Source: Phycisphaeraceae bacterium | Lineage (GTDB): Bacteria > Planctomycetota > Phycisphaerae > Phycisphaerales > Zrk34 | Direction of reading: 5' to 3' | Length of the DNA: 64,000 nucleotides | Assembly (NCBI GenBank): GCA_028282805.1 | Contig: JANQHD010000035.1 | Coordinates: 1 to 64,000, forward strand | Shown here: positions 1 to 64,000 of the stretch, piece after piece | Numbering within the stretch: the first letter of the stretch is position 1 | How the letters are laid out: each line of letters starts with the position of its first letter | Translations under genes and position numbers: made by a program | The notes under the pieces: model-generated | Told to the model about the DNA's origin: nothing | Seen by the model: only the letters and a program-made list of their open reading frames with translations | Databases searched by the model: none

Positions 1-255
1 TCGTGACTTCTTCATGGCCAAAGCTCCTTGTTCGCTCCGGCCGGAATCTACCGCAATCCTCTCACTTACGCTGGATCAATTTACGGGTTGCAGGTCAAAT
101 CACGAACGCACTTGGGAAAGGCCGGGCATTGTCGCCAGCGCGCCCCGGCTCTCCGAGCAGCGCTACACCTACGACCTCGACGTCGTCGAGCGTGCCGGCG
201 CTGCTGTCGCCGTCGGCGTCGATCTCCACGCGGGTCACTCTTATGCGATAATGTA

Positions 256-657
256 TTATACCTCGCGAATTGGAGAGTGGTCGGGTGATGACACTGTCCA
301 ATTCCACCCAGTCCTTTCCTCTACGCTATCTTCGAACTCACAAGCTGCTACAACCATAACCCCAGACTTACGCAAATCCGAAATCAACCTGCAAACACAA
401 TCAATAAAAGCCTCTTCGTCCACATCCGAATCTACACCTTCAATTTCTGAAGTATAACGAGCAAATATAAAGCGTTTTTCTGCAACAAATCGGTCCTTGT
501 CATGGTCTTCATTCTCTTTGAGATTTAAGAAAAAAAGTGTGTTTTTTACTGAACAACCGACAGCCGGGCTACCCAGAAGACTACCAATACGATCAATCAA
601 TTCCGATTGATTGATATCCGCGTGAAGATACAAGCGGCAATATGGGTCAAAAGACAT
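256..657 (-). CDS. hypothetical protein, low GC, candidate immunity-like
   Basis: A 133-aa acidic protein with no motif I recognise and no signal peptide or membrane segment. The start is well supported: AAGGGAG lies 5 nt upstream of the ATG at 657. Base composition is clearly poorer in GC than the rest of the window, with A/T-rich third codon positions, which suggests acquired DNA. It lies 11 bp downstream of a short co-oriented ORF, and this small-ORF-then-acidic-protein arrangement resembles a toxin-tip/immunity cassette, but I see no toxin family signature. Presence as a real gene is likely; the immunity idea is only inference from size, charge and position. Confidence 0.6.
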   Translation of the reverse strand: MSFDPYCRLYLHADINQSELIDRIGSLLGSPAVGCSVKNTLFFLNLKENEDHDKDRFVAEKRFIFARYTSEIEGVDSDVDEEAFIDCVCRLISDLRKSGVMVVAACEFEDSVEERTGWNWTVSSPDHSPIREV

Positions 658-668
658 TAATGACTCCC

Positions 669-869
669 TTAAAAACCAAAACTCAGAGGCAACTGCGGCC
701 CGCTATCAAATTGTCCACCCTGACGAATAATCGACAGATCGACATCAATCCCAAGGTCGTTTTGAATGGCATTTCTCAATTCACCTAACCTTGCTTTGAC
801 TACCACGTGGTTGTCGTCTATCCCGACGAACGCGTCGCGGCGCACGGCGTCAAGATCAACGGGGCCCAT
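669..869 (-). CDS. short ORF, possible C-terminal remnant of a larger protein
   Basis: A 66-aa reading frame ending 11 bp before the 133-aa gene. The frame stays open upstream to about position 932, where a homopolymer run (T6G6 on the plus strand, 915-926) could mark a frameshift, but no start codon with a ribosome site lies there. The peptide ends in a Gly/Pro/Phe-rich tail. It may be the tip of a degraded toxin or secreted protein. I cannot assign a family and it may not be translated. Confidence 0.3.
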   Translation of the reverse strand: MGPVDLDAVRRDAFVGIDDNHVVVKARLGELRNAIQNDLGIDVDLSIIRQGGQFDSGPQLPLSFGF

Positions 870-1029
870 CGGATCCGTTGGTGAAGCTCCCTCGCGCGCG
901 TATATACACGCGAGTTTTTTGGGGGGCGTTCAACGCAATGATGTGCGCATCATATGGAAGGGCGTCGCGCACCGACCATCCCAACCGAGCCCTATACAAG
1001 CCCTACGATTAAAAACGGATTGAACCTAT

Positions 1030-1058
1030 AAAAAAGGCCAGCCGTAACCGACTGACCT
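1030..1058 (-). terminator. rho-independent terminator of the initiator tRNA
   Basis: On the minus strand an 8-bp stem (GGTCAGTC with GGCTGGCC, including G-U pairs) around a 6-nt loop GGTTAC is followed directly by six T. It lies 18 bp beyond the tRNA 3' end in the correct orientation. Confidence 0.8.
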
Positions 1059-1075
1059 TGCGTGCCTTGCGGCAA

Positions 1076-1149
<74 letters not shown>

Positions 1150-1305
1150 TCAGGTATTCACTTTTGGCCCGCATCGGCGAGCGAGCGAAGTATCCTAGTC
1201 AAACCTTAACGCTTGTCAACCGCTGACGGCCTTCCGTCGTCGGCTGGCGTGGGGCGGGGTGGGGCTTAAAATGGGCCGCTCGATTCAAGCCCGCAAGGAA
1301 CCACT

Positions 1306-2598
1306 ATGAACGTGCTCATCATCGGCAGCGGCGGACGCGAACACGCCCTCGGTTGGAAACTCAAGCAGAGCAAGCGATGCGGCAAGATCGTCTTCGCCCC
1401 CGGTAACGCGGGCACCGCGGCGATCGGTAAGAACGTCGACCTCGCCGTCGAACCCGTTACGCAAAAGGTCGTCGACGACATTGCGCACCTGTGTCGGCAC
1501 GAGAAGATCGGGCTCGTCGTCATCGGGCCGGAGGACCCGCTGTCGCAGGGGTTAGCGGACAAGCTCGTCAAGGAAGGCTTGAAGGTGTTTGGCCCGGTTG
1601 CCGACGGCGCACGGCTCGAGGCGGACAAGGCGTGGGCCAAGCAGCTGATGCGTGGCGCGCTGATCCCCACGGCCGAGGCACGCACGTTCGAGGACGCCGA
1701 GGCGGCGCTGAACTACGTGCGGAACCACGAGACGCCGGTCGTGGTGAAGGCGGCGGGGCTGGCCAAGGGCAAGGGCGTGATCGTGTGCGACGACGCGGCC
1801 GAGGCCGAGGCGGCGGTGAAGCGGGTGATGGTCGACCGCGAGTTCGGTGAGGCCGGCGACATCTGCGTGATCGAAGAACGGCTGACCGGGCAGGAAGTTT
1901 CGATCCTCGCGCTGGTCGACGGACGTGACATTTACGTGCTCGAGCCCAGCCAGGACCACAAGCAGGTCGGCGAGGGCGACACCGGCCCGAACACGGGTGG
2001 GATGGGCGCGTACACGCCGACGCCGTTGGTCAACGACAAACTCATGCGGCAGATCGAGCGCGAGGTGCTGGTGCCGACGGTCGATGCGCTGCGGCGCGAG
2101 GGGGTGGACTTCAAGGGCGTTTTGTACGCGGGCCTGATGCTCACGCCGGGCGGTATCAAGGTGCTCGAGTTCAACGTGCGCTTCGGCGACCCGGAGTGCC
2201 AGCCGCTCATGGTGCGGATGAAGGGCGACCTGTTGCAACTGATGCTCGCGTGCGCCGAGGGCAAGCTGGCGGAGACGTCGCTGAGTTGGGACAAGCGTGT
2301 GGCCTGCTGCGTGGTGATGTGCAGCGGCGGATACCCTGGTGCTTACGAGAAGGGCAAGGTGATCACCGGGCTCGACGCCGCGGCGGAACTCGACGACGTG
2401 TTCGTTTTCCACGCGGGCACCAAGCTCGACGCCGAGGGCAACGTCGTGACCCACGGTGGGCGTGTGTTGAATATCGTGGCGCTCGGCGATGACCTGGTCG
2501 AGGCCCGTGACAAGGCCAACGCCGCGTGCGAGGTCATCAAGTTCGGCGGGGCGTTCTACCGGCATGATATTGGTGATCGTGTGTTGAAGAACGTGTAA
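1306..2598 (+). CDS. purD: phosphoribosylamine-glycine ligase
   Basis: A 430-aa enzyme, the usual length for GARS. It joins 5-phosphoribosylamine to glycine using ATP, the second step of de novo purine synthesis, in the cytoplasm. The N-terminal domain begins with the typical IGSGGREHAL segment (residues 5-14), followed by an ATP-grasp fold, and the metal/ATP signature FNVRFGDPE lies near residue 290. GCAAGGAACC precedes the ATG at 1306. It is the first gene after the divergent tRNA; a small hairpin follows its stop before hemL, so the two genes may be partly uncoupled. Confidence 0.97.
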   Translation: MNVLIIGSGGREHALGWKLKQSKRCGKIVFAPGNAGTAAIGKNVDLAVEPVTQKVVDDIAHLCRHEKIGLVVIGPEDPLSQGLADKLVKEGLKVFGPVADGARLEADKAWAKQLMRGALIPTAEARTFEDAEAALNYVRNHETPVVVKAAGLAKGKGVIVCDDAAEAEAAVKRVMVDREFGEAGDICVIEERLTGQEVSILALVDGRDIYVLEPSQDHKQVGEGDTGPNTGGMGAYTPTPLVNDKLMRQIEREVLVPTVDALRREGVDFKGVLYAGLMLTPGGIKVLEFNVRFGDPECQPLMVRMKGDLLQLMLACAEGKLAETSLSWDKRVACCVVMCSGGYPGAYEKGKVITGLDAAAELDDVFVFHAGTKLDAEGNVVTHGGRVLNIVALGDDLVEARDKANAACEVIKFGGAFYRHDIGDRVLKNV

Positions 2599-2612
2599 GC
2601 GCTCAATGGTTT

Positions 2613-2634
2613 CGCTAAGCCGCAAGCGGCTTTT
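2613..2634 (+). repeat. GCTAAGCCGC palindromic repeat, copy 1
   Basis: The intergenic hairpin AAGCCGC-AA-GCGGCTT with four following T lies between purD and hemL and could act as a weak terminator. The same core (CGCTAAGCCGC then A/T then AGCGGC) recurs at 39211-39230 and 59131-59152, and in a diverged form at 62734-62755. Confidence 0.6.
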
Positions 2635-2660
2635 GTGCAATTATTTGAGGTGACTGAGAT

Positions 2661-3962
2661 ATGAGCAAGCGTTACGCCAAGTCGATCGCGGCGCACGCGA
2701 TCGCCAAGCGTCTGATGCCGGGCGGGGTCAACTCACCGGTGCGGGCTTACCAGGCGGTGGGGCGGCTGCCGATCACCATGGCCAGTGGCAGCGGTTGCAC
2801 CGTGACCGATGTCGACGGCAACGCATACATCGACTACGTCGGCAGCTTCGGCCCGCTGATCGCCGGTCACGCGGTCGACGAGGTGATCGCCGCGATCAAC
2901 AAGGCGGCGCGTCACGGCACGAGCTTCGGCATGCCGACCGAGCTGGAAACGCAACTGGCACAGGCGGTGGTCGGTGCGGTGCCGGGCATCGATGTGGTGC
3001 GGTTTGTCAACAGCGGCACCGAAGCGACGATGAGCGCCATGCGCGTCGCCCGCGGCGCGACGGGGCGTAGCAAGATCGTCAAGGCCATCGGCGGTTACCA
3101 CGGCCACAGCGACGCGCTGCTCGTGCAGGCCGGCAGCGGCGCGACGACGTTGGGCTCGCCGAGTTCGCCCGGCGTGCCCGAGGCGATCGCGCGCACCACG
3201 CTGTTGGTGCCGTACAATGATTTGAGTGCTGTTGAACAGCTCATCGCCGAGCAGGGCGACGACATCGCGGCGGTGCTGATCGAGCCGATCGCGGGCAACA
3301 TGGGTTGTGTGCCCCCGGCCGACGGTTACCTCGAAGGGTTGCGCAAGGTTTGCGACGGCAGCGGCGTGCTGCTCATTTTTGATGAGGTGATGACCGGCTT
3401 CCGCGTCGCCTACGGTGGGGCGCAGGCGCTGTACCACGTCAAGCCCGACCTCACGGCGCTCGGTAAGGTTGTCGGCGGCGGGTTGCCGTGCGCGGCGTAC
3501 GGCGGGCGCGATGACCTGATGCGACGGGTCGCGCCCGACGGGCCGATCTACCAGGCCGGCACGCTCAGCGGCAACCCGCTGGCGATGGCGGCGGGCCTGG
3601 CGACGCTCGAGCTGTTGCAGGGCGACGAAGCCTACGCACAGCTCGAACAAACTTCCGCCCACCTCGCGGCGGGGCTCGAAAAAGCCGCGGCCGACGCGAA
3701 GGTCGGCATCACGGTGGGGCGGGTGGGCTCGATGCTCACACCGTTTTTTACAGACACACCCGTGACCGATTACGCCGGCGCGACCGCGTGCGACACCGAG
3801 GCGTTCGGCCGGTTCTTCTGCGCCATGCTCGACGCGGGCGTCGTGTTGCCGCCGAGCCAGTTCGAGGCGTGGTTCGTGTCGCTGGCGCACACCGACGAAG
3901 CGATCGAAGCCACCATCGCCGCCGCGGCCAAGGCGTTCAAGGTTGTGGCGAAGTCGGCCTGA
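2661..3962 (+). CDS. hemL: glutamate-1-semialdehyde 2,1-aminomutase
   Basis: A 433-aa class III PLP enzyme of tetrapyrrole synthesis (C5 route) that converts glutamate-1-semialdehyde to 5-aminolevulinate. The N-terminal segment LMPGGVNSPVRAY is diagnostic of GSA aminomutases; the Schiff-base lysine is K269 in LGKVVGGGLP. Length matches the family. GAGGTGACTGAGAT precedes the ATG. It follows purD by 62 bp and is convergent with the lipoprotein gene that ends 12 bp beyond its stop. Confidence 0.97.
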   Translation: MSKRYAKSIAAHAIAKRLMPGGVNSPVRAYQAVGRLPITMASGSGCTVTDVDGNAYIDYVGSFGPLIAGHAVDEVIAAINKAARHGTSFGMPTELETQLAQAVVGAVPGIDVVRFVNSGTEATMSAMRVARGATGRSKIVKAIGGYHGHSDALLVQAGSGATTLGSPSSPGVPEAIARTTLLVPYNDLSAVEQLIAEQGDDIAAVLIEPIAGNMGCVPPADGYLEGLRKVCDGSGVLLIFDEVMTGFRVAYGGAQALYHVKPDLTALGKVVGGGLPCAAYGGRDDLMRRVAPDGPIYQAGTLSGNPLAMAAGLATLELLQGDEAYAQLEQTSAHLAAGLEKAAADAKVGITVGRVGSMLTPFFTDTPVTDYAGATACDTEAFGRFFCAMLDAGVVLPPSQFEAWFVSLAHTDEAIEATIAAAAKAFKVVAKSA

Positions 3963-3974
3963 TCGGCATCACGA

Positions 3975-4625
3975 TCAAGGCAAAAGGCGGTAATTGTGCG
4001 CGTCCAATAAGGTCTGGCCGTAAGTCGTCCATGCCTCGTTCCATTCATCAGCAGGGGCTTCGAAGGTGATGGTGCACAGCACGTCCGCGTCATCGTATGC
4101 GATGTAGATCGAATGCGTCATCATGCGAATGCCATTGTCGAGCGTGTTCTCAGAGCGATCGTAGCCGACCATCGCGTCACCAACCTGGGTCAGTTCTTGT
4201 GATTCGATGAGATGAGCGCCGGGCAGTTTGGAGATCATTTCCGTCGCCAAAGTGGCCATCGCGGACGGTGGCTGCCCCTTATGCTTGCCGATCTCCGCGT
4301 ATCTTCCTACGAGTAGGTGGATGGTCGGCGTATCGGTCATATCCGGGGCGTGCTTCGACAACGTGTAATGCGCAATCAGTGGGTTGGTTTCTGCGTGTTC
4401 ATGCCATCCCTTTGGCGCGAGGAAAGCGATCTTGGCATCAGCATCTTTGATCCATCGGAAACCTTCCGGCGCTTCGGGCAGGTCCGCAAACTGTGCTGAG
4501 CTGTCGGGTGTGGGAGCCGGCGTATTGCTATGCGCGTCGTTGTCGTTTGCCGACTTGTTATCGCCTTCATCAGAGGGCGAACAACCCGCAACAAACATGA
4601 GCAAGGCGATGATCAGGTATTTCAT
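3975..4625 (-). CDS. predicted lipoprotein, unknown function
   Basis: A 216-aa protein with a short signal peptide and lipobox FVAGC (Cys15), then a Ser/Asn/Pro-rich linker to about residue 45 and a globular region. The C-terminal part, ending with a segment like WTTYGQTLLD, loosely recalls PsbP/DUF1795-type domains, which is a weak impression. AAAAGGGATCGCA precedes the ATG. GC content is lower than in neighbouring genes. It is transcribed convergently to hemL and lies 43 bp downstream of the ROK kinase stop. Confidence 0.8.
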   Translation of the reverse strand: MKYLIIALLMFVAGCSPSDEGDNKSANDNDAHSNTPAPTPDSSAQFADLPEAPEGFRWIKDADAKIAFLAPKGWHEHAETNPLIAHYTLSKHAPDMTDTPTIHLLVGRYAEIGKHKGQPPSAMATLATEMISKLPGAHLIESQELTQVGDAMVGYDRSENTLDNGIRMMTHSIYIAYDDADVLCTITFEAPADEWNEAWTTYGQTLLDAHNYRLLP

Positions 4626-4668
4626 TGCGATCCCTTTTCAGAAATGGGCGTGTGACACGCTAGCAGGA

Positions 4669-5634
4669 TCAGGCCAACTCGTGCTCGGCCAGCAGCGCCG
4701 CGCCGATCAGGCCGGCGTCGTCGCCGAGGGTGCTGGCGACGACCTTGCAGTCGCGGCAGCGATCGGGGAACACGGCCTGCTCGAAGCTGCTTTGTATCCA
4801 ACCCATCCAGCGTTCGTCGAGCGCCTCGGTCAAACCACCCCCGATCACCACGCAGTCGAGGCTCAACAGGGTGACGCTGTTGGCGATGGCCACGCCGATC
4901 GCGTGCGCCGCGTCGCGCAGCACCGTCATCACCAGTTTGTCGTCTTCGGCCAGCGCCTTGGCGAGCGGCTTCGACCGCACGTTCGGCCACTTCTCGCCGG
5001 CCAGCTCCGGCAGCACGCTCGGGTGGTTGGCGCCGATCATGTTGACCAATTTGTTGACGATCATCTTCCGGCTGGCGAGCTGTTCGAGGGTCTGGCTGCC
5101 GAACGGCGCGAAAGGGTTGATGAGGGTGTGGCCGATCTCGCCGGCGGTGCCGAACGCGCCGCGGTAGAGCTCGCCGTCGAACACGTACCCGCCGCCGATG
5201 CCGGTGCCGACGAACACGCCGAGCAACGACCGGCTGCCCGCGCCGGCGCCCTGTTTGTACGCGCCCCACGTGCCGACGTTGACATCGTTGTCGATCGACA
5301 CGGGCTTGTTGAGTTTTTGTGAGAGCGCGGCGACGAGGTCGACGTCGTTCCAGCCGAGGTTGACCGCTTCGAGCACGATGCGGGTTTCGGCGTCGATCGC
5401 GCCCGGCACGCCGACGCCCACCGCGGCGACGTCGTCGACCGTCGTGCCCGCTTCGTTGAGCAGGGCGTTGACGCACTCGGCCAGCCGGTCGACGACGTGA
5501 TCGAACCCGCCGTGGGCCTCGGTGTCGATCTTGTGTCGGCAGACCACGCCCCGTTCGGCGTCGACGAGCCCGCTGGTGATGTTGGTGCCCCCCAGGTCCA
5601 CCCCGATGGTCGGTCGCCCGTTGGCCTTGGCCAT
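4669..5634 (-). CDS. ROK-family sugar kinase, probable glucokinase
   Basis: A 321-aa protein of the ROK/ASKHA superfamily. The phosphate-1 loop is GVDLGGTNITSG (residues 11-22) and the central GTGIGGGYVFDG plus the downstream AGEIGH segment (conserved His for zinc) are present. It probably phosphorylates glucose or a related hexose with ATP. Odd point: the Cys-rich zinc motif of most ROK proteins (CxCGxxGCxE) is absent; the equivalent stretch reads NPFAPFGSQTLEQ. CAAGGATGAACAC precedes the ATG. Substrate is not certain. Confidence 0.85.
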   Translation of the reverse strand: MAKANGRPTIGVDLGGTNITSGLVDAERGVVCRHKIDTEAHGGFDHVVDRLAECVNALLNEAGTTVDDVAAVGVGVPGAIDAETRIVLEAVNLGWNDVDLVAALSQKLNKPVSIDNDVNVGTWGAYKQGAGAGSRSLLGVFVGTGIGGGYVFDGELYRGAFGTAGEIGHTLINPFAPFGSQTLEQLASRKMIVNKLVNMIGANHPSVLPELAGEKWPNVRSKPLAKALAEDDKLVMTVLRDAAHAIGVAIANSVTLLSLDCVVIGGGLTEALDERWMGWIQSSFEQAVFPDRCRDCKVVASTLGDDAGLIGAALLAEHELA

Positions 5635-5917
5635 GTGTTCATCCTTGAAGCAGGGGATTTGGGTGCCGGATCAGACGTTTTTGTATGTGAAATGCCGGCC
5701 GCCGGCCAGTCGCAAAAACCTGGCGGCGGGGGTGGACATCCGCCGCCCGATCAATAAACTGGAGCGCCTTATCCAGATACGGCGGGCGGGGCGAAAACCA
5801 CCCCAAGCACCCGGCCACACCGCCGTGCCTGGCCACCCGGCCGATCCGCGTCGCAGGGGCGTTTGTGCGACGAAACAGGCCAACGAACAGGGGTGATCAC
5901 CTACCAGGAGCCTCGAC

Positions 5918-7642
5918 GTGACGACCGCTCAAGCCAACGCCGCCGCATCACCCCTCGCCAAGCCTCCTGCGCGCACGAAGTACCTCGTGCTCGTCGGCGC
6001 GATCGTGGTCCAGTTGATCCTCGGCACGGTGTACGGCTACAGCATCTTCTGGTCGCCGTTGAACGTCGCGGTCTTCCCGCAGGTCATCACGCAAGCCAAC
6101 GCCGACACCCTCGAGGCCGCGGGCACCGCCGTCACCGCCGCCGAGTACACGGTCGTCGCCGACGTCGCCGAGGTCAAGGCCCAGATCGGTCGCCAGAAGG
6201 GCTACCTCAAGCACGCGTTCGCGATCTGCATCCTGTCGTTCGCGCTGACCATGGTGATCGCCGGCCGCGTGCAAGACATCAAGGGCCCGCGCTTCCCCGC
6301 CATCGTCGGCGCGGTGTTGCTGGGCGGCGGGTTCGTGCTCGCGAGCATGATGAACTCGCCCATGGTGTTGTACATCGCGCACGCCGCGTTCATGGGCGCG
6401 GTCGCGATCGTTTTGCTGATGCTGTTCCACGCCTTGCTCGGCAAGGTCGACGAGAACGAAGTGCCGCTGGTCAAGTACGTGCCGCTGGGCATCGTGACCG
6501 CGGTGGTCGTCGCGGGCGTCGTGCTGGGCAACCAGTACGTCGGCCAGCTCGGCCAGCAAGACCAGCTCATGCTGCTGTGGGGCACGATCGGCCTGTTGGC
6601 CGGCGCGGGCATCGGCTTCGCCTACGTCTGCCCGATCGCGGCCCTCGTCAAGTGGTTCCCCGAGCACAAGGGCCTGGTCAGCGGCCTGGCCGTCGCCGGC
6701 TTCGGCTTCGGGGCCTACATCTTTACGCACAAGAACATGCCGCTCAGCGCCGAGTCGTTCATCAAGAAAGACGGCAACACCATCACCGACTTGTTCATGA
6801 TGCACGGGCTGGTCAGCCTGATCACGGTCAGCATGGGGGCGATGCTCTTGCGGAACCCGCCCGCTGCGGCCCCGGCCGCGGGCGTCGTGGCGACCAATGA
6901 CTCGCACTGGCAGGACACGCTCAAGCGGCCGGCGTTCTACATTATTTGGCTGATGTTCTTCTCGGGCGCCATGGCCGGCCTGATGGTCATCGGCATCCTC
7001 AAGGGCTTCGCGGGCGACCAGCTGGTCGACGCGGCGAAGTCCGCCGACGCGACGGGCTGGATCACCACGGCGCTGGCGCAGGCCAAGGAATCGCTCGGCG
7101 ACGCGTACGACAAGTGGTTCGCCGGCGCCACCCAGTACGAGGTCGACGCGGCGCAGTTCGACGCGGTCGCGGCGAAGAAGTGGATCTCCGACAAGGGCGT
7201 CGCCGCCGTCGGTTGGCTGGCGATCTTCAACGCGGTCGGCCGGGTGGTGTGGGGCTTCGTCTCCGACCGCATCGGCCGCACGTTCGCCTTCGTGGCGATG
7301 TTCGTCTTCCAGGCCGTGATGATGTCCATCCTGGTCGGCATGAAGAGCGAGCTGTCGCTGGCCGTCGCCGCGTCGCTGGTCGGGTTCAACTTCGGCGGCA
7401 ACTTCGCGCTGTTCCCCTCGGCCACGGCCGACCTGTTCGGCGCCAAGAACGTCGGCGCCAACTACGGCTGGGTGTTCACCAGTTACGGCATCGCGGGCGT
7501 GGTCGGCATCGCCGCGGGCAACTACGCGTACAACGAGTTCGGCTCGTACGGCGTGGCGTTCACCGTGGCGGCTGTTCTCTGCGTCGTATCGGCGGTCCTG
7601 GCTATCGGGCTGGCCGTCGCCCGGAAAAAACAAACCGCATGA
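5918..7642 (+). CDS. MFS transporter, OFA (oxalate/formate antiporter)-like
   Basis: A 574-aa polytopic protein; start GTG at 5918 preceded by CCAGGAG at 8 nt. The sequence begins with TM1 LVGAIVVQLILGTVYGYSIFW, typical of OFA carriers, and has WFPEHKGLVSG and GRVVWGFVSDRIGR loop motifs. It is about 150 residues longer than usual because of two hydrophilic insertions: residues about 50-105 between TM1 and TM2, and about 370-430 between TM7 and TM8. Position directly upstream of acetyl-CoA synthetase (73 bp) suggests import of acetate or another short monocarboxylate; this is inferred from context. Confidence 0.85.
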   Translation: MTTAQANAAASPLAKPPARTKYLVLVGAIVVQLILGTVYGYSIFWSPLNVAVFPQVITQANADTLEAAGTAVTAAEYTVVADVAEVKAQIGRQKGYLKHAFAICILSFALTMVIAGRVQDIKGPRFPAIVGAVLLGGGFVLASMMNSPMVLYIAHAAFMGAVAIVLLMLFHALLGKVDENEVPLVKYVPLGIVTAVVVAGVVLGNQYVGQLGQQDQLMLLWGTIGLLAGAGIGFAYVCPIAALVKWFPEHKGLVSGLAVAGFGFGAYIFTHKNMPLSAESFIKKDGNTITDLFMMHGLVSLITVSMGAMLLRNPPAAAPAAGVVATNDSHWQDTLKRPAFYIIWLMFFSGAMAGLMVIGILKGFAGDQLVDAAKSADATGWITTALAQAKESLGDAYDKWFAGATQYEVDAAQFDAVAAKKWISDKGVAAVGWLAIFNAVGRVVWGFVSDRIGRTFAFVAMFVFQAVMMSILVGMKSELSLAVAASLVGFNFGGNFALFPSATADLFGAKNVGANYGWVFTSYGIAGVVGIAAGNYAYNEFGSYGVAFTVAAVLCVVSAVLAIGLAVARKKQTA

Positions 7643-7715
7643 ACTATAGTAATGCCTCCGCGCGAGGCGTTTTTCGCAAGCGAAACTCAAACCTTTCCCT
7701 CTAGGAGCGTCCGTC

Positions 7716-9677
7716 ATGGGCAGCGAAACTCAAACCGACCAGGCGGTCTACCCGCCCCCGGCGAACATCGCCGAAAACGCGCACGTCAGCTCGTTCGAGC
7801 AGTACCAACAGATGTACGATCGTTCGATCAGCGACCCCGAGGGTTTCTGGTCCGACATCGCCGACCAGTTCGTCTGGGAGAAAAAGTGGGACAAGGTCCG
7901 CGAGTACACCTTCGAGGACAACGTCGACGTCAAGTGGTTCCTCGGCGGCAAGACCAACCTTTCGGTCAACTGCCTCGACCGTCACCTCGAAGCCAAGGGC
8001 GACCAGACCGCCATCCTCTGGGAGGGCAACGAGCCCGGCGAGGACGCGTCGCTGACCTACAACGAGCTGTACGCCGAGGTGAACAAGCTCGCCAACGCGC
8101 TCAAGAGCGTGGGTGTCGACAAGGGCGACCGCGTGAGCATTTACCTGCAGATGATCCCGCAGGCCGCGGTGGCCATGCTCGCCTGCGCCCGCATCGGCGC
8201 GGTGCAGTCGGTGGTGTTCGGCGCGTTCAGCGAGGACGCGCTGCGCGACCGCATCAACGACTGCCAGGCCAAGGTGCTCATCACGCAGGACACCGCCCTG
8301 CGCGGCCCGAAGAACACCATCCCCATGAAGGCCAAGGCCGACCTCGCCGTCGACCAGTGCGACAGCATCGAGAAGGTCATCGTGGTCAAGCGAACGGGCG
8401 TCGACGTGCCCATGACCGCCGGCCGCGACGTGTGGTACCACGAGGTCACTGCCGACCAACCGGCCGAGTGCGAGCCGGTGTGGATGGACTCGGAAGACCC
8501 GCTGTTCGTGCTGTACACCTCCGGCTCGACCGGCAAGCCCAAGGGCGTGCTGCACACCGTCGGCGGGTACATGATCTGGGTCGCCACGACCTTCAAGTAC
8601 GTCTTCGATTACCAGGACGGCGACGTGTGGTGGTGCACCGCCGACGTCGGCTGGATCACCGGCCACAGCTACATCGCGTTCGGCCCGACCCTCAACGGCG
8701 CCACGCAGGTGATGTTCGAGGGCGTGCCGACCTACCCGGACGCCGGACGGTTCTGGGACGTGGTCGACAAGTACAAGGTCACGCAGTTCTACACCGCCCC
8801 GACCGCCATCCGCGCCCTGATGCGCGAGGGCGAAGACCCGGTCAACAGCCGTGACCTGTCGTCGCTGCGCATCCTCGGTTCGGTCGGCGAGCCGATCAAC
8901 CCCGAGGCGTGGAACTGGTACCACCGCGTGGTCGGCAAGGAACGCTGCCCGATCATGGACACCTGGTGGCAGACCGAGACCGGCGGCCACATGATCACGC
9001 CGCTGCCCGGCGCCCACACGCTCAAGCCCGGCTCCGCGTCGCGCCCGTTCTTCGGCGTCGAGCCCATCGTCGTCGACGACCAGGGCAACGAGGTCCCGCA
9101 GGGTGAGAGCGGCAAGCTGTGCATCAAGGCCGCCTGGCCCGGCATGCTCCGCACCACCTGGGGCGACCACGACCGCTTCATCCAGGTCTACTTCAGCACC
9201 TACAAGGGCCTCTACTTCACCGGCGACGGCTGCCGCATCGACGCCGACGGCGACTACTGGCTGCTCGGCCGCGTCGACGACGTGATCAACGTCTCCGGCC
9301 ACCGCATGGGCACCGCCGAGGTCGAATCGGCCCTCGTCTCGCACCCGACCGTCGCCGAGGCCGCCGTCGTCGGCTTCCCCCACGAGATCAAGGGCCAGGG
9401 CATCTACGCCTACGTGACTTTGGTGAGCGGTGAAGAGCCGACCGACGACCTGCGCAAGGCCCTGGTCAACCACGTCCGCGCCGAGATCGGCCCGATCGCC
9501 ACGCCCGACGTCATCCAGTGGGCCCCCGGCCTGCCCAAGACGCGCTCCGGCAAGATCATGCGGCGTATCCTCCGCAAGATCGCCGAGGGCGAAGCCGGCA
9601 GCATCGGCGACACCTCCACCCTCGCCGACCCCGCCGTGGTCGAAGACCTCGTCGAGCACTGCCCCATCGGCAAGTAA
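7716..9677 (+). CDS. acsA: acetyl-CoA synthetase (AMP-forming)
   Basis: A 653-aa member of the ANL superfamily, normal Acs length. It activates acetate through acetyl-AMP to acetyl-CoA. The P-loop-like motif [11 protein letters not shown] (about residues 266-276), the W-Q-T-E-T-G segment and the C-terminal [11 protein letters not shown] motif are all present; K613 in the latter is the catalytic lysine that is reversibly acetylated in other bacteria. CTAGGAGCGTCC precedes the ATG. It follows the MFS carrier and is closed by a strong terminator. Confidence 0.97.
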
Positions 9678-9701
9678 ACGCTTGACCTGACACGAACCCC
9701 G

Positions 9702-9733
9702 AAGCCCCCGGATTGCAATCCGGGGGCTTTTTT
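9702..9733 (+). terminator. rho-independent terminator after acsA
   Basis: AAGCCCCCGGATT-GC-AATCCGGGGGCTT, a perfect stem of at least 13 bp, followed by T residues, 25 bp beyond the acsA stop. Confidence 0.95.
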
Positions 9734-10196
9734 TGTTTTCCTTGCGCACGACACCCGTCGCCTCGCCGGGCGCGCGTTCAGCCCACCCCCGTTTTCAACG
9801 CGCCATCAAGGATCACGCCGCGCACCCGGCACAACGATGCGCATAGCGATTCATGGGCGCGCGCGCCGCCGCGCACCAAAGTGTCGCCGTGCGCGCGCCG
9901 CGCCAAAACCACCCCCGCTCACAGCGCCCAATCGCCACCCGCACGCACGTGCGCACACCGCCGTGTGCGCACAAAAACGTCCGGCCCGCTATTACGCGTT
10001 GATACACTTCCAAACTGATGAGTTATTCTAAAGTTCTCAAGAACATTAGAGTAATTTGTCATGGCCTGCCTTCGATACGCATTCAAGCGAGCCGGGCTGT
10101 AATAAAGATTGATGTGCAGCGTGCCGTTCATCCTTGGTTTGCCGACGCGGAGCCGTTGGTGCAATCGCTCCGCGCGATCCAGCGTAACGCGTGGGG
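9734..10196. other. intergenic region, CpG-rich with a 10-bp hairpin
   Basis: There is no convincing gene in this 463-bp gap. The part from about 9835 to 9975 is unusually rich in GCGC/CGCG alternation and ends in a perfect 10-bp inverted repeat, GTGCGCACAC-CGCC-GTGTGCGCAC (9949-9972). Beyond it the base composition changes abruptly to A/T-richer sequence carrying the palindrome at 10023-10054. Confidence 0.6.
10023..10054. repeat. 30-bp palindrome, copy 1
   Basis: Arms TTATTCTAAAGTTCT and AGAACATTAGAGTAA around a CA centre; 13 of 15 positions are complementary. A near-identical copy in the same orientation occurs at 10998-11025, the two bracketing the small lipoprotein gene. No T-run follows, so it is not a classical terminator; it could be an operator or recombination site. 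Confidence 0.7.
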
Positions 10197-10685
10197 TTAC
10201 TCGAGCGGACGGGCGCCGGGTTGGGTGAGAAAACCGCGCAGCACGCGGTCGGCTTCGCCTGCCGTGAGCTGTTCGACGCCGGTCAGCAGCCAGTCGCTGC
10301 GGGTGTTGTGCCAGCGGTAACGGAACACCAGGCGTGTGGGCGAGCCGGCCGGGCCACGCGCGACGGCCTGGCTTAGCGCGATCGCCTGCTCACCGGTGGC
10401 GGCGACCTGTTGCACCTCAACCCGGCTGACCGTGACGCCGTCGACAAACGCATCGATCGTTGTGACGGCTTGGGGGTCGACCTCGGCGTCGGGGTGCCAC
10501 ACGTCGATCACGCCGCGGGCCGTGGCGGCAGATACGACCGACGAAGTGGTTTGCATTTCAATCAGGGCCCGCGACATCATCGTCGGTTTGTGTTCGAAGC
10601 CAGTGGTATGCGTATTCGCAGTGGGTTTGCCGCACGCCACCAGTAACAGGGGCATGGTGGTCAACAAGGATAGGCAACGCATCAT
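10197..10685 (-). CDS. predicted lipoprotein, unknown function
   Basis: A 162-aa protein. The ATG at 10685 is chosen because GGAGG lies 6 nt upstream and because it gives an immediate signal peptide with lipobox LLVAC (Cys18). An upstream in-frame ATG would add 22 basic residues and spoil the signal. The mature part has no motif I recognise; it is probably a periplasmic or outer-membrane protein. It stands alone between two copies of a long palindrome. Confidence 0.75.
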   Translation of the reverse strand: MMRCLSLLTTMPLLLVACGKPTANTHTTGFEHKPTMMSRALIEMQTTSSVVSAATARGVIDVWHPDAEVDPQAVTTIDAFVDGVTVSRVEVQQVAATGEQAIALSQAVARGPAGSPTRLVFRYRWHNTRSDWLLTGVEQLTAGEADRVLRGFLTQPGARPLE

Positions 10686-11105
10686 CGAAATCCTCCGTCG
10701 GTGTACAGGGTAAAGACGCCGTCGTGTGCGGGAGTTGCGGTGGACGAGCACATTTTTGTGTTGGCATGACGGCTCGGCGTGCGCTGTGTTTGAACCCCAC
10801 GAGATTCGATGCTCCGCGGCCTAGCCAGGGGAATTGCGGTTTGTGAGGGCTTGGGGTGATTGGACGGTGCGTGAACCGGGGGCGCTGGGGTTGATGCTGG
10901 TGGGGACGCGGGCGGCCGTGTCTTGGCGGAAGCGCCGGGCGTCGCCACCCATGGCCGTACATGTCGCGGATCAAGCCGGGTCCGCGACGGGGTTCACATT
11001 CTATTGTTCTCAAGAACATTAGAATAAGAAACGGGCGAACCCGACCCCTGACTTCGATGAGATCAGTCGAGTCGTGGGCCGGCGGATCGGTGTTTCACGT
11101 GTGGT
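10686..11105. other. intergenic region with second palindrome copy
   Basis: About 420 bp with no supportable gene. It holds the leader of the lipoprotein gene on the minus strand, GC-rich sequence without clear signals, and at 10998-11025 the second palindrome. Beyond the palindrome comes the 3' end of the sulfatase gene. Confidence 0.6.
10998..11025. repeat. 30-bp palindrome, copy 2
   Basis: Arms ATTCTATTGTTCT and AGAACATTAGAAT around CA. The right half (GTTCTCAAGAACATTAGA) is identical to copy 1 at 10023-10054, about 975 bp away. Confidence 0.7.
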
Positions 11106-12485
11106 TCAAGGCTTCCAGCTGCCCAGGCCGGGGAAGGCGGGCGCTTCGAGTTGCTCGGCCCAGGCGGCGAGGTGCCGCTTCAGCTCGGCGGTGCGGTCGG
11201 GGTTGGCAGCGGCGCGGTTGGTGTTCTCGCCGATGTCACGGGCGAGGTCATAGAGCTGGGCCTCGTCGTCGTTGCGTTCGTGGATCAGCTTGTCGCCGCC
11301 CTCGCGTACGAACAGCGTGTTCTTGTCATAGAACCGCCAGAAGAGCCGTTCGTGGGGCGGGCCGGTCTTCTTGTCGGTCAGGTAGGGCGTGAGGTTCACG
11401 CCATCCAGCGGCTTGTCGGGCGCGATAGGCGCATCCGCCTCGGCGACGATCGTGCCGGCGATGTCGAGGGCGCTGACCGGGTGGTCGTAGGTTTTGCCGG
11501 CGGGGTAGGTGCCGGTCCAGCGCACGGCGAAGGGCACACGCACGCCGCCCTCGAACGGGCTGCCCTTGGCGCCGCGCAGCGGGGCGTTGCGTGAGGCGTT
11601 GTTGGTTGCGCCGCCGTTGTCAGATAGAAAGAACACGATCGTGTGCTCGTCGAAGCCCTTCTCGTTCAGCTTCGCCAGCACGCGCCCCACGCCGTCGTCG
11701 ACCGCGCTGACCATCGCGGCGTAGGTCTTGCGCTTCTTGTCGGCGATGTGGTCGAACCGGGCGAGGTACTTGGGCGTCGCCTGCAACGGCGTGTGCGGGG
11801 CGTTGTACGCCAGGTACAAAAAGAACGGCTTGTCGCCCTGGCGATCGATGAAGTCGACCGCCGCGTTCGACAGCTCGTCGGTCAGGTACTCGTCGATCAC
11901 GATGCGCTCGTTGTTGTGCAGCAGCTTGGTGCGGTACCAGTCCCACTTGTGCTTGACCTGCGAGAGGTCTTCGAGCGTGAGCTTTTCGGGGCGGTAGTCG
12001 TGGCCGCCGGAGAGAAACCCGAAGAACTCGTCGAAGCCGCGCACCAGCGGGCGCAGCGTGGGGTGCGTGCCGAGGTGCCACTTGCCGACCGCCATGCTCC
12101 GATAGCCCGTGGGTTTGAGCAGCTCGGCGATATTCTTCTCGGAAAGCGGCACGCCCGCGTTGGGGTTCGACGGGTCGATGGTGGGGTTGCGGCTAAAACC
12201 GAAGCGGTCCTGGTACCGCCCGGTGATCAGCCCCGCGCGGCTCGGGCCGCACACCGCGTACGTCACGTAGCCGCTGGTGAAACGCACGCCTTGCTCGGCG
12301 ATCGAATCGATGTGCGGCGTGGGGATGTCGCGGCAGCCGTTGAACCCGACGTCGGCGTAGCCCATGTCGTCGACGAGGATCACGATCAGGTTCGGCGGGC
12401 GCTTTTCAGTTTGCGCCTTCGACACGCCGGCGCAACCCAGCGTCGTCAACAGCACGGCGCACAGCAGGCGTGCGATCATGGTCAT
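11106..12485 (-). CDS. sulfatase (FGly-dependent, type I)
   Basis: A 459-aa secreted sulfatase. A hydrophobic N-terminus (residues 4-20, possible lipobox TTLGC) is followed by the metal-binding start NLIVILVDDMGYAD and the active-site signature CGPSRAGLITGR; Cys79 would be converted to formylglycine. Such enzymes hydrolyse sulfate esters of polysaccharides or small aromatics; planctomycetes use them on algal glycans. GAAAGGTTTTCAC precedes the ATG. It is monocistronic and the substrate cannot be told from sequence. Confidence 0.93.
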   Translation of the reverse strand: MTMIARLLCAVLLTTLGCAGVSKAQTEKRPPNLIVILVDDMGYADVGFNGCRDIPTPHIDSIAEQGVRFTSGYVTYAVCGPSRAGLITGRYQDRFGFSRNPTIDPSNPNAGVPLSEKNIAELLKPTGYRSMAVGKWHLGTHPTLRPLVRGFDEFFGFLSGGHDYRPEKLTLEDLSQVKHKWDWYRTKLLHNNERIVIDEYLTDELSNAAVDFIDRQGDKPFFLYLAYNAPHTPLQATPKYLARFDHIADKKRKTYAAMVSAVDDGVGRVLAKLNEKGFDEHTIVFFLSDNGGATNNASRNAPLRGAKGSPFEGGVRVPFAVRWTGTYPAGKTYDHPVSALDIAGTIVAEADAPIAPDKPLDGVNLTPYLTDKKTGPPHERLFWRFYDKNTLFVREGGDKLIHERNDDEAQLYDLARDIGENTNRAAANPDRTAELKRHLAAWAEQLEAPAFPGLGSWKP

Positions 12486-12557
12486 GTGAAAACCTTTCGT
12501 TCAGTTCGCGAACGTCAGGTTAATGCTTAAAACTTTAAGTGCCAACGATGCCGCGCG

Positions 12558-14411
12558 TCAGGTTTTCAGTTCGATCTCGACGGCGTACGAATCGCCGTCG
12601 AACTCGGTGCGCACGGGGTATCCCGAGTTCTGGAACAGGGCGAGCATGGCCTTGTTTTCGGGGAGCACGGTGGCGTCGAAGCGGTGCACGCCACGCTCGA
12701 CGGCGACTTGGCCCAGGGCCTGCATCATGCGTGTGCCCACGCCCTTGGCCTGCCAGTCGTCCTGCACGATGAACGCGATCTCCGCGGTCATCTCCGCGGG
12801 GTTGAGGAAGTACTGCGCGATGGCCACGATCTCGCCCTCGCCCGGCCCGGGCACGATGCCCACCAGCGCCAGGTTCTGCTCGTAGTCGATGTTGGTCAGG
12901 TGCTGCACGTCCTTCAGCGGGAACGCCTTGGTGTGGGTGAAGAAACGCCGGCGCACCGACTTCTCGCTCAGCGAGTACAGCATCTCGGTCAGCGGCTCGT
13001 CGTCGATCGGCTTGACGGGGCGCACGAAGATCTCGGTGCCGTCGTGGAGCGTGACGTGCTGCTCGATCTGCTGGGGGTAGGCGAGCTCGTCGAAGCCGAC
13101 CTCGATCTGGTCGGCGTAGACGAAGCCGCGTTCCTTCGCCTCGGCGAGTAGCTGCTTGCGGAACTTGGGGTGGGCGATGGAGATCAGCGCGATGGCGCGT
13201 TCGCGGATGGACTTGCCGTGCAGGTACGCCATGCCGTACTCGGTGACGACGTACTGGATGTCGGCGCGGTTGGTGACGACGCCCGCGCCCTCGCTGAGCG
13301 TGGGCACGATGCGGCTGACCGCGCCCTTCTTGGCCGTCGACGGCAGGGCGATGATGGCCTTGCCGCCCTTGCTGCGTGCGGCGCCGCGCATGAAGTCGAC
13401 CTGGCCGCCGAACCCGGAGTAGAGCTGCGTGCCCAGCGAGTCGGCGCAGACCTGGCCGGTCAAGTCGATCTCAAGGCCGACGTTGATCGCGACCATCTTG
13501 TCGTTCTGGCTGATGACCTGCGGGTCGTTGACGTAGCCGGTGGGGTAGAACTCGAACAGCGGGTTGTTGTCGATGTAGTCGTACAGCCGCTTGGAGCCGA
13601 GGCAGAAGCTGGCGACGACCTTGCCTCGGTTGACGTTCTTCTTGGCGCAGGTGACGGCGCCGGATTCGACCAGGTCGATGATCCAGTCGCCGAACATCTC
13701 CGTGTGGATGCCGAGGTCTTTCTTGTCGCGCAGGAACTCGGCGACCGCCTGGGGGACGCGGCCGATGCCGCACTCGATGGTCGAGCCGTCTTCGACGAGG
13801 CGGGCGACGTTCTCGCCGATCTTGCGTAGGGCGTCGGTCATCCGCAGCGGCGGGGTGACGGGCAGCGGCGCGTCGTGCGGCACGAGCACGTCGATCTGGT
13901 TCACGTGCAAGAACGAGTCGCCGAACGTGCGCGGCATGTCGGCGTTGACCTGCGCGATCACGTAGCGCGCGTTGAGGGCCGCGGCCTTGACGATGTCCAC
14001 CGACACCCCCAGCGAGCACAGCCCCCGCGCGTCCGGCGGCGTCACGCTGATCAGCGCCACGTCCACGGTGAACCGGCCCATCTCGATGTCGCGCGGGATG
14101 TCCGACAGGTAGATCGGTGTGTAGTCGCCGATGCCGCGCGCGATCGATTCACGCGTGTTGTCGGCGACGAAGAACGTGTTCATGCGGAACCGCTTGGCGT
14201 GCGGGCCGTCGGCGTAGGGCGTGTCGCCCATCGTTAACAGGTGCGTGATGTGCGCGTCGTGGATGTGGTCGCCGTGCTCGACGAGCGCGTCGACCAGGTG
14301 TTGCGGCGCGGCGCAGCCCGTGCCGATGAAGACGTTGTTGCCCGGGCGGATCAGCTCGATGGCCGACGGGGCGCTTCTGATCTTGTCGGCGTGTTGCGTT
14401 TGCCATTCCAT
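12558..14411 (-). CDS. acetyl-CoA hydrolase/CoA-transferase fused to GNAT acetyltransferase
   Basis: A 617-aa fusion. Residues about 1-440 are an acetyl-CoA hydrolase/4-hydroxybutyrate CoA-transferase domain (FIGTGCAAPQHLV near the start; the catalytic-Glu segment VVTEYGMAYLHG in the C-terminal half). Residues about 450-617 are a GNAT domain with the acetyl-CoA-binding loop QAKGVGTRMM. The ATG at 14411 is preceded by GAGGAG lying inside the upstream gene; only 6 bp separate the genes, so it is in an operon with the ADP-forming acyl-CoA synthetase. Likely role: acyl-CoA/acetate exchange with linked protein or metabolite acetylation; the acetylation target is unknown. Confidence 0.88.
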   Translation of the reverse strand: MEWQTQHADKIRSAPSAIELIRPGNNVFIGTGCAAPQHLVDALVEHGDHIHDAHITHLLTMGDTPYADGPHAKRFRMNTFFVADNTRESIARGIGDYTPIYLSDIPRDIEMGRFTVDVALISVTPPDARGLCSLGVSVDIVKAAALNARYVIAQVNADMPRTFGDSFLHVNQIDVLVPHDAPLPVTPPLRMTDALRKIGENVARLVEDGSTIECGIGRVPQAVAEFLRDKKDLGIHTEMFGDWIIDLVESGAVTCAKKNVNRGKVVASFCLGSKRLYDYIDNNPLFEFYPTGYVNDPQVISQNDKMVAINVGLEIDLTGQVCADSLGTQLYSGFGGQVDFMRGAARSKGGKAIIALPSTAKKGAVSRIVPTLSEGAGVVTNRADIQYVVTEYGMAYLHGKSIRERAIALISIAHPKFRKQLLAEAKERGFVYADQIEVGFDELAYPQQIEQHVTLHDGTEIFVRPVKPIDDEPLTEMLYSLSEKSVRRRFFTHTKAFPLKDVQHLTNIDYEQNLALVGIVPGPGEGEIVAIAQYFLNPAEMTAEIAFIVQDDWQAKGVGTRMMQALGQVAVERGVHRFDATVLPENKAMLALFQNSGYPVRTEFDGDSYAVEIELKT

Positions 14412-14417
14412 CGGCGG

Positions 14418-16523
14418 TTACTCCTCTACGCTGATGCGGGCGTCGACGGCGATCGGCGTGGTTCCGGCCGGGCCGATCATGAACGGGTTGATGTCCATCT
14501 CCTGGATCTGCGGGAACTCGGTGACGAGTTGGCTGAGCCGTTGCAGCGCCTCGGCGAGCGCGTCGAGGTCGACGCCCTCGCTGCCGCGTGCGCCGGTGAG
14601 CATCTTGTAGGTGCGCGTGGCCTTGAGCATCTGGCGGGCCTCGTCGTTGGTCAGCGGGGCGAGGTAGAAGCTGACGTCCTTGAGCACCTCGACGAAGATG
14701 CCGCCCATGCCGAACATCATCAACGGCCCGAAGCGTGGGTCGCGCTTCATGCCGAGGATGACCTCCATGCCCGTCATGCACTGCTGTTGGACCATGACGC
14801 CGAGGATGTCGGCCCCGGGCGCCTTGGCGGGGATGCGGTACATCATCAGGTCGAACGCGTCGGCGACCTCGCGCGCGTTTTCGAGGCCCACCCGCACGCC
14901 GCCCACGTCCGACTTGTGCGAGATGTCCGGCGACCACACCTTCATCACCACCGGGTAACCCAGTTGGTCGGCGAGGCCCACGGCCTGGTCGGCGGTGGTC
15001 GCGGTGCCGCCGCGGGGCGTGGCGAAGCCGTACGCTTCGAGCACCTCTTTCGCTTCCATCTCGCCGATCTCGCGCTGGCCGCGGCGGAGGTGGCGATCGA
15101 TGATCAGCTCCGTGCGGTGGCGGTTGACGGGGAACAGCTTGACCACGCGCTGCGGCCGCTTGCGCCAGCGCGCGTGGTCGGCCATGGCCTTCAGCGCCGT
15201 GACCGCGGTGTGCGGCCCGTCGTAAACCGGTAAGCCGCCGGCCCGCAGCACACGGTTTGCCTCGGCGACGTGTTCGGCGCCCATGAACGCCGTGAACACC
15301 GGCTTGCCCGGTGATTGCCGGCACACGTCGACCAATGCTTCGGCCGTTTCGACGCCCTGCGTCATCGCTTGCGGCGTCAACAAAACGAGCACGGCGTCGA
15401 CGTTCGCGTCGGCCAGCGCCAGCTCGGTCGCCTTGCGGTAACGGTCGGCCAGCGCATCGCCGAGCACGTCGATCGGGTTGTGCACGTTGGCGGCGGGTGG
15501 CAGGGCTTCGCTGAGCGCCGCTTTGGTTTCATCTTGCAACTTGGCGAAGGTCAGGCCGATGCGTTCGATCGCGTCGGCGGCCATGATGCCCGCGCCGCCG
15601 GCGTTGGTCACCACGGCCACGCGCTCACCGGGCGGCAGCGGCTGGCTGGCGAACGCTTGCGCTAAGTCGAACTGCTGCTTGACCGACTCGCAACGGATCA
15701 CGCCCGCGCGGTCGAAGGCCGATTCGTAGACCTGCTCGCTGCCCACCATCGAACCGGTGTGGCTCGACGCGGCGGCGGCCCCGGCCTCGGTGGCGCCGGA
15801 CTTGATCAGAAGGATCGGCTTGTGGCGCGAGATTTGGTCGGCCTCGCGCACGAAGGCGTTGCCGTCGTTGATCGACTCGAGGTAGCCGGCGATGACCTTG
15901 ACGTTGTCGTCGCGGCCGAGCGCGCGGATCAGGTCGAGCTCGTCGACGTCGGCCTTGTTGCCGATCGACACCAGGTGCGAGAAGCCGACCTGGTTGGCGG
16001 CGCCCACGTCGAGGATCGCCGTGAGCAGCGCGCCGGACTGGCTGATGTAGGCGATGTGCCCGTGCGCGGGGAGCTTGGCGGCGAAGCTGGCGTTGAGCTT
16101 GGCGTCGGGCACCATCAGGCCCAGGCAGTTGGGCCCGAGCAGGCGCAGGTCGTGGTGATCGGCGGTCTGAGTGAGGCGCTGCTCGAGGGCCGCGCCGGCG
16201 TCGCCGACCTCTTTGAAGCCCGCCGAGACGATGACCGCGGCCTTGATGCGCAGCTCGGCGCAGGTGTCGACCACGTCCGGCACAAACCGCGCCGGCACCG
16301 CGATCACCACCAGGTCCGGCAGCGGGTCGACCTCTTCGAGCTTGTCGTAACACGCCAGCCCCAGCACGTCGTCGGCGCTGGGGTTGACCGGGTAGATCGG
16401 GCCCTCGAACCCGCCGTCGATCAGGTTCTTCAGCAGCTCGTACCCAACCTTGCCGGGCGTGCGCGAAGCGCCCACCACAGCCACGGAGGTCGGCCGGAAC
16501 AGACAATCCATTGACACAGACAT
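14418..16523 (-). CDS. acetate-CoA ligase (ADP-forming), fused alpha-beta
   Basis: A 701-aa NDP-forming acyl-CoA synthetase with CoA-binding and ligase-CoA domains at the N-terminus (PTSVAVVGASRTPGKVG) and an ATP-grasp domain at the C-terminus. The phosphorylated histidine is H255 in SSHTGSMVGS. The ATG at 16523 is chosen because GAGGAATC lies just upstream; an earlier in-frame ATG lacks a ribosome site. It reversibly couples acetyl-CoA to acetate plus ATP. It is the first gene of a two-gene operon with the CoA-transferase/GNAT protein. Related proteins fused to GNAT (Pat) acetylate Acs in enterics; here the GNAT is on the neighbour. Confidence 0.92.
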   Translation of the reverse strand: MSVSMDCLFRPTSVAVVGASRTPGKVGYELLKNLIDGGFEGPIYPVNPSADDVLGLACYDKLEEVDPLPDLVVIAVPARFVPDVVDTCAELRIKAAVIVSAGFKEVGDAGAALEQRLTQTADHHDLRLLGPNCLGLMVPDAKLNASFAAKLPAHGHIAYISQSGALLTAILDVGAANQVGFSHLVSIGNKADVDELDLIRALGRDDNVKVIAGYLESINDGNAFVREADQISRHKPILLIKSGATEAGAAAASSHTGSMVGSEQVYESAFDRAGVIRCESVKQQFDLAQAFASQPLPPGERVAVVTNAGGAGIMAADAIERIGLTFAKLQDETKAALSEALPPAANVHNPIDVLGDALADRYRKATELALADANVDAVLVLLTPQAMTQGVETAEALVDVCRQSPGKPVFTAFMGAEHVAEANRVLRAGGLPVYDGPHTAVTALKAMADHARWRKRPQRVVKLFPVNRHRTELIIDRHLRRGQREIGEMEAKEVLEAYGFATPRGGTATTADQAVGLADQLGYPVVMKVWSPDISHKSDVGGVRVGLENAREVADAFDLMMYRIPAKAPGADILGVMVQQQCMTGMEVILGMKRDPRFGPLMMFGMGGIFVEVLKDVSFYLAPLTNDEARQMLKATRTYKMLTGARGSEGVDLDALAEALQRLSQLVTEFPQIQEMDINPFMIGPAGTTPIAVDARISVEE

Positions 16524-16756
16524 GATTCCTCGATCGGGTGGGGGCGGCATGATACTCAGCTTACCCGCCCCACGCACCGCCGTTCGCGTTAGTTCGAAAA
16601 AAATAGGGGTTTCGCCCCATGCGATCGAACAAGTGCGTTTGAAGGCGTGACGCTTTGACCGGCGGGGCGTTTTACGTGAAAATGCTCGCCCTCACCCCGC
16701 CACCCGCGGCGTGGCCACACCCCACGCCGCACCCAAACCACGAAAGGGTTACTCTG

Positions 16757-17386
16757 GTGAGCGATCGCTTCCACACCGTTTTGTTGCTCGGCCCCCCCGG
16801 CTCGGGCAAGGGCACGCAGGGCAAAATCCTCGGCGCCATCCCCGGCTTCTTCCACTGCGCCTGCGGCGACGTGTTCCGTCGCATCAACCCCAACACCGAG
16901 CTCGGCCGGGTCTTCATCGACTACTCGTCGCGCGGCGAACTGGTGCCCGACGAGGTGACCATCCGCGCCTGGTGCGAGCACATCCGCGCCCAGGTCACGC
17001 TCGGCGCCTACAAGCCCGAGTCCGACGTGCTCGTGCTCGACGGCATCCCGCGCAACGTCGACCAGGCCAGGCTGATGGAGGAGCACATCGACGTCAGCCG
17101 CATCATCGAGCTGTACTGCGGCGACGAAGAGAAGATGATCGAACGCCTCCGCCGCCGTGCGCTGAAAGAAAACCGCATGGACGACACGAAGGAAGAGGTC
17201 ATCCGCAACCGCTGGGACGTGTACCGCGCCGAGACCGAGCCGGTGCTCGCCCACTACGACGACAGCCTGATCTCGCGCGTCGACGCGATCGCCAGCCCGG
17301 CCGAGGTGTTCGCCGGTGTGCTCGGTGAGGCCATCCCGGTGCAGAACGCGCACTACCAGCGCGCCAACGCCGCCTCGGCCTGCTGA
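16757..17386 (+). CDS. adk: adenylate kinase family protein
   Basis: A 209-aa nucleoside monophosphate kinase with P-loop GPPGSGKGTQ (residues 12-21), DGIPRNVDQ (usual DGFPR) and a short LID region around RRRALKENRMDD. It would interconvert ATP+AMP and 2 ADP in the cytoplasm. Start GTG at 16757 is chosen because GAAAGGG lies 9 nt upstream and the P-loop then falls at the normal place; the frame is open further upstream without a ribosome site. The short LID lacks the zinc cysteines. Nucleotide specificity could differ from canonical Adk. Confidence 0.88.
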   Translation: MSDRFHTVLLLGPPGSGKGTQGKILGAIPGFFHCACGDVFRRINPNTELGRVFIDYSSRGELVPDEVTIRAWCEHIRAQVTLGAYKPESDVLVLDGIPRNVDQARLMEEHIDVSRIIELYCGDEEKMIERLRRRALKENRMDDTKEEVIRNRWDVYRAETEPVLAHYDDSLISRVDAIASPAEVFAGVLGEAIPVQNAHYQRANAASAC

Positions 17387-17520
17387 ACGCGGTTGATCAA
17401 GTGAACTAAGCGATGATCGCTCGACGCCCGGCGGGCCCGGTCGATCGGTTGTGGTGCGCGTGGGTGAACTGTTCGATTGACTGGCGCGTTAACCGATGCT
17501 ATCAATACGCTTAGAACGCT

Positions 17521-17593
17521 GCGGGCGTAACTCAATTGGTAGAGTGTCAGCCTTCCAAGCTGAATGTTGCCGGTTCGATCCCGGTCGCCCGCT
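17521..17593 (+). tRNA. tRNA-Gly (TCC)
   Basis: Acceptor stem GCGGGCG/CGCCCGC, anticodon loop CTTCCAA (anticodon TCC) on stem TCAGC/GCTGA, and T arm CCGG-TTCGATC-CCGG. CCA is not encoded. Confidence 0.95.
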
Positions 17594-17717
17594 TTTGGCC
17601 CGTCTTGTTGACAGCCCGCCGGTCGCCAGCGTATCCAAGTCGATGGCGGGGCGGTATTTGCAAGCGAGTTCTGCTAAGGTGTAGGCCGATTCGGCGCCAT
17701 GATCATGGAGAGATCCA

Positions 17718-18281
17718 ATGGCTGACAATTCTCCGACCCCACCCCGACCGGGCGGTGGCGGTTGTGACACGGACGTCCACGCGGCGACCTTCGCGCTGGC
17801 CGGGGTGTTGCGCCAGTTGGGGCCGGTGATCGAAGCGATGAGCGACGAGCAGTACGCCACCAAGTGCGTCGGCCACGTCGAGGGCAGCGCCGGCGGCCAC
17901 GTGCGCCACTGCCTCGACCACGTAACGGCGCTGCTCGGCGGCGTGAGCACGGGCTGCATCGATTACGAAACCCGCGAGCGCGGCACCGACGTCGAAACCC
18001 AACGCGCCGCCGCCGTCGCCACGCTCGAACGGCTTGCCGACCGCGTGTCGCGGCTCGACGCCGACGACATGGCCCAGGCCGTGCGCGTGATCGTGCGGTT
18101 CGGCGCCGACGACGCGACGGTGGCGGTCGGCTCGACGCTCGGCCGGGAGCTGGCGTTCGTGCTCAGCCACACGATCCACCACAACGCGCTGATCTCGGCG
18201 ATCGCCAACAGCCTGGGCATCCCCTTACCGGAGTTTTTCGGTTACGCGCCGTCGTCGGTCGCGTTCCTCAAGCAACAGTAA
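17718..18281 (+). CDS. DinB-like four-helix-bundle protein
   Basis: A 187-aa protein with a Gly/Pro-rich N-terminus and a DinB/YfiT-like helical bundle; candidate metal-binding histidines are in GHVRHCLDH (about residues 54-62) and in SHTIHHNAL (about 153-161). Family members include thiol-dependent transferases, and most are uncharacterised. GGAGAGATCCA precedes the ATG. The next gene starts 3 bp after its stop, making it the first gene of a tight four-gene operon. Reaction and substrate are unknown. Confidence 0.8.
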   Translation: MADNSPTPPRPGGGGCDTDVHAATFALAGVLRQLGPVIEAMSDEQYATKCVGHVEGSAGGHVRHCLDHVTALLGGVSTGCIDYETRERGTDVETQRAAAVATLERLADRVSRLDADDMAQAVRVIVRFGADDATVAVGSTLGRELAFVLSHTIHHNALISAIANSLGIPLPEFFGYAPSSVAFLKQQ

Positions 18282-18284
18282 CCC

Positions 18285-19040
18285 ATGTGCACCGTGACGA
18301 TCATTCCGCAAGGGCCGGTGGGCTTTCGAATGCTGTGCAACCGCGACGAGCAGCGGACCCGCCCGCCCGCGCAGAGCCCGCAACACGTCAAGCTCGACGA
18401 GTTCGACGCGGTCATGCCCATCGACCCGGTGGGCGGCGGCACGTGGATCGCCGCGACCGACCACGGCCTGGTCATGACGCTTTTGAACATGAACCTCAAG
18501 CTCGCCAGCCCCTCGCTGACCGGCGCGTCCGCCAAGGAAAGCCGGGGCTGGATCATCACCGAGCTGATCAAGTCGGCGAACTTCGAGCGGGCCTGCGAGG
18601 GGGCCCGGCGGATCGACGGCGGGCGCTTCAACCCCTTCCGCCTGGTCATCGCCAACTGCGAGCAGCTGGCCGTGGCGACCTGCGACGGGGCCGAGGTGCA
18701 CGTCGAGCGGCGGGCGATGCCGGGTAGGCCTTGGATGATCACGTCGTCGGGTCTCGGCGACGAGCTGGTCGAGGGGCCGCGCCGCGAGCTGTTCGACGGC
18801 TGGTTCGGCGACGAACGCGCCGCATGGGGCGAGCGGCAGCGCGCGTTCCACCGGCACGCCTGGCCCGAAAAGCCCGAGCTGTCGGTGTGCATGAGCCGGC
18901 CCGACGCGCGCACGGTGAGCGTGACGAGCGTGACGGTCAGCCCCAAGCACATCGAGATGGTCTACCACCCCGACGCGCCGGACGCCGAGGCACACGACGA
19001 GACGATCACGCTCGATTGCGTAGGCGGGGCGGTCGGATGA
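18285..19040 (+). CDS. NRDE/TANGO2-family protein
   Basis: A 251-aa protein starting MCTVTI with the hallmark CNRDE at residues 18-22 after the N-terminal strand, as in NRDE-domain (TANGO2-like) proteins. These have an Ntn-hydrolase-like architecture with Cys2 as a possible nucleophile, but no settled biochemical role. It starts 3 bp after the DinB-like gene and overlaps the next gene by four bases (ATGA), so translation is coupled. Total length matches family members. Confidence 0.88.
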   Translation: MCTVTIIPQGPVGFRMLCNRDEQRTRPPAQSPQHVKLDEFDAVMPIDPVGGGTWIAATDHGLVMTLLNMNLKLASPSLTGASAKESRGWIITELIKSANFERACEGARRIDGGRFNPFRLVIANCEQLAVATCDGAEVHVERRAMPGRPWMITSSGLGDELVEGPRRELFDGWFGDERAAWGERQRAFHRHAWPEKPELSVCMSRPDARTVSVTSVTVSPKHIEMVYHPDAPDAEAHDETITLDCVGGAVG

Positions 19041-21646
19041 CAGGCAAGCGTCGTCGCCGTTGGCGGTGGTGGCACGTCTACCTGCTGCTGCTGGTGCTGT
19101 CGAACATTGTGCAGCTGGTTTGGCCGGGCTGGCCTGGCGACGCCGAGCCGGCGAACCAGCGGGCGGTGACCGTGCCGCGCATGGGCCGCGCGGGCGAGGT
19201 CGACGGCAAGCCCGTCGAGCTGACCTACCGCACGTACGGCGACCCCGACTCGCCGATCAAGGTGCTGGCGATCCACGGCAGCCCCAAGTTCGGCCCCGAC
19301 TACGCCGTGCTCGGCCCGCTGCTGGCCGAGCGCGCCCACGTCGTGGCCTTCGATGCGCCCGGCTTCGGCGGCTCGACCAAGTGGGTGGGCGACTACGGCA
19401 TCGAGGCCCAGGCCCACTACGCGCTGGCGGTGATGGACCAACTCGGCTGGCGGCGCGCCCACGTGTTCGGCTACTCGCTCGGCAGCGGCGTGGCGCTCGA
19501 AATGTTCGACGCGCAACCCGACCGCATCCGTTCGCTGACCTTCTACGGCGGCGTCGGCATCATGGAAGGCGAGGGCAGCGGCGACTTCCAGTTCGAGCAC
19601 CTCAAGTACCGCGTCGGCTACGCCGTGGTGGTCGTGGGCTTCGAGCTCGTGCCGCACGGCGGGCTGCTGGGCAAACGCTCGCTCCGCCACGCGTTTATGC
19701 GCAGCTTCATGGACACCGACCAACGCCCGCTGCGCCGCGTGCTCGAAAAGGTCAACGAAGCCAAGCTGCCCATGCTCATCGTGCACGACCACGACGACGT
19801 GCTCGTGCCCGCCGCCACGGCACGCGCCCACCACGACATCGTCGAACACTCGCAGCTGGTCATGCTCGCCCACGGGCACATGGGGTTGTTCGAGCCGGCC
19901 GGGGCGCAAGAGATCGCCGACGCGGTGTTGCCGTTCCTCGAACAAGCCAGTGCGCCGGGCTTTGCCCCGGTCCGACAAACCGACGACACCTACGCGGCGA
20001 AGGTCGTCGAGGTCGATTCGCCGCTGCCGTTCGGCCTCGACCTCAAACGCGACATGAGCCCGTGGCAACAGATCTTCACCATCACCATCGGCTGTTACAT
20101 CCTCGAAGACCCGACCACCGTGTTCACCGGCCTGATGGTCGTCGCCGGGCAGGTCGACCTGTTCGTGGCGCTGTTCGGCATCTTCTTCGGCATCTTCACC
20201 GGCGACTTCTTGCTGTACCTGACGGGCCGCATCTTCGGGCAGAAGGTGCTGCGGTGGGGGCCGCTGACGAGGCGGTTGCCCGTGCGGCACATCGAACGGC
20301 TCAACGCGTGGTTCGACCGGCACGGCTGGTCGGCGGTGCTCGCGTCGCGCTTCATCCCCGGCACCCGGTTCCCGTTGTACGTCTCGGCGGGCGCGCTGGG
20401 CATGAAGCCCCTGCGCTTCGCGATGTGGACCGGCATCGCCGTCGCCATCTGGGCGGTGGTCATGCTGGCGATCGTGCTGGCCCTGGGCGAGAAGGCCACC
20501 TCGCCGTTCAAGTGGTTGTTCGGCGACAACATCCTCGCGCTGATCGCCGCCGTCGTGGTGCTGCTGTTCGTGGTGCGCGCGATCCTGCTGCTGTCGACCA
20601 AGGTCGGGCGCGGCAGGCTCATCGCAAAAATCACGCGCCTCTGGCAGCCCGAGTTCTGGCCGATGTGGGTGTTCTACCCGCCGGTCTGGCTGTACATCGG
20701 GTGGCTGATGCTCACGCGCGGCGGCCTGAGCAAGGCCACCGCCGCCAACCCCGCGATCCCCGCCGGCGGCTTCATCGACGAATCCAAGTCGCACATCCTC
20801 GGTTTATTTCCCGACGAGTGGGTCATCCCCTACGCGGTCATCGACTCGCCCGAAGCGTTACGCACCACGATGACCGAGCGCGGCTGGTCGTACCCGATCA
20901 TCCTCAAGCCCGACACCGGCTACCGCGGGCGCGGCGTGATGAAGGTCGACGACGACGCCGAGGCCGACGAATACTTCGCCCAGGCGCACGGCACGACGAT
21001 CGCGCAGGTCTTCCACCCCGGCCCGTTCGAGGCGGGCGTGTTCTACTACCGCCTGCCCGGCGATGACGAGGGCCACATCTTCTCGATCACCGACAAGCGG
21101 TTCCCGGTGATCACCGGCGACGGCGTGCACACGCTCGAGCAGCTGATCTTCCGCCACCGCCGCTACCGCATGCAGGGCGACCTGTACGTCGGGCGCCACG
21201 GCGACGACCGCGACCGCGTGCTGGCCGAGGGCGAGCGGTTCTCGTTGGGCGTGGCCGGCAACCACTGCCAGGGCACCAAGTTCCTCGACGGCGCGCACCT
21301 GATCACCGAGCCGCTGCGCCGGCGTGTCGACGCGATCGCCCGCCACCGCGAGGGGGTGTACTTCGGCCGGTTCGACGTGCGCTACGCCGACGCCGAGGCC
21401 TTCAAGGCCGGCCGCGACTTCGCGATCATGGAGTTCAACGGCCTGACCGCCGAATCGACCAACATCTACGACCCGTCGTTTGCGTTGTGGCGCTCGTGGC
21501 GTGTACTGTGTCGCCAATGGGCACTGGCTTTCGACATCGGCTGCGCTAACGCGCGAAACGGCGCGGCCACCACGTCGACTATCCAACTGTTGAAGATGAC
21601 GTACCACCACATGCGTCATCGCACGAAACGAAAGGTCGCCGATTGA
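19037..21646 (+). CDS. alpha/beta hydrolase - DedA/VTT - ATP-grasp fusion
   Basis: An 869-aa three-domain protein. After an Arg-rich start and TM anchor (about 12-30), residues about 60-310 are an alpha/beta hydrolase: nucleophile Ser147 in GYSLGSG, acid near Asp252-255 (VHDHDD), His279 or His281 in LAHGHMG. Residues about 340-550 are a DedA/VTT membrane domain with RFIPGTRFP (about 437-445). After two more hydrophobic segments, residues about 590-850 are an ATP-grasp ligase (KPDTGYRGRG near 622-631; FDVRY and IMEFNG toward the end). Start and stop overlap both neighbours (ATGA, TTGA). I do not know this combination as a described enzyme. A membrane-bound acyl/lipid conjugation role is inferred. 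Confidence 0.88.
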   Translation: MTGKRRRRWRWWHVYLLLLVLSNIVQLVWPGWPGDAEPANQRAVTVPRMGRAGEVDGKPVELTYRTYGDPDSPIKVLAIHGSPKFGPDYAVLGPLLAERAHVVAFDAPGFGGSTKWVGDYGIEAQAHYALAVMDQLGWRRAHVFGYSLGSGVALEMFDAQPDRIRSLTFYGGVGIMEGEGSGDFQFEHLKYRVGYAVVVVGFELVPHGGLLGKRSLRHAFMRSFMDTDQRPLRRVLEKVNEAKLPMLIVHDHDDVLVPAATARAHHDIVEHSQLVMLAHGHMGLFEPAGAQEIADAVLPFLEQASAPGFAPVRQTDDTYAAKVVEVDSPLPFGLDLKRDMSPWQQIFTITIGCYILEDPTTVFTGLMVVAGQVDLFVALFGIFFGIFTGDFLLYLTGRIFGQKVLRWGPLTRRLPVRHIERLNAWFDRHGWSAVLASRFIPGTRFPLYVSAGALGMKPLRFAMWTGIAVAIWAVVMLAIVLALGEKATSPFKWLFGDNILALIAAVVVLLFVVRAILLLSTKVGRGRLIAKITRLWQPEFWPMWVFYPPVWLYIGWLMLTRGGLSKATAANPAIPAGGFIDESKSHILGLFPDEWVIPYAVIDSPEALRTTMTERGWSYPIILKPDTGYRGRGVMKVDDDAEADEYFAQAHGTTIAQVFHPGPFEAGVFYYRLPGDDEGHIFSITDKRFPVITGDGVHTLEQLIFRHRRYRMQGDLYVGRHGDDRDRVLAEGERFSLGVAGNHCQGTKFLDGAHLITEPLRRRVDAIARHREGVYFGRFDVRYADAEAFKAGRDFAIMEFNGLTAESTNIYDPSFALWRSWRVLCRQWALAFDIGCANARNGAATTSTIQLLKMTYHHMRHRTKRKVAD

Positions 21647-22278
21647 CGTCTCCCCGCAGCGAAGCCGAGGTCGTCCGCCCGGGCAAGATCGCCGAGTCGC
21701 TGATCTTCGCCGGACAGTTCCTGCGCCACGGCAAGAAGGTCGCCAGCCTCGTGCCGTCGAGCAAGCCCATGGCCCGCCGGCTCAGCTGCGAGGTCGACCC
21801 CGCCCGGCCGCAGGTCATCGTCGAGCTCGGCACGGGCACCGGCGTGGTGACCGAAACGGCGATCGCGCGCATGCACCCCGACAGCCGGCTGGTCGCCTTC
21901 GAGCGCAACGCCAAGTTCGCCGAGATCACCGCCAATCGCTGCCCGCGGGCGACGGTGCTCTGCCGCGATGCCGCCCACTTCCACGAGGCGCTGGCGGAGA
22001 TGGGCGTCGACCGGGTGGACGTGGTGATCAACTGCCTGCCCACGCCCAGCCTGCCGGCGGGCGTCAACGAGGCGATATTCCGCTCGGCGGCAAGCGTGAT
22101 GGACGAGGTGCGCATGACACAGCTGACGGAGATCCCCATGTATTACTTCCGGCTGTACCGCCGCCTGTTCCACCGGGTGCGGTTTACGCCGGTCGTGCGG
22201 AACTTCCCGCCGGCGGGTGTCTACCATTTGCGCGGCCTGCGCAGCGATTTCGTCAGCGGGTTGCCCAACCGGGCGTAA
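21643..22278 (+). CDS. PmtA-like SAM-dependent methyltransferase
   Basis: A 211-aa class I methyltransferase. Motif I is ELGTGTGVV (about residues 60-68), preceded by a PSSKPMARRL segment that, with the FLRHGKKV lead-in, resembles phospholipid N-methyltransferases of the PmtA type and also rRNA dimethyltransferase-like enzymes. It starts with TTG at 21643, overlapping the stop of the upstream fusion gene (TTGA), so translation is coupled. It is the last gene of the operon; a membrane lipid substrate is inferred from similarity and from the DedA-containing partner. Confidence 0.8.
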   Translation: MTSPRSEAEVVRPGKIAESLIFAGQFLRHGKKVASLVPSSKPMARRLSCEVDPARPQVIVELGTGTGVVTETAIARMHPDSRLVAFERNAKFAEITANRCPRATVLCRDAAHFHEALAEMGVDRVDVVINCLPTPSLPAGVNEAIFRSAASVMDEVRMTQLTEIPMYYFRLYRRLFHRVRFTPVVRNFPPAGVYHLRGLRSDFVSGLPNRA

Positions 22279-22307
22279 AAACAAAGCGGCGCCGATTGGA
22301 TTGTGTT

Positions 22308-22336
22308 TTGCTAGGCAGCCTCGGTGGCTCTAGAAT
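22308..22336 (+). promoter_or_regulatory. sigma70-type promoter before DUF502 gene
   Basis: TTGCTA (22308-22313), 17-bp spacer, TAGAAT (22331-22336), 64 bp before the ATG of the DUF502 gene. It marks a new transcription unit after the methyltransferase. Confidence 0.65.
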
Positions 22337-22400
22337 AGAAGGCGCGTTCGGTACGGATCGTGCCCGTAAGCCGTTGCCTTGAAAGGGCATGTAGCCTGAG

Positions 22401-23384
22401 ATGAGCAAAGTCGACCCTCCCCAGCCCAAAGCCAGCTTCCGTCACTTTTTCTTTCGTGGTCTGGGCATCCTTCTGCCCACGGTTTTGACGATCTGGCTGG
22501 TCGTGCTGGCCTACAACTTCGTCGACCAGAAGATCGCCCGGCACATGAACACCGGCGTGCGCGTGCTCGTGCTCAAGGCCACCCCCTGGCCCCACGCGAA
22601 CGACAAGGACTACGTCTACGTCAGCAACAAGCTCGACCGCGGCACGCTCTCCAGCGACGAACAGCTCACCAGCGCCAGGGTCGTCGCCGCCGAGTCCGAC
22701 TGGGCCAAGCAGAAGGAGCAGCTCGCCGGCGAGAACGAGGCGGAAGCCCGCCTGGCCTACGTCAAAGAAAACCTCGACTTCGTCGCCCGCCGCCACCGCC
22801 TGCAGCTGATCTGGAACAGCATCAAGCTCGGCGACTGGGCGGTGCTGAACCTGATCGGCCTGTTCATCGCGTTGTTCCTCATCTACCTGATCGGCCGCCT
22901 GCTCGGCGGGTACATCGGCCGGCGGATGTACGAACAGGGCGAAAGGTTGCTGCTGAGATTGCCGATCTTCAAGCAGGTGTACCCGTACGTGAAACAGGTC
23001 ACCGACTTCTTCGTCGGCGACAAGGACGACAAGTTGCAGTTCAGCAAGGTCGTGGCCGTGCAATACCCCCGCAAGGGGCTGTGGTCCATCGGCCTGGTGA
23101 CCGGGGAGACGATGCGCACGATCCAGGCCAACGCCGAGCGTGCGTGCATGACGGTCTTCATCCCCTCATCGCCCACGCCCTTCACCGGCTACGTGATCAC
23201 GGTGCCGGTGGAAGACACCATCGAGGTGGCGATCTCGATCGACGACGCGCTGCGTTTCTGCGTCAGCGGCGGCGTGATCGTGCCCGATTCACAAGCGATC
23301 CAAGGCCAAGGCGAGCACACACCGATCGCCGTTTCCCAGCCCGCCGCACCCGGCGCTGGCGAGGAAACGGTGAAATCTGGATAA
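22401..23384 (+). CDS. DUF502 membrane protein
   Basis: A 327-aa inner-membrane protein with a TM helix at about residues 20-40 (GLGILLPTVLTIWLVVLAYN) and a second at about 150-170 (LNLIGLFIALFLIYLIGRLL), then a soluble domain with the DUF502 pattern (RLPIFKQVYPYVKQVTDFF). A 100-residue hydrophilic insert separates the TM helices. The family is widespread and uncharacterised. It lies directly upstream of HPF, PtsN and HPr on the same strand. Confidence 0.88.
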   Translation: MSKVDPPQPKASFRHFFFRGLGILLPTVLTIWLVVLAYNFVDQKIARHMNTGVRVLVLKATPWPHANDKDYVYVSNKLDRGTLSSDEQLTSARVVAAESDWAKQKEQLAGENEAEARLAYVKENLDFVARRHRLQLIWNSIKLGDWAVLNLIGLFIALFLIYLIGRLLGGYIGRRMYEQGERLLLRLPIFKQVYPYVKQVTDFFVGDKDDKLQFSKVVAVQYPRKGLWSIGLVTGETMRTIQANAERACMTVFIPSSPTPFTGYVITVPVEDTIEVAISIDDALRFCVSGGVIVPDSQAIQGQGEHTPIAVSQPAAPGAGEETVKSG

Positions 23385-23414
23385 TGGCCCCTAACCAGGC
23401 CAGGGAGGTATGAC

Positions 23415-23717
23415 ATGCAATTCAAGATGAGCGGCAGGCACCTCGACGTCACCCCCGCGATCCGCGAGTACTGCGAGCAGAAGACCGAGCGCCTGCACCG
23501 GTACTGGGACCGGATCTCCGCGATCACCGCCGTCATCGACCAGCACGACCGCAACTTCGAGGTGGAAGTCCTCGTCGATACCGACCACACCAAGCCGTTC
23601 GTCGCCAAGGAAACCGGCGAAGACCTTTACGCCTGCATCGACAGCGTCGTCGACAAGCTCGAGCGTCAACTGACCGACCACAAAGAGAAACTACGCAACC
23701 GCAAGCACATCGCGTGA
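23415..23717 (+). CDS. hpf: ribosome hibernation promoting factor, short form
   Basis: A 100-aa HPF/RaiA (YhbH-like) protein beginning MQFKMSGRHLDVTPAIREY. It binds the 30S subunit in stationary phase and inactivates or dimerises ribosomes. It lacks the C-terminal extension of the long form. GGGAGG precedes the ATG. It is followed after 46 bp by ptsN, an order like the hpf-ptsN pair of proteobacterial rpoN operons. Confidence 0.93.
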   Translation: MQFKMSGRHLDVTPAIREYCEQKTERLHRYWDRISAITAVIDQHDRNFEVEVLVDTDHTKPFVAKETGEDLYACIDSVVDKLERQLTDHKEKLRNRKHIA

Positions 23718-23763
23718 CGGCCGAGCCGTTGCGCCGCCACAGGGGCACAAGAGGAAACACGGA

Positions 23764-24240
23764 ATGAAGCTGGCTGATTTTGTCCTGACCCAAGCACTGG
23801 TCCCGCAACTGTCGACCACCGACCGCGACGAGGTGATCACCGCGCTCGTCGACGCCATCATCGACGCCGGCGGCGTCGACAAGGCGCTCCGCCAGGAGCT
23901 GATCGACGCGATCCTCGACCGCGAGAACAAGGGGTCGACCGGTTTCGGCAAGGGCGTGGCCGTGCCGCACGTCAAGCACACCAAGATCGAGAAGATGGTT
24001 GCGACCATCGGCGTCAGCGCCACCGGCGTCGACTTCAACGCCCTCGACAAGCAGCCGGTCTACTCCGTGGTCCTGCTCATGAGCCCCGAGGACCAACCCG
24101 AGGGTCACCTGCAGGCGATGGAGAACATCTTCCGCAACCTGCAGAACGACACCTTCCGCAAGTTCCTCCGCCAGGCCACCACGGCCAAGGACATCGAGGA
24201 ACTCATCACGGAAGCCGACAACCACCAACTGGCGGGCTGA
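23764..24240 (+). CDS. ptsN: PTS EIIA, fructose/nitrogen type (PtsN-like)
   Basis: A 158-aa EIIA domain of the mannitol/fructose family. The phosphorylated histidine is H69 in GVAVPHVKH. There are no EIIB/EIIC permease genes nearby, so a regulatory, PtsN-type role is more likely than sugar uptake. AGGAAACACGGA precedes the ATG. HPr is 76 bp downstream, so both phosphocarriers are probably co-expressed. Confidence 0.9.
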   Translation: MKLADFVLTQALVPQLSTTDRDEVITALVDAIIDAGGVDKALRQELIDAILDRENKGSTGFGKGVAVPHVKHTKIEKMVATIGVSATGVDFNALDKQPVYSVVLLMSPEDQPEGHLQAMENIFRNLQNDTFRKFLRQATTAKDIEELITEADNHQLAG

Positions 24241-24316
24241 GCTTCCCCCCGCCCGTTTGCCGCGCGCGACACCCCGCGCGGGCAAACGCCGACGACTTGG
24301 AGGGCTTGCCAGCGAT

Positions 24317-24598
24317 ATGGCCGACGCGCAGAGCTGTCAAACCACGGTCACGATCCTCAACCGGCTGGGTATGCACGCCCGGCCGGCGATGTCGTTCGTG
24401 GACCTGGCCAACCAGTTCCAGTCGGCCGTGACCGTCCGCAAGGCCGAGCAGGCCGTCGATGGCAAGTCCATCATGCAGATGATGATGCTCGCGGCCACCA
24501 AGGGCACGCAGCTGGAGATCGTCGTGCAGGGCCCCGACGCCCCCGACGCGCTCAGCGCCCTGAGCGAACTGGTCAACCGCAAGTTCGATGAGGATTAA
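24317..24598 (+). CDS. HPr family phosphocarrier
   Basis: A 93-aa HPr with the active-site histidine H20 in GMHARPA and a serine at the position of Ser46 (S51 in DGKSIMQM), so HPr kinase control is possible. It accepts phosphate from EI and passes it to EIIA domains. The ATG at 24317 is chosen because GGAGGG lies 12 nt upstream; a TTG 60 bp earlier in frame gives a Pro/Arg-rich unlikely extension. Enzyme I is not in the window. Confidence 0.93.
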   Translation: MADAQSCQTTVTILNRLGMHARPAMSFVDLANQFQSAVTVRKAEQAVDGKSIMQMMMLAATKGTQLEIVVQGPDAPDALSALSELVNRKFDED

Positions 24599-24705
24599 CA
24601 CGCGGGGCGACCGGATCTCGTCTTGCATCGGTCAGATTATTCTTGGTTTGGCCCAATTCCGAAGGGTACACTGGCTATCCCACGCCGAATTATTTCGCAG
24701 ACAAC

Positions 24706-25218
24706 ATGGAACTACATCATTTAAGACGGCTCCCGGTCCTGCTCGCTGTGGTCATGATCGTGGGCTGTTCAATACAATCAGATCAGCCAAGGGGGACTGC
24801 CATGTCCAAACAAGACGAGGATATCGCTGCGGTCAAGCAATTGATGGAGGATTGGGGTGCGGGCTGGAGTGCGGGCGATGCCGATGCGTTGGTAGCGCTC
24901 TTGGCCGATGAACCGGCGATCATCATGTCCAGCGAAACGCCCATCACCGGGAAGGAAGACATCCGGACGCTCTACCAGCACGTCTTCGAGAACTATTCCT
25001 TTACCAGTGATGATGAGTTCGTCCGCACGAGCGAGGGGGAAGAAATTGAACTTGTGATCGACGGTGACCTCGGCTACGTCTGGAGCAGCTACCAGAACAC
25101 GGAGACACCCCGGGCCGGCGGCGAGACGCTCGAGGACCACGGCAACATCGTGATCATCGTGCGACGCCAACAAGACGGCTCCTGGAAAGTCTCACGCGTG
25201 ATCGCCATCAGGAGTTAA
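24706..25218 (+). CDS. SnoaL/DUF4440-like lipoprotein
   Basis: A 170-aa protein: signal peptide with lipobox MIVGC (Cys about 20), then an NTF2-like SnoaL/DUF4440 domain beginning with the typical VKQLMEDWGAGWSAGDADAL. A second possible start (24802) has a better ribosome site (AAGGGGGACTGCC) but would remove the lipobox; a cytoplasmic short form is therefore possible. GC content is lower than its neighbours. The stop overlaps the end of the convergent VOC gene by four bases. Ligand unknown. Confidence 0.75.
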   Translation: MELHHLRRLPVLLAVVMIVGCSIQSDQPRGTAMSKQDEDIAAVKQLMEDWGAGWSAGDADALVALLADEPAIIMSSETPITGKEDIRTLYQHVFENYSFTSDDEFVRTSEGEEIELVIDGDLGYVWSSYQNTETPRAGGETLEDHGNIVIIVRRQQDGSWKVSRVIAIRS

Positions 25219-25643
25219 GTCAGCTCGTTCTTAAACAGCTCGATCAGTTCCCCGTCGGGCCCTTTGAAGAAGCAGATACGCACCGGCACGGGGTTCGGGC
25301 CCTCGGTGGCGGCGATATCGATGTCGGTCGGCTCCATCGTCACCTCGCAGCCGGCGGCGCGGGCGCGCTCGAGCGCGGCATCAGGGTCGGTGGTGCGGAT
25401 CGCGAAGTGCAGGATCTGTTGCGCCCCGTCGGCCGGCGGGGCGTTTTTGGCTTCGAAGATCTCGAGGTAGTTGCCGTCGCCGACGTCGAGCATGGTCGCC
25501 CGGCTGCCCTCGTGGTCCCAGGCGATCTTCGTGGTGAAGCCCATCACGTCTTTGTAAAACGCGACCGACCTGTCGAAGTCGCGCGCGTTGATGGCCACGT
25601 GGTGGAACCCGCCGCCGCCGAGGGTGGTGTTGGCGCCTGTCAT
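25215..25643 (-). CDS. VOC (glyoxalase/bleomycin resistance) family protein
   Basis: A 142-aa single-fold VOC protein with metal-ligand pattern FHHVAINARDFDRSVAFYKDVMGF near the start (His14/15), a Glu in YLEIFEA, a second His in ILHFAIRTTD, and ELIELF at the end. Such proteins are metal-dependent lyases, dioxygenases or binding proteins. It is downstream of the Trm112-like gene (14 bp), probably in the same transcript from murA. Confidence 0.85.
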   Translation of the reverse strand: MTGANTTLGGGGFHHVAINARDFDRSVAFYKDVMGFTTKIAWDHEGSRATMLDVGDGNYLEIFEAKNAPPADGAQQILHFAIRTTDPDAALERARAAGCEVTMEPTDIDIAATEGPNPVPVRICFFKGPDGELIELFKNELT

Positions 25644-25657
25644 CGTCTCTGCTCCGT

Positions 25658-25882
25658 TCAGTCCGGTATGTGCTCTTGGTGTTTTTGCTTGAACTCTTCG
25701 AGGCTCGCCACGCCCTCGGGCAGCTTGGCCGCGTCGGCGAGCAGCACGGGGATGCCATCGCGGATCGGGTAGCGCAGGCCGCCGACTTCGGCGACGAGTT
25801 CGTCGCCTTCCCGCCGCAGCTTCGACCGCGTTAACGGGCAGACGAGTATCTCCAACAACACCGCGTCGATCGCATCGCTCAT
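25658..25882 (-). CDS. Trm112-family protein
   Basis: A 74-aa protein with LLEILVCPLTRSKL near the start and YPIRDGIPVLL in the middle, the conserved core of Trm112/YcaR proteins. These are small partners or activators of methyltransferases; only one of the usual zinc-ligand cysteine positions is seen (Cys15). Its ATG shares the A of the murA stop (TGATG), so it is translationally coupled to murA. Confidence 0.88.
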   Translation of the reverse strand: MSDAIDAVLLEILVCPLTRSKLRREGDELVAEVGGLRYPIRDGIPVLLADAAKLPEGVASLEEFKQKHQEHIPD

Positions 25883-27168
25883 CACGTCATCTTCACCCGT
25901 TCGATCTGTGCGCCGAGCGCGCGGAGGCGTTGGTCCATTTTTTCGTAGCCGCGGTCGAGGTGGTAGACGCGGTTGACGGTGGTGGGGCCTTTGGCGGCGA
26001 GGCCGGCAAGCACCAGGCCCGCCGAGGCGCGCAGGTCGCTGGCCATGACCGGGGCGCCGATGAGTTTTTTCACGCCGGAGACCATGACCGTCGGGCCCTG
26101 CCGGTACAGCGCCGCGCCCATCCGGCTCAGCTCGGCGACGTGCAGGAAGCGTTCGGGGAACACCTTTTCGGTGATCATCGAGTTGCCGTCGGCGAGGGTG
26201 AGCAGGGCCATCAGCTGCGCCTGGAGGTCGGTGGGGAAGCCGGGGTAGGGCTGGGTGGTGACGGCGATCGGTTCGAGCCGGCGGGCGGAGCCGACGGAGA
26301 CGGCGGCGCGCATGGGGTCTGAGCCGTCGACGATGTCGAGTGAGATGCCGATGCCTTCGAGGCGGTCGGCGACGGCGGCCATGGCGTCGAGGGGGCAGTT
26401 GTCGATGGTGACGTCGCCGTTGGTGGCCGCGGCGGCGCACATGTAGGTGCCGGCCTCGATGCGGTCGGGCATGACGGTGTGTTCGACGCCGCGCAGCTTC
26501 TCGACGCCCTCGACGACGATGCGGGGCGTGCCGGCGCCGCGGACGTGGGCGCCCATGGCGTTGAGCACGTTCGCCAGGTCGACGACCTCGGGCTCGCAGG
26601 CGGCGGACTCGATGACGGTGGTGCCCTTGGCGAGGGTGGCGGCGGACATGATGTTGGCGGTGCCTAACACGGTCGAGCCGAACGTGCCGCCGAGGAAGAC
26701 CTTGGCGCCGCGCAGCTCCCTGGCGGTGGCGACGAGTTCGCCGCCGGACAGCTCGATCTCGGCGCCGAGCTGCCGCAGGCCGCGCAGGTGCAGGTCGATG
26801 GGGCGTTCGCCGATGGCGCAGCCGCCGGGCATGGAGACGGTGGCCTTGCCGCGTTTGGCGAGGAGGGGGCCGAGCACGCAGATGCTGGCGCGCATGGTGC
26901 GGACGATGTCATAGCGTGCCTGGCAGTTGAGGTCGTCGATGACTTCGAGGCGCATGTGGCCGTCGTCGGTGAAGGCGACCTTGCAGCCGAGTTCGCCGAG
27001 CAGGCGGGCCATGTTCTGGATGTCGGAAAGGTCGGGCACGTCGTGCAACGTGAGCGGCCCGTCGGCGAGCAGCGCCGCGGCCATGATGGGCAGGGCGGCG
27101 TTCTTCGAGCCGTTGACCGAGACCCGGCCCTTGAGCCGGCGTCCACCTTCGATGACAAATGCGTCCAT
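25882..27168 (-). CDS. murA: UDP-N-acetylglucosamine 1-carboxyvinyltransferase
   Basis: A 428-aa EPSP-synthase-fold enzyme for the first committed step of peptidoglycan synthesis (PEP + UDP-GlcNAc). The substrate-binding segment NGSKNAALP is at residues 19-27 and the catalytic cysteine is C117 in [11 protein letters not shown], so the enzyme should be fosfomycin-sensitive by that residue. Length is normal. It supports the presence of murein in this organism. First gene of the murA-Trm112-VOC set; divergent from the 98-aa gene at 27275. Confidence 0.97.
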
Positions 27169-27274
27169 GCGTTGATCCCGAGCCTTCGGTTGCCAGCCGG
27201 TAGGGTAAGCGATCCGTGCAACTTCTGCGACGGGCCGCTCCTTCGATTACCATCGGCCCAAGCGAGGTCCACCC

Positions 27275-27571
27275 ATGAACGACACCCCCTGCCCCATGCC
27301 CCGCCCCGACGTGATCGACACCTACTTCCAGGAGCACCGCGCCAAGCTCATCGACATCGCCGCGTTCCTCGACCGCGTCGACCGGTCATCAGGTGGTGTG
27401 GACGACGACGTGCGTGTAAGGGCATTGCACAAAGCGATCCCGCTGCTGATCGACGGTCGGGGCGACCGTGCCCGCCGAATCCTCGAACTGCTCTCCGACC
27501 CCACCACCGACCCGGTCGACCAGGCCCCCGCCAAAGGCGCCATCGGCGTCGACCCCAATGGCAGTTATTAG
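27275..27571 (+). CDS. hypothetical protein next to EboC-like hydrolase
   Basis: A 98-aa soluble protein of helical appearance (DTYFQEHRAKLIDIAAFLDR at residues 15-34; RRILELLSD further on) with a Pro/Gly-rich end. GCGAGGTCCACCC precedes the ATG. It lies 40 bp upstream of the TatD-like gene and is probably co-transcribed. I do not recognise the family. Confidence 0.75.
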   Translation: MNDTPCPMPRPDVIDTYFQEHRAKLIDIAAFLDRVDRSSGGVDDDVRVRALHKAIPLLIDGRGDRARRILELLSDPTTDPVDQAPAKGAIGVDPNGSY

Positions 27572-27611
27572 TTCCCCCGGAACCCGAGCCCCGACCCCCG
27601 AAACCCGAGAA

Positions 27612-28412
27612 ATGAAATACATCGACCCCCACATCCACATGGTCTCGCGCACGACCGACGACTACGCACGGATGGCCCAGGCCGGTTGCGTGGCGGTGAC
27701 CGAGCCGGCGTTCTGGGCGGGCTTCGACCGGTCCAGCGCCCAGGGTTTTTATGACTACTTCCGGCAGCTGACCGACTACGAGCCCCGCCGGGCGGCGCAG
27801 TTTGGCATCCGGCACTTCTGTTGGATTTGCATCAACCCCAAGGAGGCTGAGGACCCGGCCTTCGCGCGGGAAGTGATCAAGTTCATCCCCGAGTTCCTTG
27901 GCAAGCCCAACGTGCTGGGCGTCGGCGAGGTCGGGTTGAACAAGAACACCCGCAACGAACTGGCGATCCTCGAAGAACAGATCGCGCTGGCCGTCGAGCA
28001 TGAGCAGTTGATTCTCGTGCACACGCCGCACCTGGAAGACAAGCTTAAGGGCACGCGTTTGACGATGGACGCGCTCGAGGCGGCGGGCGCTCAGCCGGGG
28101 CGCGTGCTGATCGATCACGTCGAGGAGCACACCGTCGGCGAAGTGCTCGGCCGTGGGTATTGGGCCGGCATGACGCTCTACCCCGACAGCAAGTGCACGC
28201 CGCAGCGGGCGGTGGACATCATCGAACAATTCGGCAGCGAAAGGTTGTGGATCAACTCCGCCGGCGACTGGGGCGTGAGCGATCCGCTGTCGGTGCCGAA
28301 GTGTCACGTCGAGATGTTGCGCCGTGGCCACCCGCGCGAGTTGGTGGAGAAGATCAGTTACGAAAACCCGCGGGCGTTCCTCAGCCAGTCGCCGAAGTTC
28401 TCGCTCGATTGA
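27612..28412 (+). CDS. TatD-like metal-dependent hydrolase, EboC-like
   Basis: A 266-aa amidohydrolase-fold protein beginning MKYIDPHIHMVSRTTDDY, with the HxH metal pair, GEVGLNKNT, a later His (VHTPH) and an Asp in SAGDWG. The opening is closer to EboC of ebo clusters (cyanobacterial scytonemin and other secondary-metabolite loci) than to TatD nucleases. Other ebo genes are not visible here, so the role remains open. Ends 7 bp before a strong hairpin. Confidence 0.8.
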   Translation: MKYIDPHIHMVSRTTDDYARMAQAGCVAVTEPAFWAGFDRSSAQGFYDYFRQLTDYEPRRAAQFGIRHFCWICINPKEAEDPAFAREVIKFIPEFLGKPNVLGVGEVGLNKNTRNELAILEEQIALAVEHEQLILVHTPHLEDKLKGTRLTMDALEAAGAQPGRVLIDHVEEHTVGEVLGRGYWAGMTLYPDSKCTPQRAVDIIEQFGSERLWINSAGDWGVSDPLSVPKCHVEMLRRGHPRELVEKISYENPRAFLSQSPKFSLD

Positions 28413-28419
28413 ACACCCT

Positions 28420-28449
28420 GAAGCCCACGGATTACAATCCGTGGGCTTC
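28420..28449. terminator. strong hairpin between convergent genes
   Basis: GAAGCCCACGGATT-AC-AATCCGTGGGCTTC, a perfect 14-bp stem without a long T-run. It lies between convergent genes and may terminate both. Its core matches the acsA terminator (GGATT-RC-AATCC). Confidence 0.7.
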
Positions 28450-28458
28450 GTGATGTGT

Positions 28459-28875
28459 TCACGACGCGTTCATGACGGAGCTGACCAGCATGGTGAGCGG
28501 TGAGAACAGTGCGACGAAAGCCGCGCCGAGAAACATGAAGCTGAGCAGGAGGAGGAACAGGTTGCACGACAAACGCGTGGGGAGGTGTCGGGTGAGTCTT
28601 TCCTTGCCGAGCAGCACGGCGGTGGCGACGAGCCCGACGATCGGATAGACCCACGCGGGGATGCGCAGGAACGCGATCGTGAGGCGGGGCAATTCTGCAT
28701 CAAAGTCGCTCAGGATTTCGATCAGGTCACCGTGGGCGATCGCGATCAGCACGCAGGTCGTATCGACCACCAGGATCGCCGCACTCAACACCACCCAGTT
28801 CACCGTGACGATGGTGCCGTGCATCTGCTGAACCGATTGGCGTTCGCCATGCCCTTGTGTTGGTGTCGTTTCCAT
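28459..28875 (-). CDS. small integral membrane protein
   Basis: A 138-aa protein with three predicted TM helices (about 25-46, 72-90, 104-130) separated by short charged loops. The N-terminal 20 residues are polar. No family recognised. It is 27 bp downstream of the oxidoreductase gene on the same strand and may be co-transcribed with it. Confidence 0.7.
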   Translation of the reverse strand: METTPTQGHGERQSVQQMHGTIVTVNWVVLSAAILVVDTTCVLIAIAHGDLIEILSDFDAELPRLTIAFLRIPAWVYPIVGLVATAVLLGKERLTRHLPTRLSCNLFLLLLSFMFLGAAFVALFSPLTMLVSSVMNAS

Positions 28876-28902
28876 GTCACCCCGTTTGGTTCGTTCTTGC
28901 GG

Positions 28903-29940
28903 TTAGTAGCGGATCTTTACCGTCTTGCCTTGCTTCGCGGCGTCCATGGCGGCGAGGATGACGGTGAGGGACTTGTAGCCCTCGACGCCGTCGATGGCGG
29001 GTTTGCGTTTTTTGCGGATGGCGTCGATGAACGCGTCGGCGACGCCGGAGGAGGTCTGCTGCTCGTTGCTGGCCATGGCGCCGACCTTGTGCAGCTCGCG
29101 GTTGCCGTTGCGGTAGTCGACGACGACGCCGAACTCGCTGTCGCCGCCGATGAGCATGGCGCCCTTTTCGCAGTAGAGCTTGGTGTGGTTTTCTTCGGCG
29201 CCGTAGTTGGTCCAGCTGATCTCGACGGAGCCGACGACGCCCCTGGCGGTGGTGAGCTGGAGGATGGCGTTGTCGTCGAGGCCGATGAGCCTGCCGCGGG
29301 CGTCGCGTTTGTCGACGGTGGCGAGGGTGCCGCCGACGGTGGCGAACTCCTGGCCGAGCAGCCAGCGCATGAGGTCGACCTTGTGGACGCCGAGGTCGCC
29401 GGTGACGCCCATGAACGCGGCGTCGGGGTCGAAGAACCAGCTGCGGGCGCCGTCGATGGACCAGCCGTCGGGCCCGGGGTGCTTGAAGGTGGTGCGGAAA
29501 GAAAGCACCTTGCCCAGCGCGCCGGAGTCGAGCAGCTGCTTGGCCTTGACGTGGGGGGGCATGAGGCGCTGGTTCTGGCCAACCATGAGGTAACGGCGAG
29601 CCTTGCGCGCGGTGTCGATCATGCGCCTGGCTTCGGCTTTGGTGGTGGCCATGGGTTTTTCGACGAGCACGTGGCAGCCGGCGCGCAGGGCGTCGGTGGT
29701 TTGTTTCGCATGCAAAGCGTTGGGGCCGGCGACCACGACGGCGTCGAGGTCCATCGCCTTGAGCATTTTTTTGTGATCGACGAACGCCTCGGCCCCGAGC
29801 TCGCCGGCGATGTCGTTGACGCGCGCTTCGTTCGGGTCGGCGACGGCGACGACCTTGCCGTAGCGGTTGGCTTCGATCTCGGGGATGTGGCGGCGTTGGG
29901 CGATCGCGCCGCAGCCGATGACGGCGAATTGGATGGGCAT
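28903..29940 (-). CDS. Gfo/Idh/MocA family oxidoreductase
   Basis: A 345-aa NAD(P)-dependent dehydrogenase. The Rossmann motif VIGCGAIAQRRHIPEI opens the protein, and the catalytic-lysine motif VEKPMATT lies near residue 96. The ATG at 29940 follows GAAAGGACCACGAC and starts immediately at the Rossmann strand. Substrates of this family are sugars, inositols or related polyols; specificity cannot be told. Transcribed divergently from a second member of the same family. Confidence 0.93.
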   Translation of the reverse strand: MPIQFAVIGCGAIAQRRHIPEIEANRYGKVVAVADPNEARVNDIAGELGAEAFVDHKKMLKAMDLDAVVVAGPNALHAKQTTDALRAGCHVLVEKPMATTKAEARRMIDTARKARRYLMVGQNQRLMPPHVKAKQLLDSGALGKVLSFRTTFKHPGPDGWSIDGARSWFFDPDAAFMGVTGDLGVHKVDLMRWLLGQEFATVGGTLATVDKRDARGRLIGLDDNAILQLTTARGVVGSVEISWTNYGAEENHTKLYCEKGAMLIGGDSEFGVVVDYRNGNRELHKVGAMASNEQQTSSGVADAFIDAIRKKRKPAIDGVEGYKSLTVILAAMDAAKQGKTVKIRY

Positions 29941-30062
29941 GTCGTGGTCCTTTCGCGGGGGCGGGGGAGATTGTACCGGATGCAAAACACGTGTCAGCCC
30001 GTGAGCGCATGGGATGTGTTGTGTCGTCTATCTGGGAAATCCACTTCCCGCAGGAGCGAGAC

Positions 30063-31259
30063 ATGGCCGAGACGAAGAAGGACTGCAACGTGGCGCTGTT
30101 CGGCGCGGGTTTCATGGGCCGGGCCCACTCCAACGCGTACCTCAACGTCGCCAAGTTCTTCGACCTGCCGGTCAGGCCGGTGATGCACACGGTCTGTGAC
30201 ATCCTCGGGGCCGACGCCTTCGCGGCCAACTGGGGCTGGCAGCACGCCTCGACCGACTGGCGGGCGACCGCCGCGGCCGACGAGGTGGACCTGGTCGACA
30301 TCACGACGCCCAACCACCAGCACGCACCGGTCGCCGTCGCCGCGCTCGAGGCGGGCAAGCATGTGGCCTGCGAGAAACCGCTGGCCGGCACGCTCGACGA
30401 TGCGCGGGCGATGAAGCAGGCGGCCGACGCCCACCCGGACCAGCGAACGCACGTGTGGTTCAGCTACCGCGGCTGCCCGGCGCTGGCCCTGGCCCGCAAG
30501 ATGGTGCGCGACGGGAAGATCGGGCGCATCTTCCACGTCCGCGCCCAGTACCTTCAGGATTGGGCGGGCCCCGACGTGCCGCTGCTGTGGCGGTTCAAGG
30601 GCACCGAGTCCGGCTCCGGCGCCCACGGCGACCTCAACGCCCACATCGTCGACGCCTGCTGCTTCGTCACCGGCGAACAGATCACCGAGGTGTGCGGCGC
30701 GATCATGGAAACTTACATCAAGCGGCGCGTCATCCCCGAATCCGAAGCCGGCAACATCAAGGGCGCGACCGTCGGCGACAAGATCGAGTACGGCGACGTG
30801 ACCGTCGACGACGCGGTCAGCTTCCTCGCACGCCTCTCCGGCGGCGGCTCGGCGAGCTTCGAGGCCACCCGCCTCGCCGCGGGCCGCAAGAACGCCAACC
30901 GCATCGAGATCAACGGCGAGAAGGGCTCGCTCCGCTGGGACTTCGAGGACATGAACTGGCTGTGGTACTACAACGTCGAAGACGACGCCGAGCGGGCCGG
31001 CTGGCAGAAGATCATGTGCACCGACGCCACCGCCCACCCCTACGTCGCCGCCTGGTGGCCCGACGCCCACATCCTCGGCTACGAGCACGGGTTCGTGAAC
31101 CTCGCGTCGACATTGCTGAAGAACATCGGCGGGGCGGCCGATGCCGTCGAGGTACCCGCCCCGACGTTCCAGGACGCCTACGAGACCCAGCGCGTGCTCG
31201 AGGCCGCCGTGCTCAGTGCGCAAAACCGCAGCTGGATCGACCTAAGCGACGTGAAATAA
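30063..31259 (+). CDS. Gfo/Idh/MocA family oxidoreductase
   Basis: A 398-aa NAD(P)-dependent dehydrogenase: Rossmann motif LFGAGFMGRAHSNAY, catalytic-lysine motif CEKPLAGT near residue 104, and a C-terminal dimer/substrate domain. GGAGCGAGAC precedes the ATG. It is about 50 residues longer than its divergent neighbour and clearly a different subfamily. The 122-bp divergent gap probably holds both promoters. Likely acts on a sugar or polyol in glycan catabolism. Confidence 0.93.
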   Translation: MAETKKDCNVALFGAGFMGRAHSNAYLNVAKFFDLPVRPVMHTVCDILGADAFAANWGWQHASTDWRATAAADEVDLVDITTPNHQHAPVAVAALEAGKHVACEKPLAGTLDDARAMKQAADAHPDQRTHVWFSYRGCPALALARKMVRDGKIGRIFHVRAQYLQDWAGPDVPLLWRFKGTESGSGAHGDLNAHIVDACCFVTGEQITEVCGAIMETYIKRRVIPESEAGNIKGATVGDKIEYGDVTVDDAVSFLARLSGGGSASFEATRLAAGRKNANRIEINGEKGSLRWDFEDMNWLWYYNVEDDAERAGWQKIMCTDATAHPYVAAWWPDAHILGYEHGFVNLASTLLKNIGGAADAVEVPAPTFQDAYETQRVLEAAVLSAQNRSWIDLSDVK

Positions 31260-31355
31260 AACCAAAACCGACCCGCTCGCGAGGCGTGCCGCGGCCCGGG
31301 TGGGGTACAATACATTTTCTGGCGAGCGCGCCCCCGGATCGGCGATAGAACAACC

Positions 31356-32060
31356 ATGCAATACACACGTCGGCAGATCATTCGCAGCGGGCTCGTGGCC
31401 GGGCTTGGCCTGGGCCTGTACGGCTGCGGTGAGTCGAACAAGACCGCCGGCCTGCCCGACGTGCCTTGGACCGGTGGGGCTCGGCCGCAGCCGACGATCG
31501 CCGGGCCCGCCCCCGCGCCGACGAGCACGGGCCTGGCCACGAAGGTCATCGCCCGCCGCCACTGGACCCGGGCCGGCACGATCCGCAGCCGGGCCAACCC
31601 GATGCGCGGGGTCAACCGCATCACGCTGCACCACGCCGGCGGCACGCCCGTGTACTTTGCCGACACCGCGACCGTCGCGCGGTACCTCGAATCGATCCGC
31701 CGGGGCCACGTGGGGCGCGGCTGGGCCGACATCGGTTACCACTACGCCATCGACCGCGCCGGCCGGGTGTGGGAAACACGCCCGATCGTCTACCAGGGCG
31801 CCCACGTCAAAGACCAGAACGAGCACAACATCGGCGTGCTGGTCATGGGCAACTTCGACAAGCAGAGCCCCAGCCAAGCCCAAGTGGTGACCATGCAGAA
31901 GTTCGTCGCCGAGCTCCGCCGCAAGTACAAGGTCACCGCGTCGCCGAGCGTGCGCCGGTCGAACGTGCGCACGCACCAGGAGTGGAACCCCACCGCCTGC
32001 CCCGGCAAGCGGTTGCAACCGATCATCGCCGGCATCCGCAACCGCAACGGCTTCGCTTAA
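31356..32060 (+). CDS. Tat-exported lipoprotein N-acetylmuramoyl-L-alanine amidase/PGRP-like
   Basis: A 234-aa protein with twin-arginine signal (RRQIIRSGL, residues 5-13), a lipobox LYGC, a Pro/Ala-rich linker and an amidase_2/PGRP domain. Zinc ligands fit: His in LHHAGG, His near the C-terminus (RTHQEWNPTACPGK, with Cys or Lys of TACPGK as the third). It would cleave the amide between MurNAc and the stem peptide outside the cytoplasm. A terminator follows its stop. Confidence 0.9.
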   Translation: MQYTRRQIIRSGLVAGLGLGLYGCGESNKTAGLPDVPWTGGARPQPTIAGPAPAPTSTGLATKVIARRHWTRAGTIRSRANPMRGVNRITLHHAGGTPVYFADTATVARYLESIRRGHVGRGWADIGYHYAIDRAGRVWETRPIVYQGAHVKDQNEHNIGVLVMGNFDKQSPSQAQVVTMQKFVAELRRKYKVTASPSVRRSNVRTHQEWNPTACPGKRLQPIIAGIRNRNGFA

Positions 32061-32077
32061 CCCCCCCCGCGCCCCGT

Positions 32078-32722
32078 TTAGCGACCGCCCGCAGGGCGGT
32101 GTTTTTTTGTTGCCCGCCGCGCACCCGGCCGCCCGCGACGCGCCAGCAGCGGCAGGCCCACGCCAACCAGCGCCAGCGTGGCGGGTTCGGGCACGTTGGT
32201 GAAGCCGAAGTCGTCGAGGCCGTTGAGGGTGTTTGTCGCGTTGTTGGCGATCGTGATGTGGTCGATGTCGCCCGACAGCGACACCAGCGTAAAACCCCGG
32301 CCCAGCGGGTCGGTCGGGTCGCTGAAGCCCGCGGCGATGGTGACGGGGTTGCCGATGACCTGGTTGAAGTCGTCGAACGCGGTGACCACGGTGTCGCCGT
32401 CGGCGTTGGGGTGCGTGCGGATGAAGAACTCGACCACCGCGGCGTTGTTCTCGAAAAAGTCGATCAGCGCCACCGAGTCTTCCAACACCATCCACGCGCG
32501 CACGCCCGAGTGGTAGAGCGCGCCCTGACCCACCACCCCGGCGAAGGAGTTGTCGGTCAACGCCGCGCGATCGGGTGACGTGCCCAACAAAATGGGGTCG
32601 CCCACGCTGGTGTTGGGGCTGAAGCCCTCGAAATCCTCAAAGACGGCTTGGTCCTGCGGTGCGGCGGACACCGTGGCGGCAACCAGCAACGCGACCGCCA
32701 GGGTGGGTTTCCAATCGAACAT
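32078..32722 (-). CDS. PEP-CTERM exported protein
   Basis: A 214-aa exported protein: signal peptide at residues 1-20 (LAVALLVAATVSAA), a beta-rich middle, and at the C-terminus VPEPATLALVGVGLPLLARR, the PEP motif, hydrophobic helix and basic tail recognised by exosortase. The ATG at 32722 follows GGGAGAACGGG. The last codons overlap the terminator stem of the convergent amidase gene. Exosortase itself is not in the window. Function unknown; probably cell surface or matrix. Confidence 0.85.
   Translation of the reverse strand: MFDWKPTLAVALLVAATVSAAPQDQAVFEDFEGFSPNTSVGDPILLGTSPDRAALTDNSFAGVVGQGALYHSGVRAWMVLEDSVALIDFFENNAAVVEFFIRTHPNADGDTVVTAFDDFNQVIGNPVTIAAGFSDPTDPLGRGFTLVSLSGDIDHITIANNATNTLNGLDDFGFTNVPEPATLALVGVGLPLLARRGRPGARRATKKHRPAGGR
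32084..32108 (+). terminator. rho-independent terminator of the amidase gene
   Basis: ACCGCCC-GCA-GGGCGGT then G and seven T on the plus strand, 23 bp beyond the amidase stop, lying wholly inside the 3' end of the opposite-strand PEP-CTERM gene. Confidence 0.85.
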
Positions 32723-32809
32723 CCCGTTCTCCCATCGAAAAAGCTCAACGATCGAATGCCGAGCGGTTCGGCGCGTGGGCCGCACGGCACGGCCCTCACC
32801 CTCCCTATG

Positions 32810-33547
32810 TCACCCGGGCTCGTCGGCATTGCGTTCAACCACATAAAAATGCTCGAGCAAGCGAGGCTCGTCGTGCGGCGAAACCTCGTAAATGGCGACA
32901 TCGCCCAACTCACGCCGGAACCGGCGCAAGCCCTCGGCCAGCGGCTCGGTCGGCGGGGCGGCGGTCGCGCGATCGACGAACAGCAGCACCGGCTCGCCGC
33001 GCACCCGGGCGAACACGGTGACCGTTCGTCGTGACAGAACCCGGGCGTAACCGAGGCCGAGCAGTTCGACGTCGCTGGGCAGGGCGCCGGTCAGCATCGG
33101 CTGCCCGAAGCGGTAATCGAACGTGCCGGCGAACTGCTCGTCGGTCTCGCACACCCAGCCGGGCTCGAAACCCGAAGCGACCGCCTCGGCGTAGTACGCC
33201 TGCATCGTGACCGGTTGGGGTGGGGCGGGCCGGCGGGTTAACAGCACGTACTGCACGCACGCGATGCCGACCGGCAGCGCGATCAACAGCATCGCGGCGA
33301 CCAGCAACACCCTCGGCGACCGGTAAAACGGCCGCTTGCGGGGCATCGCGGGCGCGGCGGCGTACCGCTCGGCGAACGCGCCCCGCAGGGTCGCGTCGAT
33401 ACGGCTTTGCAGCTCGACCTGGCGACGCAGCGCCTCGTCGTCCGCGAGCGCCTGCTCGAACGCGGCGCGCTGCTCGGGCGTCAGCTCGCCGTCGCAGTAG
33501 CGTTCGAGCAACGAACCGATCGTGTTGTCTGCGTGCTCGTGGATCAT
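32810..33547 (-). CDS. membrane anti-sigma factor candidate
   Basis: A 245-aa protein: cytoplasmic N-terminus with LLERYCDGELTPEQR (typical opening of anti-sigma/zf-HC2-like domains, though the His-Cys-Cys zinc set is incomplete), one TM helix at about 79-104, and an extracytoplasmic domain of about 140 residues. Its start overlaps the sigma gene stop (ATGA), the usual arrangement of an ECF sigma factor and its anti-sigma. Confidence 0.8.
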   Translation of the reverse strand: MIHEHADNTIGSLLERYCDGELTPEQRAAFEQALADDEALRRQVELQSRIDATLRGAFAERYAAAPAMPRKRPFYRSPRVLLVAAMLLIALPVGIACVQYVLLTRRPAPPQPVTMQAYYAEAVASGFEPGWVCETDEQFAGTFDYRFGQPMLTGALPSDVELLGLGYARVLSRRTVTVFARVRGEPVLLFVDRATAAPPTEPLAEGLRRFRRELGDVAIYEVSPHDEPRLLEHFYVVERNADEPG

Positions 33548-34086
33548 GCCACTTCCCCAGTCGGGCTTGCCGAGTCGTCGCCTAACGCTTGGCGCATCGC
33601 CTTGCGGGCGCGGTAGACGTGGCTCATCGCGGTGCCGGGCGGGATGTCCAACAGCTGCGCGATCGCTTCGTAGCTCAACGCCTTGACGGTGCGCAGCAAC
33701 AGGCAGCTGCGCGCCGTTTCCGACAGGCCGCCCAGCGCCCCGATGACGCGGTCGTCGAACTGTTGCTGATCGGGCAAGACTTGTCCTCTGGCGTCGATCG
33801 GGCTGGCGCCGCCGCCGGCGACCCGGGCGGGCGTGTCGTCCAGCTGCGCCGGGGGCACGGGTTTACGCCGCGCGGACTTGCGGCGTTGGTTGCGTGCCAC
33901 GTGGCGCACGATCGCCGCCGTCCAGGCGGGGAAACTCGTGGCCGGGTCGAATTGGTCGATCTTCTTCCACGCGATCGCCAGCGCTTCCTGCACGACGTCC
34001 TCGGCGAGGTGGCGGTCGCCGGTCATGCCCACCGCGACCAGCCAGAGCGTGTGGCGGTTGCGCTCGGCCAGGTCGCCGAACGCCAC
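33544..34086 (-). CDS. ECF RNA polymerase sigma factor
   Basis: A 180-aa sigma-70 family protein with region 2 (AEDVVQEALAIAWKKIDQF, about residues 28-46) and region 4 (YEAIAQLLDIPPGTAMSHVYRARK). The GTG at 34086 is the only conventional start in the open frame, but it has no ribosome site and trims the usual N-terminal helix; the frame is open back to about 34163 with only ATT/CTG codons. A non-standard start or a nearby frameshift is possible. Coupled to the anti-sigma gene. Confidence 0.85.
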   Translation of the reverse strand: MAFGDLAERNRHTLWLVAVGMTGDRHLAEDVVQEALAIAWKKIDQFDPATSFPAWTAAIVRHVARNQRRKSARRKPVPPAQLDDTPARVAGGGASPIDARGQVLPDQQQFDDRVIGALGGLSETARSCLLLRTVKALSYEAIAQLLDIPPGTAMSHVYRARKAMRQALGDDSASPTGEVA

Positions 34087-34254
34087 GCGCGACAGCGCCA
34101 GTTCCGCGGGCGGGTCTTCCGGGTTGTCCGAACGGTTCGGTTGAATCGGCCGGCCTCGTCACGAGTTTCAATCAGCGGATGTCACGGGGTGCCCCGTGCA
34201 TTGCAGCCGATTCCAAAAACCCGCGCTTGGCGTGATCGGTAGGGAAATCGCCGG

Positions 34255-35097
34255 TTACGGCTCGCTCGGCGTCCAGCCCGTTTCTTCGGTGATCCGGCGG
34301 TTGTCGACGAACGCCCGAAGCGGTTGTTCGCCGCGCAGGGCCACGCCCGGGTAGAACGTTTCGAGGATCTTCTCCTTGGGCCAGCCCAGCAGGTTGCCGG
34401 CCGCCGCGGGCAGGTAGCAGCGGTAGCCGGTGATCTTTTTCGCGTCGAGGCAGGCGGCGATCAGCTTCGCCGCGTCGGGGTACGACAGGTAACTGAACCC
34501 CTCGTCGAGCGGCATGCCCGGGATCGGCGCGTCCAGCGGCGTGTGCTGTTTGTGGCCGACCTGCTGGGCCGTCATGAGGTAGGGCAGCCGCAGGGCGACG
34601 CCGGTGATGCCGCGCTGCTTGCACAGCATCTTCAGGTACTGCTCGCTGGCCAGCTTGCCCGCGGCGTAGGCGTAGCCGGGGTTCGGCGGGGCGTCGCCAT
34701 CGAGCGGCAGGTACGCGAGCTCGCTGCCGTGGTCGGCGTCGCCGGCGCGGCGCGACCCGCTGACGGTGGTGATGCTCGAGGCGTACACGATGCGCCTCAC
34801 GCCCGTCTCGGCCGCGGCGTGCAGCACGTTCGCGTCCGACAGCACGTTGTTGTGGTAGGTCAGGCGGAGGTTGGCCTCGGCCGCGTTGGGGTTGTTGCCC
34901 ACGTGCACGACCGCGTCGGCCTGCTGGACCAACAAAAACGCCTTGTCCAGGTCGGTCAGGTCCGCGACCACGAAGTCCACGCCCGGCGCCTGGCGGAACA
35001 CCCGGTCCGTGGCGATCACCCGGTGCTTGCGGTTGAGCAGGGCTTGGGTGGTCTGCCGTCCCAGTCGACCGGCTGCGCCGGTGAGGAGAACCTTCAT
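34255..35097 (-). CDS. NAD-dependent epimerase/dehydratase (SDR) family protein
   Basis: A 280-aa extended SDR. MKVLLTGAAGRLGRQT carries the TGxxGxxG cofactor motif, and the active site YxxxK appears as YAAGKLASEQYL. The start at 35097 is chosen because it begins at the first Rossmann strand; GGAG lies 15 nt upstream. Probably acts on a nucleotide sugar or uronate. Followed upstream by an ATTGG-type inverted repeat. Confidence 0.88.
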   Translation of the reverse strand: MKVLLTGAAGRLGRQTTQALLNRKHRVIATDRVFRQAPGVDFVVADLTDLDKAFLLVQQADAVVHVGNNPNAAEANLRLTYHNNVLSDANVLHAAAETGVRRIVYASSITTVSGSRRAGDADHGSELAYLPLDGDAPPNPGYAYAAGKLASEQYLKMLCKQRGITGVALRLPYLMTAQQVGHKQHTPLDAPIPGMPLDEGFSYLSYPDAAKLIAACLDAKKITGYRCYLPAAAGNLLGWPKEKILETFYPGVALRGEQPLRAFVDNRRITEETGWTPSEP

Positions 35098-35146
35098 GGT
35101 CAAGCTGACTCCGAGGAGTGGAATTGGGGGAAAGCATAAAGGCTGA

Positions 35147-35238
35147 GAATGACCAATGTCCAATGACCAATGTTCAATCAAATACCAATGCCCGAATGTC
35201 CAACGGGATTGGTCATTGGTGATTGGTCATTGGGTATT
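35147..35238. repeat. ATTGGTCATTGG-type inverted repeat
   Basis: The left side reads GACCAATGTCCAATGACCAA and the right side GATTGGTCATTGGTGATTGG; they can fold into a long hairpin made of CCAATG/CATTGG units. The sequence is markedly A/T-richer than its surroundings, non-coding, and lies between two co-oriented genes. Confidence 0.7.
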
Positions 35239-35255
35239 CCGCCGAGCGGGCGGCT

Positions 35256-36179
35256 TTAGTCTTCCGGCGCATCGGCCACGAGGCGGTGGAACGCTTCGAG
35301 CAGCTGCTGGGTCAGCGGGCCCGGCTTGCCCGTGCCGACGGTCTTCTGGTCGATGCCGATCACCGGGATCACCTCGGCGGCGGTGCCGGTGAGGAAGCAC
35401 TCGTCGGCGTTGTACACGTCGTCGAGCACCATATCGGCCTCGCGCACCGTCACGCCCGCGTCGCGCGCCAGGCCCAGCACCAGGTTGCGCGTGATGCCCT
35501 CGAGCACGCCCGCGTGCAGCGGCGGGGTCAGCAGCTCGCCGTCCGACACGATGAAGATGTTGTCGCCGGTGCACTCGGCGACCTTGCCCTCGTGGTTGAG
35601 CATGAGCGTCTCGATGCACCCGGCCTTGATCCCTTCGATCTTGGCGAGGATGTTGTTGAGGTAGTTCATGCTCTTGATCCGCGGGTCCAGCGCGTTGGGG
35701 TGGTTGCGGACCGTCTTGGCCGTCACGATCTTCAGGCCGTGGTCGTACATCTCTTGCGGGTAGAGGCGGACGAGGTCGGTGATGATGAAGGTCGTGGGGT
35801 TGTCGCAGAGGAAGGGGTTGATCCCGAGCTTGCCCACGCCGCGCGTGACGCACAGGCGGATGTAGGCGTCGGCCAGGCCGTTGGCCTCGAGCGTGGCGCG
35901 GGTCGCGTCGGCGAGTTGGTCGACGGTGTAGGGGATGGTCAGCTCGATGCGCCGGGCGGAGGCGAAGAGGCGCTGGAGGTGCGTGACGAGCTTGAGCACC
36001 TTGCCGTTGTAGGCGCGGATGCCCTCGAACACGCCGTCGCCGTAGAGCAGGCCGTGGTCGAAGACGCTGACCTTGGCCCGGTCGGCGGGCACGAGGTCGC
36101 CGTCGAACCAGACGAGCCGATCGGGCGTGGGCTGGTTCGGGGCTTGGTTGTGGGCGGTGGCGGGGGTGGGCTGGGTCAT
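35256..36179 (-). CDS. ilvE: branched-chain amino acid aminotransferase (class IV PLP)
   Basis: A 307-aa class IV aminotransferase. FDGDLVPADRAKVSVFDHGLLYGDGVFEGIRAYNG and the PLP-lysine segment (K in IKSMNYLNNI) match IlvE enzymes. The ATG at 36179 follows AGAGGCAGCGCC and lies 11 bp after the rplT stop. It transaminates Leu, Ile and Val in the last step of their synthesis. Because the fold is shared with D-amino-acid aminotransferase, specificity is inferred. Confidence 0.88.
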   Translation of the reverse strand: MTQPTPATAHNQAPNQPTPDRLVWFDGDLVPADRAKVSVFDHGLLYGDGVFEGIRAYNGKVLKLVTHLQRLFASARRIELTIPYTVDQLADATRATLEANGLADAYIRLCVTRGVGKLGINPFLCDNPTTFIITDLVRLYPQEMYDHGLKIVTAKTVRNHPNALDPRIKSMNYLNNILAKIEGIKAGCIETLMLNHEGKVAECTGDNIFIVSDGELLTPPLHAGVLEGITRNLVLGLARDAGVTVREADMVLDDVYNADECFLTGTAAEVIPVIGIDQKTVGTGKPGPLTQQLLEAFHRLVADAPED

Positions 36180-36190
36180 GGCGCTGCCTC

Positions 36191-36568
36191 TTACGCGGCG
36201 GCCTTGGATCCCTTGGCCAGCGCGTCTTGCGCGATCTTGACGATGGCGTCGAAGCCGGCCGGGTCCGCGATCGCGATCTCGCTGAGCATCTTCCGGTTGA
36301 GTTTCACATCGGCCAGTTTCAGGCCGTTGATGAGCTGGCTGTAGCGGATGTCGCGCATCCGGCAGGCGGCGTTGATGCGGGCGATCCACAACCGGCGGAA
36401 GTCGCGCTTGCGCAACCGGCGGTCGCGGTAGGCGCCGGCGCCGGCGCGGACGGCGGCCTCCTGCACCCGGCGCCACTGGGTGCCGCGTGCGCCGCGGTAA
36501 CCCTTGACGGACTTGAGAACTCGGACCTTCGACTGACGGCGGGCGGCGCCCTTGCGTGCGCGGGGCAT
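36191..36568 (-). CDS. rplT: 50S ribosomal protein L20
   Basis: A 125-aa basic protein, MPRARKGAARRQSKV then KGYRGARG, with FRRLWIARINAA in the middle: all L20 signatures. It is required early in 50S assembly. It follows rpmI by 109 bp, as in most bacteria, but infC is not on the other side of rpmI. Confidence 0.97.
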   Translation of the reverse strand: MPRARKGAARRQSKVRVLKSVKGYRGARGTQWRRVQEAAVRAGAGAYRDRRLRKRDFRRLWIARINAACRMRDIRYSQLINGLKLADVKLNRKMLSEIAIADPAGFDAIVKIAQDALAKGSKAAA

Positions 36569-36677
36569 GGCGGGTCTCCTATGCGTGAGTGCGGGGCCCG
36601 TTCGGCAACGGGACTCAGTCGGCCCGGCTCACAGCGTGTTTCTGATCAATCCACGTTCGGATCGACGGCGGGGCGGC

Positions 36678-36890
36678 TCAGCTGCGGCCCTTGAGGTGCG
36701 TGTGCAGCGAGGTCTCCAGCTTCTTGGCGACCGACTTGTGCAGCGTCATCGGGTTGCCCTTCTTGCGCTTCTGGTCGCCGGTAAAACCGCTGTTCAGGTG
36801 GCTGCGGCCGGACGGCTGGTGCTTGACCTTGCCGGTGCCCGTCACCTTGACGCGCTTGGCTAATCCCTTGTGTCCCTTGACCTTCGGCAT
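36678..36890 (-). CDS. rpmI: 50S ribosomal protein L35
   Basis: A 70-aa basic protein starting MPKVKGHKGLAKRVKVTGTG, with the L35 features SHLN and KKLETSLH. CCAAGGAGCGTCGAAC precedes the ATG at 36890. First gene of an rpmI-rplT unit. Confidence 0.96.
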   Translation of the reverse strand: MPKVKGHKGLAKRVKVTGTGKVKHQPSGRSHLNSGFTGDQKRKKGNPMTLHKSVAKKLETSLHTHLKGRS

Positions 36891-36925
36891 GTTCGACGCT
36901 CCTTGGCTGCCAATCCGAGCCACGT

Positions 36926-36953
36926 AGTGTAACAGGGCGGCGGTTGGATGCAA
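36926..36953 (-). promoter_or_regulatory. promoter of rpmI-rplT
   Basis: On the minus strand TTGCAT (36953-36948), 16-bp spacer, TACACT (36931-36926), about 35 bp before the rpmI ATG. Confidence 0.6.
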
Positions 36954-37007
36954 ATATCGCCCGCCGCCGGTTGTCAGGCGGGCGTAAACGTGGTTTGCTA
37001 TGGCCCT

Positions 37008-37790
37008 ATGAGCCCGCCCCCGATCACTTTATGCGTTTTGGCCCGCGACGAGGCCGACAAGATCGCCCACGCCCTGGAATCGGCCAAGGCCTGCCCGTGG
37101 GTGACCGAGCTGCTGGTGCACGACACCGGCTCGACGGACGAGACGCCCGCCATCGCCGAGCGCTACGCCGACCGTGTCGAGCACCACCAGTGGGTCGATT
37201 TCACGACCAACCGCCGGCAGCTGGTCGACGCGGCGAGCCACGACTGGGTGTTCATCCTCGACGCCGACGAGCAGGTCACGCCGGAGCTGTCGGCGGAGGT
37301 CACGGCGTTGGCCGACGCCGACTTCGAGGCGCACCCGATTTTCACCATGCCCCGGCGCAACTACCTGCTCGGCCGGCACGTGCGGGCGTGGGACCCCGAC
37401 CGGATCGACCGCCTGTTCGACCGCACCCGCGTCACCTGGCCCAAGCGCCACGTGCACGACACCCGCACGCCGACCGAGGGCACGGCCAAGCCCCTGCGCC
37501 ACCCGATCACCCACAACCGCCACGCCAACGACTTCGGCGACTACTTCGACGGCGACCGCTACGAGCGGCGCGCCGAGGCGCTGGCGCAAGAGATGTACGA
37601 CCGCGGCAAACGCGCGGGCTTGCTGGACCTGGTGTTCCGCCACCACCTGGCGTTCTGGAAGTTTTACCTGGTCAAGCGCGGCTTTCTCGACGGGAAGTTC
37701 GGCCTGCTCATCGCACAAAAAGCCGCGTTCAGCGTGCAACTGAAGTATGCCCGCTTGTGGCACATGCAGCAAGAGAAGCGATCGCCATGA
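37008..37790 (+). CDS. glycosyltransferase family 2 (WaaE/KdtX-like)
   Basis: A 260-aa GT2 enzyme: LCVLARDEADKI start, HDTGSTDET, and the DxD motif as LDADEQ (about residues 84-89), with a C-terminal segment FRHHLAFWKFYLVKRGFLDG as in lipopolysaccharide-core beta-glucosyltransferases of the WaaE type. No TM. Probably acts in lipooligosaccharide core assembly. The ATG is 6 nt after a possible -10 (TGCTAT). Its stop overlaps the xseA start (ATGA). Confidence 0.88.
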   Translation: MSPPPITLCVLARDEADKIAHALESAKACPWVTELLVHDTGSTDETPAIAERYADRVEHHQWVDFTTNRRQLVDAASHDWVFILDADEQVTPELSAEVTALADADFEAHPIFTMPRRNYLLGRHVRAWDPDRIDRLFDRTRVTWPKRHVHDTRTPTEGTAKPLRHPITHNRHANDFGDYFDGDRYERRAEALAQEMYDRGKRAGLLDLVFRHHLAFWKFYLVKRGFLDGKFGLLIAQKAAFSVQLKYARLWHMQQEKRSP

Positions 37791-39280
37791 CCGGCCACCT
37801 GCCGTTCGACCCGAGCAAGATGAAGCCGAAGGCGCCGACCAAGCGCGCGCGCCGCGAGCGCGCGGCTCAAGGCGATGCGCCCGCCGATGCGCTGACGGTC
37901 AGCCAGGTCACCGCGCTGGTCAAAGACGTTTTGGCCCGCCACGTCGAAACGCCCGTGCGCGTGGTCGGCGAGCTGAGCAACTTCAACGACCGCGGGCATT
38001 GGTACCTGTCGCTGAGGGACGAGACCGACGTGCTCAACTGTGTGATGTGGTCGAGCGCCGCGAAGAAGGTGCGCTTCACGCCCGAGCGCGGCACGCAGGT
38101 CGTGGCCACCGGCCGGCTCGACTACTACGGGCCGCAGGGCAAGCTGCAGCTTTACATCGACAAGCTCGAACCGGTCGGCCAGGGGGCGCTGGAGCTGCGC
38201 TTCAAGCAGCTGTGCGATCAGCTGCGGGCCAAGGGCTGGTTCGACGACGAACTGAAAAAACCGCTGCCCGCGTTCCCGCAACACGTCGCGGTGGTCACCA
38301 GCAAGTCGGGCGCGGCGGTGCAGGACGTGATCAAAACCACGCGCCAGCGCTGGGCGGGCTGTCGGCTGACCGTGGTGGACGTGCGCGTGCAAGGCGAGGG
38401 ATGCGAAGACGAGATCGCCTCGGCGATCGGCGCACTCGACGCGGCGCGCGACAAGCTGACGCTCGACGCGATCGTCGTCACGCGCGGCGGCGGCAGCATC
38501 GAAGACCTGTGGGCGTTCAACGAGCCGGTCGTGGCCAAGGCGATCCACGCGTGTCGGTTGCCGGTCGTCGCCGCGATCGGGCACGAGACCGACACCACCA
38601 TCGCCGAGCTGGTGGCGGATCGGCGTTGCTCGACGCCCACGCAGGCCGCGGCGGTGCTCGTCGCCGAGCGCGAAGCCGAGGCCCAGCACCTGGCGCAGCT
38701 GGCCCACAGGCTGTTGACCGCCACGCGTCGTCGGTGTGACAGCGCCGCCGCGGCACTGACTGCGGCCGAGCGGCACGCGGTGTTCCGCTCGCCCTTGGCC
38801 CCGATCCAATTGCGGCGGGCCGACCTCGAGCACGCCGTTCGGCGGCTGGCGGGCGCGGCACAACGGCGATTAGCTGGCGATCGGCTCGAACTGACCCGGC
38901 TGGCGGGTGCGATGCGGGCCTACGAGCCGCTGGGGCGGGTGCAGGCGGCCCGTGAGGCCCTCGCCGAGCACCGACGCAGGCTGACCGCGGCCGTGTGTCA
39001 GGGCCATCGACGGCACTCAGAGCAATTGGCGGCCCTGCACCGGCAGCTCAACGCCGTGGGGCCCCAGCGGGTGCTCGAACGGGGCTTCAGCTGCACCACC
39101 GACGCCAAGGGCAAGCTGATCCGCTCGATCAAGGCGGTCAGGCCCGGTCAGATGATCACCACGCGGGTGGCGGATGGCACGTTCGACGCCACGGTGGCAG
39201 GGCAGCGGGAAGCGCTAAGCCGCAAGCGGCCGGCGGAGCCCGATCAACAACCCGATCTTTTTAGCGGCGACGGGGCTTGA
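37787..39280 (+). CDS. xseA: exodeoxyribonuclease VII large subunit
   Basis: A 497-aa protein: N-terminal OB fold (VVGELSNFNDRGHWYLSLRD), then the XseA nuclease core (VVTSKSGAAVQDV, VTRGGGSIEDLW, IGHETDTTIAE), and a coiled-coil C-terminal part. It degrades single-stranded DNA with XseB, which is not seen next to it. The start overlaps the glycosyltransferase stop. The 3' end contains a copy of the GCTAAGCCGC repeat in frame (39211-39230), adding an L-S-R-K-R-P stretch. Confidence 0.93.
   Translation: MTGHLPFDPSKMKPKAPTKRARRERAAQGDAPADALTVSQVTALVKDVLARHVETPVRVVGELSNFNDRGHWYLSLRDETDVLNCVMWSSAAKKVRFTPERGTQVVATGRLDYYGPQGKLQLYIDKLEPVGQGALELRFKQLCDQLRAKGWFDDELKKPLPAFPQHVAVVTSKSGAAVQDVIKTTRQRWAGCRLTVVDVRVQGEGCEDEIASAIGALDAARDKLTLDAIVVTRGGGSIEDLWAFNEPVVAKAIHACRLPVVAAIGHETDTTIAELVADRRCSTPTQAAAVLVAEREAEAQHLAQLAHRLLTATRRRCDSAAAALTAAERHAVFRSPLAPIQLRRADLEHAVRRLAGAAQRRLAGDRLELTRLAGAMRAYEPLGRVQAAREALAEHRRRLTAAVCQGHRRHSEQLAALHRQLNAVGPQRVLERGFSCTTDAKGKLIRSIKAVRPGQMITTRVADGTFDATVAGQREALSRKRPAEPDQQPDLFSGDGA
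39211..39230 (+). repeat. GCTAAGCCGC palindromic repeat, copy 2 (inside xseA)
   Basis: AGCGCTAAGCCGCAAGCGGC, the same motif as the hairpin after purD, here translated in the last 20 codons of xseA. Confidence 0.6.
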
Positions 39281-39363
39281 TTTTCGATCCGCCATCGCGA
39301 TAATGCGGCGTTTCGACCCCGGACAGAGATTCGGCAAGCTATAGTTACAGGAACAGGAATTAC

Positions 39364-39636
39364 ATGGCTCATTCACTGTCAGCCAAGAAGCGGATCCGCC
39401 AGAACGCGAAGCGCAACCAGCGCAACCGTTGGCGTAAGCGTCGGATCAAGGGCACGGTCAAGGACTTCCTCGACAAGGTCCACGACAAGGACGTCGCCGG
39501 CGCCGAAGCCGCGTACAAGGACGTGAGCAAGACGCTCGACCAGATCGCCGCCAAGGGCACGATCCACAAGAAGACCGCCGCGCGCCGCAAGAGCCGCCTG
39601 GCCAAGCGCCTCAACGCGCTCAAAGCCGCCGGCTGA
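39364..39636 (+). CDS. rpsT: 30S ribosomal protein S20
   Basis: A 90-aa basic protein, MAHSLSAKKRIRQNAKRNQR then the IHKKTAARRKSRLAKRLN ending, both S20 signatures. Binds 16S rRNA early in 30S assembly. AGGAACAGGAATTAC precedes the ATG. Confidence 0.97.
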   Translation: MAHSLSAKKRIRQNAKRNQRNRWRKRRIKGTVKDFLDKVHDKDVAGAEAAYKDVSKTLDQIAAKGTIHKKTAARRKSRLAKRLNALKAAG

Positions 39637-39690
39637 TCAACTGAACGACCCGGGCGCCGATCGCCGATAAGGCTTACGGCCCGTTCGATT

Positions 39691-39761
39691 AGGGGATTGG
39701 TGTAACGGTAGCACGAAGGTTTCTGGTACCTTTAGTCCAGGTTCGAATCCTGGATCCCCTG
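39691..39761 (+). tRNA. tRNA-Gln (CTG)
   Basis: Acceptor stem AGGGGAT/ATCCCCT, anticodon loop TTCTGGT (anticodon CTG) on stem AAGGT/ACCTT, T arm CCAGG-TTCGAAT-CCTGG. CCA is not encoded. Confidence 0.93.
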
Positions 39762-39770
39762 CTTGAAAAG

Positions 39771-39795
39771 CCCTTGAACGCTCAAGGGTTTTTTT
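39771..39795 (+). terminator. rho-independent terminator after rpsT/tRNA-Gln
   Basis: CCCTTGA-ACGC-TCAAGGG followed by seven T, 10 bp beyond the tRNA 3' end. Confidence 0.95.
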
Positions 39796-39885
39796 GTGCG
39801 CACCTGCCCAAATCGCCAACGCGAACTGGATCGTTGATCGCCGTTGTGCCGATCCATAGAATCGAGCGTAAGCCAAGGTGTGAAA

Positions 39886-40380
39886 ATGAAATGCGATAAG
39901 TGCGATCAACCCGCGACGGTCCACCTCATCGAGATCGTCAACGGCAAGAAGATCGAAAAACACCTCTGCGAGCAGCACGCGACCGAGGACGGCGTGGCGG
40001 TGAAGATGTCGGCCGCGCCCATCAACGAGCTGCTCGAGAAGTTCGTGCTCAAGCACTCGCCCAGCCAGGAGGCCGACGAAGTTCAGGCGTGCGCCGATTG
40101 CGGGATGACCTGGGAGCAGTTCCGCAAGCGCGGCCTGCTGGGCTGCCCGGGCTGCTATGCGGCGTTCGACGATGCGCTGATGCCCCTGCTCGAACGGGCC
40201 CACGAGGGCGGCAACTGCCACATCGGCAAGGCGCCGCGCTGCGCCGGGACCGACGAGCTGCGCCAGCAGCGGCTGATGCAGCTCCGGCGTGAGCTGGAGC
40301 AGGCGGTGGCCAGCGAGGAATACGAGAAGGCCGCGGGGCTGCGGGACCAGGTCAACCAGTTGGAGCGTGACCAGAAGTGA
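39886..40380 (+). CDS. mcsA: McsA-like zinc-finger/UVR-motif protein
   Basis: A 164-aa protein with CxxC pairs at residues 3-6 (CDKC) and 30s (CEQH), a second zinc finger CADCG...GCPGC at about 67-90, and a C-terminal UVR helix (YEKAAGLRDQVNQLE). McsA activates the arginine kinase McsB and couples it to Clp proteolysis. Start at 39886 follows CCAAGGTGTGAAA. The mcsB start overlaps its stop (GTGA). Confidence 0.9.
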   Translation: MKCDKCDQPATVHLIEIVNGKKIEKHLCEQHATEDGVAVKMSAAPINELLEKFVLKHSPSQEADEVQACADCGMTWEQFRKRGLLGCPGCYAAFDDALMPLLERAHEGGNCHIGKAPRCAGTDELRQQRLMQLRRELEQAVASEEYEKAAGLRDQVNQLERDQK

Positions 40381-41450
40381 ACCTGCCGCAACGAACCGAC
40401 CGTGCGAGCGAGTGGATGCGTGGCGGCGGGCCGCACAGCGACGTGGTGATCTCGTCGCGCGTGCGCCTGGCGCGGAACATCGCCGGCTTCCCGTTCCTCA
40501 GCTGCGCCTCACGCGCGCAGCGCGACGAGTTGGTGGACATCGCGCGCAGGCACGTGCTCGGGTCGGGCATCGCCGAGTCGATGCTGTGGGTCGACCTGCC
40601 CGACAGCCCGCCGATGGACCGGCAGCTGCTGGTCGAGCGCCACCTGATCTCGCGCCAGCACAGCCAGGGCAACGAGCCGCGCGGCGTGGCGATCGCGATC
40701 GACGAGTCGGTCTCCATCATGGTCAACGAGGAAGACCACCTGCGCATCGGGGTGCTCCGCAGCGGCATGCAGCTCGACGACGGCTACGCCCACGCCAACC
40801 AGATCGATGACATCCTCGAAGGCAAGACCGACTTCGCCTACTCGTCGACGTTCGGTTACCTGACCGCGTGCCCGACCAACGTGGGCACGGGCATCCGCAT
40901 CTCCGTCATGCTGCACCTGCCGGCGCTGGTGCTGACCGGCGAGATCGAAAAGGTCAAGCGCGCCGCCAAGGACATGCACCTGGCCGTGCGCGGGTTCTAC
41001 GGCGAGGGCACCGAGTCGACGGGCGATTTTTTTCAGGTCTCCAACCAGACCACGCTCGGCCGCAGCGAAAACGAGATGCTCGACGACTTCCAGATGGGCG
41101 TGATCCCGAAGATCATCGAGTACGAACACGCCGCCCGCCACGCGTTGGCCGACCGCCGGGCCCACGTGCTCGACGACCGCATCCACCGCGCGTTGGGGCT
41201 TTTGACGCACGCCCGCCTGCTCTCCGGCGACGAGGCGCTGGCCCTGCTCAGCCACCTGCGGCTCGGCGTGACCATGGGGCGCTTGAAAGACATCGACCTG
41301 GTTTCCGTCAACGAGCTTTTTCTCTTGACGCAACCGGCCCACCTCCAGAAAATTGCCGGCCAAAGCCTCGACGGCGAACAGCGCCGCCGGTTCAGGGCCG
41401 AGTTCGTGCGCAAACGACTCGGCGCATCACGCTCAACGGGATCAGGGTAG
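40377..41450 (+). CDS. mcsB: protein arginine kinase
   Basis: A 357-aa member of the guanido phosphotransferase family: VISSRVRLARNIAGFPF near residue 22, and the family's N-E-E-D-H loop (MVNEEDHLRIGV), CPTNVGTGIR with the catalytic-region Cys. It phosphorylates arginine on damaged proteins for ClpCP degradation. GTG start overlapping the mcsA stop shows coupling. clpC and ctsR are not nearby. Confidence 0.95.
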   Translation: MNLPQRTDRASEWMRGGGPHSDVVISSRVRLARNIAGFPFLSCASRAQRDELVDIARRHVLGSGIAESMLWVDLPDSPPMDRQLLVERHLISRQHSQGNEPRGVAIAIDESVSIMVNEEDHLRIGVLRSGMQLDDGYAHANQIDDILEGKTDFAYSSTFGYLTACPTNVGTGIRISVMLHLPALVLTGEIEKVKRAAKDMHLAVRGFYGEGTESTGDFFQVSNQTTLGRSENEMLDDFQMGVIPKIIEYEHAARHALADRRAHVLDDRIHRALGLLTHARLLSGDEALALLSHLRLGVTMGRLKDIDLVSVNELFLLTQPAHLQKIAGQSLDGEQRRRFRAEFVRKRLGASRSTGSG

Positions 41451-41517
41451 GGGCTCGGCCGCAGGGGGGAACGTGGCGGCCGATCGTACGCAGTACGGGG
41501 AACGGAGTCTGTCTTTT

Positions 41518-42372
41518 ATGCCTCAACTGACCACGACCGCGGCGTTCGGGTTTTCCGACTTCCACCCCCCGACGATCCTGTCGCTCTACCGGGCGCTCGG
41601 CTGCGTCTGCTGCCAGTTCTACCGCAACGAAGACAACCCGCCCACCGTCACGCAGGCCATCGACGTCACCCAGGAAGCGGGCCTGCCCATCGATTCGATC
41701 CACGGCGTGTTCGGCGAGCGCTACGACCCGGCCAGCCCCGACGAATCGGTGCGCGGCTTCAGCATCGACGTCTACCGCCGCGAGGGCGAGCTGGCGCTCG
41801 AGCTCGGCGGGCCCATGGTCGTCGTGCACCCCTCGCCGCCGACCGACAAGGCCGTCACCGAAACACAACGCGCCGAGCGCGAACCGCCCATGATGCGCTC
41901 GATGGAGCAGCTGGCCGCAATCGGTGAAGAGCTCGGCGTGGTCTACCTCATCGAAAACCTGCCGCACAACTTCTACTTTGGCAACGACCCGCTGAAGCTG
42001 GCGGAGATGATCCGCGCCGTCGGTTCGCCGTACCTGCGCATGTGCTTCGACACCGGCCACGCGCTGATGACCGGCACGATCGACGACCGGCTCGCCGCGG
42101 CGGCCGACGTGATCGATTACATCCACATCCACGACAACGACGCGGTCACCGACAGCCACCTGATGCCCGGCGACGGGGTCACCGACTGGCGCTCGCTCGG
42201 CCGCACGGTGATCGACGCCGAGCTGCACGTGCCGCTGATGCTCGAGGTGTTTTACCTCGAAGACCACCTCGGCAAGCTCGCCGCGGGCGACCTGCCCGAC
42301 CGCTTCGCCGAATGGTTCGACCTGGCCGGTTCCAACCGGCTGCGCGGCAACGCGGTGCACGCGCCGCGCTAG
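41518..42372 (+). CDS. sugar phosphate isomerase/epimerase (xylose isomerase-like TIM barrel)
   Basis: A 284-aa AP endonuclease 2-fold protein. Metal ligands can be seen in YLIENLPHNF (Glu), CFDTGHALM (Asp/His), IHIHDND (His/Asp) and LEVFY (Glu), the usual pattern for sugar isomerases/epimerases. The ATG at 41518 follows ACGGAGTCTG. Substrate unknown. It is between mcsB and the Kdo transferase on the same strand. Confidence 0.85.
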   Translation: MPQLTTTAAFGFSDFHPPTILSLYRALGCVCCQFYRNEDNPPTVTQAIDVTQEAGLPIDSIHGVFGERYDPASPDESVRGFSIDVYRREGELALELGGPMVVVHPSPPTDKAVTETQRAEREPPMMRSMEQLAAIGEELGVVYLIENLPHNFYFGNDPLKLAEMIRAVGSPYLRMCFDTGHALMTGTIDDRLAAAADVIDYIHIHDNDAVTDSHLMPGDGVTDWRSLGRTVIDAELHVPLMLEVFYLEDHLGKLAAGDLPDRFAEWFDLAGSNRLRGNAVHAPR

Positions 42373-42423
42373 CGCGCCGCGCCCCGATGTGCGGCCGAAC
42401 GCTCCGCGCATACAATGCCCACC

Positions 42424-43707
42424 ATGTCTTTGCTCCGCGACCTCGCTTACACCGTCGCCGCGATCGGTTCCAGCCCGGTCTGGGCCTGCAAGATGCTGCG
42501 CACCGGCAAGCACCGCACCGATTGGCGCGGCCGGTTCGGGCACTGCCAAACGCAAGCCGACGACCGCAAAACGCTGCTGATTCACGCCGTCAGCGTCGGC
42601 GAGGTCAACGCGACACGCACGCTCGTCGACGCGCTGCAGGCGCGGTTCGGCGATGAGCTGCGCGTCGTCGTATCCGTCACCACCGACACCGGCTTCGCCC
42701 GGGCTTCGGCGCTGTACGACGGCAAGTGCCGGGTCGTGCGCTACCCGTTCGACTTTTCGTGGATGGTCAACCGCTTCATCGACACGCTCAAGCCCGACGC
42801 GGTGATGCTGATGGAACTCGAAATCTGGCCGGGCTTCATGGACGCCTGCGTGGCGCGCGACGTTCCCGTGGCCGTGATCAACGGCCGGCTCAGCGAACGC
42901 AGCTACCGTGGCTACCGCCGGTTCCGCGCGGTGCTCGGGCCGATGTTCCGCAAGCTCGCCGCCGCCGCCGTGCAAGACGAGGCCTACGCCGAGCGGTTCC
43001 GTGGCATGGGCGTCGCCGACGACAAGGTCACCGTCACCGGCACGATGAAGTGGGACACCGCCGAGTTACTCGACACGGTTGATGGCGCCGACGCGCTGGC
43101 CGAGGCGATGGGCATCGACCGCGCGCTGCCGCTGGTCGTGTGCGGCTCGTCGGGGCCGGGCGAGGAAACGCTGTTCGTCGAACAGCTCGCCGACCTAACC
43201 GATGCGCAAGGCCGGCCCGTGCAACTGCTGATTGCGCCGCGCAAGCCCGAGCGTTTCGACGAGGCCGCCGCGGCCATGGGCAACCCCGTGCGAAGGTCGC
43301 AGTCACCCGACGGCACACAACGCGCCCCCGCGGGTGACCGGTTGTTTTTGCTCGACTCGATGGGCGACCTGCGCGCGGCGTACGCGCTGGCCGACGTGGC
43401 CGTGGTCGGGCGCAGCTTCTGCCCGCTGTACGGCAGCGACATGATGGAGCCGGTGGCGCTGGGCAAGCCCACGGTCATCGGGCCCAACACCGCCGACTTC
43501 GCGGACACGATGACAAAGCTGCTGACCGGCGACGGCATCGTGCAGGTGCCCGACGCGGCGGCGTTGCGGGCGGCGGTGACCGAGCTGCTCGGCACGCCGC
43601 GCGGCGCCGAGCTCGCCGCCTACGGCCGCGACGTGATCGTCGCCCAGCGCGGCGCCACGCAAAAACACGTAGAATTGGCCGCCTCGTTGTTGAAACTGGA
43701 ACACTGA
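42424..43707 (+). CDS. waaA: 3-deoxy-D-manno-octulosonic acid (Kdo) transferase
   Basis: A 427-aa GT30-type enzyme transferring Kdo from CMP-Kdo to lipid A precursor. HAVSVGEVNA (residues 48-57) is the Kdo transferase signature; LMELEIWPGF and the C-terminal GRSFCPLYGSDMMEPVALGKP donor site are also typical. The ATG at 42424 is 7 nt after TACAAT and there is no ribosome site, suggesting a leaderless message; another ATG at 42415 overlaps that -10. Shows that this organism makes Kdo-containing LPS. Confidence 0.93.
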   Translation: MSLLRDLAYTVAAIGSSPVWACKMLRTGKHRTDWRGRFGHCQTQADDRKTLLIHAVSVGEVNATRTLVDALQARFGDELRVVVSVTTDTGFARASALYDGKCRVVRYPFDFSWMVNRFIDTLKPDAVMLMELEIWPGFMDACVARDVPVAVINGRLSERSYRGYRRFRAVLGPMFRKLAAAAVQDEAYAERFRGMGVADDKVTVTGTMKWDTAELLDTVDGADALAEAMGIDRALPLVVCGSSGPGEETLFVEQLADLTDAQGRPVQLLIAPRKPERFDEAAAAMGNPVRRSQSPDGTQRAPAGDRLFLLDSMGDLRAAYALADVAVVGRSFCPLYGSDMMEPVALGKPTVIGPNTADFADTMTKLLTGDGIVQVPDAAALRAAVTELLGTPRGAELAAYGRDVIVAQRGATQKHVELAASLLKLEH

Positions 43708-43712
43708 CCGAC

Positions 43713-44840
43713 ATGCCCTCGAGTGCACTGCGACAATCCGTCGTCACCCGCGCCAAGCGCGTCGTCGTCAAGCTCGGCACGCAACTGCTCACCGATGAGA
43801 GCGGCCGGCTCGACCCCGCGTACGTGCGCGAGATCGCCCGGCAGTGCGCCGCGCTGATCGCGCGCGGCATCGACGTGACCGTCGTGTCCAGCGGCGCCGT
43901 CGGCGTCGGCTGCGGCGAGCTGAACCTCGTCGAACGGCCTTGCGACGTCGGGCAGATGCAGGCCGTCGCCGCCGTCGGCCAGTCGGGCCTGATGAGCCGG
44001 TGGCACGAGGCGTTCAAGCCGCACGGCCACGAGGTCGCGCAGATGCTGCTCACCCGCGCCGACTTCGACGACCGCCAGCGCTACCTGAACATCCGCAACT
44101 GCATCGGCGAGCTGCACACGCTCGCGGCCGTGCCCATCATCAACGAGAACGACACCGTCAGCGTCGAAGAGATACGCTTCGGCGACAACGACGTGCTCGC
44201 GGCGCTGGTGACCAACCTGTTGCGCGCCGACCTGCTGATCGTGCTCAGCGTGGTCGACGGCCTAAAGGGGCTCGACGGCAACGTGATCGAGATCGTGCAC
44301 GATGCGCTCGACGCCCGCGCGATGGTGGTGGGCGAGAAATCACCGCTGGGTTCGGGCGGCATGGAAACCAAGCTCGAGGCCGCGCGGCTCGTCACCGACG
44401 CCGGCGAGGTCGCGATCATCGCCAACGGGCGCGAGCCCGACATACTCACCAGGCTGCTCGACGGCGAGAACTTCGGCACCGTGTTCGTGCCCGCCCAGCG
44501 CAAGCTCGACAGCCGCCAGCGCTGGATCGGCATGACCGTGCGGCCCGCGGGCACGCTCACCGTCGACGACGGCGCCGCCCGGGCGCTGACCCAGGGCGGC
44601 AAGAGCCTGCTCGCCTCGGGCATCACCGAGATCACCGGGCGCTTCGAGACCGGCGACGCGGTGATCGTCCGCGACCAACGCGGCCGCGAGATCGGGCGCG
44701 GTTTGACCAACTACAACTCACGCGAGTGCCGCCTCGTGATGGGCCGAAAGTCCAACGAGTTCGGCGAGCTGCTCGGCAGACGCGCCTACGACGAGGTCAT
44801 CCACCGCGACAACCTCGTGCTCACGCTGTTGCGTGACTGA
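43713..44840 (+). CDS. proB: glutamate 5-kinase with PUA domain
   Basis: A 375-aa amino acid kinase (VVVKLGTQLLTDESGRLD; INENDTVSVEEIRFGDND; GSGGMETKLEAA) plus a C-terminal PUA domain at about 285-370. First step of proline synthesis from glutamate. It starts 5 bp after the waaA stop, so it is in one operon with Kdo genes. proA is not in the window; proC is at 49353. Confidence 0.96.
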   Translation: MPSSALRQSVVTRAKRVVVKLGTQLLTDESGRLDPAYVREIARQCAALIARGIDVTVVSSGAVGVGCGELNLVERPCDVGQMQAVAAVGQSGLMSRWHEAFKPHGHEVAQMLLTRADFDDRQRYLNIRNCIGELHTLAAVPIINENDTVSVEEIRFGDNDVLAALVTNLLRADLLIVLSVVDGLKGLDGNVIEIVHDALDARAMVVGEKSPLGSGGMETKLEAARLVTDAGEVAIIANGREPDILTRLLDGENFGTVFVPAQRKLDSRQRWIGMTVRPAGTLTVDDGAARALTQGGKSLLASGITEITGRFETGDAVIVRDQRGREIGRGLTNYNSRECRLVMGRKSNEFGELLGRRAYDEVIHRDNLVLTLLRD

Positions 44841-44868
44841 GCGGGTAATCGGATAAGATAGGCGCACC

Positions 44869-45708
44869 ATGACAGTCACACACATCGGCAACCTGACCGT
44901 GGGCGAGGGCCAACCGCTGGGCGTCATCGCCGGGCCCTGCGTGATCGAATCGCTCGAGCAGTGCCTCGAGATCGGCTCGGCCGTGCGCGACCGCTGCGCG
45001 GAGCTCGGCTTCGGCTACGTGTTCAAGGCCAGCTTCGACAAGGCCAACCGCTCGTCGATCCGTAGCGACCGCGGGCCGGGTTTGGCCGAGGGGCTGCGCA
45101 TCCTCGCGGCGGTGGGGGAAGAACTCGGCGTGCCGATCGCCACCGACATCCACGAATCGCACCAGGCGGCGGAGGTCGGCGCGATCGTCGACCTCGTGCA
45201 GATACCCGCGTTCCTCTGTCGGCAGACCGACCTGCTGGTCGCCGCGGCGCACACCGGCAAAGCCGTCAACGTCAAGAAGGGCCAGTTCCTCTCGCCCGCC
45301 GAGATGCAGAACGTGGTCGTGAAGATCAACGAGGCGTTCAACGAGCACTTCCCCCAGGCCGAGCACAAAGCCAACCTCATGCTCACCGAACGCGGCACGT
45401 TCTTCGGCTACCACCGACTCGTCACCGACTTCATCGGCCTCGGCGACCTGATGGAACTCGGCTACCCCGTGTGTTTCGACGTGACCCACTCGACCCAACA
45501 GCCCGGCGGCCAGGGGTCGGCTTCCGGCGGCCGGCCCGACCGCGCACCGCTGCTGGCCAGGGCGGCGGTGGCCGCGGGGGTGCACGCGCTGTTCATCGAG
45601 ACCCACCCCGACCCGCCGAGCGCCGCGTCCGACGCGGCGGTGGTGCTGCCGATCGAGACCACGTTGGCATTGCTCGCCGACGCCGCCCGTTTGCGCGACG
45701 CGGTCTGA
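44869..45708 (+). CDS. kdsA: 3-deoxy-8-phosphooctulonate synthase
   Basis: A 279-aa class I aldolase-like DAHP/KDO8P synthase: GVIAGPCVIES, FKASFDKANRSS, QIPAFLCRQTDLL and VKKGQFLSP are diagnostic for KdsA. It condenses PEP with arabinose-5-phosphate. The Cys in GPCVIE suggests either metal type. The ATG is 9 nt after TAAGAT. Together with waaA it gives two Kdo steps separated by proB. Confidence 0.96.
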   Translation: MTVTHIGNLTVGEGQPLGVIAGPCVIESLEQCLEIGSAVRDRCAELGFGYVFKASFDKANRSSIRSDRGPGLAEGLRILAAVGEELGVPIATDIHESHQAAEVGAIVDLVQIPAFLCRQTDLLVAAAHTGKAVNVKKGQFLSPAEMQNVVVKINEAFNEHFPQAEHKANLMLTERGTFFGYHRLVTDFIGLGDLMELGYPVCFDVTHSTQQPGGQGSASGGRPDRAPLLARAAVAAGVHALFIETHPDPPSAASDAAVVLPIETTLALLADAARLRDAV

Positions 45709-45729
45709 CTCCAAACCGAATGCGCCAAC

Positions 45730-45935
45730 GACCAAGCCGGACCGTAGCGCAGCGCAGGTCCGGATCGTATAAACCACAAAGGCCTAAAGAAGCGCAAAGA
45801 CACAAAAGCTGTTTACAAAAACCCCTGCGCCTCCGCGCCCTTTTTCGCCTCTGCGGTAAAACGAACCAAGCCGGACCGCAGTGCAGATCCCGACCGTATG
45901 AACCGCGAAGTCGCAAAGTGGCGCAAAGGCTTATA
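45730..45935 (+). repeat. degenerate CAAAGGC element with direct repeats
   Basis: Two direct copies (45730-45783 and 45863-45917) begin CCAAGCCGGACCG and end in an AACCRCRAAG run. Between and within them AAACCACAAAGGC (about 45770-45782) faces GCCTCTGCGGTAAAA (about 45847-45861), an imperfect inverted pair about 90 bp apart. The same ends flank the broken GxxExxY gene at 54064-54310. No ORF survives here. Confidence 0.65.
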
Positions 45936-45952
45936 ACGCTTGATGCAAAATG

Positions 45953-45975
45953 ATAGTTTTTAGACTAAAAACTAT
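45953..45975. promoter_or_regulatory. ArsR-type operator palindrome, site 1
   Basis: Perfect 11-bp arms ATAGTTTTTAG and CTAAAAACTAT around a single A. It is the same core as sites at 46172-46194 and 46351-46373, 219 bp upstream of site 2. Confidence 0.7.
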
Positions 45976-46026
45976 AAACTAGATCGGCCGTGTGGGTACG
46001 GGCATTGATGGTGCAGGGCGCGTTAG

Positions 46027-46164
46027 CCGGCGGCATACCTGCCGCCGGGAGCCGGGGTCGTGGACGACCCGGCTCGCACGGATCGGCACCAGGTATGGTG
46101 CCGGCCACACTAAGTATGGTGCGGACCATCGTGTAAGCGGTCGCGGGTGGGGCCGATGCCCCAC
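46027..46164 (+). other. array of five consecutive hairpins, candidate structured RNA
   Basis: Five stems follow each other: H1 46027-46048 (CCGGCGGC/GCCGCCGG, 8 bp, loop 6); H2 46049-46075 (GAGCCGGG..TCGT with ACGACCCGGCTC, 12 bp, one bulged G); H3 46084-46103 (CGGCACCA/TGGTGCCG, loop GGTA); H4 46116-46129 (ATGGT/ACCAT, extended by ACAC/GTGT); H5 46147-46164 (GTGGGGC/GCCCCAC, loop CGAT). They lie exactly between operator sites 1 and 2. No conserved ORF fits. A non-coding RNA or a palindromic mobile relic are the options. Confidence 0.5.
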
Positions 46165-46171
46165 GAGGTTA

Positions 46172-46194
46172 ATCGTTTTTAGTCTAAAAACGAT
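46172..46194. promoter_or_regulatory. ArsR-type operator palindrome, site 2
   Basis: Perfect 11-bp arms ATCGTTTTTAG and CTAAAAACGAT around T, identical to site 3. No consensus -35 is placed correctly beside it on either strand. Confidence 0.75.
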
Positions 46195-46340
46195 CAAAGC
46201 GATCGCCATCTGTGAGGTGCCGAGCGATCGCACGCTGGCACGCTGGGTCGGCATGGGTCGAGGTCTTTGGCCCGCAGGGGTGGGGGTGTTGGGCCGCACG
46301 GGACCGGCGATCGGGGTTCTTGATCCGTATGAGGAGGGGG

Positions 46341-46373
46341 TTGACAGCTGATCGTTTTTAGTCTAAAAACGAT
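46341..46373 (+). promoter_or_regulatory. promoter and operator site 3 of the ArsR-like gene
   Basis: Consensus -35 TTGACA (46341-46346), 17-bp spacer, -10 TAAAAA (46364-46369). The 23-bp palindrome (46351-46373) covers the spacer and the -10, so a bound repressor would block polymerase. The ATG starts 6 nt after the -10, where transcription should begin, so the mRNA would be leaderless. Confidence 0.8.
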
Positions 46374-46375
46374 GT

Positions 46376-46669
46376 ATGGCAAGACCACAATACTCAGCAC
46401 AATCGGATCGGGACGTGTACCGGGCGATCGCGCACGGGACGCGGCGGGGGATTTTAGATCGGCTGCGCGACGGGGAGCGGACGTTTGCGGAGTTGGCCAA
46501 GCCGTTCGCGGTGTCGCAGCCGACGCTGTCGCAGCACCTGGCCGTTTTGATCAAGGTCGGGCTCGTGAAAAGCCGGCGCGCGGGCGGGCGGTTGTATTAC
46601 AAGCTCAACCCCACGGGCTTGCGACAGGTGATGAACTGGTCGGCGAAGCTGTGCGATTCGAAGAAGTGA
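46376..46669 (+). CDS. ArsR/SmtB-family winged-helix repressor
   Basis: A 97-aa protein: VYRAIAHGTRRGILDRLRDG helix 1-2 region, recognition helix VSQPTLSQHLAVL (about residues 46-58), wing KSRRAGGRLYYKLN. It resembles the SdpR-like metal-independent group; the ArsR CxC metal motif is missing. Three copies of a palindrome upstream, one over its own -10, show autoregulation. There is no adjacent effector gene on the same strand apart from the low-GC ORF. What it senses is unknown. Confidence 0.88.
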   Translation: MARPQYSAQSDRDVYRAIAHGTRRGILDRLRDGERTFAELAKPFAVSQPTLSQHLAVLIKVGLVKSRRAGGRLYYKLNPTGLRQVMNWSAKLCDSKK

Positions 46670-46923
46670 GCGAAAACGGCCCGGAGGGCCGGCGCTAAAT
46701 GTTTGCGTCGGGGTTTGGACACTGCGCATCGCACTGCGCATCGCAATGCGTAGGGCGCGTCGAGTCTTCGGGACGCACCACATCCGATCCAACTGCACGG
46801 GATCGTCGGTGCTACCTCACTGGTACCCATTGATACGGACTGAAGCCGCACCGTATTAATGCGCCGTGATTCGGTGGACACAACACAATTGTGTATCGGA
46901 AGTACGAGAAAAGGTCGACAGGC

Positions 46924-47259
46924 ATGGCAGGCACCAGGGTGTATCTCGTTTTGGGGGCATACGGTACGACGATATCACCTTCAAGCAAACTTGAGCCACA
47001 TATAGAGTTTCAAGTTAGACGCGTCATCGCGGACAGCGATATGGCTGCGCAAATAGCCATCGAAAATCAACCGCCTCACTACTACACGAATAGCGATGGG
47101 AACACCGTTGAGGTATTTCTGATCAAGGTTCTGGCTGTAGACGAGGACGAGACTGATGAAGATGAAGACGTCATGGCGGGCAGAATTGATATTCTTGGAG
47201 CGATTGTCGGGGTGGATGAGTTTCTTGAGATGTTGAATGGCGAGGATGAGGATGTGTAG
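46924..47259 (+). CDS. hypothetical acidic protein, low GC
   Basis: A 111-aa protein with a beta-rich first half (TRVYLVLGAYGTT) and a very acidic tail (DEDETDEDEDV around residue 80 and EDEDV at the end). No family recognised; no signal peptide. GC is well below the window average, suggesting transfer. An alternative GTG start at 46891 would add 11 residues. It is 254 bp after the ArsR-like gene with no clear promoter. Confidence 0.6.
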   Translation: MAGTRVYLVLGAYGTTISPSSKLEPHIEFQVRRVIADSDMAAQIAIENQPPHYYTNSDGNTVEVFLIKVLAVDEDETDEDEDVMAGRIDILGAIVGVDEFLEMLNGEDEDV

Positions 47260-47460
47260 TCGCTGCCGTGTGTAGTGTGCCTGGGAATTGTGGCGCAGAT
47301 AACAATGATACGCAAGAAGTGAGATGCTCCAAATCATCTTACCGGTTGGGCGCCACGCATAGAACAACCGGTGCGTTTTAGTGACTCGACGGACCCTGCC
47401 TCGCTCGTATACTTTCTTCAAAACCGTCCCGGCCTGAGACGGGCCGGTTATATGTTTGCT

Positions 47461-48429
47461 TTATCCGTCGGAGACCTCGCCCATGCGACGGTATTTGCCG
47501 TAGCGGCGGCGGATGAGGTTTTCGATCTTGTAACGCTTGAGCTCACGCAGGTTGCGGGTGATCCATTCTTCCACGGCCTCGAACGCCTTGGCCGGGTCGC
47601 GGTGGGCGGCGCCTAAGGGTTCGGGGATCACCTCGTCGACGATGCCGAGGTCGACGTTGTCCTTGGCGGTGAGCTTGAGCTGTTCGGCGGCGGCGGCGGC
47701 CTGTTCGCCGGTCTTCCAGAGGATCGCGGCGCAGCCCTCGGGGCTGATCACCGAGTACCAGGCGTACTGCATCATGCCGAGGCGGTCACCGACGCCGATG
47801 CCGAGCGCGCCGCCGGAGCCGCCTTCGCCGATGACGACGCTGAGGATGGGCACGCGGAGGCGGGCCATGGCGCGGAGGTTGACGGCGATGGCCTCGGCCT
47901 GGCCGCGCTGCTCGGCGCCGATGCCGGGGTAGGCGCCGGGGGTGTCGATGAAGGTGACGATGGGCAGGGAGAACTTCTCGGCCAGCTGCATCTTGGCCAG
48001 GGCTTTGCGGTAACCTTCGGGGTGGGCGCAGCCGAAGTGGCAGGCGATCTTCTCGTTGGTGTCCTTGCCCTTGTGGTGGGCGACGACGAGGCACTTGTGC
48101 GGGCCGATGCGGCCGAAGCCGGTGATGATGGCGGGGTCGTCGCCGAAGTGGCGGTCGCCGTGGAGCTCGCAGAAGTCCTTGACGAAGGCCTTGATGTAGT
48201 CGGTGGCCAGCGGGCGGTTGGCGTGGCGGGCGACCTGGACGGTCTGCCAGGGGGTGAGTTTTTTGTAGGTCTTCTTGAGCAGGGCGGTGTGACTGGACCG
48301 GAGCTTGCCGATCTCGTCGACGTAGCCCTGGGTCTCGTCGTTGGCGGCCTTCTCGAGCTTGGCGATCTGGCCCTCGAGTTCGATGAGGGGTTTTTCAAAG
48401 TCGAGCTGGAAGTTCGAGGCGGTGGACAT
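47461..48429 (-). CDS. accA: acetyl-CoA carboxylase carboxyltransferase subunit alpha
   Basis: A 322-aa AccA of normal length: FEKPLIELEGQIAKLEKAA start, then the crotonase-type core with VVAHHKGKDTNEKI, THIDTPGAYPG-like FIDTPGAYPGIGAEQRGQ and the oxyanion segment VIGEGGSGGALGIGVGD. With AccD it transfers CO2 from carboxybiotin to acetyl-CoA to start fatty acid synthesis. Divergent from tyrA with a 60-bp gap; no accD nearby. Confidence 0.97.
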   Translation of the reverse strand: MSTASNFQLDFEKPLIELEGQIAKLEKAANDETQGYVDEIGKLRSSHTALLKKTYKKLTPWQTVQVARHANRPLATDYIKAFVKDFCELHGDRHFGDDPAIITGFGRIGPHKCLVVAHHKGKDTNEKIACHFGCAHPEGYRKALAKMQLAEKFSLPIVTFIDTPGAYPGIGAEQRGQAEAIAVNLRAMARLRVPILSVVIGEGGSGGALGIGVGDRLGMMQYAWYSVISPEGCAAILWKTGEQAAAAAEQLKLTAKDNVDLGIVDEVIPEPLGAAHRDPAKAFEAVEEWITRNLRELKRYKIENLIRRRYGKYRRMGEVSDG

Positions 48430-48489
48430 AGCGTTGTGGCTCCGGGCGTCGCGGTCGGGGTGACAATGCCATAGGATATCGACTAACTC

Positions 48490-49356
48490 ATGTTCGACCA
48501 ATCGACCCAACGCGTGTGCATCGTGGGCACGGGGCTGCTGGGCGCGAGCCTCGGGCTGGCGCTGCGCCAGGCGGGTTTCGGCGGCACGGTCGTCGGCGTG
48601 GCCCGCCGGGCGGCGACGCGCGACGAGACGCTGGGCATCGGCGCGGTGGACGAGGCGACCGACGACACCGCGGCGGCGGTTTCCGACGCGGACCTGGTCG
48701 TGCTGGCCACGCCGGTGGGCACGGTGATCCGCCTGCTCAGCGACCTGGCCGGGCGGTTCAAGCCGACGGCGGTGATCACGGACGTGGGCTCGACGAAGAA
48801 GACGACCGTCGACGCGGCCGCGGCGCTGGCCAACCCGGGGCGGTTCGTCGGCGCGCACCCCATGGCCGGCGGCGAGCGCAGCGGGCCGAGCGCAGCCGAG
48901 GCGGACCTCTACCACGGCAAGCCCGTCATCCTCACACCCACGGATGCGACCGACGCCGACGCGCTGGCGGTCGTCGAAACGATGTGGCGGGCGCTGGGCA
49001 TGCGTGTGCTGGTCATGGGCCCGGCCGAGCACGACGCGGCGGTGGCGCGCATCAGCCACCTGCCGCACGTGGTGTCGAGCATGCTCATGCGGATGGCCAC
49101 CGACAGCGGCGGGCTCGACGCGGCGTCGACGGGCCTGCGGAGCATGACCCGCCTGGCGTCGGGCGACACGCACATGTGGGCGGATATTTTGCAGGACAAC
49201 GCCCCGGCCGTGCTCGCGGCACTGGCCGACTGGCGGGCCGAGTGCGACCGGCTTCAAGAATTGATTGAAACCAACGACCGCGACCGCATCGTCTTGTGGC
49301 TGGACGAGGCGTCGTCGATGCGGCGCGAATGGTTAAACCGCGGAGACCAGGCGTGA
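48490..49356 (+). CDS. tyrA: prephenate dehydrogenase
   Basis: A 288-aa NAD-dependent dehydrogenase: CIVGTGLLGASLGLALRQ (Rossmann), TDVGSTKKTTVDAA, and AHPMAGGERSGPSAAE, the last two diagnostic for TyrA. Converts prephenate to 4-hydroxyphenylpyruvate for tyrosine. The stop overlaps the proC start (GTGA), so the two are coupled. Confidence 0.95.
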   Translation: MFDQSTQRVCIVGTGLLGASLGLALRQAGFGGTVVGVARRAATRDETLGIGAVDEATDDTAAAVSDADLVVLATPVGTVIRLLSDLAGRFKPTAVITDVGSTKKTTVDAAAALANPGRFVGAHPMAGGERSGPSAAEADLYHGKPVILTPTDATDADALAVVETMWRALGMRVLVMGPAEHDAAVARISHLPHVVSSMLMRMATDSGGLDAASTGLRSMTRLASGDTHMWADILQDNAPAVLAALADWRAECDRLQELIETNDRDRIVLWLDEASSMRREWLNRGDQA

Positions 49357-50156
49357 GCTACGAGCTGGGCATTTTGGGCGCGGGCAACATGGCCGAAGCG
49401 ATCGCACGCGGCGCGATCGACGCGGGGGTGTTGAACGTCGACGGCCTGATCGTCGCCGACCCCTCGGCCGAGCGCAAAGCGGTGTTCGAAAAGATGGGCG
49501 CGACGGTTGCGCCGAGCAACGTCGACGTGATCGAACGCGCCAAGCGTTTGCTGGTGGCGGTCAAGCCGCAGGTGTTCGCCGCGCTCGGCGAGCAGGTACG
49601 CCTCATCGACGCCGACCAGCAGTTGGTGATTTCGATCATGGCGGGCGTGTCGAGCGACGCGATCCTGCAAGCGTTGGGCGGTCGCGGGCGTGTGATCCGC
49701 GTGATGCCGAACACGCCGTTGCAGGTGGGTCAGGGCGCCAGCGCCATCGCCATGGCCGGCGACGCAACCGACGACGACCGCGCCTTCGCCCTCGAGCTGT
49801 TCGGCGCGGCGGGCATCGCCGAGGTGGTCGAAGAAGCGTCGATCGATGCGGTCACCGCGCTCAGCGGTTCGGGCCCGGCGTACGTGTTCTACCTCGCCGA
49901 GGCGATGACCGAGGCCGGCGAGAAGTTGGGCCTGTCGCCCATGCTCGCCAACAAGCTCGCCCGGCAGACCCTGCTCGGCGCCGCGACGCTGTTGACCCGC
50001 TCCGGCGAGGCCGCCGGCGAGCTGCGCCGCCGTGTCACCTCGCCCGGCGGCACCACCCAGGCCGCCTGCGAACACCTCGAAGCCCAATCCGTCAAACAGC
50101 ACGTCATCGACGCCATGGCCAAAGCCGAAGCCCGCAGCAAAGAGCTCGGCCAGTAA
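49353..50156 (+). CDS. proC: pyrroline-5-carboxylate reductase
   Basis: A 267-aa reductase for the last proline step: LGILGAGNMAEAIARGAI start, VKPQVFAAL, and the C-terminal signature VTSPGGTTQAACEHLE. Start GTG at 49353 overlaps the tyrA stop. GC and codon use match neighbours. Confidence 0.96.
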   Translation: MSYELGILGAGNMAEAIARGAIDAGVLNVDGLIVADPSAERKAVFEKMGATVAPSNVDVIERAKRLLVAVKPQVFAALGEQVRLIDADQQLVISIMAGVSSDAILQALGGRGRVIRVMPNTPLQVGQGASAIAMAGDATDDDRAFALELFGAAGIAEVVEEASIDAVTALSGSGPAYVFYLAEAMTEAGEKLGLSPMLANKLARQTLLGAATLLTRSGEAAGELRRRVTSPGGTTQAACEHLEAQSVKQHVIDAMAKAEARSKELGQ

Positions 50157-50203
50157 CGTTTAGCCGCGACCCAAAGGAGAGCGTGCAACACACACCGCGC
50201 TAC

Positions 50204-50229
50204 AAAAAAACCCGCGGTGCGCCGCGGGC
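50204..50229 (-). terminator. rho-independent terminator of the NifU-like gene
   Basis: Minus strand: CCCGCGGC-GC-ACCGCGGG-type stem (CCCGCGG/CCGCGGG) followed by seven T, 43 bp beyond the NifU-like stop. Confidence 0.85.
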
Positions 50230-50271
50230 TTATCCGATTGTACATCGCAGATTGAAGATCGCAGGTTCCCC

Positions 50272-50529
50272 TCACTGCACCGCCACGACCGCCGTCACCT
50301 CGGGCACGTGCTCGACCAGGTTGCGCTCGATGCCCATCTGCAGCGTCATCGTGCTCGACGGGCAACCCACGCACGCGCCGTGAAAGCGGATTTTCACCAC
50401 GCCCTCGTCGGTCACGTCGACCAGTTCCAGGTCGCCGCCGTCGGATTGCACGGCGGGGCGGATCAGGTCCACCACCTCGGCGACGCGCTGTTTGACGGTG
50501 GGCGCTTGGTTATTGGGGGTTGGGGCCAT
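50272..50529 (-). CDS. NifU C-terminal-domain Fe-S scaffold
   Basis: An 85-aa protein: [25 protein letters not shown] then the cluster-binding CVGCPSS, the Nfu core. It assembles or carries Fe-S clusters. The ATG at 50529 follows GAAGGACGCCCG; two earlier in-frame ATGs lack this site. The N-terminal scaffold domain of full NifU is absent. Confidence 0.93.
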
Positions 50530-50564
50530 CGGGCGTCCTTCTTCGCGGGTCTCTTTCACACCCA

Positions 50565-51482
50565 TCATAGCGCCGTATCGCTCGACTGGCCAGCGCCCGC
50601 CGATCGGCCGTGCCACCACGCGCCGAGCACGCGGGCGTAACGCTCGGTTTGAACGCTTGCCGGTTCGACGTGACCGCACCCGGCGAACACCTCCAACCGG
50701 GCGTGCGGGTTGATTTCGACGAGGTGCCGGGTGTGGCCGAGGGGCGTGATCGTGTCGGCGTCGCCTTGCATGATCAGCATCGGCACGCCGTGGTCCAGCG
50801 GGAACTGAAGGCTGTTGCGCCGGAACCCTTCGCCGCCCAGTCGGCCGAGCAACCACCACGCGATCGGCACGGTCAGCCAGGTCGGAAAGCCCATCGTTGT
50901 GACCATGCGTTTCGAAGCGTCGGCGGGGTACACCAACGGCGAGTCGAGCACCACACCCGCCACCGCCGCGCCCGCCGCCACCGCCCGCAGCGCCACCAAC
51001 GCCCCCAACGACGCGCCCAGCAGCACGACCGGTTCGTCGCCATGTTGGGCGCGCAGCGCATCGACGACCGCCTTCGCGTCGCGCGCTTCGTCGCGGCCGA
51101 GCGTGCACCGTCGGTGGGGCGAGTCGCCGTGGCCGCGCTGGTCGTAGATCGCCACGCGCTTCGCCACCGGCGCGACCGCGCCGAGCCAGCCGAGCACGCC
51201 GATGCGCGAGTCGGCCCAGCCGTGACACACCACGACCGTCGGCCCACCCGCCGCCTCACCTTCGACCAGCCAGACCTTACCCACGGGGTCGATGGTTTGG
51301 GTTTCGAACGTGTACCCCGCGGCCTTCGGGTCGGTGGGCCAACCGTTGGCGATGGCCACGCCCTCGGTGCGTCGGGGCGGGTAAGCCGTCAGGTACGCCA
51401 CATATGCGGCGACGGCCCCGATCAGTAGCACCGCTGCGACGAGCAATAGCAGTATGATGCCGGGCAACATGGTTTCGAGCAT
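50565..51482 (-). CDS. membrane-anchored alpha/beta hydrolase
   Basis: A 305-aa protein with an N-terminal TM helix ([26 protein letters not shown], about residues 5-30 in part) and an alpha/beta hydrolase domain: VVCHGW oxyanion region, nucleophile in LLGASLGAL, Asp in [10 protein letters not shown], His in GCGHVE. Resembles the YtfL/BAAT-like serine hydrolases. Unrelated to the fusion at 19037 except by fold. The start is uncertain between 51482 and 51470. Confidence 0.85.
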
Positions 51483-51548
51483 AGCAGAACCCGCGGTGGC
51501 GAACCCGCCGCGGGTGTTTTGTGTATGAACGGGGAGCGGATCGGTCGA

Positions 51549-51554
51549 TATAAT
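51549..51554 (+). promoter_or_regulatory. -10 box TATAAT before a leaderless-type start
   Basis: Consensus TATAAT, seven nt before the ATG at 51562. The -35 is weak (TGAACG at 17-bp spacing). Confidence 0.6.
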
Positions 51555-51561
51555 GCTTGAC

Positions 51562-52143
51562 ATGTGGTTCACGCGCAACAATACGTGTTGGCTTAACCTC
51601 GCCGCGCTGGGCGTGGCGTGGTGCGTGGTACAGGCGTCACACGCCCAGACCGTCACCGAGCGCGGCCTGCGCCCGGTGGATACGGCCGTCGAAGACCGCG
51701 ACCCGTTACAACGCTCGCTGCGCGTGATCGAGCCGGGCCTGTCGACGACCGGCGAGCGGACCGCGGTCCACCAGCGCATCATGCCCGGCGGCGACGACCA
51801 CCTGCACCAGCGCCACGTGCGCCTGTACTACCTCGGCCAGGGGTTCACCGCCGAGTACGACCGCTCGCAGTACGCCGCGAACCGGCGCGGCGACCTGTTC
51901 GCGACGATCCCGTCGAACACGGTGTTCCACATCGCGCCGCCGCGCGAACCGTTTGCCACCGCCGGCGACGAGTACCTGCCCGGCCGGGTCGACGGGCGCA
52001 TCGGCCCCGACGACACCGGCACGGCGCCCACGGGCGACGCGGACCGCGTGCGCGACACACACTGGGAGCGATACAACACCTCCGTCATGCTGCAACGCGC
52101 GGTCGTGGTTGAGGTATTAAACCGTCCCGCGGGCTCGTCATGA
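51562..52143 (+). CDS. secreted protein of unknown function
   Basis: A 193-aa protein with signal peptide (LNLAALGVAWCVVQASHAQ, cleavage after SHA) and no recognised domain; the mature part contains HLHQRHVRLYYLGQGF and a basic/acidic mix. Start at 51562 is preferred because the ATG at 51553 overlaps the -10 box. It overlaps the DtxR-like gene by four bases (ATGA), so its expression is tied to a metal-responsive regulator. Confidence 0.75.
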   Translation: MWFTRNNTCWLNLAALGVAWCVVQASHAQTVTERGLRPVDTAVEDRDPLQRSLRVIEPGLSTTGERTAVHQRIMPGGDDHLHQRHVRLYYLGQGFTAEYDRSQYAANRRGDLFATIPSNTVFHIAPPREPFATAGDEYLPGRVDGRIGPDDTGTAPTGDADRVRDTHWERYNTSVMLQRAVVVEVLNRPAGSS

Positions 52144-52820
52144 CTTACACCTCCAAGCAAGACCACAGCCGCGCCGTCGAAGACTACGTCAAGCACATCT
52201 ACAAGCTGACCCAGCGCGGCGAGCGCGCCACCACCAAGGCGCTGGCGTCGCGCATGGGCCTCGAGCAGGGCACCGTCAGCGGCATGCTCCGTCAGCTCGC
52301 GTCGCGCGGCCTGGTCGACCACGAGCCGTACTACGGCGTGACGCTCACCGAAGAGGGCAAGGAGCTGGCCATGCGCCAGATCCGCCGCCATCGGCTCATC
52401 GAGCTGTTCCTCGTGGAGCTGCTGGGCTTCGAGTGGGACGAGGTCGACGCCGACGCCGAGCGGCTCGAGCACGCGGTCAGCGACCGGCTGATCGAGCGCA
52501 TCGACGCGGTGCTCAACCACCCCCGGGTCGACCCGCACGGCGCGCCGATCCCCAGCGCCAGCGGCGCAATCGACAACCCCCAGTACCCGTCGCTGGTTGA
52601 GCTGGGACCCGGGCAGGGGGGCGTCGTCCGCCGGGTCAGCGACAGCGAGCCGACCTTCCTCCAGCACCTGCGCGAGTGCGAGATCGGGCTCGACACGGAG
52701 TTGCGCGTCGTGGCGATCGAGCCGTTCGGCGCGGTGCGTGTGCGCATCGGCGAGCGCGAGGTGCAACTGCCGCGTGAGGCGGCGCAACGGATCGAGGTCG
52801 CGCCCAGCGACCCGCGGTGA
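52140..52820 (+). CDS. DtxR/MntR-family metal-dependent regulator
   Basis: A 226-aa protein: N-terminal winged helix (VEDYVKHIYKLTQRGERATTK; LASRMGLEQGTVSGMLRQL), dimerisation/metal domain with RHRLIELFLVELLGFEWDEVDADAERLEHAVSDRLIERID (metal ligands Glu/His as in IdeR/MntR), and a C-terminal FeoA-like SH3 domain. Probably an iron- or manganese-responsive repressor. It is coupled to the upstream secreted-protein gene; target sites were not identified. Confidence 0.92.
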   Translation: MTYTSKQDHSRAVEDYVKHIYKLTQRGERATTKALASRMGLEQGTVSGMLRQLASRGLVDHEPYYGVTLTEEGKELAMRQIRRHRLIELFLVELLGFEWDEVDADAERLEHAVSDRLIERIDAVLNHPRVDPHGAPIPSASGAIDNPQYPSLVELGPGQGGVVRRVSDSEPTFLQHLRECEIGLDTELRVVAIEPFGAVRVRIGEREVQLPREAAQRIEVAPSDPR

Positions 52821-52865
52821 GCCCTTTGGTGGACAACCCCGCACTTGTAACCGATAGTAACGCCT

Positions 52866-54059
52866 ATGCCTTCTCTGGTTGTTTTCGATGACGCTTACGA
52901 TCGCCTGTCGCCGCTGACCGACCTGCGGGCCAGCTTCGAGTTGCGCACCGGCGCGGTCACGACGCTCGAACGCATCGAGCGCAGCGTCGGCCGACCGGTG
53001 TCGGCGGTGGTCGTGCCGCGGTGCCTGGTCGAGCTGACCCGGGCCAGGCTGAGCGCCGAGGTCAACAAGCTGCCCGACGACGACGCGATGCTGCTGGTCA
53101 ACGGGCGCTGGTCGGTCATGCACGCCGCGCCGCCCGACCGGGTCAACACCGCGGTCCTCGACGCGCACGGCGCGGTCGCCGCGGCGCTGCTGGACCTGGC
53201 CAAGGCGGCCGAGTTCGTCGCCGAGCCGATGCGCCTGCCCGACGGCGTCGACGCGGTCACCGACGAACAGGCCGACCTGCTGCGTCAACCCTGGCACGTG
53301 ATCCAACACGCCAAGGCCAACCTGCCGGGCGACATCGAGGCGTTCGAGGGCAAGCCGCTGCAAGCCGACGACCCGACCGTCGTGATCGCCGGCGACCACC
53401 CCGTGCTCGTCGGCCAGGGCGCGCAGATCGGCCCGCACGTCGTGTTCGACACCGCCGGCGGCGCCGTCGCCATCGACTCGGGCGCACGTATCGAACCGAT
53501 GACCACCCTGCAAGGCCCGTGCTACATCGGCCCCGACAGCGTCGTGATCCGCCACGGCGACATCCGCGCCAACACCGTCGTCGGCCCCGTCTGCAAGGTC
53601 GGCGGCGAGGTCTCCGGCACCGTCATCCAGGGCTTTTCCAACAAGGCCCACCTCGGGTTCGTCGGCGACAGCTACCTCGGCGAGTGGGTCAACCTCGGGG
53701 CGGGCACGACCACGAGCAACCTGAAAAACACCTACGGCGAAGTGGCGATGCAGACCGACCCCGCCGGCGACCCCGAACCGACGGGCATGCCGTTCCTCGG
53801 CGCGATACTCGGCGACCACGTCAAAACCGCCATCGGCACCCGGCTCAACACCGGCGCTTGCGTTCACAGCGGCGCGATGGTGGCCGTGTCGAACTTCCCC
53901 CCCAAGTGCATCGGGCGTTTCGCGTTCCTCACCGACGCCGGCGAGCAGAAGTACGACTTGGGCCGGTTCGTCGAGGTCGCCGACCGCATGATGCACCGCC
54001 GCGGCCAACAGGTCACCGAAGCGCTGCGCACGCGCCTGGCTGAACTGCACGTGGGGTAG
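52866..54059 (+). CDS. GlmU-like putative sugar nucleotidyltransferase
   Basis: A 397-aa protein starting MPSLVVFDDAYDRLSPLTDLR, a mark of the GlmU-family group common in Planctomycetes and Bacteroidetes. The N-terminal half is a diverged nucleotidyltransferase, and residues about 190-340 form a left-handed beta helix (hexapeptide repeats, e.g. IGPHVVFDTAGGAVAID). The GlmU signature residues for UTP binding are not obvious. Possibly UDP-GlcNAc-related. A repeat element follows 5 bp after its stop. Confidence 0.82.
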   Translation: MPSLVVFDDAYDRLSPLTDLRASFELRTGAVTTLERIERSVGRPVSAVVVPRCLVELTRARLSAEVNKLPDDDAMLLVNGRWSVMHAAPPDRVNTAVLDAHGAVAAALLDLAKAAEFVAEPMRLPDGVDAVTDEQADLLRQPWHVIQHAKANLPGDIEAFEGKPLQADDPTVVIAGDHPVLVGQGAQIGPHVVFDTAGGAVAIDSGARIEPMTTLQGPCYIGPDSVVIRHGDIRANTVVGPVCKVGGEVSGTVIQGFSNKAHLGFVGDSYLGEWVNLGAGTTTSNLKNTYGEVAMQTDPAGDPEPTGMPFLGAILGDHVKTAIGTRLNTGACVHSGAMVAVSNFPPKCIGRFAFLTDAGEQKYDLGRFVEVADRMMHRRGQQVTEALRTRLAELHVG

Positions 54060-54252
54060 GCTCGTTTACCGCAAAGGCACGCTGAATCGGGTGCTGTTGC
54101 ACAAATGTGATATTCCGTAGCCCGAGTTCGACAACCAGCGCGTGTTCATAAATCGACTCGTGCAAACCCGGCCCAAGGTGCTTGTGCACTTCGATCGCCG
54201 CCCCAATCACCGCATGGCTTAGCTCGTTCAATTCATCCGACACACCCGGCAT
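54013..54252 (-). pseudogene. truncated GxxExxY protein gene
   Basis: Residues 1-55 match the N-terminal half of GxxExxY proteins: LSHAVIGAAIEVHKHLGPG then GLHESIYEHAL, where G-x-x-E-x-x-Y is G-L-H-E-S-I-Y. The family is about 125 aa with a PD-(D/E)XK nuclease-like fold; here the homology stops near LRNITFVQQHPIQ and the frame runs on through the element end (54064) into the 3' end of the GlmU-like gene. It is therefore an internally deleted remnant inside an inverted-repeat element. Confidence 0.8.
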
Positions 54253-54310
54253 TTCTTCAACCCCAAAAAATCTTTGCGTCTTCGCACTTCTTTGCGCCTT
54301 TGTGGTAAAT
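54064..54310. mobile_element. small element with 15-bp inverted ends carrying GxxExxY remnant
   Basis: Left end GTTTACCGCAAAGGC (54064-54078) and right end GCCTTTGTGGTAAAT (54296-54310) are inverted repeats at 13 of 15 positions. The right end is followed inward by CAAAGAAGTGCGAAGACGCAAAG, near-identical to the left side of the relic at 45770. Inserted 4 bp past the GlmU-like stop. Confidence 0.65.
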
Positions 54311-54318
54311 AAAAAACC

Positions 54319-55293
54319 TCACTCAAACTCGAGCAGAACCTTCACCGCATCGCCGCTCGCCGCGAGATTGAGCGCGTCGGCGGCCTGGTCGAATCGCACC
54401 CGGCGAGTGATCATCGACAGCACGTCGACCTCGTCGCCGAGCAGCAGGGCGATCGCCTCGCCGAACGGGCCGCACCGGCTGCCGATCAGTTCGACCTCGT
54501 TGATCACCAGCGGCGACAGATCGACGCCCGCCTGGTTAGCCACGGTGGTTTTGAGCACGACCCGCCCGCGCGGGCGCACCATCTGCATGGCGAGCTTCAA
54601 GCCATCGGCGCTGCCGGTGCAGTCGATGACGATGTCCTGGTCGCCGCGCGGCGTGGTCTCGTCGAGCAGGCGGTGCTTGATGCGCCACTTCTCGCAAAGC
54701 TCCAGCTTGGCCGGGTGCTTGCCGATCACGCGCACCGCGGCGTTCAGCCGGCTCATCACCTGCGCGACCAGCAACCCCAACCGCCCATCCCCGAGCACGG
54801 TGATGTACGGCGTGCCCTCGATGCGCAGCTGACGCGGTATCTGGCAGGCGGCGGCGAGTGGCTCGGTGAACACCGCGCGGTCGTTGTCGATCGCGTCGGG
54901 CACGGCCATCAGGTTCTCGACCGGCAGGGTGAAGCGTTCGGCGAAGCACCCGTCGCGGCCGGCGATGCCGAGCACGCTGCGGTCGCGGCAGTGTTCGCGC
55001 AGGCCGCGCGTGCACATGTCGCATCGCCCGCACACGCAGTTGATCGTGCCCACCACGCGTTTGCCGACCAGCGCGTCGGCGGTTTCGCTGGCGCTGCCGA
55101 CCGATTCGACCACGCCGACGAACTCGTGTCCGAGCACGCCGGTAAAGCCCATGTAGCCCCGGCAGATCTCCAGGTCCGTCGAACAGATGCCCGCGACCAC
55201 GGTGCGGATCAGCGCCTCGTGGGCTTGGGGTTTGGGTTCGGGGTGGTCGGTCTCGGCTGTGAGCTGGCGACCGTCAAAGACCAGGGCACGCAC
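54319..55293 (-). CDS. zinc-dependent alcohol dehydrogenase (MDR family)
   Basis: A 324-aa medium-chain dehydrogenase. Catalytic zinc ligands: Cys in AGICSTDLE, GHEFVGVVE, and Glu in FTEPLAA; structural zinc cysteines in CVCGRCDMCTRGLREHC. Cofactor motif VLGDGRLGLL. Substrate unknown. Probable start 55293; no strong ribosome site. It lies 33 bp upstream of the HEAT lipoprotein stop and is likely co-transcribed with it. Confidence 0.9.
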   Translation of the reverse strand: MRALVFDGRQLTAETDHPEPKPQAHEALIRTVVAGICSTDLEICRGYMGFTGVLGHEFVGVVESVGSASETADALVGKRVVGTINCVCGRCDMCTRGLREHCRDRSVLGIAGRDGCFAERFTLPVENLMAVPDAIDNDRAVFTEPLAAACQIPRQLRIEGTPYITVLGDGRLGLLVAQVMSRLNAAVRVIGKHPAKLELCEKWRIKHRLLDETTPRGDQDIVIDCTGSADGLKLAMQMVRPRGRVVLKTTVANQAGVDLSPLVINEVELIGSRCGPFGEAIALLLGDEVDVLSMITRRVRFDQAADALNLAASGDAVKVLLEFE

Positions 55294-55326
55294 GGCGAGT
55301 TCTCCGGCCGAGGTGTGGGCAGTGGG

Positions 55327-56157
55327 TTACGACGATTGCAGGTCGGGGTCTTCGACCATGTCTTCGGCGCCCCGGGGCCGGTTCGGCGCGATCTTCTCGA
55401 ACTCTTTCCAGAACTGGGCGCGGTCGAGCAAGGTCTTCGGCTTGTGGAACTCGGGGTAGTAATAGGTCTGCTGGTTGGCGAACAGATCGCTGTTGCCCTT
55501 GGCCCACGCCCACCACTCGGTGCCGGTGTCGCCGAAGTCGGCGCCGGTGAGCGTGTGCAGCGCGCGGTGGGCTTCATCCACGACGCCGTAGTCGTCATCG
55601 CTCAGCGCGCCGACGAGCGCATCGAACACGCCGCGCGTGGGGTATTGGCCCAGCGCGTTGGCGGCGGCGATCCGCACGTCGGCGTTCTTGTCGTTGATCA
55701 TCGCGTAGATCAGCGGGTTGACCGCCTTGTCAGAGTGAATTCGTTGCAGCGCCTTGGCCGCCTCCCAGCGCACGAGGTCGGACGCGTCGTTGGCCATGCG
55801 CCGGTTGAGCGTGGGTACGTCTTCGAGGTTGCCCCAGCGCCCCAGCGCCGCGACCGCCGCGGCCCGCACGGTGGGGTCGGGGTCGTCGATCAGCATGCGG
55901 TAGGCCTTGAGGTACGGCTCCTCACCGCCCCAGCTGGCGTTCGAGAGCAGGGTGACGCTGCGCCGACGCAGGTCCGCGTCGTACAGGTTGAACGCGTCGC
56001 GCGCCGCCTGCGATGGCGTCGGCGCGAACATCTCCGGGAACAGCGCGGCGAGCGGGTTGCTGTTCGTGTTGCTGCTGCTGCAACCGAGTACCCCGCCCGC
56101 CACCACGAGCAGGCCGAGCACGAGCAACGATCGGTGAATGCGGTTTTGTTGGTCCAT
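55327..56157 (-). CDS. HEAT-repeat lipoprotein
   Basis: A 276-aa lipoprotein: signal peptide with lipobox GGVLGC (Cys about 26), a short polar linker, then HEAT repeats from about residue 70 to 205 (PTVRAAAVAALGRWG; DLVRWEAAKALQRI; ADVRIAAANALGQY). Likely a periplasmic protein-protein scaffold. It is divergent from the aminotransferase gene. No partner is evident. Confidence 0.85.
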   Translation of the reverse strand: MDQQNRIHRSLLVLGLLVVAGGVLGCSSSNTNSNPLAALFPEMFAPTPSQAARDAFNLYDADLRRRSVTLLSNASWGGEEPYLKAYRMLIDDPDPTVRAAAVAALGRWGNLEDVPTLNRRMANDASDLVRWEAAKALQRIHSDKAVNPLIYAMINDKNADVRIAAANALGQYPTRGVFDALVGALSDDDYGVVDEAHRALHTLTGADFGDTGTEWWAWAKGNSDLFANQQTYYYPEFHKPKTLLDRAQFWKEFEKIAPNRPRGAEDMVEDPDLQSS

Positions 56158-56236
56158 CTGGCCGACTAGCTCCGTCTGATCGGCGGTGAGAAATCGTTGG
56201 CGGCATTGTAAGGCACAAGGCCCCCGGCTGCACCCG

Positions 56237-56265
56237 CTGTCAAATCGGCCCGCATCGCGTATGCT
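56237..56265 (+). promoter_or_regulatory. promoter of D-amino-acid aminotransferase gene
   Basis: CTGTCA (56237-56242), 17-bp spacer, TATGCT (56260-56265), then 6 nt to the ATG: a leaderless-type arrangement. Confidence 0.55.
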
Positions 56266-56271
56266 TGCCGC

Positions 56272-57126
56272 ATGGATCAGTGGGTCTACCTCAACGGCGC
56301 CTACGTCTCGGCGGCGCACGCGGCGATCAGCCCCTTCGACCGCGGCTTCCTCTTCGCCGACGGCGTGTACGAGGTCGTCCGCTACTACAACGGCAAGCCC
56401 CTGGCCATGGCCGAGCACCTCGAACGCCTCGCGTTCAGCCTGGCCGAGCTCAAGCTGACGCCGCCGCCGCCCGTCGAGCAATTTGCCGAGATCAGCGACC
56501 GGCTCGTCGAACGCAACGCTGCGCCCGACGCCGGCGTGTACTGGCAGGTCACGCGCGGCGCCGCCCGGCGCACGCACGCCTTTCCCACTGACGCCAAGCC
56601 CACGGTCTTCGCCGCCTGCGAGCCCGCGCCGCCGCTGAGCGACGGCGACGCCGTCGAGCCGCTCACCGCCATCAGCCACGAAGAAACACGCTGGGCACGC
56701 TGCGCGATCAAGTCGGTGGCGCTGCTGCCAAACGTGCTGGCGCGCCAGGCGGCGGAAGAGGCGGGGTGCGACGAAGCGATCTTCGTGCGTGACGACGGCA
56801 CGGTCACCGAGGGCGCCGCGCGTTCGATCCTTGTGGTGCGCGACGGCGTAATCGAAACCCACCCGCTCGACGGCCGCATCCTCGGCAGCATCACCCGCAT
56901 GATCGTGCTGCGTTTAGCCGAGCAACTCAGCCTGCCCGTGCGAGAACAGGCCGTGACACTCGAACAAATGCTCGGCGCCGACGAGGTCATCGCCGTCGGC
57001 ACGACCACCGAGGTGCGCCCGATCCGATCGATCGACGGAAAGCTTATCGGCGGTGGGGCGGTGGGGCCGGTCACCCGTGCGCTGGTCGCCGCCTACCGAC
57101 AGCACGTCAAACAGGCGTGCGGCTAG
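56272..57126 (+). CDS. class IV aminotransferase, D-alanine aminotransferase-like
   Basis: A 284-aa PLP enzyme: VYLNGAYVSAAHAAISPFDRGFLFADGVYEVVRYYNG and the catalytic-lysine segment AIKSVALLPNVLARQAA, closer to D-amino-acid aminotransferases (KSLNLLPNVLAKQ) than to IlvE. It would make D-Ala/D-Glu for murein. A different class IV enzyme is at 35256. The stop is convergent, overlapping the CYTH gene by four bases. Confidence 0.85.
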   Translation: MDQWVYLNGAYVSAAHAAISPFDRGFLFADGVYEVVRYYNGKPLAMAEHLERLAFSLAELKLTPPPPVEQFAEISDRLVERNAAPDAGVYWQVTRGAARRTHAFPTDAKPTVFAACEPAPPLSDGDAVEPLTAISHEETRWARCAIKSVALLPNVLARQAAEEAGCDEAIFVRDDGTVTEGAARSILVVRDGVIETHPLDGRILGSITRMIVLRLAEQLSLPVREQAVTLEQMLGADEVIAVGTTTEVRPIRSIDGKLIGGGAVGPVTRALVAAYRQHVKQACG

Positions 57127-57716
57127 ACACGCTCATCTATTTTGGTGGCTTCGAACCGGACGTGGCGCTCGCTGATCTCGTGATCGGCCAGGTACGACCA
57201 CAGCATCGACACGTAACTGCTCTTGATCATCGGTCTGTTCGACAGGCCCAGCTTCTCGCGCACGGCGAGCACCGCCGCGTCGTCCGGGCCTTCGATCTCG
57301 ACGAAGCACCCGAGGATCGGCAGCTCGTCGAGTTCGATCGTGCAACCGTCGAGCCGCCAGCGGTCGCGGCGCTTCTCGAAGCGGATCGTCTCGTGGTAGC
57401 CCAACTCGGCCAACAGCTCGAGCATGGCCGGCGCCGCGTCGACCGCCAGCTCGATCTCCCGCCGACTCTTGAGGCGGCCGTGCTGCCGCGGGCCCTTGAA
57501 GGTGACGACCGTCTCGGCGGGTTTGCCGTTGCCGACCACCTCGAGCACCCGTACCCGCAGCCCACAGTCGGACGCGGCCATCTGGCGGTCGTGGGTGTCG
57601 AGAAAAATGTTGTCCTCGAGCATGCGGGCGACGTGCCCGCCGTCGAGCTGTTCGACGCGCGAACGGATGACGGACAGGTCGTCCACACGGCATTTGGCTT
57701 CGATCTCGATCTTCAT
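57123..57716 (-). CDS. CYTH-domain protein (class IV adenylate cyclase-like)
   Basis: A 197-aa protein with the N-terminal EIEAK (ExExK) motif of CYTH domains and conserved charged strands (VVTFKGPRQHGRLKSRREIEL; GCTIELDELPILGCFVEIEG). The fold binds triphosphates; activities include adenylate cyclase, thiamine-triphosphatase and inorganic triphosphatase. AAGGAAAAGAACGGCAATCAGC lies in the leader. The exact activity is unclear. Confidence 0.88.
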   Translation of the reverse strand: MKIEIEAKCRVDDLSVIRSRVEQLDGGHVARMLEDNIFLDTHDRQMAASDCGLRVRVLEVVGNGKPAETVVTFKGPRQHGRLKSRREIELAVDAAPAMLELLAELGYHETIRFEKRRDRWRLDGCTIELDELPILGCFVEIEGPDDAAVLAVREKLGLSNRPMIKSSYVSMLWSYLADHEISERHVRFEATKIDERV

Positions 57717-57955
57717 GCTGATTGCCGTTCTTTTCCTTGGCCATACTGCGGGCGAAGCGGCAAACTACCGCCAGTGCCGCCGCGCTGGCAAGCCCGCACC
57801 GAACCAGCCCGATCGTTGTTTGCGGACCCCAAAAGAAAGCTCAAAATAACATAATAGGCATTATAGGACGTTTAATATATTCAAATAGCGGTTCACAGGC
57901 GATTTAAGCGTCGCTACAATCCTCTCCGAAACCCACCCCGAGATCGTCAACGCAC
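57717..57955. promoter_or_regulatory. A/T-rich divergent control region of the CYTH and Fur-like genes
   Basis: The region is much A/T-richer than its surroundings. TTTAATATATTCAAA (57871-57885) is a near-perfect palindrome. A plus-strand promoter fits TTCACA (57892-57897), 17 bp, TACAAT (57915-57920), with a leader of about 30 nt to the Fur-like ATG. The palindrome sits just upstream of the -35, a plausible operator. Confidence 0.55.
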
Positions 57956-58429
57956 ATGGAATTACCACCACCGACCCCAGCCGGAAGCGATTCAACCATC
58001 GTCCAGCCGCTCTGCGCGATCTTCCGGCGGTTCCTCAAAAAACGCGGCCTGAAGTTCACCACCGAGCGGGCCCTCATCCTCGATACCGTGCTCAGCAAAG
58101 AAGGCGTCTTCGAGGTCGACCAACTGCTCTTCGAGATGCACGAGGCCGGCCACCGCGTGTCGAAGGCCACCATCTATCGCACCATCAAGCACCTCGTCGA
58201 GGCCGGCATCATCCAGGAAGTCCTCATCGACTCCCGCCAGGCTCACTACCAGTTGATCTACGGCCGCAAGCCCACCGACCACATCGTCAACGTCGACAAC
58301 GACCAGATGATCGAGTTCTACAGCCCGCAGATCGCCAAGCTCATCGAACAGGTCTGCCGCGAGCACGGCCTGAAACCCGTCGGCCACCGCCTGCTGGTCT
58401 ACGGCACGGGTGGTGAATCCAAGGCTTGA
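57956..58429 (+). CDS. Fur-family transcriptional regulator
   Basis: A 157-aa protein: winged helix with LKFTTERALILDTVLSKEG and HRVSKATIYRTIKHLVEAGII, typical of Fur, and the dimer domain starting with a diverged metal segment (PTDHIVNVDNDQMIEFYSP, then HGLKPVGHRLLVYG). The CxxC zinc pair of most Fur proteins is absent. The regulated metal or signal is uncertain; autoregulation through the A/T-rich palindrome upstream is possible. Confidence 0.88.
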   Translation: MELPPPTPAGSDSTIVQPLCAIFRRFLKKRGLKFTTERALILDTVLSKEGVFEVDQLLFEMHEAGHRVSKATIYRTIKHLVEAGIIQEVLIDSRQAHYQLIYGRKPTDHIVNVDNDQMIEFYSPQIAKLIEQVCREHGLKPVGHRLLVYGTGGESKA

Positions 58430-58440
58430 AGCACACGCAC

Positions 58441-59130
58441 TTATGAATCGCCGTCGGTGTCGCGCTCCATCGTGGCCAGGTCGTCGTTTTCCCAGTCCAC
58501 CTCGCGCGTGATCTTGTAGTCGCCGCCGAGCCACCGGCCGAGGTCGATGGTCTTGCAGCGCGGCGAACAGAACGGGAACGCCTCGTCGCCGTGCAGCACG
58601 GGTGTCTTGCAGATCGGGCAAGGCAGTCCGATATCCGCGTGATCCAAAAGGGCGGTCCGAAGCTGTTTCTCTCGCGTGTGCAGCTTGCCGTGCAGCGTGA
58701 TGCGCAGCTGGCGTTTCTCATCGCCGAGGTGTTCGATGTCGATCGCCACGCGGTCTTCCGGCAGTTCCGAGGCGATGCGGTCGGCCCATTCGATAACGTT
58801 GACGCTGCTGTTTTGCGTCGGCTCATCCCACCCCATCGATTCTAAATCGTCGAGCGAATCGATGCGGTAGGCGTCGATGTGCACCACGGTCGGCTGCGCT
58901 TCGTACTCCTGCATCAGCACAAACGTCGGGCTCGACACCGCGCGCGGGTCGGCGTCGAAGCCGGTCGCGATGCCGCGCACCAATTGCGTCTTGCCGGCGC
59001 CCAGCTCGCCCGACAGCGCCACCACGTCGCCCGCGCGCAGCGCACGGGCGACCGCCCCGCCCACGGCCACGGTTTTCGTTACGCTGTTGCTCTCGAAACA
59101 CAAGTCACTCACCGCGGTGCTCCCATCCAC
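58441..59130 (-). CDS. tsaE: TsaE fused to YacG-like zinc finger
   Basis: A 229-aa protein. Residues 1-150 are TsaE: P-loop GELGAGKTQL (41-50), SSPTFVLMQEY (66-76), HIDAYRI (84-90). TsaE is the ATPase needed for t6A37 in tRNA with TsaB/TsaD. Residues about 165-210 are a YacG-like zinc finger with Cys171, Cys174, Cys188 and Cys192 and the PFCSPRCKTIDLGRWL core of YacG, a DNA gyrase inhibitor family. It overlaps thiL by 26 bp (ATG at 59130) or 8 bp (GTG at 59112). Confidence 0.88.
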   Translation of the reverse strand: MDGSTAVSDLCFESNSVTKTVAVGGAVARALRAGDVVALSGELGAGKTQLVRGIATGFDADPRAVSSPTFVLMQEYEAQPTVVHIDAYRIDSLDDLESMGWDEPTQNSSVNVIEWADRIASELPEDRVAIDIEHLGDEKRQLRITLHGKLHTREKQLRTALLDHADIGLPCPICKTPVLHGDEAFPFCSPRCKTIDLGRWLGGDYKITREVDWENDDLATMERDTDGDS

Positions 59131-60010
59131 AAGCCGCTAGCGGCTTAGCGCTGCCGTCTTTGCCGCGCATGACGACCGGCGCTCCGTCGTTGGCTGCGAC
59201 CACGTGCCCGATCCGCGCGATCGGCACGCCGTCGACCGACTCCGGCACCACGCCGGCGGCGGTAAAGCATAGCTCGTAATCCTCGCCGTCCGAAAGGGCG
59301 GCCGCCGCCCCACCGCCCCGCCGGCAGGGTATCGCCGCCTCGTCGATCACCGCGCCCACGCCCGACCGCTCGCAGATGTGGCCCAGGTCCGTGGCTAACC
59401 CGTCCGACAGGTCGATCATCGCGTGCAGGCCGACCGCCGGGTCCTCCGCGAGCGTGCGGGCCAGCGCGATCCGCGGTTCGGCGTCCAGGTGCGGCCCACC
59501 GCCCTGCTCATCCCACGCCCCGCCGAGCTCGCCCGTCACGTAAATCCCGTCGTTGATGATCGCCCCGCTGCGCAGCACCGGCTCGACCCCCGCCGGCTCG
59601 GCGAACACCGTGACCGTCAGCAGCAGTTTGCCGCCCCACACGCTCACGTCGCCGCCGATCAGCGGGCAGCCGTATCGCTCGGCGGTCTGACGCATCGCAT
59701 CGAACAACGCGCGGGCGCGCTCGGCGCCGAAATCGCTCGGCAGGCACGCCGCCGCCACCGCCCCGCACGGCAGCGCCGCCATCGCCGCCACGTCCGACAG
59801 GTTCCGCACGATCGCCTTGCGCCCCACCCGTTCGATCGGCGTGGTCGCCGTGTTCACGTGCACGCCGTCGACGACCTGGTCGACGGTGACCAGCACCGTC
59901 TGCCCGCCGATGGCCAGCGCGCCCATGTCGTCGCCCGGGCCGATGACGACCGACTCCGGCAACGCCCGGCTGGCCGCGTAGATGTGCTGGAGCAGTTCGT
60001 TTTCTCGCAT
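59105..60010 (-). CDS. thiL: thiamine-monophosphate kinase
   Basis: A 301-aa ThiL: GPGDDMGALAIGGQTVLVTVDQVVDGVHV start (Asp-rich metal site) and GGDVSVWGGKLLLTVTVFAEP, then IDLSDGLATDLGHIC. Phosphorylates ThMP to ThDP. The ATG is 6 nt after TAGAAT, a leaderless-type arrangement. The 3' end overlaps tsaE. It carries a GCTAAGCCGC repeat copy in its last 20 codons. Confidence 0.95.
   Translation of the reverse strand: MRENELLQHIYAASRALPESVVIGPGDDMGALAIGGQTVLVTVDQVVDGVHVNTATTPIERVGRKAIVRNLSDVAAMAALPCGAVAAACLPSDFGAERARALFDAMRQTAERYGCPLIGGDVSVWGGKLLLTVTVFAEPAGVEPVLRSGAIINDGIYVTGELGGAWDEQGGGPHLDAEPRIALARTLAEDPAVGLHAMIDLSDGLATDLGHICERSGVGAVIDEAAIPCRRGGGAAAALSDGEDYELCFTAAGVVPESVDGVPIARIGHVVAANDGAPVVMRGKDGSAKPLAACGWEHRGE
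59131..59152 (-). repeat. GCTAAGCCGC palindromic repeat, copy 3 (inside thiL)
   Basis: On the minus strand GCGCTAAGCCGCTAGCGGCTT, translated as part of the thiL C-terminus (S-A-K-P-L-A-A). Confidence 0.6.
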
Positions 60011-60051
60011 CGCCTTATTCTAGCACCGATCGCCGTCGGCAAAGCGAAACG

Positions 60052-60086
60052 AAAAAGCCCACCGCGCGGGCACGCGATGAGCTTTT
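60052..60086 (-). terminator. probable terminator after the 130-aa gene
   Basis: AAAAAGCCCACCGCG... folds with ...CGCGATGAGCTTTT; on the minus strand it ends in five T after GGGC. Imperfect stem; may act in both directions. Confidence 0.5.
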
Positions 60087-60119
60087 ATGGAGGGACATCA
60101 AACCAATCACTTGCTTGTG

Positions 60120-60512
60120 TCAGGCCGCCACGCTCTCGCGGCAACCGCTGGTCAGTCGTTTGATCGATAACCGCAGCTTGATCAACCGCTGCGTGGCCCG
60201 GCCGACCCGCAGGTCACGCACGGCCGTCACCGCCGCGCTCACCCACGCGGTCACGTTCGCCCCCAGCCCGGTGCTGACGCGGTCCACTTCCAAACTCACC
60301 GCCCCGCCGTGGCGGATCGCTTCGAGCAGTTGCGGCGTGTCCGAGATGTAGGTCGTCAGCCCACCGCGGTCGGTGTGCTGGTAGCGCACACGCCGGCTGT
60401 GCGTGCGGCCGGTCGTGTGGTCGTAAACGGTCAGCGTGCCCCAGGTGTGGTCCAACAGGTGCCGGATCGCCTGGCGGTCGGTCAGCGTGTCGGTTGCGGT
60501 CTGGCGGATCAT
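60120..60512 (-). CDS. hypothetical protein, possible split-barrel FMN-type
   Basis: A 130-aa protein; the ATG at 60512 follows GAAAGGACACACCCG. The sequence DRQAIRHLLDHTWGTLTVYD then TYISDTPQLLEAIRHGGAVSLEVDRV loosely resembles pyridoxamine 5'-phosphate oxidase-like split barrels, but no clear FMN motif is visible. The C-terminal third is basic. Not assigned further. Confidence 0.6.
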   Translation of the reverse strand: MIRQTATDTLTDRQAIRHLLDHTWGTLTVYDHTTGRTHSRRVRYQHTDRGGLTTYISDTPQLLEAIRHGGAVSLEVDRVSTGLGANVTAWVSAAVTAVRDLRVGRATQRLIKLRLSIKRLTSGCRESVAA

Positions 60513-60721
60513 CGGGTGTGTCCTTTCACCATCTTTGACGTATTCATCGGCTCGTTGTTGCAATGTTTTTGACGTGGCAAATCATGCCCCGTTTCACCCC
60601 CGGCAACGCCCTTTGGCACAATTTATGGGGCGTGCGACAACGCTTTCGATGGTAAAGACTTCCCCGATGCAGTGACGCGAATCTCCCGGCTTATTCTGAC
60701 ATCCACGCGAAACCGAAAACG

Positions 60722-62686
<1,965 letters not shown>

Positions 62687-62730
62687 GGCCGACATGATAG
62701 TCCGGCCATGGGCGGTTGGCGATCCTCGTT

Positions 62731-64000
62731 TCACCGCCGCTTGCGGCTCAGCGCCAAGGCGCCCATACCCAGCAACATCAAGCTCGCCGGCTCGGGCACG
62801 GCCGGGGCCGCGGGGGTCGTCTGGCCGAAGGTCGCGCCGAGGAAGTTCAGGTCGAGCAGTGAGACCACGCCGTCGTAATTGAAGTCGCCTTCCTGCCACG
62901 TCGTGCCGGTGCCGAAGTTCGCGCCCAGGGCGTTGAGGTCGAGCAGGCTGACGGCGCCGTCGCCGTTGGCGTCGCCGCGGAACGTGGCCAGCAGGCGGAC
63001 TTGGTCGGCGATGCCGTCGACGCCCGTGTCTTCGTACAGCACGGCCAGCGCGTGGTTGGCGTCGGCCAGGTCGGTGCCGGTGATGGCGGTCTGATCGTAA
63101 GCGCCGTCGATCCCGCCGGCGCCCGCGGCGGTAAGCACGACGAACGAATCACCCAGCGATGGGGTGAAGCCCGAATCGAACCCGACCGCCAGGCCGCCGC
63201 CCTTGAGCGACACGTCGCCGGCCACTTCGAGCAGGTCGTGGTCGTTGCCCGCCGTGCCGCCCGCGCCCAGGTCGACTTCGAGGCTCGAACCGTCGCGCTG
63301 GGTGTAGTTGCCGGTGACGGTCAGGCGTCGCGCGTCGACCGGCAGCGTGTAGTTCAGCACGATGTGCGGCACGGGGCTGCCCTTCTGGTTGGAGTTGGCC
63401 CAAAGGCCGTTGGCTTGGGCGCTGGCCTCGCTGGCGGTGTCGTACTTGAGCATGAGCTGGTAGACGCTGTTGGCCAAGTTGGCGATGACGTCGGCGGAGA
63501 AGGTCGCGCCGTCGAGTGTGAGTTGGTCGCCGCCGTTGAGTGTGTCGGGGTTGAAGCCGTTGATCGTGCCGAGCAGGCCGAGCGCATCGTAGTCGCCGCC
63601 GGCGGTGGTCCACGCGGTGCCGGTCTCGGCGAGGTTCCAGGTGGCTGTGGCCTCGTCGAAATCGCGGGTCAGCGGGAAGACCTGCAGGTCGGGCGAGCTG
63701 CTGACGGCCGGGGCCCAGTTGAAGCCGATGGTCAGCACCAGCTCCGCGCCGGTCACGGTCGCGCCCGCGGGCAGGCTGGCGCCGGCCAGGTCGAACTCGA
63801 TGGCGGCGCGGGCCACGCCCTCGTTGGTCACGCCGATGCCGAGGCGTTGCGAGTCCCAGTTGGTGTCCGGTGCGCCGTCGCGGATGCTGATGTCCTGCGT
63901 AGCGTTGACGGTGACCGAGCCGGTCGTGCCGCCGGCGACGTCGGTGATGCGGAGCACGCCGTCGTTGTTCACGTCGAGGTCGAAGGCGATCGTGCCGTTG
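62731..64000 (-). CDS. PEP-CTERM protein with DNRLRE-like and dockerin-like regions (5' partial)
   Basis: The frame is open to the window edge, so the N-terminus is missing. The visible part (about 420 aa) has a beta-rich DNRLRE-like module first (ARAAIEFDL; VTGAELVLTI; VFPLTRDFDEATATWN; VPHIVLNY), then two dockerin-like calcium loops (GDANGDGAVSLLDLNALG and GDFNYDGVVSLLDLNFLG), then VPEPASLMLLGMGALALSRK, the exosortase signal. Probably a large surface or matrix protein. It ends in a diverged copy of the GCTAAGCCGC repeat. Confidence 0.88.
   Translation of the reverse strand, partial: NGTIAFDLDVNNDGVLRITDVAGGTTGSVTVNATQDISIRDGAPDTNWDSQRLGIGVTNEGVARAAIEFDLAGASLPAGATVTGAELVLTIGFNWAPAVSSSPDLQVFPLTRDFDEATATWNLAETGTAWTTAGGDYDALGLLGTINGFNPDTLNGGDQLTLDGATFSADVIANLANSVYQLMLKYDTASEASAQANGLWANSNQKGSPVPHIVLNYTLPVDARRLTVTGNYTQRDGSSLEVDLGAGGTAGNDHDLLEVAGDVSLKGGGLAVGFDSGFTPSLGDSFVVLTAAGAGGIDGAYDQTAITGTDLADANHALAVLYEDTGVDGIADQVRLLATFRGDANGDGAVSLLDLNALGANFGTGTTWQEGDFNYDGVVSLLDLNFLGATFGQTTPAAPAVPEPASLMLLGMGALALSRKRR

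Follow-up and report, generated by a model that had tools for sequence, protein, structure and literature searches.

A planctomycete gene cassette built on a hydrolase–DedA–ATP-grasp fusion, probably a module of ornithine-lipid tailoring and translocation

What does a single protein do that joins an alpha/beta hydrolase, a DedA/VTT membrane domain and an ATP-grasp ligase, and what do the genes packed around it contribute? The locus that raises this question lies at positions 17718–22278 of contig JANQHD010000035.1 of a Phycisphaeraceae bacterium, within the 64,000-nt stretch of DNA that was analysed (the window). Open reading frame (ORF) calls identify four genes, all on the + strand and encoding 187, 251, 869 and 211 amino acids, with the following features:

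17718–18281, + strand: DinB-like protein, 187 aa (ORF, Pfam, conserved set of metal-binding histidines)
18282–18284, + strand: 3-bp gap between the DinB-like gene and the NRDE gene
18285–19040, + strand: NRDE/TANGO2-family protein, 251 aa (ORF, Pfam, invariant residues)
19037–19040, + strand: ATGA stop/start overlap between the NRDE gene and the fusion gene
19037–21646, + strand: 869-aa fusion of transmembrane anchor, alpha/beta hydrolase, DedA/VTT domain and ATP-grasp ligase (ORF, Pfam, model)
19067–19120, + strand: predicted N-terminal transmembrane helix, residues 11–28 (prediction, model, charge)
19157–19960, + strand: alpha/beta hydrolase, residues 41–308, predicted periplasmic (Pfam, triad, fold)
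20060–20593, + strand: DedA/VTT membrane domain, residues 342–519 (Pfam VTT, conservation, model)
20759–21619, + strand: ATP-grasp ligase, residues 575–861, predicted cytosolic (structure profile, fold, invariant residues)
21643–21646, + strand: TTGA start/stop overlap between the fusion gene and the methyltransferase gene
21643–22278, + strand: OlsG-like lipid N-methyltransferase, 211 aa, TTG start (ORF, profile score)

The first-pass annotation described the four genes as coupled, and each of the three junctions is present as listed. Its four-gene operon holds for the first three genes: DinB, NRDE and the fusion are constant neighbours and do not vary freely between genomes, and they form the core of the cassette. 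The methyltransferase, by contrast, is a variable neighbour, found beside the cassette in only two of the genomes examined, the window and G084. Genes for YHS, DoxX and Rieske/ferric-reductase proteins also recur as neighbours of the cassette.

The fusion itself is real. In the order, upwards of 25 genomes carry full-length relatives that no stop codon interrupts, which rules out a sequencing chimera, and the fusion is also present in other planctomycete families. The three-domain architecture is nevertheless not fixed, in that the hydrolase part is optional and many relatives consist of DedA and ATP-grasp only. A search of the genome contigs with an ATP-grasp alignment gave 213 matches; a few genomes carry the ATP-grasp part without a detectable DedA part, and in one Gemmata NRDE is joined to DedA–ATP-grasp as one ORF. 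A quick tree of the DedA–ATP-grasp part gave a support of 0.15 on the question of whether the hydrolase fusion had a single origin.

The structure model of the 869-aa protein has a pLDDT of 90.7 and a pTM of 0.79. Because a KRRRRWR stretch precedes the predicted transmembrane helix, the N-terminus is expected to be inside. The charge by segment is +4.6 for the N-terminus, −9.6 for the hydrolase, +4.8 for residues 396–428 and +4.0 for residues 518–540. The predicted topology thus has the N-terminus inside, the hydrolase in the periplasm, DedA in the membrane and the ATP-grasp domain in the cytosol.

The pathway to which the cassette belongs is indicated by its neighbours. A distant planctomycete (G166) has an OlsB–OlsA–DinB–[hydrolase–DedA–ATP-grasp] operon with three four-base overlaps, and in three further genomes (G187, G205 and G212) OlsB–OlsA stands immediately ahead of the fusion. 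Family f2 has OlsI–OlsH–DinB–NRDE–fusion operons in close same-strand runs. An OlsF-like gene adjoins the fusion in 12 genomes from 7 genera, and in a Desulfobulbaceae MAG such a gene lies 10 bp upstream of a DedA–ATP-grasp gene on the same strand. Flanks of 6 kb on each side were available for 51 loci from named genomes; in 25 of these an OlsB, OlsF or OlsH gene lies within 6 kb (14 OlsF, 6 OlsH and 5 OlsB), where about 0.4 would be expected by chance, assuming two such genes per 4 Mb; roughly half of the well-covered loci have no Ols gene within this distance. Within the order (101 genomes), OlsF or OlsH is found in 49 of 49 genomes with the cassette and in 18 of 52 others (Fisher 5e-14), and in a phylum-wide sample a synthase is found in 9 of 9 and 12 of 90 respectively (2e-7), although the genomes are related and these p-values overstate their independence. 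The cassette is dispensable for ornithine-lipid synthesis, because 18 genomes of the order have a synthase and no cassette. The organism studied here has its own OlsF-like gene (G000:C45:164673-166361), unlinked to the cassette, which matches nearly full length with 412 bits (E 2e-123), below the NCBIfam NF052615 cut-off of 620.

Because the cassette is linked to OlsB–OlsA, OlsF and OlsI–OlsH, we consider the lipid to be of the ornithine type, and the assignment of the cassette to the ornithine-lipid pathway is strong. The first-pass annotation had proposed a membrane lipid-tailoring pathway, perhaps for aminoacyl lipids; this is borne out, in that the operon and the fusion at its centre are both real and amino-acyl lipids are their probable target, and the Ols linkage makes the proposal more specific. 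Nearly all of the Ols neighbours miss the tight, curated equivalog cut-offs, which leaves room for an amino acid different from ornithine. A similar pathway whose N-acyl amino-acid lipid carries glycine, lysine, glutamine or a dipeptide instead, with nearby synthases that are relatives of changed head-group choice, would fit the scores of the OlsF-like neighbours (385–424 of 620 bits), their matches to the glycine-lipid enzymes GlsB and GlsA (E 5e-39 and 4e-21) and the published expectation that certain OlsH relatives use a different amino acid (PMC12493201). We regard it as rather unlikely: the OlsF model scores far above the glycine models, and ornithine is the common factor between the OlsG-like methyltransferase of two genomes and the three kinds of synthase, whose characterised representatives produce ornithine lipids.

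It is also conceivable, if improbable, that the cassette merely shares a regulon with ornithine-lipid synthesis, for example under phosphate starvation, and acts on another target, for instance a peptide or protein that the RimK-like ligase would modify. OlsF is convergent with the cassette in most loci, as expected of a neighbour rather than an operon partner, and the protein modifiers RimK and LysX are among the nearest folds of the ATP-grasp domain. This reading has to be set against the overlapping operons with OlsB–OlsA, the close same-strand runs with OlsI–OlsH, the presence of a lipid-flipping DedA domain and of a lipase-like hydrolase in the same polypeptide as the ligase, and the absence of any recurring peptide or carrier-protein gene near the cassette loci.

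The ATP-grasp ligase of the first-pass annotation is upheld by a profile match to a solved structure (cyanophycin synthetase, E 2e-8) and by its predicted fold, although it falls below every Pfam ATP-grasp cut-off (best 12–14 bits for the window protein); relatives at two loci (L140 and L163) narrowly pass the RimK cut-off. K624, K687, R778/D780/R782 and E799-x-N801 are invariant, including the expected ATP/Mg-binding residues (Lys, Asp and Glu-x-Asn: K624, D780, E799 and N801). In a fold search with the full model, hydrolases took up the matches listed, and the domain was therefore folded alone; its nearest folds are amide-forming ligases, namely cyanophycin synthetase (Z 16.9, rmsd 4.2, 269 aligned), GshAB, LysX/ArgX and RimK. 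At one locus (L130) a pyridoxal-dependent decarboxylase gene follows OlsF–DedA–ATP-grasp; as a hint of the amine donor it was discarded, since it recurs nowhere else among the loci.

The VTT domain scores 55.3 bits (Pfam cut-off 33.9), placing it in the DedA family. R438 and R444 in the second re-entrant helix are conserved at 90% or more, and E357/D358 are conserved at the first. UptA/COG0586 flippases have two acidic residues at this first helix (E39 and D51 of YghB); a clear counterpart of D51 was not seen. Two arginines in this second helix mark the undecaprenyl-phosphate (UndP) subfamily COG0586 (PMC10127716), and the UptA model matches the fusion (E 2e-13). The protein could on this basis be an UptA-like recycling protein for the cell wall that has gained extra domains, which we consider very improbable. 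The UptA match reaches 50.9 bits against an equivalog cut-off of 250; the cassette neighbours are amino-lipid genes rather than wall genes; and several members of the family have no detectable DedA part. Moreover, the genome encodes a PF04018 (PopT/DUF368) UndP transporter, and UndP recycling therefore does not depend on the fused DedA, the only VTT protein found there.

The hydrolase domain matches Abhydrolase_1 with 68 bits. Ser147, proposed as catalytic in the first-pass annotation, is invariant among fusions; of its two candidate histidines, His281 (97%) rather than His279 is catalytic, and the catalytic acid is most likely Asp254 (100%). The best PDB sequence match is PlaF (6i8w), and the fusion has the PlaF-like arrangement of transmembrane anchor and Ser/Asp/His hydrolase, its periplasmic location being a prediction. 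Identity with OlsI is unsupported: OlsI relatives score only about 30–63 bits against the fused-hydrolase profile, and the groups are distinct.

DinB and NRDE had been suggested as possible accessory enzymes, which does not agree with what we find. No neighbours are more constant than these two; their active-site residues are invariant, and the pair also occurs inside OlsI–OlsH operons away from the fusion. The 187-aa protein belongs to DinB_2 (28.9 bits, Pfam cut-off 24.8), and H61, H64, H68, H151, H154, H155 and R63 are each 98–100% conserved in 63–64 relatives. The 251-aa protein belongs to TANGO2/NRDE (PF05742; 43.8 bits, cut-off 22.6), with Cys2, R20-D21-E22, H189 and R205 invariant in 57 relatives; within the motif, RDE is conserved at 100% and N at 81%. 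Cys2 is putatively the nucleophile of an N-terminal-nucleophile hydrolase. Phmmer searches with both proteins gave no match in the PDB. The methyltransferase, previously called PmtA-type, is far nearer to the OlsG model (159 bits, E 1e-46) than to the PmtA model (63.9 bits, E 1.3e-17) and is therefore OlsG-like, below the NCBIfam NF041658 equivalog cut-off of 350 bits.

With two putative hydrolases present (the triad S147/D254/H281 and NRDE Cys2), and with PlaF being a phospholipase A of membrane remodelling (PMC9132575), the cassette might serve amino-lipid turnover or repair, in which hydrolase and NRDE strip acyl or amide groups, DedA returns lipids and the ATP-grasp domain salvages the product. 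We see little probability in this, as ATP-grasp ligases build bonds and the cassette directly follows biosynthetic acyltransferases in operon order.

We conclude that the cassette probably serves ornithine-lipid (acyloxyacyl amino-lipid) metabolism as a module for tailoring and translocation. The genomes themselves show which genes are present, that they are conserved, that they are linked to and co-occur with three unrelated ornithine-lipid synthases, and that the active-site residues are intact; the domain folds and the topology are predictions from sequence and structure models. The reaction of each domain, the lipid that is moved and the direction of movement we infer as follows. The lipid would be made at the cytosolic face by an ornithine-lipid synthase, which in this genome is OlsF-like and encoded away from the cassette, and in relatives is OlsB–OlsA or OlsI–OlsH. 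The ATP-grasp domain would convert a carboxylate to an acyl phosphate and join it to an amine, most likely lengthening the head group through an amide bond at the free alpha-carboxylate or the delta-amine, the former being analogous to the action of cyanophycin synthetase on its chain end. The DedA domain would then carry the finished lipid over the inner membrane, its two conserved arginines suiting an acidic head group, and in the periplasm the PlaF-like serine hydrolase may remove or exchange the ester-linked fatty acid. NRDE, with its Cys2 nucleophile, and the DinB-like metal protein may serve this pathway specifically, as enzymes or as acyl carriers, and work on the lipid itself or its precursor; in this organism the OlsG-like enzyme would N-methylate the head group as well. 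More tentatively, a single polypeptide might couple ornithine lipid to an amine or amino acid on the inside, flip the product via its own DedA and remodel the acyl chain outside, giving an undescribed lipid class; NRDE would then be a dedicated pathway enzyme and could hint at the ancestral function of TANGO2.

Ornithine lipids are phosphorus-free membrane lipids, and few modifications of them are known. About half of bacteria are believed to produce them (PMC12493201). The literature search found no paper on how they cross the membrane, none linking DedA with ornithine lipid and none describing this cassette, in keeping with the first-pass remark that no described system has this layout; for DedA together with ATP-grasp and fusion, only a genome paper on a cyanobacterium came up. 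The linkage of the cassette to all three unrelated kinds of ornithine-lipid synthase offers candidate genes for both lipid modification and membrane crossing, and a chemical setting for families of unsettled function, namely NRDE/TANGO2, the DinB-like metal proteins and those DedA proteins that do not recycle UndP.

Several known systems resemble parts of the cassette. The OlsH–OlsI–OlsG operon of Singulisphaera acidiphila is likewise a planctomycete amino-lipid operon; in f2, DinB–NRDE–fusion comes after relatives of OlsH and OlsI, and the window has an OlsG-like gene behind its fusion. Beyond this, the cassette contains a ligase, a hydrolase and a flippase-type domain, and genes for DinB, NRDE, DedA and ATP-grasp proteins go unmentioned in the report on that operon (PMC12493201). 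Relatives of the OlsB–OlsA and OlsF synthases adjoin the cassette or share an operon with it; these enzymes make the lipid, whereas the cassette, which has no acyltransferase of these families, is expected to act downstream of them or alongside. The ligases CphA1 (cyanophycin synthetase), GshAB, LysX/ArgX and RimK form amide bonds through acyl phosphates; the ligase domain is only 13–17% identical to them in structural alignment, and we know of none that acts on lipids. The DedA proteins UptA and YqjA (COG0586) resemble the fusion in their VTT domain, whose second re-entrant helix has two conserved arginines, and the reported fusion partners of DedA are rhodanese, PAP2 and disulfide-oxidoreductase (PMC10127716), not a hydrolase or ATP-grasp domain. 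PlaF, a membrane-anchored periplasmic phospholipase A1 of Pseudomonas (6i8w; PMC9132575), has the same N-terminal anchor, alpha/beta hydrolase and S/D/H triad spacing as the fusion, but it has no DedA or ATP-grasp part and its substrates are glycerophospholipids. Finally, NRDE shares its Pfam family and motif with human TANGO2, loss of which causes severe heart and muscle disease. Human TANGO2 was recently reported to bind acyl-CoA through the NRDE motif (PMC11867700). Unlike it, the window protein is encoded in a bacterial amino-lipid operon and has an invariant Cys2, and an NRDE protein in such a pathway would be a useful handle on TANGO2.

The ORF check bore out the first-pass annotation, which had placed four genes in succession, the first two 3 bp apart and the later junctions overlapping as ATGA and then TTGA. 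The operon and its surroundings in the window are as follows, where the outer protein-coding genes were named by eye:

12558-16577, minus strand: two large genes near the cassette, one acetyl-CoA hydrolase/transferase-like with a C-terminal GNAT-like part, the other acyl-CoA synthetase-like
17521-17593: tRNA-Gly(TCC), just upstream of the operon
17718-18281, plus strand: DinB-like gene
18285-19040, plus strand: NRDE gene (human TANGO2 family)
19037-21646, plus strand: hydrolase-DedA-ATP-grasp fusion, 869 residues; these three genes form the cassette
21643-22278, plus strand: OlsG-like methyltransferase
22401-24598, directly 3' of the operon: DUF502-like, ribosome hibernation factor-like, PTS IIA-like and HPr-like genes, an order also present in genome G038 (locus L022)

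Pfam identifies an alpha/beta hydrolase at residues 76-287 of the fusion and a VTT (DedA) domain at residues 365-478; no Pfam family reaches its cut-off in the C-terminal third. A profile of the C-terminal part matched cyanophycin synthetase (E 2e-8), and the closest relatives of its predicted fold (alone, pLDDT 91.5, pTM 0.90) are cyanophycin synthetase CphA1 (Z 16.9), bifunctional glutathione synthetase, LysX/ArgX and RimK, all of which are amide-forming ATP-grasp ligases. The model of the whole protein is also a good one, with a pLDDT of 90.7 and a pTM of 0.79.

The three-domain fusion is a real protein. More than 25 genomes of the order contain a match over nearly its whole length, at 36-57% identity and with no internal stops, and planctomycete families far from the window also have this form. 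The ATP-grasp gene, counted at E below 1e-38, occurs in 49 of 101 genomes of the order. The hydrolase is absent from many relatives, which are DedA-ATP-grasp proteins of about 540 residues, found in Planctomycetota, Verrucomicrobia, Acidobacteria, Hydrogenedentota and one Desulfobulbaceae MAG; a few consist of ATP-grasp alone. In Gemmata sp. IIL30 (L065:7567-9903), an NRDE/TANGO2 domain (profile E 3e-90) and DedA-ATP-grasp share a single 778-residue ORF, a natural fusion in which a relative of TANGO2 is tied to a protein with lipid-moving and ligase parts. In genome G011 (C31, L058:225-2165), the fused-type hydrolase is a separate 646-residue protein, and DedA-ATP-grasp stands alone on another contig.

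Recurrent neighbours were assigned with NCBIfam models as relatives of OlsF (E 4e-115 and 1e-126), OlsB (2.5e-40 to 4.5e-44), OlsA (3.8e-37 to 2.3e-43), OlsH (9e-114), OlsI (1e-22) and OlsG (1e-46, 6e-53). OlsB-OlsA, OlsF and OlsH-OlsI are three unrelated routes to ornithine lipid (PMC12493201), and all three are linked to the cassette. In G166 (L163:6849-11684), OlsB, OlsA, DinB and the fusion are successive, with four-base overlaps ATGA, ATGA and GTGA; three further genomes (G187, G205, G212) have the order OlsB-OlsA-fusion, and OlsB-OlsA-(DedA-ATP-grasp)-NRDE share a strand in a Verrucomicrobia MAG. Family f2 has OlsI-OlsH-DinB-NRDE-fusion. Twelve genomes from 7 genera of families f1, f5 and f6 have an OlsF-like gene close to the fusion, in most cases as its immediate downstream neighbour in convergent orientation. 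Of the named loci, 51 extend for 6 kb to each side, and 25 of these 51 have OlsB, OlsF or OlsH within 6 kb (14 OlsF, 6 OlsH, 5 OlsB; about 0.4 expected). The OlsF-like gene of the window's own genome (G000:C45:164673-166361) is unlinked to the cassette.

Within the order, OlsF or OlsH is present in 49/49 cassette genomes versus 18/52 without it (Fisher 5e-14), and in a phylum-wide sample a synthase is present in 9/9 versus 12/90 (2e-7); both p-values are too small because the genomes are related, but several lineages and non-homologous synthases are involved. By our own reading of the matches, 19 of 23 carriers in Acidobacteria, Verrucomicrobia and other phyla have an OlsF or OlsB-type match. 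The cassette thus very probably belongs to an amino-lipid pathway.

At most planctomycete loci DinB and NRDE lie upstream of the fusion or DedA-ATP-grasp gene, and Acidobacteria have the DedA-ATP-grasp gene between DinB, which comes first, and NRDE. Both look active from their sequences, since DinB keeps seven His/Arg residues at 98-100% and NRDE keeps Cys2, R20-D21-E22 and H189 in 57/57 sequences. By our own count, NRDE genes in 32 genomes of the order adjoin the ATP-grasp gene in 23 and OlsH in 4 more. OlsI-OlsH-DinB-NRDE operons without the fusion occur at L142, L143, L145 and L149 (also L144), with the hydrolase-DedA-ATP-grasp gene elsewhere in the genome; DinB and NRDE move as a pair. Among the loci examined, the window and G084 alone have the methyltransferase 3' of the fusion. 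Other recurrent neighbours (L094, L117, L118, L121 and others) are a membrane protein that resembles ferric reductases and has a Rieske domain, a partner protein matched by no Pfam family, and two further proteins, one DoxX-like and one with a YHS domain. The Desulfobulbaceae MAG (L130:6399-11405) has OlsF, 10 bp, DedA-ATP-grasp, 59 bp and a pyridoxal-dependent decarboxylase; the last, diaminobutyrate decarboxylase-like (E 3e-57) and seen only once, is a possible source of an amine for the ligase.

Charge counts over 25 fusions (N-terminus +4.6, hydrolase -9.6, loop 396-428 +4.8, residues 518-540 +4.0) predict that the N-terminus, the loop and 518-540 are inside and the hydrolase outside, in agreement with re-entrant-loop models of DedA (PMC7818093). 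The predicted layout would therefore put the ATP-using ligase inside, the lipid-moving domain between, and the lipase-like enzyme outside.

Since OlsB-OlsA or OlsF is enough to make ornithine lipid, the added module should act later. ATP-grasp enzymes of the ligase domain's branch join a carboxylate and an amine, and ornithine lipid has both its alpha-carboxylate and its delta-amine free. From this we infer that the ligase domain may extend the head group through an amide bond, a step for which we see an even chance, and that the DedA domain would carry the same lipid across the membrane, which we hold to be just as finely balanced. That the DedA domain instead serves UndP is unlikely, because the genome has a PF04018 (PopT/DUF368) UndP transporter and the fusion is the only VTT protein found in it. 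After transport of the ornithine lipid, the hydrolase might edit an acyl chain outside, a somewhat more tentative step, and the OlsG-like enzyme would add methylation in the window's species. Extended head groups do exist, as taurine-ornithine and serine-glycine lipids (listed in PMC12493201).

That paper on planctomycete ornithine lipids makes no mention of DinB, NRDE, DedA or ATP-grasp, and a DedA survey (PMC10127716) gives fusion partners other than those found here. No report joining DedA with ornithine lipid was found in the open-access literature, where absence is no proof; within that literature we rate ornithine-lipid tailoring as already known and the hydrolase-DedA-ATP-grasp architecture as unreported. 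The best PDB sequence match of the fusion's hydrolase domain is PlaF (E 2e-10), in which a transmembrane anchor bears a periplasmic hydrolase with the triad S137/D258/H286 (PMC9132575). The corresponding residues of the fusion are S147/D254/H281, and the plan of anchor plus periplasmic hydrolase agrees with its predicted layout.
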